IMG/VR virus record: IMGVR_UViG_3300044844_000303
Coordinates: 1 to 33,812 of that record
Reading direction: 5' to 3' (one strand)
Length of the DNA stretch: 33,812 bases
Origin: a virus
Numbering within the stretch: the first letter of the stretch is position 1; each line of letters starts with the position of its first letter. Position numbers and translations under genes: made by a program. The notes below the pieces were generated by a model. That model was not told where the DNA came from. It ran no database searches and saw nothing but the letters and a program-made list of their open reading frames with translations. Below, one piece after another: positions 1 through 33,812 of this stretch.

Positions 1-176
1 CCGTCATCAAAAACAAATCGTTCGCCATCGCTTGAAAACTTTTGAACGTGTTTGGACAACGCCGCGAACACTCGTTGTTCGGTGGCCGGCAATGAATCGA
101 AAAACGATTGATTGGCCGCCGAAACGGTCCGGTCCTGTTTTCGAATTATGGCAATGACGTTGTCATCGAATTCCAT
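1..176 (-). CDS. MuF-type minor head protein, N-terminal fragment (second copy, cut by contig end)
   Basis: This is the first 58 codons of the minor head protein that is complete at 32101-33735. The ATG is at 174-176, and the reading frame runs off the left edge of the window. Compared with the full copy it carries two conservative amino acid changes (Ala instead of Ser at residue 20, Ser instead of Thr at residue 24) and two silent changes (the Arg17 and Ala21 codons). It is the same gene seen twice because the contig closes on itself, not a paralogue. The portal stop codon lies 9 bases upstream of this start, so the two genes are adjacent in one operon. Confidence 0.9.
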   Translation of the reverse strand, partial: MEFDDNVIAIIRKQDRTVSAANQSFFDSLPATEQRVFAALSKHVQKFSSDGERFVFDD

Positions 177-253
177 GTGGTTGGTTTACGTTGTTTGAAT
201 CAATTGGGTCGTCAAATATGAATCAATGATTGGTTGGATTCGTTTGTCCAATT
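1..253. repeat. Terminal direct repeat, left copy
   Basis: The first 253 bases recur at 33560-33812 with a constant offset of 33,559. The copies match except for six substitutions at 107, 114, 117, 118, 119 and 129. The repeat lies inside two genes (the start of the MuF gene and the end of the portal gene), so it is best read as assembly overlap of a circular or circularly permuted genome, not as a packaged terminal repeat. Confidence 0.95.
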
Positions 254-1871
254 CTGCGAATATTTCGCCCAATGGTTTTTCCAAAAATTCCGTTCCAAAT
301 TCGGCCGTGATGGACGTCAATGTTTTGTAGGCAAACAACGAACGAATCAAATCGTCACGTTTGATGGAACCGGCGGCCAACAACATTTGTTTGTCTTTTG
401 TGTTCAAATGATAAATGGGGTCGTAACTGACCAACACTTCGACCATTCGCGAAATGGATTTGTTTCCGGAAAAACGCTTCCGGGCCAAATCTTTGGTCGA
501 TTCAACCAAAAACGCAATTGGCGCGTTTTTGTCCGTCAACTTGTTCAATTCATCAATCAAATCGTCTTCGGTCTTCATGCTGAATGAAATCGGTTTGACG
601 ATGACCGGATTCATCGGTTCGGTGACGTTCCGATATTTTTCAATGAACAACAACGATTTGAAAATGATTTCATCAAATATGTTGTTGGATATTTTGGTCA
701 ATTGACTGAATGAATCTTCGCGGTCAATCATTTTGGCCACTCCGGATTGACTTTCGTCAATTACATTCAAATGTAATGATTCTTCGGCCTTTTTGAGTAG
801 GGTTTGCCATGCCTGGCCCGAATATTCAATGATTGAAACATCCGGCGAAATGAAACGAATCATTGGCCCGTTGACGTCGCCATCAACACCCAACGCCGGA
901 TTTGATTTTTCGCGCAAAAACACGCCGAATGGCGAACGTGAAATCACACGTCCGGTTCCTTTGCACATTCCACATGTTTCGTGTTCTTCGGATTCGTGAT
1001 TGTACACAACTCCATCGCGACATCCTTTCGCGTTACATGTTTCCGCAATTTCTTCGCGATACGGGAACGCGGATGTGGTCATGACTGCCGTCCAATCCGA
1101 ATATTGGCGGATTGCCTCGTTGGCAAATGGAACGAACGCGGAAAAATACGAATCAAAGAAATTTTCATCCGTCAAATCGCCGCCCAAAATCACACCCGGA
1201 ATCATTCCGATGTTGTGTTCATAAATGATGACGGTGTCAAATTTTTTGTCAATGGATTGGCCAAATTGAGTGTGTTTGTAAAACGCCGAATCCGTCAACG
1301 TGTAATATACGGCGCCGGTCTTTTGCAATTTGCCATTGACCATGACGTCCGAAAATTCTTCATTGGCTCTCCATGTCAAAAGTCCTGGTTCCAAAACTTT
1401 GATTTGGTCGGACATCAACAACAATGGTTCGACGTCTACTTTGACGGCCGGATTGGTCAACCCTTCGCCAACCGGAATCCAAACCAACCAACCGTTTGGG
1501 TCTTCAATCATTCGGCGAACAACAAACTTTTGGATGTATGAATAAAAATATTGGCCATCCAATTTGTGTTCACTCAAATATGTGTTCAATTCATCCGAAA
1601 CGGAAATTGAAAAATTGGCATTCTGAAAGATTCGGAACAATTTATCAATGGCTCGGTTCATCGAACCTTTTGTGATTGGCTCGTAAATGGCCAAACGATA
1701 TTTTTGGACGTCCGGGTCTTCATTGGGACGACGGGCCGTCAATATTTCTCCGGGGTTTTTTCCGCGCGTGTGAATGAACATGGTGTTCCGAACCTGGTTC
1801 CAATGTTCCCAATTCTTCGGGTGATATTGGTCATTTGCCAACGCGGTTGATATGTTTTCAATTGTCATCAT
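186..1871 (-). CDS. Portal protein
   Basis: Probable portal: the dodecameric ring at the capsid vertex through which DNA is packaged and to which the neck attaches. The product is about 561 residues, a normal portal length, and lies directly upstream of the MuF minor head gene, the standard portal-MuF pairing. Near the middle (residues about 279-303) it carries two Cys pairs, CNAKGC and CGMCKGTG, resembling a DnaJ-type zinc knuckle inserted in the portal fold. The C-terminal third is helical and acidic/amphipathic, as in portal wing and crown regions. The start at 1871 overlaps the upstream stop as ATGATG/TGA; an ATG at 1877 in the same frame is also possible. The family call rests on length, position and general look, without a diagnostic motif. 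The last 68 bases of the gene are repeated at the right end of the window. Confidence 0.75.
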   Translation of the reverse strand: MMTIENISTALANDQYHPKNWEHWNQVRNTMFIHTRGKNPGEILTARRPNEDPDVQKYRLAIYEPITKGSMNRAIDKLFRIFQNANFSISVSDELNTYLSEHKLDGQYFYSYIQKFVVRRMIEDPNGWLVWIPVGEGLTNPAVKVDVEPLLLMSDQIKVLEPGLLTWRANEEFSDVMVNGKLQKTGAVYYTLTDSAFYKHTQFGQSIDKKFDTVIIYEHNIGMIPGVILGGDLTDENFFDSYFSAFVPFANEAIRQYSDWTAVMTTSAFPYREEIAETCNAKGCRDGVVYNHESEEHETCGMCKGTGRVISRSPFGVFLREKSNPALGVDGDVNGPMIRFISPDVSIIEYSGQAWQTLLKKAEESLHLNVIDESQSGVAKMIDREDSFSQLTKISNNIFDEIIFKSLLFIEKYRNVTEPMNPVIVKPISFSMKTEDDLIDELNKLTDKNAPIAFLVESTKDLARKRFSGNKSISRMVEVLVSYDPIYHLNTKDKQMLLAAGSIKRDDLIRSLFAYKTLTSITAEFGTEFLEKPLGEIFAELDKRIQPIIDSYLTTQLIQTT

Positions 1872-2938
1872 TCGCATGTTAGAGATTTGTCACATTCACA
1901 TCGTTCGAATGTGGTTTCCAAAAACCATTGTGAACCAATTTCGTTGTTCTTAGTCACTTCACCTTGAATTTGATATTCGGTTCCGTTGACATATACATCG
2001 CGGCCCGTGAAAATATTGACCAACAATCGAACGAACGGTTCCGGCAAATTCATTGTCCGCAACAACCAGGATTCGCAATATTGCGCGGCGGTTGTTTTCA
2101 ATGTGGTCGAAATCGTTTCTTTTGTGATTGTGAAATTGGTTCGTTCAAAATAACCGGGAACCCTAATTTTATTTGAATATTGGAACGGCGAACCCGAACC
2201 CGAACTAAATGTGTCACCATAAAAGAATCCAAAACAATCCGTTCGCGGATAAATTGATTCAATGACAACCGTTGGTTGATTTGGCGCGCATGGTGACGTT
2301 TTGAATGGCTCCGAACAAAATTCAATTGTTGACGTTGCATCCGGCAAACAATCGTTTGTTGTGGAAAACGTAAACAGGAAATAAAAACATGGTTCCAATC
2401 CGGCGCCCAACATATACGTTTGGATGGCCGACAAATTGAATCGAATCATTTGGATTGGATTGGCAATTTCATTGCCCAAATAATCCGTCGTTAATGAATC
2501 GCCAACATAATGTTCCGGCGCAATGATTGGAAACATTTCTTCGGTGATTTCCAACGGGGTGTCATCACAACACGCGCGAATTTCAAAGGTCGCAAAGGTT
2601 GTAACTCCAGGCGTCAACAAATCGGTTGGCAACCAACCAAAATCACAACCCCTTTGTTCAAAATCACCGGGTTGTTGAAATTGAAAATCAATGGTGTCAC
2701 CTGGTTCAATCGGAATCCAAAATGGGACGTCATTCAAACACAATTTGCAATTCCATGAATCATTGCAATCACACAACACCAATCCATTGGTGGCGATTAA
2801 TGGCGAACAATCTTTGCCACATGAATTTCGGACTTCAGTACACAACACACGCGAATTCGGGTCCGGATATTCACACGGCGTCGTTTGGTCGCAAAAGATT
2901 TGACCATTCGCCAATTGATATGAATTGAACAATTCCAT
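1868..2938 (-). CDS. Cysteine-rich tail/virion protein
   Basis: Not recognised as a named family. The 356-residue product has 21 cysteines, many as CC, CxC or CxxC, spread along a beta-rich, Pro/Thr/Asn-rich chain with no membrane segment or signal peptide. It follows the 1060-residue fibre-like gene and overlaps the portal start by 4 bases, so it is part of the late structural operon. A virion surface or tail-tip role is inferred from position and composition. A TAACTTTG box sits only 4 bases before the ATG (see 2943-2950), which would give a leaderless message if used. The cysteines could bind metal or form disulfides after release from the cell; the sequence alone does not decide. Confidence 0.6.
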   Translation of the reverse strand: MELFNSYQLANGQIFCDQTTPCEYPDPNSRVLCTEVRNSCGKDCSPLIATNGLVLCDCNDSWNCKLCLNDVPFWIPIEPGDTIDFQFQQPGDFEQRGCDFGWLPTDLLTPGVTTFATFEIRACCDDTPLEITEEMFPIIAPEHYVGDSLTTDYLGNEIANPIQMIRFNLSAIQTYMLGAGLEPCFYFLFTFSTTNDCLPDATSTIEFCSEPFKTSPCAPNQPTVVIESIYPRTDCFGFFYGDTFSSGSGSPFQYSNKIRVPGYFERTNFTITKETISTTLKTTAAQYCESWLLRTMNLPEPFVRLLVNIFTGRDVYVNGTEYQIQGEVTKNNEIGSQWFLETTFERCECDKSLTCE

Positions 2939-2942
2939 GTTT

Positions 2943-2950
2943 CAAAGTTA
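2943..2950 (-). promoter_or_regulatory. Possible -7 promoter box (TAACTTTG)
   Basis: The minus strand reads TAACTTTG, matching the Bacteroidota -7 consensus TAnnTTTG, in the 18-base gap between two tail genes. It is only 4 bases from the downstream ATG and no convincing -33 TTTG lies 19-21 bases upstream. The same octamer stands before the gene starting at 28855. This could be a weak leaderless promoter or chance. Confidence 0.3.
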
Positions 2951-2956
2951 CTTAAT

Positions 2957-5900
2957 TTATGGACATAATTGGTTCCCTAATTTAAACACAAACGTTCCGG
3001 TCATGTCCGTTCCGGCGCCCGTTATCATGTTCCAAAATCCGGATGTATCAACGCCCCAAACAAAACTGAATGAACCGGATGTTGAACCGATTGGCAATGT
3101 CAACGATATTGGCCCGGATGGCGCCAACGCTCCAAATCTGAAATCCATTGGACGTGTTGTTGGGACGCTGAATGAATATTCGAAAACATAGGTTGTTCCC
3201 GGAATCGGATAGGTTGTTTCTCCATTCGATGTTCGAACAACCAAGGTTCGGCCACTTGTCACGTTGTTAAATGTTCCGACGATGTCCGGGACACTTGGGT
3301 TGTTGTTGAACGCAATCAATGACGAACCGGAAATTTTATTGTGATTCACAAAGTATTCACAAACGGCCGGCGCTTCGGGACTGCTAATGTATCCGCAAAA
3401 TAAATAACGTTTATTTTCAAACGCGGCGCCGTTCAAAACAACTTGGGCCGTAAACGTAACCGGGTCAAATACGGTGTCTTGCGACAACACCAATGGAATC
3501 GACAATTCGGTGTGGGCGGTTGGTGACGCGATTTCGTCATTTTCTTGAATTACTGAAATTCCGAATGGCTCCGGTTCAATGAAGAAAATGAAATTTCCTT
3601 CGCGGTCCGCCTGGTATGTCAAACGAATGGCGGTGTAATTTGAAAAACAATATGGCGGGTCAATTGGGAACCACAAACCCGTTTCAATGTCCTGGCCTTC
3701 AAATGATACGTTTGTCAATCGTTCTTCAAAACCCGAATTGAATGGTTCAAAACCAATGGCATTAACTTTGAACGCCTTGACAATATTCCAAAACAACGGG
3801 GCGCCAACATCAAATGAAAAATTGAACGTGAATGTGTATTCAAAAAACACATCGGTGTCAATCCATGAATTGGTCATTCCAACCGTTGACGCATAAAAAC
3901 CGCCCAATGGTCCGGCCGGTGTTCGGTTCATGTATGTGTTCGTGTTGGCGGTTGAAACCGAACCCGTGTTGAAAATGCTATTTTCCCAACGAACCCGTCG
4001 GTCCCAAATAACACATTCCAAATTGGTTCCAATTTTAGTCACAACCAAATTGTTGGGTTGCGTAAACCCTCCAGGCAAAGCATTTGTCGCGACGGCTTGG
4101 TGTTGTTCAAATTGAAAAAATGTTGTTTTTCCAATTGATGGAAAATTTTGACGGCGTTTGTAAATATTTAAAGTCACCAACAACAAACGGTCATGCCAAT
4201 CATTGAATTCAAAACCGAAATCGTTCAAACAATTTTCAAATTCTCCGCCGCCAACAATCATTCGGTGTCCAATTCGTTCCTTTCCAACCGGACGAAAACA
4301 TTCGGTGAAATTGTTTTGAAAATATTGGGTAAAATTCGAACTGAAATCCAATTCGCAATCGCAATCCATGTCCGGAATCCGCGTCACCGAAAATGAATTT
4401 GACAAAAATGTGTTGACCATGTTACCGTCGGAACCATAAACAATGGCCGCCATTCGATAGGTTGATGACGGGTTGACGGTTGTTCCAACGGTCAACGAAC
4501 CGGACCATGTTGGTCCGCCTCCGCCGATTGTACCTGGTCGAACCAAATGGTTGTCCAAAACGGCCGTTCCCGAATAGGCACTCACCAACGCCCGTGATGA
4601 ATCCGTCGCCGTTAAAAAATCAACTGAATTGTCGAATCCGGTTTCATCAAACAAATGGAAAACAATATCCGGACGCGCGGTTCCATAAATGGCCGGAACG
4701 TTTATTGAAAAGTTGACCTTTGTTGGTTGAATGCTTGAAAGGTTTGTCACGGTCGCTGAATTTCGCGACAACGTGAAAACAGGGTTTGTGAATTCGGATG
4801 CACTATTTCCAATTCCTAAATTGTAAAATCGTGCTGTGAATGCCGTACATGTTGTCACATTACATGCGAAACTATCGCCATCAACAATTCGGTTCGGGTC
4901 GCGCATGAAAAACGCCCCTTGCAAAAACTTTTGTGAATTGTAAACCGACGGCGTGACATTATTGTAGTCGATGGACGACGACAATGTGTTTTGTTTTAAT
5001 TTCGAAAAATTGTTGAATGTGATATTCGTCAAAAATTGTTCGAAATCTTCAACCATGTAAAACGTCAATTCAATATTGAATCGACCGTCCAATGGTTCCG
5101 TTGGTCTGAAAAACGCGTTGTAATTTCTTAAATTATTCACTTCGGTTCCGGCGCCCAACAATGTCATTGGTTGTGCGACGTAGTCCGGATGTGCTAACGG
5201 AAAATATTGAATATAATATCCAACCGGCAAAGCCGCGTTAATGCCATCAAATGGACTAACACACGCCCCGGTGAACAACGCCGGGTTGAACTGAATGTTC
5301 CACGGCGCCGCCAATGGAAACGCATATTTGAGCGAAAACACAACGGTTTTTTTGTCCAAAAATGACGCCTTATCATATTTGATGTCGGACGCACAAAAAC
5401 CGTCGTATGTGTTCAAATATCCGCTATCCGTTTGGATTTGTATATTTTCACAACACAAACAATCACATATTGATTCAACGGCGCTTCCCGTTGTGTTAAA
5501 ATTTATGCCGCACCATTCCGGTCCACATGAAACAAAATCCGAAACATCCGTTGGCGCCCATGTGACCAAAACCGTTCCGGATGAAGATGGCGGAATCACG
5601 GTTGGCCCTCCGGATTGAATTGGGTCCGGTGTTCCACAACCCGAAAAATCCAAATTGATTGAAACGTCACCGATTGTCGGATTGTTCAATGTGATGGCTT
5701 GGGCGCCAACACTTCCGGTCGGCGTGTCGGTAAAATCAAAAACAACTCCAGGCAATGACCAAAATGTTGACCAATCAACACATTCCATGTTGAATGTCCA
5801 TTCCAAATCGTCGCCATGTTCGACGGTGTTGAATTTACCGTCCCATGTCCCCAATGGCGACGTGACGCCGTCCCAACAAATTTCAATGTCCAATGTGAAT

Positions 5901-6139
5901 GTGTCACCCTCTGCAATAAAAAATGGCCATGAAACGGCGCCGCCATTGATGGCCGTGACCGTTACGGACGCCAAACCCGAACCGGTCAAATCCGTCAAAA
6001 AACCATTGATGTTCAAATTCGAATTGTGAACGTTTTCAAACGTCACGGTCGCGGTTTGGCATGTTTGACAACAATCCAAAAAATTGGTTGGGCCATCCGG
6101 TTGTATGCCACTTACAATATCTATTCGATGTATCGACAT
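2957..6139 (-). CDS. Large beta-rich tail protein with Ig/ASH-like domain (fibre or receptor-binding candidate)
   Basis: This 1060-residue protein probably forms part of the distal tail or a fibre. Residues about 130-230 look like an ASH/Ig-like domain: a motif with FDFTDTPTGSVG, LNNPTIGDVSINLDF and a closing INFNTTGSAVES strand, followed by a CDCLCC cluster. A related domain is present in the protein at 28016-28855. The rest is Asn, Thr, Phe and Gly rich and looks all-beta, with another CDCE cluster near residue 600. There is no transmembrane helix or known catalytic motif. It sits between the tail-tip protein (6151-7824) and the Cys-rich protein, where siphophages usually place tail-tip and receptor-binding proteins. 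A receptor-binding role is inference. Confidence 0.6.
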   Translation of the reverse strand: MSIHRIDIVSGIQPDGPTNFLDCCQTCQTATVTFENVHNSNLNINGFLTDLTGSGLASVTVTAINGGAVSWPFFIAEGDTFTLDIEICWDGVTSPLGTWDGKFNTVEHGDDLEWTFNMECVDWSTFWSLPGVVFDFTDTPTGSVGAQAITLNNPTIGDVSINLDFSGCGTPDPIQSGGPTVIPPSSSGTVLVTWAPTDVSDFVSCGPEWCGINFNTTGSAVESICDCLCCENIQIQTDSGYLNTYDGFCASDIKYDKASFLDKKTVVFSLKYAFPLAAPWNIQFNPALFTGACVSPFDGINAALPVGYYIQYFPLAHPDYVAQPMTLLGAGTEVNNLRNYNAFFRPTEPLDGRFNIELTFYMVEDFEQFLTNITFNNFSKLKQNTLSSSIDYNNVTPSVYNSQKFLQGAFFMRDPNRIVDGDSFACNVTTCTAFTARFYNLGIGNSASEFTNPVFTLSRNSATVTNLSSIQPTKVNFSINVPAIYGTARPDIVFHLFDETGFDNSVDFLTATDSSRALVSAYSGTAVLDNHLVRPGTIGGGGPTWSGSLTVGTTVNPSSTYRMAAIVYGSDGNMVNTFLSNSFSVTRIPDMDCDCELDFSSNFTQYFQNNFTECFRPVGKERIGHRMIVGGGEFENCLNDFGFEFNDWHDRLLLVTLNIYKRRQNFPSIGKTTFFQFEQHQAVATNALPGGFTQPNNLVVTKIGTNLECVIWDRRVRWENSIFNTGSVSTANTNTYMNRTPAGPLGGFYASTVGMTNSWIDTDVFFEYTFTFNFSFDVGAPLFWNIVKAFKVNAIGFEPFNSGFEERLTNVSFEGQDIETGLWFPIDPPYCFSNYTAIRLTYQADREGNFIFFIEPEPFGISVIQENDEIASPTAHTELSIPLVLSQDTVFDPVTFTAQVVLNGAAFENKRYLFCGYISSPEAPAVCEYFVNHNKISGSSLIAFNNNPSVPDIVGTFNNVTSGRTLVVRTSNGETTYPIPGTTYVFEYSFSVPTTRPMDFRFGALAPSGPISLTLPIGSTSGSFSFVWGVDTSGFWNMITGAGTDMTGTFVFKLGNQLCP

Positions 6140-6150
6140 TTTCGTATTTT

Positions 6151-7824
6151 TTAAACGATTCCGGAAACGGCGATGGTCCGTTTTACGAAATCAATTTGCA
6201 ATTCTTTGATTTCTCCAAATTTAATGTTGTTTCCAACTCGCAAACGAATTGATTTTGAAAAATCAATTCCATCAAATTCACCACAACTAAAAGAAAACGT
6301 GAAATTGAAATTGAACAATTTTGTTCCCGGTTCCCTTGGATTGTCAATGTAATGAAACAACGTGTACAAATTGTTTTCGTTATTTTCATTGAATGTCATT
6401 GGGTAGTTGTACAAAAATTCCGGTGCAACGGGTGTCACACCAACCAACAATGGATTTTCAACACCGGGGAAATAAAACGGACGATTAACATCGCCGCCGG
6501 TGAAAGAGGTTGAATATCCGTTTTTTGCCTTTGACATTTCGTTTCCGCTTCCGGAATTCCAAATAATGAATTTGTAATTCGACGCGGTGTGGTTTGACAT
6601 TATGATGTTTCCCCATGTTGAACTAACAAAACCGCCCGATGTAATACCAAATAAAAAACTATTTTGAACGGCTTCTTGCAATACATCCGCACCGGCTCCA
6701 TCATTTCGAAAACGTGTTCGCGACGATTGCAATGTCAACTCCAATGAATCCTTTTGCCTGGGTGAAATTGGCGGCGGATTCCATTCAACAACGTCGTCAT
6801 ACCTTGCGGAAATTTCATTTGAACAAATATCCATCGCGTCTTCGGAATAACGATAAACCCCAAACGCTTTTTGGTCCTTATCAATCCAATTGAAACAAAT
6901 TTGGTTGTCAATGATTCTGCCATCATTCAACAATTGTTCGGCGTCAATCCATTGGGCCGCGTTTGAAAAAAAATCTTTGCGTTCAAAAATCAATGTATTG
7001 CCAACAATCCAATATCGAGCGTTGAATATTGGGTTCAAATGGCGTGTGAAAAATGTATCCAATGTTTCGATTGGCCAATTTTCCGGAATCAATGCCGCAA
7101 TGACATCTCCCGGTTTGTAACCTTTCCGCGTCATTGCTGTAAACAACAATAGGTCATAATAAGGTGACGACGGATTGTTCAAAATGGACGATTGGAAATT
7201 CAAACCACATTTTCGACATACATTGTTTATATATTCACGGGCTAATTCGCTCGGATGATACCAATTGCATTGAATCATACGCGAACGAAAGTTGTCCATG
7301 TATCCAAAAATCAAATTGGTCCCCAATGTCACAACGGTGATGATAAGATTGATTATTCCATAAATGAAAAACAATATTGTATAAATAAACTCCGGACGTG
7401 GTTCGATACAATATCGCATTTTCTTTTTTGGCATAAACAAAAAACCGTCATGGTTGTCCGTTATCAATGTTGATTTGACGCAATTTAACGCGGCCTTTTC
7501 TTCTAACACATTGGCCGAAATCCAACATTCCGGTTCACACCAATCAATCGAATCGCCGGCAATGTATCCGGCAAAAACCAAACGGCCACAACATTCATCG
7601 TAAATTTCAACGTCAACCGTGTTCACAAATCCGTTTGGGTCATCAATCAATATGGGTTTCAATATGGAATAACCGTCATCGTAAAACTGCAATTCGGATG
7701 AATAAGATTTGGCCAATCCGCCATCGTCATCATTTTCACGCCATGTCACGTTGAATTGTTCAACTCCATCGACGCGGCCATTGATGACGGTTCCATTTAA
7801 TTTGATGACAATTGGTGGTTTCAT
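6151..7824 (-). CDS. Distal tail/baseplate-like protein with internal hydrophobic hairpin
   Basis: The gene follows the tape measure, overlapping its stop by 4 bases (ATGA), the usual place for the distal tail or tail-associated protein. The N-terminal 120 residues are beta-rich and contain paired cysteines (CC near 78-79, CEPEC near 96-100). Residues about 146-175 form a very hydrophobic double segment rich in Ile, Leu and Phe, predicted to span a membrane once or twice; this is unusual for a baseplate protein. The remaining part is beta-rich with Trp/Tyr-rich loops. I have seen this layout in flavobacterial siphophage tail genes, but no enzymatic motif is visible. A tail-tip role is inferred from position; the hydrophobic part could help DNA entry through the inner membrane. 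Confidence 0.6.
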   Translation of the reverse strand: MKPPIVIKLNGTVINGRVDGVEQFNVTWRENDDDGGLAKSYSSELQFYDDGYSILKPILIDDPNGFVNTVDVEIYDECCGRLVFAGYIAGDSIDWCEPECWISANVLEEKAALNCVKSTLITDNHDGFLFMPKKKMRYCIEPRPEFIYTILFFIYGIINLIITVVTLGTNLIFGYMDNFRSRMIQCNWYHPSELAREYINNVCRKCGLNFQSSILNNPSSPYYDLLLFTAMTRKGYKPGDVIAALIPENWPIETLDTFFTRHLNPIFNARYWIVGNTLIFERKDFFSNAAQWIDAEQLLNDGRIIDNQICFNWIDKDQKAFGVYRYSEDAMDICSNEISARYDDVVEWNPPPISPRQKDSLELTLQSSRTRFRNDGAGADVLQEAVQNSFLFGITSGGFVSSTWGNIIMSNHTASNYKFIIWNSGSGNEMSKAKNGYSTSFTGGDVNRPFYFPGVENPLLVGVTPVAPEFLYNYPMTFNENNENNLYTLFHYIDNPREPGTKLFNFNFTFSFSCGEFDGIDFSKSIRLRVGNNIKFGEIKELQIDFVKRTIAVSGIV

Positions 7825-10800
7825 CGCGCGGCGTTTTTGATTCGGTTTTGTTTGTATTGGATGCGCGAAACAATTCCGTTGATTCCGCGTTCATCAATCG
7901 ACAACTCCAATCCGCGTTGGCTCCGGATGGCCTTTTCAATTTTTTCCAATTTACTTTCCATGTTTTTTGTATTTGGGGCCATCACACCTTCCGAAAAACC
8001 TTTGATTAACATTGGATTTCGTCCGGCGTGTATGGCCTCCAATATCGGACGGAATTTTTGTGTTTTCTCTTTTGTCACAACGAATTCGCCGCGGTGAACA
8101 ATACCGGCCGGCTCGTATTTTCCGCCGTCCCCGGTATATCCGCCCGTCGCAAATGACGCGGCGGCCTGGGCCTGTGCGCGGGCCTGTGCAAATCCGGCGG
8201 CCAATGCCACAACGGCGGCGGCAACCGTCAACGCGGTGGCAATACCATTTCCGGCGGCGGCGGCCTTTGCAATTGCCAACGCTGAATTGGCGGCGATTTC
8301 AATCAATGTCAATGCCTGTTGGGCTTCGACATACTTTTGACGTTGTTTGGTCAAATCGTCCAAACGTTTTTGTTCCAATTCCAACAATTCGGCGTTTCCC
8401 TGGTCCGCAATATCACGGGCGGCGTCAACACGTTTTTGTTGTTGTTCAATCAAAGCATCCGTTTGGGTAATTTGCGCCTCGATAAATTGATTGGCGGCGT
8501 TTTTTGTCGCGTCAATCAAATCATTCAACGCGTCTTCAATTTCCTTTTTTCGTTTTTCTTCATTTGCCAACGCGTTGTCGGTTTCGTCATCGTTTAATTT
8601 TTGACGCGCGTCCGAATATTTTTTGGACGTGTTGTAAATATCCAATTCCGCTTGGGCGTTGATTGCGGCGATTTCTTCGGCGGTCACACCTTCGGCCTTC
8701 ACGGCTGCATCACGTTTTGTTTGGATGGCCGCCAATTCCAATTGTTCCGCCTTTTTGTTACCTTCTCGAATGGCTTGCAAATTCGAATTCAATTGAACCC
8801 GGATGGCGTTTCGTTCATCACCTGTTTTGGCCTTTGACAATTGTTCAATCAATTTTGAACGTTGTGATTCCAATTCGCGGACGGCGTCCAATTCACGTTG
8901 TAATTTCAAATCCTGGTTGGCTTTGTCCTTTTGGGCAATGAAATTGTTTCGTTCGTTTTCGGCGTCAATGGTCAATTGGGTGATTGTCTTTTGCGCTTCG
9001 CCTTGAATCAACAAAAGTCCATTTTTGCGAATTTCTGCAAATTTCAAAGCATTGGCCGTGAATGTTCCGTCCGCCTTTGCTTGTTCTTCGCGTTGGTCCA
9101 TTTCCAGGTTGAAAAGTTCAACGGACTTTTGCGTTTCGGTTTCGACTCGGTCCAAACGTTCGCGAAATGTTTTCGGGTCGTCTGCCAACTCCGGTTGGAA
9201 TTTCAAATCCAATTTTTGCCGGGCCAATTCTTTCGCCAAATTATTCCGCAAATCGTTAATGGCTTTTTTCAAATCGTCGGCGGCTTTTTGTTGCGATTTG
9301 CTCAAATTTGTTTTCGTTTCGACAAATGGGTCAATCACAAATTCTTTATTGACGGCCGCGATTTGGTCCGAACTTTCTTGGTATTGATTCAAAAAGAAAT
9401 CGAACGTTGTGAACAATTGTTGTCCGTTTTCTTTGGCTTGGGCCAATTGTTCATCGGTGAATCCGAATTGAATTTTGTTGAATTCGTCAACGGCCTTTTG
9501 TTCCTCGTCCGTTATTTTGGCGAATGGGTTGTTGGCGATTAACGGGTCCAACGTAGCGCCCAAATTGGCGAAATTTTGCGCCGTTTGAATTGCGGCCTGG
9601 CTCGCTTGCAACGGTCCTTCGGCCAATTGATTTTGGACGGCTTGGTTGTTGGCCAACAAATCGTCAACGATTTTCTTTTGCGATGGAACCAAATCCGCGT
9701 AAATTCTTTGGGCGGTTTCGTTTCCGGCGGCCAATGATTTGGCCAAATCAACATAGGTGTTTGCCGCCAATTGTTGCGCTCTCGCTTGTTTGGCATACAA
9801 ATCCGTCAATACTTGTTGTTTGGCTTCGGTTTGCGCTTTGTTTTTGATTTGTTTAATCAAATTTTGGTAGGCCACATCCAATTGTTCAATGAATTCTTTT
9901 TCATTTTTGATATTGGTCAATGTGGTTCCATACTTTCCATTGATTTCATCAATTAATTTTTTCCGTTCTTCGGAACCGGCGTTGGTATTTTTCAGCGCTC
10001 CGAACAACGCGTTCAATTCTCCGGTTTCTTTTGCGATTTGTTCGTTGGCGATTGCGTTGACGTCTGCGACGGCCTTTTGTGCGGCGCTCAATTCTTCGGT
10101 GGCAACAACGGCGTCATCCGCCGCGAAAATGTAATCCGAAAACAACAACAACACGGCGGTCAATGCTCCAATGACCAATCCAACCGGATTGGCTTTGATG
10201 GCGGCGTTGAACGCTTGGGTTGCAATCGCGGCGCCCCTGGTTGCTACGGCGGACGCGGTTGTTGCACCCGTCAACAAATTGGTGGCGGCCGTTGTGGCCC
10301 CTGTCCAAAAAGCGCGTAGTTTTTGGGCGGCAACACTCAAATTTTCTTGAATCAACAATCGTTTGAATGAAATTTCATATCGCAATTGCGAAATCAACGC
10401 GGCGTTTTGTGATGCAATATAAATTCCAATTGAACCGGCCAACAAAATGAATGTCCGGCGGTTTTCTTCGATGACCGATGGAATGGCTTGCAATCCGGCA
10501 ATGACGGCAAACGCGGCGTCCGTTAATGTTTCAAACACGGGCAAAACACCTTCGCCAACGGTTCGTTGTAATTCTGCCCAATTTCCCTCCAGGGTCGACA
10601 ATCGTCCCGCCGTCGATTGGCTCAATTTGTCGGTCAATCCGAAAAATCGTCCGCCTTCGGATGTCAACGTTGTGAACGCCTTTTCTAAATTGTCAAAGGA
10701 AATTTTTCCCTCCGAACCCAATTTTTTCACCTGGCCGGCCGAAACGCCCAATTGGTCCGCGAACAACTGAATGACCGGAACGCCGGCTTCGGTCAATTGG

Positions 10801-11327
10801 TTGATGTCTTCGGCGAACAATGTCCCTTGTACACGGGCCTTTCCATAAATGACCGACAATTCGTTGAAATCCTTTCCGGTCGCGGATGCAACGTCACCAA
10901 TCCGGGACAAAGTAGTTTGCAAACCTTCGACGGGTTCGCCAAACGCCAAAAGTGATTTTGCGGCGTTGTTCACTTGTTCCGGGGTGAATGGTGTTTTGAT
11001 GCTGAATTGTTCCAACTCCGAAAACAAATCTTTGGCGGCGGTGGCCGAACCCAAAAACGTTTCCAACGAAATGTTCACGGCTTCATAATCCGCGACGGCT
11101 TTTATCGCTCCTTTTGCGAAATCAACGGACGCCCCGGCGATTGACAATCCGCCAAACGCGGCGGCGGCCCCGGCAATACTCGATTTCAATCCGCGCAATC
11201 CTGTTTCAGCCGCTTTTGTGTTGGTTTGAATGCTTTGAATTCCGGTGTTCAATTTTGCAAACTCACTTCGCAATTGAGCGGTGTCCGCTTGCAATTTGAA
11301 CAATATGTTGTTGACTTCGGTTGCCAT
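7821..11327 (-). CDS. Tail tape measure protein
   Basis: This protein sets tail length and helps DNA ejection. It is the longest gene in the genome at 1168 residues. The N-terminus is coiled-coil with a Gly/Ala-rich stretch, then the typical tape-measure N domain (FLGSATAAKDLFSELEQFS, followed by TPEQVNNAAKSLLAFG). Hydrophobic segments lie near residues 290-310 and 380-400. A long Lys/Glu/Gln-rich coiled coil fills 650-1010. The C-terminus has an Ala-rich hydrophobic helix followed by ATGGYTGDGGKYEPAG and IVHRGEFVV, a hallmark of tape-measure C-termini. At roughly 1.5 Å per residue, the usual ruler relation, the tail would be about 170 nm. The chaperone lies directly upstream, as in most siphophages. 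Confidence 0.95.
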   Translation of the reverse strand: MATEVNNILFKLQADTAQLRSEFAKLNTGIQSIQTNTKAAETGLRGLKSSIAGAAAAFGGLSIAGASVDFAKGAIKAVADYEAVNISLETFLGSATAAKDLFSELEQFSIKTPFTPEQVNNAAKSLLAFGEPVEGLQTTLSRIGDVASATGKDFNELSVIYGKARVQGTLFAEDINQLTEAGVPVIQLFADQLGVSAGQVKKLGSEGKISFDNLEKAFTTLTSEGGRFFGLTDKLSQSTAGRLSTLEGNWAELQRTVGEGVLPVFETLTDAAFAVIAGLQAIPSVIEENRRTFILLAGSIGIYIASQNAALISQLRYEISFKRLLIQENLSVAAQKLRAFWTGATTAATNLLTGATTASAVATRGAAIATQAFNAAIKANPVGLVIGALTAVLLLFSDYIFAADDAVVATEELSAAQKAVADVNAIANEQIAKETGELNALFGALKNTNAGSEERKKLIDEINGKYGTTLTNIKNEKEFIEQLDVAYQNLIKQIKNKAQTEAKQQVLTDLYAKQARAQQLAANTYVDLAKSLAAGNETAQRIYADLVPSQKKIVDDLLANNQAVQNQLAEGPLQASQAAIQTAQNFANLGATLDPLIANNPFAKITDEEQKAVDEFNKIQFGFTDEQLAQAKENGQQLFTTFDFFLNQYQESSDQIAAVNKEFVIDPFVETKTNLSKSQQKAADDLKKAINDLRNNLAKELARQKLDLKFQPELADDPKTFRERLDRVETETQKSVELFNLEMDQREEQAKADGTFTANALKFAEIRKNGLLLIQGEAQKTITQLTIDAENERNNFIAQKDKANQDLKLQRELDAVRELESQRSKLIEQLSKAKTGDERNAIRVQLNSNLQAIREGNKKAEQLELAAIQTKRDAAVKAEGVTAEEIAAINAQAELDIYNTSKKYSDARQKLNDDETDNALANEEKRKKEIEDALNDLIDATKNAANQFIEAQITQTDALIEQQQKRVDAARDIADQGNAELLELEQKRLDDLTKQRQKYVEAQQALTLIEIAANSALAIAKAAAAGNGIATALTVAAAVVALAAGFAQARAQAQAAASFATGGYTGDGGKYEPAGIVHRGEFVVTKEKTQKFRPILEAIHAGRNPMLIKGFSEGVMAPNTKNMESKLEKIEKAIRSQRGLELSIDERGINGIVSRIQYKQNRIKNAAR

Positions 11328-11332
11328 GTCTT

Positions 11333-11512
11333 TTATTTTTCGTTTTGTTCGTTTCGTTCGTCTTGAATCCGGAAAAACGTTGAAATTGTTTGATAATATT
11401 CATCAACGGACAATGATTCCATCGCCTTCATTTCGCTGACTTTGTTTTCGCAAATGATTTGGTTCGTGAAATTGATGTCGTCAATGTACTTCCCGATTTC
11501 AGCGATTGCAAA
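11333..11512 (-). CDS. Probable -1 frameshift extension of the tail-assembly chaperone (gpT-like)
   Basis: In the -1 frame relative to the upstream chaperone gene, an open stretch of at least 59 codons ends at TAA (11333-11335), 5 bases before the tape-measure ATG. It encodes a normal-looking acidic, mixed helical sequence (FAIAEIGKYIDDINFTNQII at its start, FFRIQDERNEQNEK at its end). The chaperone's own frame over the same bases gives only a Ser/Thr/Lys-rich tail. It lacks a suitable upstream ATG, so it is probably joined to the chaperone by frameshifting, as in lambda G/GT. The slip point is uncertain: the AAAATTTTG run at 11509-11517 and GGAAAAC just upstream are candidates, and neither is a canonical heptamer in the zero frame. 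Confidence 0.55.
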   Translation of the reverse strand, partial: FAIAEIGKYIDDINFTNQIICENKVSEMKAMESLSVDEYYQTISTFFRIQDERNEQNEK

Positions 11513-12075
11513 ATTTTGTAAAACCTTTCGTTTTCCTGGGCGCTGAGGTTCAAATAATCGCGGATATCGTTGGACGATAGTTCGGAAAATTTGATTGTGG
11601 ACATCAACGCCCGTTGGACAAAAAAATCGCGAACCAATGGATTGGCGTTCAACTTATCAATTCGGCGTTGTTTGAACACGTCATTGAATTCGGTTTCGTT
11701 TTCGCCATTCAGCACATAATAACACGCCGCCAATTCAATCAACGTTTGTTGTTCGCCAATGAATTCCAATCGCCATTCCATTTCGGCTAACAAATGAAAC
11801 ATTTCCACGATGTTTCCGCCATTGGCGGATTTCTTCATGGAATCAATCATTGTTTTCAATTGGTCTTTGGTCATGTTCATTTCCGCGAACCTGGTCGCCA
11901 CTTCGGCGGCGATGGCTCGTTTGGACGGCATGGTCAACGGGTTTGAATATTCAAACCAATCGTCGCCGTCGGAATCGGTGAATATTTTGTTCAATGGAAT
12001 GACCGAACCGGTGACGTGTTTGGATTCGGCCATCACCGGGTTTGGCTTGGGTTGTTGTCGTTTAAACCAATTCAT
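11428..12075 (-). CDS. Tail-assembly chaperone (gpG-like)
   Basis: Probable chaperone that keeps the tape measure soluble while the tail tube assembles. It is placed immediately upstream of the tape-measure gene. The product is 215 residues, mostly helical and acidic, with a conserved-looking core from residue 45 to 185. The last about 28 residues are Ser/Thr/Lys-rich and look like out-of-frame sequence, matching the idea that the functional C-terminus is reached by a -1 shift into 11333-11512. The ATG at 12073-12075 overlaps the stop of the 42-aa gene as ATGA. The open frame extends further upstream, but that part lies over the promoter, the 42-aa gene and the end of the terminase gene and is not credible. 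The family assignment is from position and architecture. Confidence 0.65.
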   Translation of the reverse strand: MNWFKRQQPKPNPVMAESKHVTGSVIPLNKIFTDSDGDDWFEYSNPLTMPSKRAIAAEVATRFAEMNMTKDQLKTMIDSMKKSANGGNIVEMFHLLAEMEWRLEFIGEQQTLIELAACYYVLNGENETEFNDVFKQRRIDKLNANPLVRDFFVQRALMSTIKFSELSSNDIRDYLNLSAQENERFYKILQSLKSGSTLTTSISRTKSFAKTKSAK

Positions 12076-12200
12076 CGTTTGGGTTTTGGGTTTGCCTTTT
12101 TGGCTTTGTTGATTGACGATTGACAAATGGCATACGCGGCGGATTCCGATTTCCCGGTCCGTATCACATCCGCAACACAACGTTCCAATTTTGGTGGCAT
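12072..12200 (-). CDS. 42-aa conserved small phage protein with two cysteines
   Basis: This short gene lies between TerL and the chaperone. The product begins MPPKLERCVADVIRTGKSES and continues AAYAICQSSINKAKK. A pattern of KLERCV, KSES(A/S)AYAIC and a basic tail recurs in small unannotated proteins of many tailed phages. The two cysteines are 17 residues apart. The stop overlaps the chaperone ATG (ATGA), so the pair is coupled. A Bacteroidota-type -7 box (12223-12230) lies 22 bases upstream of the ATG, suggesting it opens a transcript for the tail module. Its function is unknown; helix-turn-helix-like nucleic acid or DNA-packaging roles are only guesses. Confidence 0.7.
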   Translation of the reverse strand: MPPKLERCVADVIRTGKSESAAYAICQSSINKAKKANPKPKR

Positions 12201-12222
12201 GTCCTTTGATTTTTTGTTCGCT

Positions 12223-12230
12223 CAAAGGTA
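12223..12230 (-). promoter_or_regulatory. Candidate promoter before the tail module (TACCTTTG)
   Basis: The minus strand reads TACCTTTG, a match to TAnnTTTG, just after the end of the TerL gene and 22 bases before the 42-aa gene. A transcript from here would have a leader of about 15 bases. The -33 region is weak (no TTTG at 19-21 bases). Confidence 0.4.
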
Positions 12231-12238
12231 ACGAAAAA

Positions 12239-13507
12239 TCAATTGCGATATTTGACGAAATCATTGTGGAATGTCCACAAATAATATCGGAAACAATCCA
12301 ACAAGTGTGACAAATTTGAATCCTTTGTTTTTTCGATGTCCCCGTTGGATGTGGTTTCCACATTTTGCAAATCATGAATCAACCATTGACATCCGGCGTC
12401 AATTTGAATGTCCGGATGTTTTTCCAAAATGGAATTCAGCAAAACGCGCGAATTTTTGATTGACGGGTTAACGCTTGGGACTTTGAACGCGGATTTGGGC
12501 AATTGCAATTCGTCGCGAATGATTGTGTAGTAATTGACGGCGCCCCTGGTCATGGCCGAACGGTTGGCCCCGGACGCGTCACCGGTGACGATGAACAACC
12601 GGTCGCCGAATTCAACCCGGATGGATTCGCACAATCTGAAAATGTCCGAATTCTTCAATCTGAATTCCCGAATGATTCGGATTTTGTCGCCATACGATTG
12701 GCCGGCAATACATGTGATTGGGTCAACGTTGAAATCGAACGACAAAATGATTGGTTCGTTCGGATGGATGGCCACACCGGTTTTCACGGTCTTGAATTTA
12801 TTGAACGCGTAAGCGAACGGGCGTTCAACGTCGGAAACGTCCCAATCGCCATTGACGAAAACGGCGCGCGTCAATTCATCCAGGGAATCCATGGCGGCCA
12901 AATATTCGGGCGGCAATGATGGATTGTCCAACATCAAAGCCCGTTTGTAAAAATATCCATCCGGCAATTGGCCGTTCATGGCCGGTTCATGGAATGTGGT
13001 TTTGGTCCATGTCTGCGACGGGTTACATGTGGCCATGATAAGACGCGGCGGTTGATTTGGAATGATATGACGACCAACGCGCAATTTGCATTTTTCGAAT
13101 GTCTTTTTTTGTAGTTCTTGCGCTTCTTCTAACAGGAAAAAATTCGTTTCCAATCCATCGAACCGGGTCAAATTTTTATCCATGACAAAGTTTTCCGGGA
13201 AAAACTCCAGGGTCGAACCATTGGTGAACGTGACGATGTGGTCGGTTTGGTGATATGACCGGATGAATGGTTTGGGGCAAAGTTTGAAAAACGTTGGAAT
13301 GGTTGTCCGCTTCAATGTCGGCAATGATTCGCGAATGACATGTGATTTCGAATTCGGGAAAATCTTCGCCAACAATATCAATGTGGCCAATGAAACATAG
13401 GATTTTCCGCCGCCGGCGGCGCCTCCATAAAGCAAATATTCAAATTGGCCGGAAAAAACGGCCTCCATGAATTCCAATTGTTTTTGATGTGGTTCAAACA
13501 CTACCAT
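12239..13507 (-). CDS. terL: Terminase large subunit
   Basis: This is the DNA-packaging motor ATPase and headful/cos nuclease. With the start at 13507 it has 422 residues, normal for TerL. Walker A is GGAAGGGKS (28-36). Walker B is FLLEEAQEL with the catalytic Glu pair (127-128). The coupling motif is MATCNP (158-163). The C-terminal RNase H-like nuclease shows LSFDFNVDP (Asp258), VTGDASG (Asp310) and LLDCFRYYLW (Asp404), giving the three expected acidic residues. An ATG at 13525 in frame is an alternative start, but it would overlap the upstream gene by 32 bases instead of 14. TerS lies two genes upstream. Unusually, the portal does not follow; the tail block does. Confidence 0.97.
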   Translation of the reverse strand: MVVFEPHQKQLEFMEAVFSGQFEYLLYGGAAGGGKSYVSLATLILLAKIFPNSKSHVIRESLPTLKRTTIPTFFKLCPKPFIRSYHQTDHIVTFTNGSTLEFFPENFVMDKNLTRFDGLETNFFLLEEAQELQKKTFEKCKLRVGRHIIPNQPPRLIMATCNPSQTWTKTTFHEPAMNGQLPDGYFYKRALMLDNPSLPPEYLAAMDSLDELTRAVFVNGDWDVSDVERPFAYAFNKFKTVKTGVAIHPNEPIILSFDFNVDPITCIAGQSYGDKIRIIREFRLKNSDIFRLCESIRVEFGDRLFIVTGDASGANRSAMTRGAVNYYTIIRDELQLPKSAFKVPSVNPSIKNSRVLLNSILEKHPDIQIDAGCQWLIHDLQNVETTSNGDIEKTKDSNLSHLLDCFRYYLWTFHNDFVKYRN

Positions 13508-13748
13508 TGGCGACCATGAATTCATCAAACACGTCGATTGAACAATCCAAATGAAAATTTTGACCGGTTATCAATCGAACATAGGTTGTTCCGGGTTCAT
13601 CTTCATTCCAGGCATAAACGGTGTCAATGTCGAACCGGACCGGAACGGATTCCGTTGGCCTTTCAATTCCAATGGATTCATAATCAACGGCGTCATTGAT
13701 TTGGAAAAAACCATTGGCGAATACAAATCGCCCAACCAATCGCATCAT
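13494..13748 (-). CDS. Hypothetical protein between TerS and TerL
   Basis: Unrecognised. The 84-residue acidic product has a mixed beta pattern (MMRLVGRFVFANGFFQINDA at its start) without membrane segments or cysteine motifs. The ATG at 13748 forms an ATGA overlap with the upstream stop. The longer open frame begins only at a TTG. Its position suggests a packaging or late-expression role, but nothing in the sequence shows one. Confidence 0.65.
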   Translation of the reverse strand: MMRLVGRFVFANGFFQINDAVDYESIGIERPTESVPVRFDIDTVYAWNEDEPGTTYVRLITGQNFHLDCSIDVFDEFMVANGSV

Positions 13749-14029
13749 GACGGATTCATTTTTTGTGTTGTTTTCTGCCAACGTTCGATGGCGTTTGCGT
13801 TCCGTTCGAAATATCGGTCAATGATGGCCCATTCGTCGCGCGATTGAACGGATTGTTGGGTGAACCCTTCCGTCAATATTTGGTGATTGACTGAATGTAA
13901 TTTGTTCCTAACCCAACGATGCGCCGAACGGACGTCGCCCAAATCGTCAATGACGGATTGGATGACCATTTGGATTTCCGGTTCACTCAATTGAACAACG
14001 AATTGTTTTTGTGGTTGGTCTTTGTTCAT
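13745..14029 (-). CDS. Hypothetical protein following TerS
   Basis: Unrecognised. The 94-residue product is helical, with Gln/Asp/Arg-rich amphipathic stretches (EPEIQMVIQSVIDDLGDVRS) and no cysteine. Start and stop are coupled by ATGA overlaps to TerS upstream and the next gene downstream, so it is co-translated with the terminase genes. The composition would suit a small DNA- or protein-binding packaging accessory, but this is inference. Confidence 0.65.
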   Translation of the reverse strand: MNKDQPQKQFVVQLSEPEIQMVIQSVIDDLGDVRSAHRWVRNKLHSVNHQILTEGFTQQSVQSRDEWAIIDRYFERNANAIERWQKTTQKMNPS

Positions 14030-14586
14030 GTGAATTCAATGGTTTGGTTTCCGATTTTGAACACCTGTGGTTCACCGGTCATTTCAACTTGAATGTTTTC
14101 GTTCCAATTTGCCGGGTCGGCGTTCTTCAATGTGAAAATGACGGCGGTCGATGACGGCGCAATGTATCGTTTTTTGGTTTTCACCTGGCGTCCGGCCAAA
14201 TCACCCGTTTTGCCGTACAATTCAACCGTTTCCGTTTCTTCGACGTAAAATCCAACAACCAGGCGTTCCAACGCGTCAACCGCCTTTTCTCTCAATCGTT
14301 CTTTGCCGTTTTTGGAATGGTTTTGTTTGGCCGTTTTGTAACGGGCGGCAATTTGGGCATCCAGGTCAACCCAATTCCGAAATGTCCGGATTGCGATTCC
14401 ATGTTCACCACAACACGATTCCAACGTGACGTTGGCGGATTCATATGCCAAACATATTTGTTCGCACAATTCCCGTTTTTCGTCAATCGTCCTTTCGGCG
14501 GCGCTCGGTTTTCGGGGTGTTGGTTTTTTCTTTTTGTCTGCCATCGGTTTTTGGTACGATGGCGAACCACTTTTTGTTTTTTTCAT
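14026..14586 (-). CDS. terS: Terminase small subunit
   Basis: This protein recognises phage DNA and recruits TerL. It has 186 residues. A Lys/Pro-rich N-terminal tail is followed by an HTH at about 42-72 (LCEQICLAYESANVTLESCC, then GIAIRTFRNWVD). A helical oligomerisation region comes next. The C-terminus has a typical TerS signature (PSSTAVIFTLKNADPANWNE). The gene lies upstream of TerL, separated by two small coupled genes. A second in-frame ATG at 14541 (MADKKKK) could be the true start. Confidence is high for the family because HTH, the C-terminal signature and position agree. Confidence 0.9.
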   Translation of the reverse strand: MKKTKSGSPSYQKPMADKKKKPTPRKPSAAERTIDEKRELCEQICLAYESANVTLESCCGEHGIAIRTFRNWVDLDAQIAARYKTAKQNHSKNGKERLREKAVDALERLVVGFYVEETETVELYGKTGDLAGRQVKTKKRYIAPSSTAVIFTLKNADPANWNENIQVEMTGEPQVFKIGNQTIEFT

Positions 14587-14647
14587 GTCGCCAATTTTTC
14601 GGCCATTGGTTCGGCCCGGTGTTGTTGTTGGCGATGTGGTTTGTGGT

Positions 14648-14902
14648 TTATTCAGTTTGAATCACGGGTTCGGATTTGCCGGTGACATAATTGATGAACG
14701 CCCGGCGGTCCGGTTTCATCAAATGTGGCGATTTTTCCCAATGGTCGCAAAACTGAATCCAAATGGCGTTGAAACGTTTGGCCAAATACGATTCGGTTTC
14801 GGCCGTTTCGGTGTATTTGTGGAACGTGTTGACAACCGTCCAAAATTCATGATGGATTTTTGATTGTTCACGTCCGGCGGCGCGTCGAATTTGTCGATTC
14901 AT
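14648..14902 (-). CDS. Hypothetical small basic protein
   Basis: Unrecognised. The 84-residue product begins with a basic segment (MNRQIRRAAGREQSK) and continues as an aromatic-rich helical domain (Trp, Phe, Tyr, His). It is the last gene before TerS, with a 61-base gap in which I see no further gene. No membrane segment, cysteine motif or catalytic pattern is visible. It is kept because its frame, compactness and codon use match its neighbours. Confidence 0.6.
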   Translation of the reverse strand: MNRQIRRAAGREQSKIHHEFWTVVNTFHKYTETAETESYLAKRFNAIWIQFCDHWEKSPHLMKPDRRAFINYVTGKSEPVIQTE

Positions 14903-14912
14903 GTTTTCAAAT

Positions 14913-15098
14913 TTATGGCAAATCGTCGTTGAAATAATACATCATGTCAATCATTGCCATGGCTCCGGTCAACATTTCATTCAGACAATCAACGCGGACA
15001 ATGAACATGTCGATTCCGGTTGTTTCGTCATCGACCAATTGAGCGATGGCCTTTTGATGGATTTCAATGATGGATTGTTGGCGTTCGAATTTGGTCAT
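14913..15098 (-). CDS. Hypothetical small acidic helical protein
   Basis: Unrecognised. The 61-residue product is helical and acidic, with a Met/Ile-rich C-terminal half (NEMLTGAMAMIDMMYYFNDD). The ATG overlaps the upstream stop as ATGA and the next gene begins 11 bases after its stop. It belongs to the run of six small genes between the methyltransferase and TerS. No function can be read from it. Confidence 0.6.
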   Translation of the reverse strand: MTKFERQQSIIEIHQKAIAQLVDDETTGIDMFIVRVDCLNEMLTGAMAMIDMMYYFNDDLP

Positions 15099-15283
15099 TG
15101 GATGACGGATTTGATTTCATAATTGTAAAAATACGGAGACAACCATTGTGGTTTGTCAACCTTCAATTCAACGTATGAATGACCAATGGTTGGTCCATTC
15201 AACACGGTTGCCGGTCCACTTGCCGTCATAACACGGTCCCCGGACTTTAGTTTCCAAAATGTTTGGATGTCAATGTGTTCCAT
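15095..15283 (-). CDS. Hypothetical small beta-rich protein
   Basis: Unrecognised. With the ATG at 15283 the product has 62 residues and looks like a small beta-barrel (LKSGDRVMTASGPATVLNG, then a Trp/Tyr-rich end). Such short SH3-like folds are frequent in phage accessory genes. The frame extends to a TTG two codons upstream, which I did not use. It overlaps the upstream gene by 14 bases and the downstream gene by 4. Confidence 0.6.
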   Translation of the reverse strand: MEHIDIQTFWKLKSGDRVMTASGPATVLNGPTIGHSYVELKVDKPQWLSPYFYNYEIKSVIQ

Positions 15284-15671
15284 GTTCAAAAATGATTTGT
15301 TGGTTTTTGTTTTGCATCAAATGAACGTGATTTTCGGCCACTTCGCGAATGTGTCGGATGGCGGATTCCCTGGCCTTCAATGATTCAATCCATTCATTGA
15401 TTTCGTCGATTGTTTCGGCGGTGTAATATCCGCGCGATGTTGCAATCAAACCAGGAACCAAATTGTGAACGCGAATGAATTGAATCATTTTCCGAATCCG
15501 GGTGTCCTTCAATTTTACTCCGAACGCTTCATGTATTTTGGCAATCATGGTGTCGGCGGTGACGATGTGTTCAATTCCGCGTTTCATTTTGAACCGGTCA
15601 ACCATCATTGGAATCAACCGGTGTTCGGTTGGTGTCAAATCAATGGTGAATTCTTCGAAATTTTTTATCAT
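15270..15671 (-). CDS. Putative winged-helix DNA-binding phage protein
   Basis: The 133-residue product contains a helical N-terminal region and a segment that looks like a winged helix: KLKDTRIRKMIQFIRVHN followed by LVPGLIATSRGYYTAETIDE. The IATSRGYY turn followed by a long helix ending in SLKARESAIRHI is a pattern I recognise from small hypothetical proteins of many tailed phages, where it is often near replication or regulatory genes. DNA binding is inferred from the fold pattern only. An ACAGCAACAACATG leader precedes the start, similar to other A/C-rich leaders in this genome. Confidence 0.65.
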   Translation of the reverse strand: MIKNFEEFTIDLTPTEHRLIPMMVDRFKMKRGIEHIVTADTMIAKIHEAFGVKLKDTRIRKMIQFIRVHNLVPGLIATSRGYYTAETIDEINEWIESLKARESAIRHIREVAENHVHLMQNKNQQIIFEHGTH

Positions 15672-15693
15672 GTTGTTGCTGTGGTTTGTATTG

Positions 15694-15942
15694 TTAATTC
15701 ATTTTGATTTTACGGTCGATTTCCGCAATCATGGAATCGGTTTTTTTCAGACGTTCCCATTTGGCCGCGTTGAATCGTTTACGGATGGCGCTGACCATGG
15801 TCATGGATGCGCCGGCGGTTCCGGAAAACACCCAAATCATTTTAAGCAAATAAATAATGGTTGAAACGATTCCAATGGCAATAATTCCAACCAAAAACAT
15901 GGGCGCAACCCAAATGACGGCGATTTTTTCAATTGTTTTCAT
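15694..15942 (-). CDS. Small membrane protein
   Basis: Unrecognised. Of 82 residues, the first about 38 are strongly hydrophobic (IAVIWVAPMFLVGIIAIGIV followed by STIIYLLKMIWVF), enough for one long or two short membrane helices. The C-terminal half is basic and helical, probably cytoplasmic. It overlaps the upstream gene by 14 bases. Early phage membrane proteins of this size can act in superinfection exclusion or host takeover, but nothing here proves it. Confidence 0.65.
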   Translation of the reverse strand: MKTIEKIAVIWVAPMFLVGIIAIGIVSTIIYLLKMIWVFSGTAGASMTMVSAIRKRFNAAKWERLKKTDSMIAEIDRKIKMN

Positions 15943-16168
15943 AATGCTTCAAAAATAGGTCAACGGTTGGTTCAATGTTCATGTCTGAATCGGTGATGAA
16001 CCGGGCGAATTCTGCCAACATTCGATGTTCGGCGGCCAACAATTGAGTTTTGTTTTCTGCCATCCATTTGGCAAATTCCGGATGGAATTGGAATCGTTCA
16101 TAAATTATTTTTACCGGACGGCGTTCCATCATTTCGTTGATGTCACCAAAATGGTCATGTTGGTTCAT
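15929..16168 (-). CDS. Hypothetical helical protein after the methyltransferase
   Basis: Unrecognised. The ATG at 16168 gives 79 residues; the longer frame begins at a TTG. The product is helical and rich in His, Met, Glu and Phe (HPEFAKWMAENKTQLLAAEH). It overlaps the methyltransferase stop by 14 bases and the next gene by 14 bases, so it is co-translated. There is no sign of a restriction endonuclease. Confidence 0.6.
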   Translation of the reverse strand: MNQHDHFGDINEMMERRPVKIIYERFQFHPEFAKWMAENKTQLLAAEHRMLAEFARFITDSDMNIEPTVDLFLKHYENN

Positions 16169-17084
16169 TTGTTTGGTCAAATTTTTCAATTGCTTTGAAT
16201 ATTTCGAAAACTACATTGGGGACGACGGCGTTTCCGTAGGCTCGAATTGATTCGTTTCGCCATTTTGAAAAGGTAATTCCGTCCAATTCGTTGGAAAACC
16301 CATTATTTCGGCCACAAATTGTGGGTTTAGATGTTGGGAATGCTGACCAGTTTGAACGAATATTTCCATATTCAAATCTTGTTGTCGATTGTCTTGAATT
16401 CTCTTTTCCCATGCTTCTTTGCTCATTCCGCTCGTTTTCCAAGTCGATGCATTGGGAGTCGGAAGCATTCCGTAAAAATTCACGGCATCCAATATCGAAT
16501 TCGGTCGATTCTCCCCGTTGGCTCGACTCATCATGCTTTTCGCTCCGGTTTTTTTCAATGCTTCGACTCGTTCCGGGTGCTCTCTTTGTACGGCCGTTGG
16601 CGTAGGCAATAAACCAAATTCGTTCCCGTTTGTGAGGTGCATTTGTCGCGCATGCAGGTATAAGATAGGGCGCGACTGAATACCCAAGATTTTCCAGGTC
16701 AACACACACTTCGTCGAATACCATTCCCCGGTTCCAATTAGTAAGTCCGCGAACGTTTTCTCCCACAACGTAGCGCGGGGCAATTTCTGCAATCGCTCGC
16801 AACATGTGAGGCCACAAATGGCGTTCATCCGCTTTTCCAAGCCGTTTCCCGGCGGCTGAATAGGGTTGACAAGGGAATCCGCCCGAAATAATGTCAATTG
16901 CTCCATGATATTTTGTGAAATCAGTTTTTGTTATATCTTCAAATGATTCGGCGTTCGGCCAATAATGCTTCAAAACGCGTTGGCCAAACGGATTCCATTC
17001 GCAATGAAAAACGTTTTCCCAATCCATCCATTCGGCGGCTAAATCAAAACCGCCAATTCCTGAAAACAACGAACCATGTTTCAT
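16155..17084 (-). CDS. DNA cytosine-5 methyltransferase (orphan)
   Basis: Transfers a methyl group from S-adenosylmethionine to cytosine C5, most likely to protect phage DNA from host restriction. It has 309 residues. Motif I is SLFSGIGGFDLA (5-16). Motif IV is GFPCQPYSAAG (69-79) with catalytic Cys72. Motif VI is GENVRGL (108-114). Motif VIII lies around HKRERIWFIA (151-160), and motif X is AYGNAVVPNV (282-291). The segment 164-245, where the target-recognition domain should lie, is Arg/Ser/Glu/Asn-rich and looks poorly structured. The same DNA is open in the +1 frame (16211-16906). No restriction endonuclease partner is nearby. The start overlaps the upstream stop as ATGA. Base texture differs from neighbouring genes, suggesting recent transfer. 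Confidence 0.95.
   Translation of the reverse strand: MKHGSLFSGIGGFDLAAEWMDWENVFHCEWNPFGQRVLKHYWPNAESFEDITKTDFTKYHGAIDIISGGFPCQPYSAAGKRLGKADERHLWPHMLRAIAEIAPRYVVGENVRGLTNWNRGMVFDEVCVDLENLGYSVAPYLIPACATNAPHKRERIWFIAYANGRTKRAPGTSRSIEKNRSEKHDESSQRGESTEFDIGCREFLRNASDSQCIDLENERNEQRSMGKENSRQSTTRFEYGNIRSNWSAFPTSKPTICGRNNGFSNELDGITFSKWRNESIRAYGNAVVPNVVFEIFKAIEKFDQTNEPT
16211..16906 (-). CDS. Overlapping +1-frame ORF inside the methyltransferase gene
   Basis: An ATG-started frame of 231 codons lies completely within the methyltransferase gene, shifted +1. Its product begins MEQLTLFRADSLVNP and contains YSTKCVLTWK, two copies of an LPTP motif (LLPTPTA, MLPTPNA) and LNPQFVAEIMGFPTNWTEL near the end. 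Proteins with these same motifs, in this order, occur as annotated phage and bacterial proteins, often labelled methyltransferase-associated, so this frame is not ordinary shadow sequence. In the middle part it looks more protein-like than the methyltransferase frame. It may be a separately translated protein, a part reached by frameshifting, or a by-product of strong methyltransferase conservation at both ends. Confidence 0.55.
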   Translation of the reverse strand: MEQLTLFRADSLVNPIQPPGNGLEKRMNAICGLTCCERLQKLPRATLWEKTFADLLIGTGEWYSTKCVLTWKILGIQSRPILYLHARQMHLTNGNEFGLLPTPTAVQREHPERVEALKKTGAKSMMSRANGENRPNSILDAVNFYGMLPTPNASTWKTSGMSKEAWEKRIQDNRQQDLNMEIFVQTGQHSQHLNPQFVAEIMGFPTNWTELPFQNGETNQFEPTETPSSPM

Positions 17085-17554
17085 TCGTCGCCCTCCATTT
17101 GATATTTCATCCGGTCGGTTTTTCCATAAATAACCAATTCGTCAAAATCGGTTTGGTCAATCCATGCCCGGAATGGTTCATGGCGGTCAAAATTGGCGTT
17201 CATCCGCTTCAAATCACTTTCGGATTTGAGAATTGCGGTGAATGCCTCCAATTCTGCCCAATGATGTTGACGGGTTCCGTCCATCAATTCCATTTTGACA
17301 ACTTCATGGTCCATTTTGTGAACCATGACCAAAATTTCCGATGTGTTGGTGACTGAAATGATTCGGGTTTGATATCCGGTTTCGATTGTGGCCAAAAATT
17401 CATCCAACTCCGATTCCGTCAAATTCATCATGATGGAAACGAAACGGGGTTGTTGGTTGGCATTGATTAAACGGTTGGTGAATTGTTCGGCGACTTTGAA
17501 CGATGGCAAATGTTGTTCGATTTCGATTCGCCAAAATTGTTTTTTCTGATTCAT
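17081..17554 (-). CDS. Hypothetical protein between SSB and methyltransferase
   Basis: Unrecognised. With the ATG at 17554, preceded by a CACAACAACAACATG leader, it has 157 residues. The product is acidic, mixed alpha/beta (NQKKQFWRIEIEQHLPSFKV at its start) with no cysteine or membrane segment. The open frame extends 26 codons further upstream to just past the SSB stop, but that region carries the leader and a possible promoter box. Its place between SSB and the methyltransferase suggests a DNA-metabolism role without direct evidence. Confidence 0.6.
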   Translation of the reverse strand: MNQKKQFWRIEIEQHLPSFKVAEQFTNRLINANQQPRFVSIMMNLTESELDEFLATIETGYQTRIISVTNTSEILVMVHKMDHEVVKMELMDGTRQHHWAELEAFTAILKSESDLKRMNANFDRHEPFRAWIDQTDFDELVIYGKTDRMKYQMEGDE

Positions 17555-17575
17555 GTTGTTGTTGTGTTTGGTTTG

Positions 17576-17583
17576 CAAATATG
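17576..17583 (-). promoter_or_regulatory. Weak promoter-like box (CATATTTG)
   Basis: Minus strand CATATTTGC differs by one base from the TAnnTTTG consensus and stands 21 bases before the ATG at 17554, together with the same ACAACAACAAC leader seen at the two strong promoters. No good -33 box is visible, so this is a weak or secondary start at best. Confidence 0.3.
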
Positions 17584-17639
17584 GCCAACGGCCCGGAATG
17601 ACCGTTGGTTTTTGTTTACGGGTTTTGAACAATTATTTG

Positions 17640-18080
17640 TCAAAACGGCAAATCGTCGTCAACGGGCGCCAAACTTTCATTTGATTGGGAACCGGCATTG
17701 GATGAACCGAATGATTGATTTGCCGCGCCTGTATTGGCTCCGGTTGTTTGACGGTCATTTGATTGGCCATCGGATTTTGACAACAATTCCACATGTTCGG
17801 CGACGACGTTTGTGAATCGTTTTTTGGTTCCGTCCTGGTCGGTTCGCTCGTTTATGTTCAACCGGCCTTCGACCATGATTTTGGTTCCTTTGTGAATCCA
17901 TTTTTCCGCGAAATCCGCGTTTTGGCCCCAATGGACGATGTCAATCCATGTGGTTTTGTCGGTCCATTCGCCATCCACACGCGTTCGTTCTTTGACTGCG
18001 ATGGAATAGTTCACGCCCGTTCCGTTCGACGTTCTTTTTGGTTCTTGGCCAACATGGCCGGTGAAAAAAACTTTGTTCAT
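17640..18080 (-). CDS. ssb: Single-stranded DNA-binding protein
   Basis: Coats single-stranded DNA during replication and recombination. It has 146 residues. The OB fold covers residues 1-105, beginning MNKVFFTGHVGQEPKRTSNG and including WIDIVHWGQNADF and the KGTKIMVEGRLN strand. A Gly/Asn/Gln/Ser-rich linker follows, and the protein ends in the acidic tip DDDLPF that in bacterial SSBs recruits partner proteins. The ATG at 18080 overlaps the preceding stop; the longer frame upstream is shadow. With RecT upstream, it suggests phage-encoded annealing recombination. Confidence 0.96.
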   Translation of the reverse strand: MNKVFFTGHVGQEPKRTSNGTGVNYSIAVKERTRVDGEWTDKTTWIDIVHWGQNADFAEKWIHKGTKIMVEGRLNINERTDQDGTKKRFTNVVAEHVELLSKSDGQSNDRQTTGANTGAANQSFGSSNAGSQSNESLAPVDDDLPF

Positions 18081-18295
18081 TTTACGATTTCGATTTTTGG
18101 TGTTTGAATGATGGACGGTTGAACAATCATTTTGTTTTCGGTCAACCATTGTTCGAATGACCAACCCAATGGATGGATGGCACGTTCGGATTGTTCACCC
18201 TGGTCATTGGTTGTTGATTCAATGGAACATTCGCGGATGTATTCCCTTTTGAGTAGAAACAAAATCGCGGTTCCCGGATTGATTGGTTTATTCAT
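18077..18295 (-). CDS. Hypothetical small protein upstream of SSB
   Basis: Unrecognised. With the ATG at 18295 the product has 72 residues. It starts MNKPINPGTAILFLLKREYI and has a Trp-containing C-terminal half (GWSFEQWLTENKMIV). It overlaps the upstream stop by 8 bases and the SSB start by 4 (ATGA). An ATG at 18319 in the same frame would overlap the previous gene by 32 bases and is less likely. No motif gives a function. Confidence 0.6.
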   Translation of the reverse strand: MNKPINPGTAILFLLKREYIRECSIESTTNDQGEQSERAIHPLGWSFEQWLTENKMIVQPSIIQTPKIEIVK

Positions 18296-19118
18296 ATTGT
18301 TGATTTTTAATGTTTTCAACTACGGACCGAAAATCCGTGTTTTGGCGTTTGAATGTTTGGAAAAAATGGTCCATCGTCAATTCGTAACAACGGCGACGGG
18401 TCATGTCTGACAACGTTTGGTTTTGTCTGAATGCCAATTCACCCATTTCGAGCGATTCGCGCAATGAATGGACAACCTTTGCCCGTTCGCGCGATTCCGG
18501 TTTTTCATTTTGGATTTCAAAGTTGATTTGCGTTTTCGCCGAAAACATGATTCGGTTTTTGTCGTCAACATTCAGCACAAAACCCAATTGTTCCATGGTG
18601 CGGAAAACGTGTTCGATGCCTGTGACGGATGGCCAATGGATGGATTTTCCGGCGGCGAAATCGTCCCAACGTTTCAACAAACATTCGTCAACAAAGCCCC
18701 AAAAAATCATTTTTTTTTCGTCATCCGACGGTTCGGGTTTGGTTGTCATTTCGTGAATTTTTGAATTGTATTCCGTTAATGCGGCGCCGCGTTTTTCTCG
18801 GTACGCGTTGGCAACGGTGGCAAAGTAAACGGACGAAAAGTTTTGAAAATGGTTGATTTCAACATCCAATTGTCCGGCAACCGCCATCCGGAACGCCAAC
18901 TTCATTTCTTCGGGCGTCATCCAGGCGAATTCCGATTCGATGAATTCCACTAAAACCATTTTTTGCAATTCGGACGGCAAATTTTCGCTTTTAAGACCAA
19001 CCAACGTGAAAATGTACCTTAAAGACATTTTTATTGATTCTTGGTCCGTTAAATTGCGAATTTGGGTGTCTTTTGATGCTTCTACAATTTCGCGGCCCCT
19101 AAAACTTCGAAATTGCAT
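18288..19118 (-). CDS. Hypothetical replication-associated protein (possible helicase-loader partner)
   Basis: About 276 residues from the ATG at 19118 (overlap 20 bases with the initiator gene); an ATG at 19181 in frame is the longer alternative. The product is helical. The region WMTPEEMKLAFRMAVAGQLD followed by INHFQNFSSVYFATVANAYR resembles a segment I know from proteins next to replication initiators in Bacteroidota phages. Trp-rich motifs occupy the middle. No Walker motif is present, so it is not an AAA+ loader such as DnaC. The genome has no helicase, primase or polymerase gene, so host enzymes must be recruited; this protein and its upstream neighbour are the likely recruiters, by inference from position. 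Confidence 0.6.
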   Translation of the reverse strand: MQFRSFRGREIVEASKDTQIRNLTDQESIKMSLRYIFTLVGLKSENLPSELQKMVLVEFIESEFAWMTPEEMKLAFRMAVAGQLDVEINHFQNFSSVYFATVANAYREKRGAALTEYNSKIHEMTTKPEPSDDEKKMIFWGFVDECLLKRWDDFAAGKSIHWPSVTGIEHVFRTMEQLGFVLNVDDKNRIMFSAKTQINFEIQNEKPESRERAKVVHSLRESLEMGELAFRQNQTLSDMTRRRCYELTMDHFFQTFKRQNTDFRSVVENIKNQQYE

Positions 19119-19905
19119 CGTCGAAATTGGGTTTCGGATTTCGATTTCCGATTGATTGATTTTTTGAATTGTTGTTGTCATTTCGTTTGCGGACTTTCAT
19201 CCAATTTTTGATTGTGAGAAATGTTGATTTGTATTTGGTGGCAATTGTCGGAACATTTTCCATCGCCTCCAAAATTTCGGTGATTTCAATTTTTGAAAAT
19301 TCGGTCAACAATTGTTCGGCCTGGTCATCGGTCAACGGCAATTTCATTTTTGAAACCGCCGGAAAACTTTTTTGAATTTCCAAAACGATTGGGTGTGTAG
19401 ATACACACTCAAAAGAGTGTGTATTTATATTTGAAGATGAAGAAGAAGAAGAAGAGGTTGGAAATGGGTTTTCGGTGGTGTTATCCTTTGGGTTATCCTT
19501 TGGGTTATCCTTTTTTTTCAATTTCGGATTTCCGCCCAATTTACCAATTTCCCGCCATTGTTGACGTGTGCGTTCATCATTGACCATTCGTTTGGAAAAA
19601 TATCGACCATGTTCGTCCCTCTGAATGATTCCAAATGTTGTCAGTTCAACGAACACTTTTTGGAACGTTTTTGGATTCATTTTGGACAACTTTTGGATTC
19701 CATTTGCATCCAAAATGACGTCACCAAAAACCAAATATCCGGGTTCGTCGGACAAAAACATGTGGCAAAGTAAGTCCATCCAAACGCCTTTTGTCGCCGG
19801 GGAACAAAGGTTCAATTTCGGGTCGGTCAACCAATCACCAGGGTAAAATTGGAACGATGGCGACCGGTCACGGCCATTTGATTTCGGTTTGTTGTTGTTT
19901 GTCAT
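19099..19905 (-). CDS. Replication initiator-like protein (winged-helix N-terminus)
   Basis: The 268-residue product has an N-terminal domain with the signature SFQFYPGDWLTDPKLNLCSP and GVWMDLLCHM, as in phage replication or replisome-organiser proteins with a winged-helix fold. The middle is low complexity: a threefold KDNP repeat and a run of nine serines. The C-terminal domain (about 175-250) is helical, with a TFLTIKNWMKVRKR end found in related initiators. The DNA under the low-complexity middle has direct repeats, a polypurine stretch and a perfect palindrome, a typical layout for an origin inside an initiator gene, as in lambda O. The ATG at 19905 was taken; an upstream TTG in frame was not. 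Confidence 0.75.
   Translation of the reverse strand: MTNNNKPKSNGRDRSPSFQFYPGDWLTDPKLNLCSPATKGVWMDLLCHMFLSDEPGYLVFGDVILDANGIQKLSKMNPKTFQKVFVELTTFGIIQRDEHGRYFSKRMVNDERTRQQWREIGKLGGNPKLKKKDNPKDNPKDNTTENPFPTSSSSSSSSNINTHSFECVSTHPIVLEIQKSFPAVSKMKLPLTDDQAEQLLTEFSKIEITEILEAMENVPTIATKYKSTFLTIKNWMKVRKRNDNNNSKNQSIGNRNPKPNFDDAISKF
19393..19516. other. Candidate replication origin inside the initiator gene
   Basis: Within 124 bases lie three elements. First, a perfect 10-bp inverted repeat with a 4-base loop (19401-19424, ATACACACTC-aaaa-GAGTGTGTAT), overlapping a second inverted pair GTGTGTA/TACACAC (19393-19408), so the 7-mer occurs three times in alternating orientation. Second, a TTTATATTT stretch leading into a purine-only run of about 20 bases. 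Third, tandem 12-bp repeats TTATCCTTTGGG at 19481 and 19493, with a partial third copy at 19505. Iterons, an easily melted stretch and a palindrome in the initiator gene fit a lambda-type origin. The same bases code for KDNP repeats and poly-Ser, so a purely coding explanation is possible. Confidence 0.5.
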
Positions 19906-19910
19906 GTGGT

Positions 19911-20315
19911 TCAATTTTGCAACGTATCAATCAAAGCCAAAACGCGGTCATCAACTCGTTTGCGTTTTCCGGCAATTACGTTGTGGACAAACGTCAACGA
20001 AAATTGCGGATTCTGCCGGCAAAAGTTTTGAAGGGTTCCAAACCGTGTTTTCACGGCCTTTTCAACAAATATTCGTTGGTCGTTGTCAATACACCAAATG
20101 CAAGGCGCCAATTCGGTTTCATGAATGGTTTGTTTTGCCTGGTTCAATATTGATTGGCTCCGGGGCGTTGACATGCGACCATTGATGGCCGAGGTCATCA
20201 CATGATATTTGATTCCGGACGCTTGGCAAAAATTACGGATTGTCTTAAATTTTCGTTTGATGGCCGTTGATACATCCAACGGGTCCACAAATTGGTTTTC
20301 AATCATTGTTTTCAT
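19911..20315 (-). CDS. Tandem helix-turn-helix protein (internally duplicated)
   Basis: The 134-residue basic product has two related halves. Residues about 18-60 (AIKRKFKTIRNFCQ, then GIKYHVMTSAINGR) and about 86-130 (AVKTRFGTLQNFCR, then FSLTFVHNVIAGKR) share the A-(I/V)-K-x-(K/R)-F-x-T-(I/L)-x-NFC core followed by a second helix pattern, as in Cro/C1-type HTH units. It is probably a DNA-binding regulator, or an origin-binding partner of the initiator just downstream. No dimerisation or peptidase domain of the CI type is present. An ATG at 20306 would reduce the overlap with the 37-aa gene. It is not a proven repressor. Confidence 0.7.
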   Translation of the reverse strand: MKTMIENQFVDPLDVSTAIKRKFKTIRNFCQASGIKYHVMTSAINGRMSTPRSQSILNQAKQTIHETELAPCIWCIDNDQRIFVEKAVKTRFGTLQNFCRQNPQFSLTFVHNVIAGKRKRVDDRVLALIDTLQN

Positions 20316-20412
20316 TACGCTTGTATTTTGATTTTCGATTTCGATGAATTACGGCGTCGATTGTCCCAATTAGGCCAACCGTCACCAATACAAATGGAAT
20401 CCATTCCATCAT
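20299..20412 (-). CDS. 37-aa single-span membrane peptide
   Basis: A short gene filling the gap between RecT and the HTH protein. The ATG at 20412 overlaps the RecT stop as ATGA. The product (MMEWIPFVLVTVGLIGTIDA, then a basic tail HRNRKSKYKR) has one hydrophobic segment followed by positive charges, so the C-terminus is probably cytoplasmic. It ends inside the start of the next gene. Coupled overlaps on both sides support it as real. Function is unknown. Confidence 0.6.
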   Translation of the reverse strand: MMEWIPFVLVTVGLIGTIDAVIHRNRKSKYKRNENND

Positions 20413-21344
20413 TTTTCAAATAAGTCAGTTTGAACGCCTCCATTGATTTGTTCCAACCTGGTCATGGCGGCGTCCATCACATCCGGGTTGGTGTTGTCGA
20501 TTGTCAATTCCAAAATCATTTCGGTTGTTTCGGCCGTCATGATTTGGTCAATCAAATGTTCGGTGGAATTTTCATCGGACGAATTGGCGGCGCCCGGTGT
20601 GGGCGCCTCCAATGCTTTTTTCCGGTCCGTCATTGCGGTTTTGAACACGGGGTTTCCGTGATGCTCCGGATGTTTTTTCCAAATGTCAATCAAATCGGAT
20701 TTCGATTTCGCGGCCTCAATTTGGGCAATCAACACGTCCACATTGATGACGGGTTTTTGTTCCAATGGTTGTTTGGTTGCCTGGTTGTTTGTCTGAATGG
20801 TTTCGGCCTCCATCGCGTTCAATTCTTCGGCCGTGTATGGCATTCCGCCCAATTCATCGGAAAAACAAAGTCGGAACCCTTGGGCCATGGCCACTTTTTT
20901 GGTCATCGTCACCGGTTTGTTTTTCCAAAAGTCGGTCAACGTTCCATCGCGACGGGTTCCGAAATATTCAGAAAAATGGACTTCATGGACAAACGGAAAT
21001 TGGAAATCCTTTCGGTGAATCGTAATTGTTGCAACCAACGTTGATTGTTTTGGTTTTTCGTAATTCACGGCGCCCGTGGTCACAACGGACCAACCGGCCA
21101 AAAGTCCGGAACGTTCCGCGCGTTTGATGTAGGTTTCATATCCGACAATGACCGAAAATTTGTCGCCGTATTTGTTGGCGTAAATTTCCCGTTTGAACGG
21201 ATTCAGTCCGAACCCTTGGGCGATTTCAACGAATTGTTCAAATTCACCTTTGGTCAAATTGTTCGCCATGCCCATGGCGTTCAAATACGTTTGGAGTTTG
21301 GCCACATCAATTGTGTGGACGCGATTTTTTGCGATTTCGTTCAT
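20409..21344 (-). CDS. recT: RecT/Bet-type single-strand annealing protein
   Basis: Promotes annealing of complementary single strands in phage recombination and replication. It has 311 residues. The conserved core begins near residue 35 with FVEIAQGFGLNPFKREIYA and continues with KFSVIVGYETYIKRAERSGL, the signature of the RecT/Bet family. A Phe-rich strand set and the motif KVAMAQGFRLCFSDELGGMP with an ensuing YTAEEL complete the core around residue 190. The C-terminal third is acidic and linker-like, with a short TDLFEK end. The ATG at 21344 follows an AAAACAACAACAAC leader and a strong promoter (21367-21397). No exonuclease partner was found nearby, so it may act alone or with a host nuclease. 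Confidence 0.9.
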   Translation of the reverse strand: MNEIAKNRVHTIDVAKLQTYLNAMGMANNLTKGEFEQFVEIAQGFGLNPFKREIYANKYGDKFSVIVGYETYIKRAERSGLLAGWSVVTTGAVNYEKPKQSTLVATITIHRKDFQFPFVHEVHFSEYFGTRRDGTLTDFWKNKPVTMTKKVAMAQGFRLCFSDELGGMPYTAEELNAMEAETIQTNNQATKQPLEQKPVINVDVLIAQIEAAKSKSDLIDIWKKHPEHHGNPVFKTAMTDRKKALEAPTPGAANSSDENSTEHLIDQIMTAETTEMILELTIDNTNPDVMDAAMTRLEQINGGVQTDLFEK

Positions 21345-21366
21345 GTTGTTGTTGTTTTGATTTCTG

Positions 21367-21397
21367 CAAATATACTTCAAAAAATCACTTTGCCAAT
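21367..21397 (-). promoter_or_regulatory. Bacteroidota-type promoter for recT
   Basis: Minus strand -7 box TATATTTG at 21367-21374, 19-base spacer, ATTG at 21394-21397 as the -33 box. The recT ATG is 22 bases downstream of the -7 box, after an AACAACAACAAC leader. The -33 box lies in the end of the preceding gene. Confidence 0.7.
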
Positions 21398-21888
21398 GTG
21401 ATTTCAACCGTTGTTTTTGAACTTTTGATGGCCGGATTCATGACGTTGATTTCACCGGTTGATTCATCCAACATGGACATTGGTTTGGTCAACCCTTTCA
21501 ATTGGGTTTCCAATGCCTTTTGGGCCGTTTTGACGGATTCAATTTCCGCCTCCATTTGATTCCATGTCGGCGTTTGGCTGAAATCGTATTTGACGGCCGT
21601 TTCCTTTTGTTTAAATGTAACTCCGAAACGGGTCACACCTGTTTTGGCTTCCGGGCCATACAATTCCAATTCATCGACGGCGGCGCTCCGGTACGATGTT
21701 TTGACCTGGTCAATGATTTGGGACAAAAATTCCAACCTGGCCAACGCGGTCAATGTGTCAACGTGACCGTCGGTGTTCAATTGAATGAGTTTGGCGGCGA
21801 ATTCGGCAACCTTTGTTTTGGTCAAATTTTCTTCGGCGTTTACTTCTGCCAAAAAATTGTCGGTGTTGTTTTGATGAATGTTGTTCAT
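21385..21888 (-). CDS. Hypothetical protein upstream of recT
   Basis: Unrecognised. The 167-residue product is helical and acidic in its first half (coiled-coil-like KVAEFAAKLIQLN and LEFLSQIIDQVKTSY), then has VTRFGVTFKQKETAVKYDFS and a Glu/Lys helical segment. The second half resembles small proteins next to recT in Bacteroidota phages and prophages. A recombination or single-strand DNA accessory role is inferred from the location only. The recT promoter overlaps its 3' end. Confidence 0.65.
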   Translation of the reverse strand: MNNIHQNNTDNFLAEVNAEENLTKTKVAEFAAKLIQLNTDGHVDTLTALARLEFLSQIIDQVKTSYRSAAVDELELYGPEAKTGVTRFGVTFKQKETAVKYDFSQTPTWNQMEAEIESVKTAQKALETQLKGLTKPMSMLDESTGEINVMNPAIKSSKTTVEITLAK

Positions 21889-21900
21889 GATGCTGAATTT

Positions 21901-22239
21901 TTAAATGATGTTTTTGGCGGCCATTTTTGCGTTTATACAATCAACAACGGATTGGCCAATTGAACCGACGTTGATTGATTTGATGAATGGAATGATTTCG
22001 GAAATCGGAAACATTTTGATGTCTGCCATCGTAATGGTTCGGCCCAATGGCAAACCATGATTGTAATGATGAACCAAAAATTTCAATTCAAAATCCGTCA
22101 AACAATCCACAAATGAACCGAACAACATCAATTCCGTTGTATCTTCGGACCGTTGTTGTTGTCCAATGTGGTTTGGACATTTTGATAAGTCGCCGGGGCC
22201 ATTCGCCCCGGCGTTTGTTTTGCGCGTGTTTGTCTTCAT
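21901..22239 (-). CDS. Hypothetical early protein
   Basis: Unrecognised. With the ATG at 22239 (ATGA overlap with the preceding stop) it has 112 residues. A basic, Gly/Asn-rich N-terminus (MKTNTRKTNAGANGPGDLSK) precedes a helical domain of about 70 residues with FELKFLVHHYNHGL and TITMADIKMFPISEI. No cysteine motif or membrane helix is visible. It belongs to the early operon that starts at 22952. Confidence 0.6.
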   Translation of the reverse strand: MKTNTRKTNAGANGPGDLSKCPNHIGQQQRSEDTTELMLFGSFVDCLTDFELKFLVHHYNHGLPLGRTITMADIKMFPISEIIPFIKSINVGSIGQSVVDCINAKMAAKNII

Positions 22240-22733
22240 GCCATGAATGTTTGGATTCGACAAACGTTTTCGATTTGGCGGAATGCTGAATCCATGGAAT
22301 TGAATTCCATTGAACAATACAATTGGAATTGTTGTCCGCTCGTTTGAATGATGAACATCCGGTTTTCGAATTGCCAAAACTCCATGTTCACGTCATCATT
22401 GATGGCAACCAGGCGCGCGCCCAATTGATACAATTTCCCTTTGACGCGGTCCATGTTGGCGATATCGTTTTCCTGAATCCGGGAAAACGATTTGACCAAT
22501 ACCAATTCGATTTGAACGTCATAATCAATTCCGCCGGCCTTCAGGATTTCAAATTCGCCATCCGCCAAAGGATTTTTGAACCATTCTTCAAAACCGTCAT
22601 CAAAATAAAATGGTCTAAGAATGTTGTTTGCGTCCATGTGTTCCCAAAAACGCGACATGGCGGTTTTGATGTTTTGAAATTCGAATGAATGTTGTTGACC
22701 ATTGGTCATTGATGTAATTGTGAGTTTAAACAT
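22236..22733 (-). CDS. Hypothetical early protein
   Basis: Unrecognised. The 165-residue acidic product is alpha/beta with aromatic-rich strands (FYFDDGFEEWFKNP, EFWQFENRMFIIQTSGQQFQ). The start follows a leader containing CAACAACAACAATC and there is a 66-base gap to the preceding small gene in which nothing else is seen. Its place near the start of the early transcript suggests a role in host takeover or early DNA metabolism; the sequence gives no more. Confidence 0.6.
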   Translation of the reverse strand: MFKLTITSMTNGQQHSFEFQNIKTAMSRFWEHMDANNILRPFYFDDGFEEWFKNPLADGEFEILKAGGIDYDVQIELVLVKSFSRIQENDIANMDRVKGKLYQLGARLVAINDDVNMEFWQFENRMFIIQTSGQQFQLYCSMEFNSMDSAFRQIENVCRIQTFMA

Positions 22734-22799
22734 TTGATTTGATTTTTGATTGTTGTTGTTGCCGTGAATACGCGTTGGTCAGTCGCGCCCCTGATTTTT

Positions 22800-22952
22800 T
22801 TACTTTTTAAGCAATAAGATTTCTTTAATTCCGAAACGCATTCCCGTTTCTTCTTTCGATAGATTTACCATTTCGTTCGCGCTCTTAATACTTTCGTAAG
22901 CGACAACAATTTTATTTGTGTCAAAATTGATTACTGCAAATACTTTTTTCAT
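22800..22952 (-). CDS. 50-aa first gene of the early operon
   Basis: Unrecognised. The product begins MKKVFAVINFDTNKIVVAYE and continues SIKSANEMVNLSKEE, a compact beta-alpha pattern with a basic end (LLLKK). The ATG at 22952 is 23 bases downstream of the best promoter in the window, with an ACACAACAACAC leader. Its A+T-rich base texture and codons such as AAA and TTA differ from the surrounding genes, suggesting recent acquisition. As the first early gene it is a candidate anti-defence or host-takeover peptide, which is inference. Confidence 0.65.
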   Translation of the reverse strand: MKKVFAVINFDTNKIVVAYESIKSANEMVNLSKEETGMRFGIKEILLLKK

Positions 22953-22974
22953 GTGTTGTTGTGTTTTGTGTTGG

Positions 22975-23005
22975 CAAATATACACGCGTTTTTCGTTTCC
23001 ACAAA
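22975..23005 (-). promoter_or_regulatory. Strong early promoter (TTTG-19-TATATTTG)
   Basis: Minus strand: -33 box TTTG at 23002-23005, exactly 19 bases, then -7 box TATATTTG at 22975-22982. This is a full match to the Bacteroidota housekeeping promoter consensus. It lies just downstream of the terminator at 23049-23074 and starts the early operon. Confidence 0.85.
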
Positions 23006-23048
23006 TATTTTTGAAAAAAGGTTTTCAACACGGGCATGTTGGGGACAA

Positions 23049-23074
23049 AAAAACCCGGACGTTTCCGGGTTTTT
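23049..23074. terminator. Bidirectional rho-independent terminator
   Basis: A perfect hairpin: AAACCCGGA at 23051-23059, loop CGTT, TCCGGGTTT at 23064-23072, extended by two A-T pairs. It has a T-tract on either strand. It ends the late transcript (gene 23123-23542) and insulates the early promoter about 45 bases further on. The rest of the 170-base gap 22953-23122 holds only that promoter. Confidence 0.9.
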
Positions 23075-23122
23075 CACGAGTAAACCAAAACTAAACAATA
23101 TATAACACAAACAACGGGCAGA

Positions 23123-23542
23123 CTACCCGTTCACAATCGGTTCCAATATCGAAACGGCCACATGTGCAATCGCGGCGGATGGCAATATCAACCACCATGT
23201 CAATCCGGTGTTCAATGCGACCAACGCGTAAATTCCAAACGCAACCCATGTATTCATACAATACAAACAACCACCCATTGGTTTATACAAAAACTTCAAT
23301 GGATTTTTCGGGTGATTGACAACCCGTTCCAAAAACCATGTCCAAAATCCGAAGATTTGGCCTGGCTGAATGATGAAATCAATGAAAATCGTCATGGCTC
23401 CGGCGCCAACACCAATCAATCCGGCCAACATCACCGATTTGAACATGTCGCCATGTTCGGTGAATATTGCCAAACCCAAACCAACCATGATTCCCATTCC
23501 GAACCCGGTCAATTCATTCAATATTTTTCGAATTCTTTCCAT
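23123..23542 (-). CDS. Membrane protein with CxxC motif
   Basis: Unrecognised family. The 139-residue product has about four hydrophobic segments (GMGIMVGLGLAIFTEHG; SVMLAGLIGVGAGAMTIFI; WVAFGIYALVALNTGL; WWLILPSAAIAHVAVSIL). Between the second and third lies a basic loop with MGGCLYCMNTW, a CxxC-x(2)-W pattern near the membrane face reminiscent of small phage membrane proteins with a Cys pair. The start overlaps the upstream stop as TGATG. It is the last gene before the terminator. Near the lysis genes, a role in lysis control is possible but unsupported by motif. Confidence 0.65.
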   Translation of the reverse strand: MERIRKILNELTGFGMGIMVGLGLAIFTEHGDMFKSVMLAGLIGVGAGAMTIFIDFIIQPGQIFGFWTWFLERVVNHPKNPLKFLYKPMGGCLYCMNTWVAFGIYALVALNTGLTWWLILPSAAIAHVAVSILEPIVNG

Positions 23543-23856
23543 CAACAAACGGGTGAAATTCCGTCAACGGTCCATGAACACGCCCCGTCGGATGTGGTGA
23601 AATAATAAAATCCGGGCATGACATCACGAACACAATCCGGTGTTTTGATTTTGATTGTGGTTGTTCCATTCTCGTTGAACGTCATTGGCAATGTCACGGC
23701 GTCATCCGCGTCAAACTCGACAACGATTTCCGTAAACGTACCATTTGCGCCCCAAATTTCAAAAATGTATTCGCCTTCGCATGGCGCTTGAAAACCAAAA
23801 TCAATGGTTTGATTTGGTGCGAAACAACCAATGTGTTTTGAACATCCGCAATTCAT
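23542..23856 (-). CDS. Small Cys-rich beta protein
   Basis: Unrecognised. The 104-residue product has cysteines at its start (MNCGCSKHIGC) and throughout, with a beta-sandwich look (CEGEYIFEIWGANGTFTEIV, then TLPMTFNENGTTTIKIKTPD). It resembles a small virion surface or decoration protein. A promoter-like box TATCTTTG lies 17 bases upstream of the ATG. A structural role is inferred from composition and from the neck-type genes upstream. Confidence 0.55.
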   Translation of the reverse strand: MNCGCSKHIGCFAPNQTIDFGFQAPCEGEYIFEIWGANGTFTEIVVEFDADDAVTLPMTFNENGTTTIKIKTPDCVRDVMPGFYYFTTSDGACSWTVDGISPVC

Positions 23857-23873
23857 GTCATATCAATTTGCAT

Positions 23874-23881
23874 CAAAGATA
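23874..23881 (-). promoter_or_regulatory. Candidate promoter box (TATCTTTG)
   Basis: Minus strand TATCTTTG, a match to TAnnTTTG, in the 26-base gap before the gene starting at 23856. The -33 region is inside the upstream gene and lacks a clear TTTG, so strength is uncertain. Confidence 0.4.
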
Positions 23882-23882
23882 A

Positions 23883-24449
23883 TCAACACGCCGGACCATC
23901 ACATGGATTGTCACAATAATTTTCCAACGCCAAATCACGGTCGCCGGTCAAATCGAAATCAAACGCGACAATTGTCAAATTTTTATCGAATGGGCGGCCT
24001 TTTTTGCCTGGCGATTCATCAATGACAACCGAAACGGGGTCAATGGTCGATTCAACCGGTACAATTGAAACGTTGGCAAATGTGGCGGTCGATGGCAAAT
24101 TTGCGTTCATAACCGCCGCCCGTAAACGTTCTTCCAATTTCCATGGTTCGGCGCCGCGTAAACAGGCAACAACGCGCAATTGGTATCGGATTTGGAAAAA
24201 TGATTGGAATGAAGCGAATTTTTTGTCCGTTGATGGCGATTGATATTCAATCCGGCCATCGTTTCGGAACCGGATATAAAACCAGGCGGAATCCTGGTCA
24301 TGGATTCCGGCGAATTGATATTCATTCGAATTGGTGTCGCGAACCAATACACGGCCGTCGTCATCAATTTTCGCCAAATAAACCGATTTTTTGATTTCCG
24401 GAATTCTGCCATGTATGGCGTCCGCAATCGTACAAATCAAATGTTCCAT
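23883..24449 (-). CDS. Neck or tail-completion-type protein
   Basis: The 188-residue product is alpha/beta: an N-terminal helix (MEHLICTIADAIHGRIPEIK), strands containing LAKIDDDGRVLVRD and WFYIRFRNDGRIEY, a basic middle, and a Cys-containing acidic tail (CDNPCDGPAC). Its size, fold pattern and place directly after the gp10-like gene suggest a tail terminator or similar neck component that closes the tail tube for joining to the head. No diagnostic motif supports this, so the call is inference from order. It begins 3 bases after the upstream stop. Confidence 0.5.
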   Translation of the reverse strand: MEHLICTIADAIHGRIPEIKKSVYLAKIDDDGRVLVRDTNSNEYQFAGIHDQDSAWFYIRFRNDGRIEYQSPSTDKKFASFQSFFQIRYQLRVVACLRGAEPWKLEERLRAAVMNANLPSTATFANVSIVPVESTIDPVSVVIDESPGKKGRPFDKNLTIVAFDFDLTGDRDLALENYCDNPCDGPAC

Positions 24450-24452
24450 TTA

Positions 24453-24893
24453 TCAAAAATAAGACAACACGCGTTCGGAAATCAAATCGTTCAAATAATT
24501 TTCGACGTCCTGTCGTTCTCCGGCGGTTGGAATGAATATCGGTTTTTTGCGCCGTGATTCTTGTCCCTTTGCTTTTACATAATCGGTTGAATTGGTAATT
24601 GCCAAAAAAACATCGTCACCGGATTTCACAACTTGCATCGAATCGCGCAATGAACCGGTGAATTCCAAATCGACCATTCCGGTTTGTCTGCCATTCTCCG
24701 AACGTTTTTCAATCCATGATTTGGATTTGTATTTTCCAATTTTGCCGCCATTCGCGTCACCACCTTGGTTGAAAATACGTTGTTTCATTTCGCCTTCTAA
24801 CAATTTACCACCCAACAACAAAAGGTTTGGAACGTCGCGTTCGACATTGGCAACGGTTGTTTGAATTTTTTTGGCGAATTCTTGCGGCGTCAT
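24453..24893 (-). CDS. HK97-gp10-like head-tail joining protein
   Basis: With the ATG at 24893 (ATGA overlap with the preceding stop) it has 146 residues. The pattern is an N-terminal long helix (EFAKKIQTTVANVERDVPNL), a central basic loop (GKIGKYKSKSWIEKRSENGR), the motif LEFTGSLRDSMQVV and a strand pair with AITNSTDYVKAKGQE. This matches virion morphogenesis or neck proteins of the gp10/minor-tail type: a Leu-Xxx-Tyr-Thr-Gly-like loop, then residues for docking to the tail. It connects head and tail during assembly. It is separated from the capsid genes by the lysis genes. Confidence 0.65.
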   Translation of the reverse strand: MTPQEFAKKIQTTVANVERDVPNLLLLGGKLLEGEMKQRIFNQGGDANGGKIGKYKSKSWIEKRSENGRQTGMVDLEFTGSLRDSMQVVKSGDDVFLAITNSTDYVKAKGQESRRKKPIFIPTAGERQDVENYLNDLISERVLSYF

Positions 24894-25306
24894 TTGAACA
24901 TTTTGTGAATGGTGAACATCGCTAAGATAAGAACAATAATGGATGGAATCAACCACAACCAACGTTTTGTTTCTTCATTGACGACAATCGTCCGGACGGT
25001 TTCGGTGTGGTAATTTTCCACGCGGACGGTGTCCGATGGACATTTGGTTTCAACAAATATCGAATCGCCCGGCAACCAATGAATCATGGTTTCAATCCTG
25101 GTTTCATGGTCGCGGATGAACACGGTGTCACGGCCATCAAACGCAACAATGGTGTCCATTCGGGCGCCGTTGATGTGAATCACGGTGTCTTTGACCATGG
25201 TTGTGGTCCATTCCTTTTCAATCCAACATGGATATTTTGAAACGTGACGTTGGCATGATGTCGCCATGACTGCGACAATTGCAATTCCAAAAATTGTTTT
25301 TTTCAT
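24890..25306 (-). CDS. Lipoprotein with C-terminal membrane anchor (putative unimolecular spanin)
   Basis: The 138-residue product starts MKKTIFGIAIVAVMATSC, a signal peptide with lipobox and Cys18 as lipid-attachment site. A periplasmic, Thr/Asp/His-rich beta region follows (residues 30-110). A hydrophobic segment WLWLIPSIIVLILAMF (116-131) sits at the C-terminus with basic residues after it. Lipid at one end and an inner-membrane helix at the other is the layout of unimolecular spanins such as T1 gp11, which fuse outer and inner membrane in the last step of lysis. The gene overlaps the holin stop by 4 bases. The role follows from topology and neighbourhood, not from similarity. Confidence 0.65.
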   Translation of the reverse strand: MKKTIFGIAIVAVMATSCQRHVSKYPCWIEKEWTTTMVKDTVIHINGARMDTIVAFDGRDTVFIRDHETRIETMIHWLPGDSIFVETKCPSDTVRVENYHTETVRTIVVNEETKRWLWLIPSIIVLILAMFTIHKMFK

Positions 25307-25734
25307 TGTTTGGCCTCCAAATATTCGTTTTTGTAGTTGTCGATTTTGTCCGTTATCATTCGGGCAAATCCTTTTTTTATCCAACCCAACAACGCCAAAT
25401 TTTTCACCAATGACATCAAATTGACAATCACAATTGGCACGAACACGGCTTCATTCAACCAAAACAAAACGTCCGCCCCTTTGCTCAAATTGGTGGCAAA
25501 CATCAACAACGCTGTATGTGATAACAGGGTCCAAAAGATTCGGAGTGCAATCCGGGTGTCAAAACGATTGTGTTTGAACGCCAAATAAGTCGCCGACAAA
25601 TGGTCGGCGGCAATCAATCCAACCAGGGTGAAATAAGAAATTGACGGGTCGAATATCCAATCCGCCACAAACGCGGAAATGGCGCCGGCGGTGATTCCGC
25701 CGAAAATTGTAAAAATGACCATTGGCGATTTCAT
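25303..25734 (-). CDS. Holin (phage holin family 4-like)
   Basis: The 143-residue product has four hydrophobic segments: residues 5-25, 37-53, 66-82 and 93-112 approximately. The second is followed by a basic turn (AFKHNRFDTRIALRIFWTLL), as in the family-4 holins with a D-H/Y-(I/L)-(S/T)-G-type helix. The C-terminus is charged and cytoplasmic. It acts in the inner membrane to time lysis and let the amidase pass. Its stop overlaps the spanin-like lipoprotein's ATG. The amidase is four genes upstream, so the cassette is interrupted. Confidence 0.75.
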   Translation of the reverse strand: MKSPMVIFTIFGGITAGAISAFVADWIFDPSISYFTLVGLIAADHLSATYLAFKHNRFDTRIALRIFWTLLSHTALLMFATNLSKGADVLFWLNEAVFVPIVIVNLMSLVKNLALLGWIKKGFARMITDKIDNYKNEYLEAKQ

Positions 25735-25805
25735 TTTTTATTTGTACATGTTCCGGGTGGCCGTTCATGTACGTCGCCAATCGTTCGTTTGTTACATGAC
25801 GAACA

Positions 25806-25889
25806 TCAATATTTGGGACGCGGACGCGATGTTGTCGGTCTGCTAACCGGGCGCGAAGGGCGCGAAGGTTTGTTGCAATTACATTTCAT
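25806..25889 (-). CDS. 27-aa Cys/Arg/Pro-rich peptide; possibly the start of a frame-broken small gene
   Basis: The ATG at 25889 overlaps the preceding stop. The product is MKCNCNKPSRPSRPVSRPTT followed by SRPRPKY. The 71 bases from its stop to the holin start hold no other ORF with a start, but reading on in the +1 frame gives the plausible NIDVRHVTNERLATYMNG and HPEHVQIK. Returning to the first frame at an A6 run would end at a TGA overlapping the holin ATG. This may be one small gene with two frame changes at homopolymers (assembly error or decay), or chance. Confidence 0.35.
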   Translation of the reverse strand: MKCNCNKPSRPSRPVSRPTTSRPRPKY

Positions 25890-26157
25890 CGTCGAAAGTT
25901 TTTTCAATTAGTTCATGGCCATTCGTTCCATCAAATCCGGTGTACCATTCAACGGCGTTCAATACCAAATCGGTCATGGTGATGTTGTGTTTTGCGGCGT
26001 ATTGCTCAAAAAACAATTTGTGTTGTTTTTGCAATCGAATGTTGATGATTTTGTTTCGGGGTTTGGAAACGCGAACAAATCCGCGAACGCCTTTGACGCT
26101 GCGTTTTTCCTTTTCGGTCAACTTCGATTTGATGGAAATATTTGGTTTCATTGTCAT
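25879..26157 (-). CDS. Ribbon-helix-helix-type DNA-binding protein
   Basis: The 92-residue basic product has an N-terminal Lys/Arg-rich arm (MTMKPNISIKSKLTEKEKRS), a strand KIINIRLQKQHKLFFEQYAA and two helices ending ITMTDLVLNAVEWYTG. This is the strand-helix-helix pattern of CopG/Arc-type DNA-binding proteins. The ATG at 26157 overlaps the previous stop as ATGA. Its position in the late operon, between a virion protein and the holin, is unusual for a regulator; it may time late transcription or act on host DNA. Confidence 0.65.
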   Translation of the reverse strand: MTMKPNISIKSKLTEKEKRSVKGVRGFVRVSKPRNKIINIRLQKQHKLFFEQYAAKHNITMTDLVLNAVEWYTGFDGTNGHELIEKTFDDEM

Positions 26158-27095
26158 GGCATTCCGTAAACATAACGCGATTGGTTGCAAATGACGCAAA
26201 TGTCATCCATTCGGTTGAATAATTCCGGCAATTGTTGAATCGCCGTTTTCATTTGGGCGTCATATTGCGCCGTCCAATTCTCCAAACAAAAATTCCAGGT
26301 GTCGGAATCCAACAAAGTGATTGAATTCAACCGGTCGGTTGTCAATGCCTCTTTTGCGATTTCCATTCCGGCCCGGTACAATATCGGAAAACGTAATTTT
26401 TGCGCCAATACACAACCAATTTCATCAACCGAACATTCGGCGGCGGCCCCTACAATCAAACCAAATGACGTTCCGGTTGTTGTGGTTCCTGACCAACCAT
26501 TGGCAATCAAAAATTCGCTTTTTTTAGTCGAACATTTACAACCTCCCTTGACTTTCGTTTTGTTGGTGTCAATGACCGTGTTGTCCATGGTCACGAACAC
26601 TTCATCCGTTTGCGATAAATAATTGGGAAAAATTTCCGCGTCACCATATTGGTCCGTTGTGAACATGAATGTTGCCATGTTCAATCCGTCGGCGATTTGA
26701 ATATTGTTCGAATAATTTGGTTGCTGTATTTTGATTTTCACCGATTGAACCCGGATTCGCAACATACGCGAATCACGGGTGTTGATACGGACGCCCCGGT
26801 CCAATGGCGCCGGTGTGTTCCATGCGTTGTCCCATTCTCCAACCTTCAATTCGTCAACCAATGAATTCATCCGAAAATGTGGCATGGCAAAACGGGCCAT
26901 TTCATCCAAAATCAATTGGGTGGCAAAATTGATTTTTGATTCGAGCAATTGAACGCCGGATGAAAATCCGGAATCCGCCATGTCGGCCGCGCGACGAATA
27001 TTGATTCCCTCCAAATCGTCAATGTACAATCCGGATTTGGGCGTTGTCTGCGATACACAACGAATTCCAATAAAATTGTCAAAACATGTCGCCAT
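26154..27095 (-). CDS. Virion-type protein with LYIDDLEGI motif and C-terminal Cys pairs
   Basis: With the ATG at 27095 it has 313 residues. The start MATCFDNFIGIRCVSQTTPK followed by SGLYIDDLEGINIRRAADMA is a pattern I have seen in Bacteroidota phage structural-type genes, but I cannot name the function. Cysteines cluster in the middle (GGCKCSTKK) and at the end (CVICNQSRY). The central part is beta-rich. The start overlaps the amidase stop by 17 bases; the longer frame upstream is shadow of the amidase gene. A tail or surface structural role is inferred. Confidence 0.55.
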   Translation of the reverse strand: MATCFDNFIGIRCVSQTTPKSGLYIDDLEGINIRRAADMADSGFSSGVQLLESKINFATQLILDEMARFAMPHFRMNSLVDELKVGEWDNAWNTPAPLDRGVRINTRDSRMLRIRVQSVKIKIQQPNYSNNIQIADGLNMATFMFTTDQYGDAEIFPNYLSQTDEVFVTMDNTVIDTNKTKVKGGCKCSTKKSEFLIANGWSGTTTTGTSFGLIVGAAAECSVDEIGCVLAQKLRFPILYRAGMEIAKEALTTDRLNSITLLDSDTWNFCLENWTAQYDAQMKTAIQQLPELFNRMDDICVICNQSRYVYGMP

Positions 27096-27588
27096 ATCCA
27101 AAAGGGTCTTTTTTGTAAATATTTTTTTCCGGTATCCATAAAGATTCCAAATAATTTGGAACCCAAAATGACGGACATCCTTTGTTGTCAAATTGGTTGT
27201 GTCCGGCAATTAAAACGTCGGGTTGATACCTTAAAACTTCGTCAATGATGGCGGCCAATGTTTGTGATTGTGCATCGTTCAACGTGTTTTTCACCCTGGT
27301 TCCCTCTTTATTCAATCCGCCGACATAAACAACATGTCGTGAAATTCCGTTGAATCCTTTGACGCCATTTGTGATTTCCGCGTCATCAATCCATTTGTCG
27401 CCATTGTGTTTGACGAATGTTCGACGACTTCCATCCAACAAAATCATGTCCGAATATCCAACCTTTCGCCATCCGCGTCCATGTGGCGGCGGTGACGTAT
27501 GCCAACGGACGATGTCATCCGGGGTCACGTTTTGTCCTTCCCTGGTCGCCGTGCAATGAATAATCAAATATTTGAATGGTTGTTTCAT
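27079..27588 (-). CDS. Endolysin: N-acetylmuramoyl-L-alanine amidase (T7-lysozyme-like)
   Basis: Cleaves the amide bond between N-acetylmuramic acid and L-alanine in peptidoglycan to release progeny. It has 169 residues, the single-domain size of Amidase_2 phage endolysins. Zinc ligands align with T7 lysozyme: His11 in LIIHCTATREG, His130 in AGHNQF and Cys138 in KGCPSF. The catalytic helpers Tyr45 (VGYSDMI) and Lys136 are also present. There is no signal peptide, so it needs the holin. Its ATG overlaps the preceding stop as ATGA. Confidence 0.95.
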   Translation of the reverse strand: MKQPFKYLIIHCTATREGQNVTPDDIVRWHTSPPPHGRGWRKVGYSDMILLDGSRRTFVKHNGDKWIDDAEITNGVKGFNGISRHVVYVGGLNKEGTRVKNTLNDAQSQTLAAIIDEVLRYQPDVLIAGHNQFDNKGCPSFWVPNYLESLWIPEKNIYKKDPFGYGDMF

Positions 27589-28013
27589 TGGTCATCATTG
27601 TTTGGCTCCAATGGTTCAACGGGTTCAATGTCTTCGGTTTCTTTTGTTTTTTTGTTCTTCAGTCCAAAAAAATAAACGGCAAATTTTTGATTTTCGATGA
27701 CATCCGATGTCAAACTATCATGTTGGTTTTTCACGCGTTCAATGGCCGTCATGATTTGACGGTCATGTTTGCGGCGAAACATTCCGGATGTAATTGTAAA
27801 AATCACACCTTCATTTTTATTGATTGCCTTAATCCATGACGGTTTGGAATATTGGCATTTTGCTACCGATTCCATTCGCTTCATTCGTTCCACATGGATT
27901 TCCGATGTTGAAACAACGAAAACATCATGTGGCCAAATGGATTTGTATAAAGTAACAACGGCGGATTCAATCATGTCCGGAGTTGTATCTAATTTATCGC
28001 GGTGATATATCAT
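27585..28013 (-). CDS. Hypothetical protein before the endolysin
   Basis: Unrecognised. With the ATG at 28013, 2 bases after the upstream stop, it has 142 residues. It begins MIYHRDKLDTTPDMIESAVV, has a mixed alpha/beta core (VFVVSTSEIHVERMK; GVIFTITSGMFRRKHDRQIM) and ends in an acidic, Pro/Glu/Asp-rich tail (EDIEPVEPLEPNNDDQ). The DTTPDMI and FVVS/TSE patterns suggest a nucleotide- or sugar-binding fold, but I cannot confirm it. The longer open frame upstream is shadow of the previous gene. Confidence 0.6.
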   Translation of the reverse strand: MIYHRDKLDTTPDMIESAVVTLYKSIWPHDVFVVSTSEIHVERMKRMESVAKCQYSKPSWIKAINKNEGVIFTITSGMFRRKHDRQIMTAIERVKNQHDSLTSDVIENQKFAVYFFGLKNKKTKETEDIEPVEPLEPNNDDQ

Positions 28014-28015
28014 AA

Positions 28016-28855
28016 CTATCGAAAATTTGTTCCACGGCCCGGTCCGCCTTTTGGACGTGTGGCCCGTGAAATTTGGTTGATTGCGTTTTTGGTTGTTTGG
28101 GCGAATCCTGGTTGTCCATTGAACAATCGACAATCGCCGGTTGGACAATCAACAACGGTCTTTTTTCCCGAAACATCATTTCCGCCGGATGGCGGCGCCG
28201 GCGCTTCGACTGCCGTCCCCGTGATTGGAATGACAAATTGTTGACATTCAATGTCAACGTAAACATTGCAAGATATTGGACCAATGGTCCCTGGTTGCCA
28301 TGTAATTTGAACGCTTTGGAATTCATCCAAACACAATTTCGCGGTTGATTCCGGCGAAATAATAAAGTCGGTACAATCCGTTGAAATTAAGTAATTGTAG
28401 CAACAAACCGTTGGATTGGTCATGGTGATGTTCACCGGGTTAATTGTGTTCAAATTAACGGTCCCAAAATCAATTGAAGCGGTGTCAACCGTTGTTGACA
28501 TGTCAATGGCCTCAAAATCGAAATTGAATATTTGGACGGTTGTTCCATCAATCAACGATTCAACAACCAATGTGTCGGTGTCTGCGACACTTCCGGCGCA
28601 ATATTCACCCGCCAATTGAAATGATTGACCTGGTCCAACATTAAATGGTGGACTAACAATGTCTCCGGCATAATTTATTTGAAATGATTGAATAGCGAAC
28701 AATCCGTTGTTGAATACAACAATGAAATCGGAAATTTCAATGTCCGATTCTTCAGTATTTGTTACAATACATTGAAAGTTGCAACAACAACCGCCATACA
28801 TTTGGTTTGTTCCGCTCCCTTGCGGAATCAAACAATTGTCAATCGTCAACGCCAT
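28016..28855 (-). CDS. Ig/ASH-like virion protein
   Basis: The 279-residue product has two beta domains. Residues about 18-115 (GGCCCNFQCIVTN at the start) and about 120-215 (SIDFGTVNLNTINPVNITMT, then TWQPGTIGPISCNVYVDIEC) are Ig-like, the second close to the ASH type. The C-terminus is a flexible, Pro/Gly-rich tail ending GGPGRGTNFR. The protein at 2957-6139 has the same kind of domain. Its place as first gene after a terminator and promoter, close to the capsid and tail genes, suggests a head or tail surface protein, possibly a binding decoration. Confidence 0.6.
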   Translation of the reverse strand: MALTIDNCLIPQGSGTNQMYGGCCCNFQCIVTNTEESDIEISDFIVVFNNGLFAIQSFQINYAGDIVSPPFNVGPGQSFQLAGEYCAGSVADTDTLVVESLIDGTTVQIFNFDFEAIDMSTTVDTASIDFGTVNLNTINPVNITMTNPTVCCYNYLISTDCTDFIISPESTAKLCLDEFQSVQITWQPGTIGPISCNVYVDIECQQFVIPITGTAVEAPAPPSGGNDVSGKKTVVDCPTGDCRLFNGQPGFAQTTKNAINQISRATRPKGGPGRGTNFR

Positions 28856-28871
28856 TTCATTTCAATTTTTT

Positions 28872-28879
28872 CAAAGTTA
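28872..28879 (-). promoter_or_regulatory. Candidate late promoter (TAACTTTG)
   Basis: Minus strand TAACTTTG matches TAnnTTTG and lies 16 bases before the ATG at 28855, directly after the terminator. The -33 position falls in the terminator stem (GTTG, spacer about 16) and is a poor match. The next gene upstream (29484) has a similar leader, TAACTTAAAAAAA. Confidence 0.5.
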
Positions 28880-28880
28880 G

Positions 28881-28920
28881 AAAAAAAAGACCAACCAACG
28901 AACGTCGGTCGGCCTTTTTT
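28881..28920 (-). terminator. Rho-independent terminator after the capsid operon
   Basis: On the minus strand the stem GACCGAC-loop-GTTGGTC (28904-28910 and 28889-28895, one G-T pair, loop of 8) is followed by eight T. The far side is also T-rich on the plus strand. It ends the transcript that includes scaffold, capsid and the gene at 28942-29484. Confidence 0.75.
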
Positions 28921-28941
28921 ATGACTCAACATTGGATTGGC

Positions 28942-29484
28942 TTATAAACCATCCAAATTCACGGCCACGCCACATGGCATGGTCACGGCGTTCCAACTCA
29001 CGGTTCCGTCAAAGTAGATGGAACCGGTGTTGTTGTCTTCAATAACCTGGTCAACCTCCATTGTAAACGATGTGATTGGACCATAAAAATATCCATCACA
29101 TGTATAATATCCGAATTGATACAACGGGGCGTTCAATTGAATTGAATTGTAAAATTCAATGTCGGTGCAATCGTCCGGGTCTGAATTGTAATCTTGAAAC
29201 GTCACCGATTTTTCGCCACCAACAATTGATTCGGGCGAACATGATGAAACGCGTTTTTTGGTGAATGTTCCTTTTGCTTTTTGGCCCAACAACAAACCGG
29301 TCAATACAACATCACCGGACGCGATGGCCGCAATCCATTCGTCGCGGTCGCTTACGTCGGTGAACGTGTAATCACATTTGATGAATGCCAATTTCGAAAT
29401 TCCGCCGTTTCGGGTTGTGATTCCACACCCGGCGGACGGCGCCGGCGGTAAAGCGGGCGCACATGCTGACGTACATAATGCCAT
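28942..29484 (-). CDS. Putative major tail (tube) or head decoration protein
   Basis: The 180-residue product begins MALCTSACAPALPPAPSAG and continues CGITTRNGGISKLAFIKCDY, then a beta-rich chain with TFTDVSDRDEWIAAIASGDV and paired cysteines. It follows the major capsid gene and precedes a terminator, so it is expressed at high level with the capsid. Size and beta composition suit a tail tube subunit, and no other tube candidate of that size is in the tail block; a decoration role is the alternative. I cannot separate these from sequence alone. Confidence 0.5.
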   Translation of the reverse strand: MALCTSACAPALPPAPSAGCGITTRNGGISKLAFIKCDYTFTDVSDRDEWIAAIASGDVVLTGLLLGQKAKGTFTKKRVSSCSPESIVGGEKSVTFQDYNSDPDDCTDIEFYNSIQLNAPLYQFGYYTCDGYFYGPITSFTMEVDQVIEDNNTGSIYFDGTVSWNAVTMPCGVAVNLDGL

Positions 29485-29519
29485 TTTATTTTCGTTTTTT
29501 TAAGTTAGAAAAATTTGAA

Positions 29520-30545
29520 TTAGTCGCAACCAACAATTGTTGAACAATCCGCAAAATGGAATGTGTAATTTACACCGGTGTTGATGTCTTCCGCGTTGAA
29601 CGCGTTTGCCGGAATGAAGAACAAACCCCAATTCAATTGTAGTTTGATTGACCATTGGTCCGCGCAATCGTCATAATGAACCTTCAAATCGTATGTCAAA
29701 CCGGTGAATGGGTCGGTGATTGTACCATGTTCGAACACGTCATTGCGCTTCGCGTAATCACCAACGTATTTGTTCCACGTCAAAAGTTGAACGGCGCCCG
29801 GCGCCAAAACGATGAATTCGTTCGCTCCAATCACGGTGTCAACGAAACGGTCATTGTAATAACGATAATCAGTCCAACGGCTCAAATCCATGCCCGTTGA
29901 TGAATTACAACACGCGATTTGTTGTGTCTTTGCGTACAAATCAAAGTTTCCGCCGCCAATAATCATTGGCGCTCCGGATGCTCCGGTCAAATCGTATTCG
30001 TGACGGATTTGGGCCGCCGCGATTCCGCGCGGTGCGTTTGATGTAGCTTCAAACAATTGAATGTCCTTTTGGGTTGTTCCATCCGCGAATTTTCCAAAAT
30101 TGGTTGATTGTTCCGCCAACAATTGGTTGTTCAAAGCCGTGTTGATGGCGTTCATTTGCGCCATGATAACGTTTGAAACATAAACTGAATCTGCTTCGCA
30201 AAGTTTTCTCATTTGGTCTTCGCTAAACAACATTCCTTTTGTTTCGATACATTCGGTGATTGAAACAATCGCCTCCAATGGTGAAATTTCCTGGTCGGTG
30301 TCACATGACGCCGTACATGTTAGATTCACCGAATCCGCCGTTCCGCGTTGGATGTAGTTAACTTGGACCGAACGATTTTTTCCGTTTGTTGGAATTGGAA
30401 TCGCTTCAAAACCCATTCGGTTTTCTTCGGACATTAGGGCGTCCAAATACCCAACGCGGTCGCGTTTCAACGCCGGTGCGTTCATTCCGGCAACCAGATT
30501 CAAATCTGTTTGCAATTTTTGACAAAGTCCCTGTGTAAATGCCAT
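29520..30545 (-). CDS. Major capsid protein
   Basis: The 341-residue product is the likely HK97-fold shell subunit. It follows the scaffold gene and starts MAFTQGLCQKLQTDLNLVAG. An N-terminal helical arm is followed by beta-rich domains with a Gly-rich loop (GASGAPMIIGGGNFDLYAKT) and a C-terminal beta region (IKLQLNWGLFFIPANAFNAE). Cysteines occur in pairs (near 76-80, 211-212, and at the C-terminus ...CD), unusual for capsids. There is no protease domain or separate protease gene, so processing may not occur. The call rests on position, length and a capsid-like pattern. Confidence 0.8.
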   Translation of the reverse strand: MAFTQGLCQKLQTDLNLVAGMNAPALKRDRVGYLDALMSEENRMGFEAIPIPTNGKNRSVQVNYIQRGTADSVNLTCTASCDTDQEISPLEAIVSITECIETKGMLFSEDQMRKLCEADSVYVSNVIMAQMNAINTALNNQLLAEQSTNFGKFADGTTQKDIQLFEATSNAPRGIAAAQIRHEYDLTGASGAPMIIGGGNFDLYAKTQQIACCNSSTGMDLSRWTDYRYYNDRFVDTVIGANEFIVLAPGAVQLLTWNKYVGDYAKRNDVFEHGTITDPFTGLTYDLKVHYDDCADQWSIKLQLNWGLFFIPANAFNAEDINTGVNYTFHFADCSTIVGCD

Positions 30546-30557
30546 TTTTTTAAATTT

Positions 30558-30686
30558 TTAAAAAGGTTTTTTTTTGTTTGATTTTGTGGGGTTGTATAAC
30601 ACAAAACCCAAACGCGCAATGTTCGCCATGATGGCAATCATTCCGAATTTGGGTCGGTTCCCCGGTCGGCGTTTACGGTTCGCCAT
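30558..30686 (-). CDS. 42-aa basic peptide between scaffold and capsid
   Basis: A short ATG-started frame in the 177-base gap between the scaffold and capsid genes. The product is MANRKRRPGNRPKFGMIAIM followed by ANIARLGFVLYNP and a Lys-rich end. It has basic ends with a hydrophobic middle, like DNA-binding or membrane-inserting peptides. Its stop lies 13 bases before the capsid ATG. Nothing else fills the gap. I keep it at moderate confidence because the region could also be an untranslated leader. Confidence 0.45.
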   Translation of the reverse strand: MANRKRRPGNRPKFGMIAIMANIARLGFVLYNPTKSNKKKPF

Positions 30687-30722
30687 CAACCCGGTGATTC
30701 GTTTACGGCCCGACGGCCCGGT

Positions 30723-31556
30723 TTATTTGGATTCGTTTCCGAATACCTTCATTGTCTGCAATGATGCGGCGTTCGCTTGGGCCTTTGCCATTCCGGCCAA
30801 TTGATATTTTGGCGCTTCGGCTCCGGCCGTTGGTGGCGGCGGCGGCGTTCCATTTCCTGGTTTGGGCGGTGTTGGATTGCCATTGGATTGTTTAATCACA
30901 CCCAATGACGACAAATGTCCGTCCAATATTTCGTCAAAGGTAACAATTTTAGTCCCGTCGTTGTTTAACGGATTCAAATTGTTTTTGGTTTTGACAATCA
31001 ATTCGCCGTTGTCGTCCACATCTACATTGAAATTGGATTCCAAATAAGTTTGGACGGCCGGTTTGACAACCTCCGGCGATACAATCAACGAACGTTTGGC
31101 AATGGCGGATTGGATGAACGATTCGCGTTTGAATGTTTTGATGGCCTGTTTTGCCTCGTTTTCCTTTTGCGGAATGATTTCATCAACCAGGTGTTTGTTT
31201 TCGTTGGTCAACTCAATCAATCGCCTTTGCAATTCTTCGGCTCCGGCCCCGGCGGTTTTGTTCATCTTGTCAAACGCAACCGAAATGATGTCGTCGAATT
31301 TTTTGTCCTTTACATCTTCGGCCGACAAACCAAATGTCTTTTTGATTTTTTGTTCAATCTTCGAAAGTTCGGTCCCCTTTACTTCGCCGCGAATGGATGA
31401 AACAAAATCCGGGTTGTTTTTCAAAACGTCGCGTTGGATGTTTTGGAATTCACCGGCGATTTCGTCAATATTCACGTCATCGGTTTCGGCGTTCAACTTT
31501 GTAATTGCGTCGGATGGAACGCCAATTTTCTTCAAAAACTTTTCAATGTTGGTCAT
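30723..31556 (-). CDS. Capsid scaffolding protein
   Basis: The 277-residue product is acidic and coiled-coil rich in its first two thirds (MTNIEKFLKKIGVPSDAITK; IGVPSD-type starts are usual in scaffolds; ELQRRLIELTNENKHLVDEI is a clear coiled coil). A Pro/Gly-rich linker (GNGTPPPPPTAGAEAP) comes before a short basic C-terminal helix that would bind the capsid protein. This is the typical scaffold layout, and the capsid gene follows. An upstream TTG in frame was not used. The scaffold guides shell assembly and leaves before DNA packaging. Confidence 0.85.
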   Translation of the reverse strand: MTNIEKFLKKIGVPSDAITKLNAETDDVNIDEIAGEFQNIQRDVLKNNPDFVSSIRGEVKGTELSKIEQKIKKTFGLSAEDVKDKKFDDIISVAFDKMNKTAGAGAEELQRRLIELTNENKHLVDEIIPQKENEAKQAIKTFKRESFIQSAIAKRSLIVSPEVVKPAVQTYLESNFNVDVDDNGELIVKTKNNLNPLNNDGTKIVTFDEILDGHLSSLGVIKQSNGNPTPPKPGNGTPPPPPTAGAEAPKYQLAGMAKAQANAASLQTMKVFGNESK

Positions 31557-31561
31557 ATATT

Positions 31562-31852
31562 TCAATTTTTGGGTTTGCGGCCTTTTTTCACGGGTTTAGA
31601 TTCAACACCATTCGATTGGATTTCGTCAATGGCGTCGTCCTGGTCGTTGTCCTCAATTTCCGGTTCGGCAATCTTTGGTTCTTCAATCACCGGTTTGGTC
31701 ATTGTTGGGGCGCTGAATTTTACCGGCTCCGACGGTTTGTTCAATATTTCGTAAAACTTCGATTTGCCGCCTTTCTTGAGCGTGTTCCATGCGAATTGTG
31801 TCACTTCGGAAATTTTCCCGGTTTTGACGTTCTGAATGCGAATTTTGTTCAT
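31562..31852 (-). CDS. Small head-region protein with acidic linker
   Basis: Unrecognised. The 96-residue product has a basic N-terminal part (MNKIRIQNVKTGKISEVTQF, then AWNTLKKGGKSKFYEILNK), an acidic, Pro/Glu-rich middle and a Lys-rich end (KPVKKGRKPKN). The first 45 residues look like the short KYKV/T-type domain common before capsid genes of phages. The ATG at 31852 is 15 bases from a strong promoter (31868-31899). A role as assembly or head-completion factor is inferred only from place. Confidence 0.65.
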   Translation of the reverse strand: MNKIRIQNVKTGKISEVTQFAWNTLKKGGKSKFYEILNKPSEPVKFSAPTMTKPVIEEPKIAEPEIEDNDQDDAIDEIQSNGVESKPVKKGRKPKN

Positions 31853-31867
31853 GTCTGAATGTTTGGT

Positions 31868-31899
31868 CAAATATACTAAGAAACAATTTCATCACCAAT
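31868..31899 (-). promoter_or_regulatory. Bacteroidota-type promoter for the head operon
   Basis: Minus strand -7 box TATATTTG at 31868-31875, a 20-base spacer and ATTG at 31896-31899 as -33 box. It lies at the end of the gene 31876-32097 and would drive the scaffold-capsid set at high level. Confidence 0.7.
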
Positions 31900-32097
31900 T
31901 CGGACAATCATTCCATCCAACAACAATCCTTCGCCGGCTTCAATGTTTTCAAACTCCAATGGTTCACCGGCTTGAATGCTTTGTTGAATCCATTCAATGG
32001 TTTGGTTTTGTCCAAACGGAATCATCAAACCCAATGGTGATTCCGCGTTTGGAAATTTGATGTTGTAATCGTTCAAAAGGTCAAAAAGTTGGGCCAT
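31876..32097 (-). CDS. Small acidic head-region protein
   Basis: Unrecognised. The 73-residue acidic product (MAQLFDLLNDYNIKFPNAES, then PLGLMIPFGQNQTIEWIQQS) ends in a beta pattern (LLLDGMIVRIGDEIVS). It starts 3 bases after the MuF gene stop. It could be a connector or inhibitor; the position between the MuF protein and scaffold suggests a head-assembly role. Its 3' end carries the next promoter. Confidence 0.6.
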   Translation of the reverse strand: MAQLFDLLNDYNIKFPNAESPLGLMIPFGQNQTIEWIQQSIQAGEPLEFENIEAGEGLLLDGMIVRIGDEIVS

Positions 32098-32100
32098 AAA

Positions 32101-33735
32101 TTAGAAATTCAATTGTTCTTTTGGGAAATTTGGTTTGATAACGAGTTCACGGTAGTATTCAATCATTTGGTCATGCAATTCGGGAAATTCCATTTTGAAA
32201 ACCGGATTTCCCAACCAATAATTTTCGGACGCATGCGCGAACCATTCCATTCGTCGCATTTGTCCCCGTCCCTCGGTCATGTATTTGACGTCATGTCCCC
32301 ATCCAAATTTAGCCTTTGAAACTGACATGATTGTGTCCGCGTATTGGGAAACAAATTCTTCAACTTGTTGTTTTGTGTATGTATCTTTAAAAACATCAAA
32401 ATATTTTTCGTTGACTTTCTGCCAACTTATTTTGGCCCGGTCGCCATATAAATTTTTAAATATTTTTTCCGATTTGGCAAACGCCTGTTCATGTTTTTCA
32501 TTATTGTATTGAACTCCAAATCCAAACCAACGTTTGGTTAGATGTGCGCGATGACCGTATTCATGAACAACAACACGCGCGAACGCGTCGGCCGGTTTAT
32601 ATCGTGGTCCGGTTCCAACATTGATTTCTTTTGTTGCCGGGTCATAATGTGCGCCGTCTTTGAGTTTGTCAACGCGATTGATTTTTCCATTGTCTGACAA
32701 ATCAAACAATTGTTGTGGAATCAATGGGTTGTCGCGCAATGATTCCGGCGTCAAATCCGATTTGTAATTGTAGAAATCTTTGAAATCGGACGCGGCCGGT
32801 GGCGCCTCTAAATTGGGGTTTGCTTCGGTGGCCTTTTTTTCAATCTTTTGTTGTTCTTCGGGCATGTTCAATTTTTCCCGTTGTGATTTGGTCAACTTGA
32901 ATGGAATGGCCGAATGGCGGCAATTGTATCCGCCCCGGTAAATGGAAAACGTTTCGGGCGATGTCGCCGGAATGGCTCCGGTTCCGTTCGCATTCATCCA
33001 GGCAATTTCCGCCGGCAAATCCTTTGTTTGAATCACCCCCATGGCAACCCAACGCCGACATTGCGGCCTTGAATCTTCAATCAACGAACCGACGTATCGG
33101 TACGCGTCCAATCCGAATTCGTTCGCAATCTTCGCGTTCACCTGGCCATCGAATTGATTCAAGGCGTCGCGGCTCACTTGTTTGACATAACGCGACAACG
33201 TTCCATCAACATCCGGTGTTCCTAAAATGAACCGGCGCAAATACGCTTCCAAATCCGCTTTTGTGGAACCGGCGACGATGTTTTGAAATATTCCCGTTCG
33301 AACGGGTTCAATGAAATTGGATGAAACACCCGAACCGGTCAAAGACTGCAAAGTTTGTTCAACCGTCGCCCGTTGGATTGGATTAATCAATTCGCCCAAT
33401 TTATCCGGCGACAAATCATTTACGTCGCGATGGATGTCAAAATTGAATTGTTTCAACGTTTCAAAATTCCGCAAAAACCCGTTCACGTCCTTTGGATATG
33501 TTGAACCCTGTATTGCATCCAAAATGATTCGTTCAACCTGGTTGGTCAACAAAACGTTCCCGTCATCAAAAACAAATCGTTCGCCATCGCTTGAAAACTT
33601 TTGAACGTGTTTGGACAACGCCGCGAACACTCGTTGTTCGGTGGCCGGCAATGAATCGAAAAACGTTTGATTTGCGCTCGAAACGGTGCGGTCCTGTTTT
33701 CGAATTATGGCAATGACGTTGTCATCGAATTCCAT
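32101..33735 (-). CDS. MuF-type minor head protein fused to a zinc metallopeptidase domain
   Basis: The 544-residue protein has an N-terminal helical part and a MuF-like domain at about 140-280 (RFILGTPDVDGTLSRYVKQV; YVGSLIEDSRPQCRRWV; RGGYNCRHSAIPF). These are typical of minor head proteins that travel with the portal and are injected with DNA. After a Glu/Lys/Pro-rich linker (290-320) comes a second domain with the zincin motif HEYGH at 391-395 in VVVHEYGHRAH, followed by downstream acidic candidates for the third ligand (EWFAHASENY). The C-terminal domain would be carried in the virion and might act on host proteins or cell wall. MuF-toxin fusions are known as polymorphic effectors in phages. 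The gene crosses the contig ends; it is complete here. Confidence 0.85.
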   Translation of the reverse strand: MEFDDNVIAIIRKQDRTVSSANQTFFDSLPATEQRVFAALSKHVQKFSSDGERFVFDDGNVLLTNQVERIILDAIQGSTYPKDVNGFLRNFETLKQFNFDIHRDVNDLSPDKLGELINPIQRATVEQTLQSLTGSGVSSNFIEPVRTGIFQNIVAGSTKADLEAYLRRFILGTPDVDGTLSRYVKQVSRDALNQFDGQVNAKIANEFGLDAYRYVGSLIEDSRPQCRRWVAMGVIQTKDLPAEIAWMNANGTGAIPATSPETFSIYRGGYNCRHSAIPFKLTKSQREKLNMPEEQQKIEKKATEANPNLEAPPAASDFKDFYNYKSDLTPESLRDNPLIPQQLFDLSDNGKINRVDKLKDGAHYDPATKEINVGTGPRYKPADAFARVVVHEYGHRAHLTKRWFGFGVQYNNEKHEQAFAKSEKIFKNLYGDRAKISWQKVNEKYFDVFKDTYTKQQVEEFVSQYADTIMSVSKAKFGWGHDVKYMTEGRGQMRRMEWFAHASENYWLGNPVFKMEFPELHDQMIEYYRELVIKPNFPKEQLNF

Positions 33736-33812
33736 GTGGTTGGTTTACGTTGTTTGAATCAATTGGGTCGTCAAATATGAATCAATGATTGGTTGGATTC
33801 GTTTGTCCAATT
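33560..33812. repeat. Terminal direct repeat, right copy
   Basis: Copy of bases 1-253, with six substitutions clustered at 33666, 33673, 33676-33678 and 33688. It covers the MuF start and portal end and shows the contig is circular or circularly permuted. Confidence 0.95.
33745..33812 (-). CDS. Portal protein, C-terminal fragment (second copy, cut by contig end)
   Basis: The last 22 codons and stop of the portal gene, identical to 186-253. It is the same gene seen again through the terminal overlap; the remainder lies at 254-1871. Confidence 0.9.
   Translation of the reverse strand, partial: LDKRIQPIIDSYLTTQLIQTT

Follow-up and report, generated by a model that had tools for sequence, protein, structure and literature searches.

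In one-chain cytosine-5 (C5) DNA methyltransferases, motifs VIII and X are usually separated by a target-recognition domain and motif IX on the same chain, an arrangement that is absent from the known two-chain enzymes. In one of these, M.EcoHK31I (YGGCCR), the β gene lies inside the α gene in another reading frame, and activity depends on both. Motifs I-VIII and X of this two-polypeptide enzyme are on one chain and motif IX is on the other, with the recognition domain predicted to reside on the large subunit (PMC3404938). In M.AquI (CYCGRG), the catalytic motifs are carried by one chain and the distal recognition region and motif IX by the other; it is the small chain that has motif X. The two M.AquI genes are not known to be nested. 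The multispecific C5 methyltransferases of the Bacillus phages SPR, phi3T and H2 contain tandem target-recognition units, as summarized in an article that cites Wilke 1988 (PMC8936443). In restriction-modification genes of Helicobacter pylori, recognition units are replaced between otherwise near-identical genes (PMC3983042).

Here, we describe a viral locus that is very probably a single C5 methyltransferase of the M.EcoHK31I sort, overprinted and split so that an α subunit would provide catalysis and a nested β subunit would provide target recognition and motif IX. The locus is contained in a 33,812-base record of an uncultured virus (the window, to whose whole length all coordinates refer). 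Phage tail, terminase, RecT and SSB genes are encoded on its minus strand, as are all features given for the window below. The frame-0 gene, which we call α, spans 16155..17084 and encodes a C5 methyltransferase of 309 aa. A GGAGGG, identified from the sequence as a Shine-Dalgarno-like site, is located 6 nt upstream of its ATG (17091..17096), and the start codon overlaps the stop codon of the upstream ORF (ATGA). The ORF in the +1 frame, which we call β, is 231 aa long and lies entirely inside α at 16211..16906, with its ATG at 16904-16906 and its stop codon at 16211-16213. It begins from its own ATG (MEQLTLFRAD...) and contains two LPTP repeats and LNPQFVAEIMGFPTNWTEL. In lengths, separate start and repeats, the two ORFs are as the original prediction had described them. 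No restriction endonuclease was suggested among the neighbour ORFs checked in the window.

The α product matches PF00145 (7.7e-47) and scores above the cutoff of TIGR00675. Motifs I, IV (PCQ), VI (ENV), VIII and X are present in order, as judged from the PF00145 match, an alignment of α proteins (A2) and an alignment with M.HhaI. The columns of motif I (SLFSGIGGF, 17046..17072) are mostly invariant in A2, and motif IV, which contains the catalytic cysteine (GGFPCQPYS, 16857..16883), is invariant, as is the ENV of motif VI (GENV, 16752..16763). The motif VIII region (NAPHKRERIWFIA) was placed by the same alignment at 16605..16643, and the conserved C-terminal block at 16218..16349; this block includes motif X, with GNAVVP at 16218-16235. 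The alignment with M.HhaI extends to residue 164 and is then weak, below significance, at motif X. In neither A2 nor the M.HhaI alignment was a conserved recognition domain seen in the interval from motif VIII to motif X. The position expected for this domain (16350..16598) is occupied by unalignable filler that is free of stop codons and neutral in frame 0, so that the α chain has no target-recognition domain with motif IX at this place.

In β, an N-terminal segment that overlaps motifs IV-VIII of α is followed by the LPTP cassettes and then by LNPxFVxEMMGFPxxWTELPF. No family for β was found in Pfam or NCBIfam. The protein matches PHROG_1008 (‘DNA methyltransferase’, 8e-14), as do all 26 of the 26 β proteins in alignment A1. 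The most constrained +1 segment over motifs VI-VIII of α is EWYSTKCVLTWK (16691..16726; dSN 0.14-0.19), in which W71 is invariant. Cassette 1 (LLPTPTAVQREHPERVEALKKTGAKSMMSRANGENRPNSILDAVNFYG, 16469..16612) is a member of a 12-cassette family and is followed by cassette 2 (MLPTPNASTWKTSGMSKEAWEKRIQDNRQQDLNMEIFVQTGQHSQ, 16334..16468), delimited by cassette parsing, and by a motif IX-like block with invariant M202, G203 and P205 (HLNPQFVAEIMGFPTNWTELPF, 16268..16333). This block, LNPxFVxEMMGFPxxW, resembles classical motif IX in position and pattern, with a non-significant score, and aligns with the second parts of the mycobacteriophage and Gordonia phage McKinley methyltransferases (hhalign probability 96.8%, E 2e-10). 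AlphaFold2 modelled β alone poorly (mean pLDDT 61, pTM 0.29), with no stable predicted fold, from an input of 129 sequences from which five rows from annotated phage records had been left out. Foldseek gave no usable fold match to this model and a β profile found no match among PDB sequences. Because of the poor model and the absence of matches, a recognition-domain fold for β is only putative.

The window sequence by itself is only suggestive that the +1 frame is not open by chance. Seven of 5000 synonymous permutations of its frame 0 reached the observed open +1 run of 239 codons, and the mean run after permutation was 118 codons. Viral homologues were obtained from scans with β and with α that yielded hundreds of relatives. 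Across 159 distinct homologous genes, the tested stretch of the +1 frame contained 3 stops as compared to 919 (permuted) or 959 (resampled) expected, and the +2 control frame of the 159 genes was chance-like, with 2380 stops against 2506 expected. Chance-level +1 stops in homologues had been set beforehand as the result that would speak against a +1 gene, and they were not observed. Since the α-based scan used frame-0 motifs, the loci found with it were unselected for the +1 frame; this frame was open across the overlap in 78 of 78 full-length loci. In bacteria, 79 of the 80 loci found with the β profile have β in the +1 phase of α, and a plasmid search with β gave three records. The homologues confirm the +1 ORF as a genuine, conserved gene rather than a by-product.

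Several relatives depart from this pattern. The sole bacterial locus outside the +1 phase is from Mucilaginibacter sp. FT3.2 (L286, 1836-3006), where α is apparently broken across frames. Two relatives (L063 and L064) are alone in the set in having a stop deep within the +1 frame. It lies at codon 152 of the methyltransferase gene and could mean that β has been divided or lost in these two, or could reflect an assembly error. Streptococcus phage P0092 has a 140-aa +1 ORF (P0092_45; L210, 1952-2371) annotated ‘DNA methyltransferase’ within a C5 methyltransferase gene. Unlike the β genes, this ORF is probably spurious, and motif IX is already included in the frame-0 enzyme of P0092 (RKLTPRECWRLQGFPDW).

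We determined which frame is selected along the gene using overlap-aware omega and codon-position divergence in 28 disjoint gene pairs. Before the overlap, where only frame 0 is coding (codons 4-50), divergence at frame-0 positions 1, 2 and 3 was 0.07, 0.03 and 0.29, and omega was 0.065 for frame 0 and 0.93 for +1. Over motifs IV-VIII, omega was 0.16 for frame 0 and 0.50 for +1, with third-position divergence down to 0.18. In the middle, the divergences were 0.34, 0.19 and 0.16, peaking at frame-0 position 1, which is position 3 of the +1 frame, and omega was 0.97 (0.87-1.10) for frame 0 and 0.26 (0.20-0.34) for +1. The 17 pairs with homologous middles gave divergences of 0.24, 0.08 and 0.05 and omega values of 1.20 (0.96-1.51) for frame 0 and 0.12 (0.09-0.17) for +1. 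Since only the +1 frame is constrained here, the middle of frame 0 is neutral filler. Both frames are constrained at the motif IX-like end (omega 0.37 for frame 0 and 0.22 for +1) and in the C-terminal block of α as far as the +1 stop (region 3b). Thus, both frames of this overprinted gene are under selection and they trade roles along it. This overlap-aware comparison of homologues had been proposed with the original prediction, and its results bear out the description given there of two ends conserved in both frames around a middle that is protein-like in +1 and filler in frame 0. The description does not extend to the first ~25 residues of β (MEQLTLF...), which show little constraint of their own.

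Constraint on the +1 frame is clear from ~15 codons past motif IV and strong over WYSTKCVLTWK, with a low dSN (0.14-0.19) at codons +45 to +74 from motif IV. No Shine-Dalgarno-like site was found before the β ATG, and for this reason, together with the weak constraint on the first ~25 residues, the assigned ATG is a putative start. Upstream of motif IV, 158 of the 159 genes keep a +1 ATG, as compared to 110 expected. Frame 0 contained no stops in the middle of the 156 genes tested, where 726 would be expected if β alone were kept. A middle that is neutral and free of stops indicates that α must be translated through the filler to motif X. The stop-free frame 0, the upstream constraint on +1 and the retained ATG together favour a pair of separately made products over a frameshift hybrid.

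Relatives of β occur in nested, separate and fused forms. PHROG_1008 matches the nested +1 products of phages N15, phiEc3, KO-TP1 (Klebsiella) and Bloom (Paenibacillus), and in Bloom both ORFs (gp56/gp57) are annotated as cytosine methyltransferases. It also matches separate second ‘DNA methylase’ genes in mycobacteriophages Idergollasper and Kingmustik0402 and in Gordonia phage McKinley, as well as residues 177-361 of an intact fused mycobacteriophage enzyme, the first part of which matches the α family. In some mycobacteriophages, motifs I-VIII, the LPTP cassettes, EWMMGWPxGWVT and GNGVCPQQ are all in a single frame, and in other related mycobacteriophages the enzyme is divided in two, with the start of the second part lying in +1 relative to the first. 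A model of the fused enzyme aligned with M.HhaI over 213 residues (Z 22.4, rmsd 3.3). This AlphaFold2 model has a good catalytic core and a poor recognition region (pLDDT <50 at 194-309), so the fused enzyme places the cassettes by order only. Of the options raised by the original prediction, a separately made partner subunit is the best supported, as in mycobacteriophages the relatives of β form the C-terminal half of a fused enzyme or stand as genes of their own. Given the natural fusion and the recognition domain missing from α, β is best read as a recognition subunit.

Close relatives among the mycobacteriophage loci (L293-L322) have the methyltransferase fused, split with a +1 overlap, or truncated, and the number of LPTP cassettes varies. 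These loci provide a natural series for the study of gene fusion and fission. A more distant proteobacterial branch (phage N15 gene 58, at 1585-2580 of L204, with L205 and L206) has the same nested +1 product, which in this branch contains LTWK, WPTP repeats and QLNPxHSRWLMGLPxEW. The presence of the nested product in proteobacterial phages as well indicates that the arrangement occurs across several host phyla.

The cassettes, each starting with LPTP, number 1-5 per gene (two in the window) and have a median length of 40 aa. We parsed 353 cassettes, which include 23 families with at least three members; the largest has 75 members in 65 genes and occurs at all positions from first to fourth. 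Cassette 1 of the window is 92% identical to that of a relative (L001) with an α that is 73% identical, and no clustered relative of cassette 2 was found in the set. Among pairs with α at least 90% identical, just 11% share the same ordered array. The genes of L097 and L113, with arrays of 391 and 262 bases, share 99% identity on the 5' side of the array and 95% on the 3' side, as compared to 43% within it. In 28 of the 52 pairs with at least 93% identity on the 5' side, the middles are less than 60% identical. Cassettes are swapped wholesale between genes with flanks that are 97-99% identical. Such replacement is the behaviour of recognition domains.

Likened by description to M.EcoHK31I, α of the window corresponds to the large chain with motifs I-VIII and X, and the gene for the small chain is nested in another frame, where in the window family it is under selection. 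Unlike in M.EcoHK31I, we assign the recognition part to the small chain because frame 0 is neutral between motifs VIII and X, and the window family has 1-5 exchangeable cassettes. The proposed separation of the catalytic motifs from the distal recognition region and motif IX would be as in M.AquI, which the split mycobacteriophage forms resemble. In contrast to M.AquI, β is entirely nested in α, and GNAVVP is in frame 0 of α with β stopping within that block. The SPR, phi3T and H2 enzymes are single chains encoded in one frame, whereas the putative units in the window are in a separate nested gene. As candidate counterparts of these tandem units, the 1-5 cassettes of β (median 40 aa) are swapped between genes and may each recognize a target of their own. 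The H. pylori case involves Type I and Type III adenine systems, whereas here the exchange affects a C5 enzyme and takes place within a dual-frame stretch.

In the mechanism that we propose, frame 0 would yield an α protein in which motifs I-VIII, for cofactor binding and catalysis, are joined by a neutral linker to motif X. From its own start codon, the +1 frame would be expressed as β, comprised of the segment overlapping motifs IV-VIII, the tandem exchangeable cassettes and the motif IX-like block. The two proteins would then assemble, with β standing in for the missing small domain and picking the sequence to be methylated. Swapped cassettes would alter the methylation pattern of the phage, which would probably benefit by evading host restriction.

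Other explanations accept β as a real overprinted protein or do without it. Overprinted phage genes often acquire unrelated functions, and β has no matched fold; it could thus be a regulator or an anti-restriction factor beside an α that acts alone. This is unlikely given that both a conserved recognition domain and a motif IX are absent from α itself, that the cassettes are replaced in the manner of recognition domains, and that the fused or adjacent forms of mycobacteriophages join the same parts in the order of the enzyme. The order of parts and the single-frame fusions would also fit programmed ribosomal frameshifting from α into +1 to make a one-chain hybrid with catalytic and recognition parts. 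However, frame 0 past a shift site would then be dispensable, and instead it runs uninterrupted through the filler as far as motif X (0 versus 726 stops). Furthermore, the hybrid would lack motif X and would read motifs VI-VIII in frame 0, where +1 is already constrained, and the +1 ATG is kept. We therefore consider such a hybrid very improbable. The same evidence (0 versus 726 stops in 156 genes, +1 constraint over motifs VI-VIII and the ATG in 158 of 159 genes) disfavours the frameshifted alternative recognition domain put forward in the original prediction.

A long +1 frame might also be a passive by-product of codon usage in frame 0. A conserved frame 0 gives some free +1 similarity over motifs IV-VIII, and permuted frame-0 genes already yield long +1 runs, as the mean of 118 codons for the window illustrates. 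Yet with 3 stops versus ~919, and with a middle where frame 0 is neutral and +1 alone is constrained, this explanation is hardly credible. We rejected it on the stop counts and the frame-specific divergence, which are also the evidence in favour of overprinting. An overprinted, split C5 methyltransferase is the explanation that we prefer.

Two-chain enzymes of this kind are already known from M.EcoHK31I; what is new is that the nested frame holds an exchangeable cassette array, that the other frame is read through as neutral sequence and that the arrangement is so widespread in phages. No description of the overlap was found in a literature search that was thin in subscription journals and is weak evidence of novelty. 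The locus is a clear case of overprinting, as seen by overlap-aware selection tests, in which the constrained frame switches along one gene. PHROG_1008 has only an automatic name, and its identification as a nested or separate recognition subunit is a proposal of this analysis that would explain a large phage family. Its members are usually dropped in annotation, named hypothetical or given as a second methyltransferase. We think it reasonably likely that the specificity module of this widespread phage methyltransferase is a readily swapped tandem cassette array in an overlapping gene, with the other frame serving as a neutral read-through linker. Each swap would keep both frames open and swaps would outpace substitution in the catalytic part, leading to fast-changing methylation specificity. 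Should specificity reside in the cassettes, it could become possible to predict the cytosine-methylation patterns of phages from sequence, and for M.EcoHK31I-like enzymes the assignment of the recognition part may have to be revised in favour of the small subunit.
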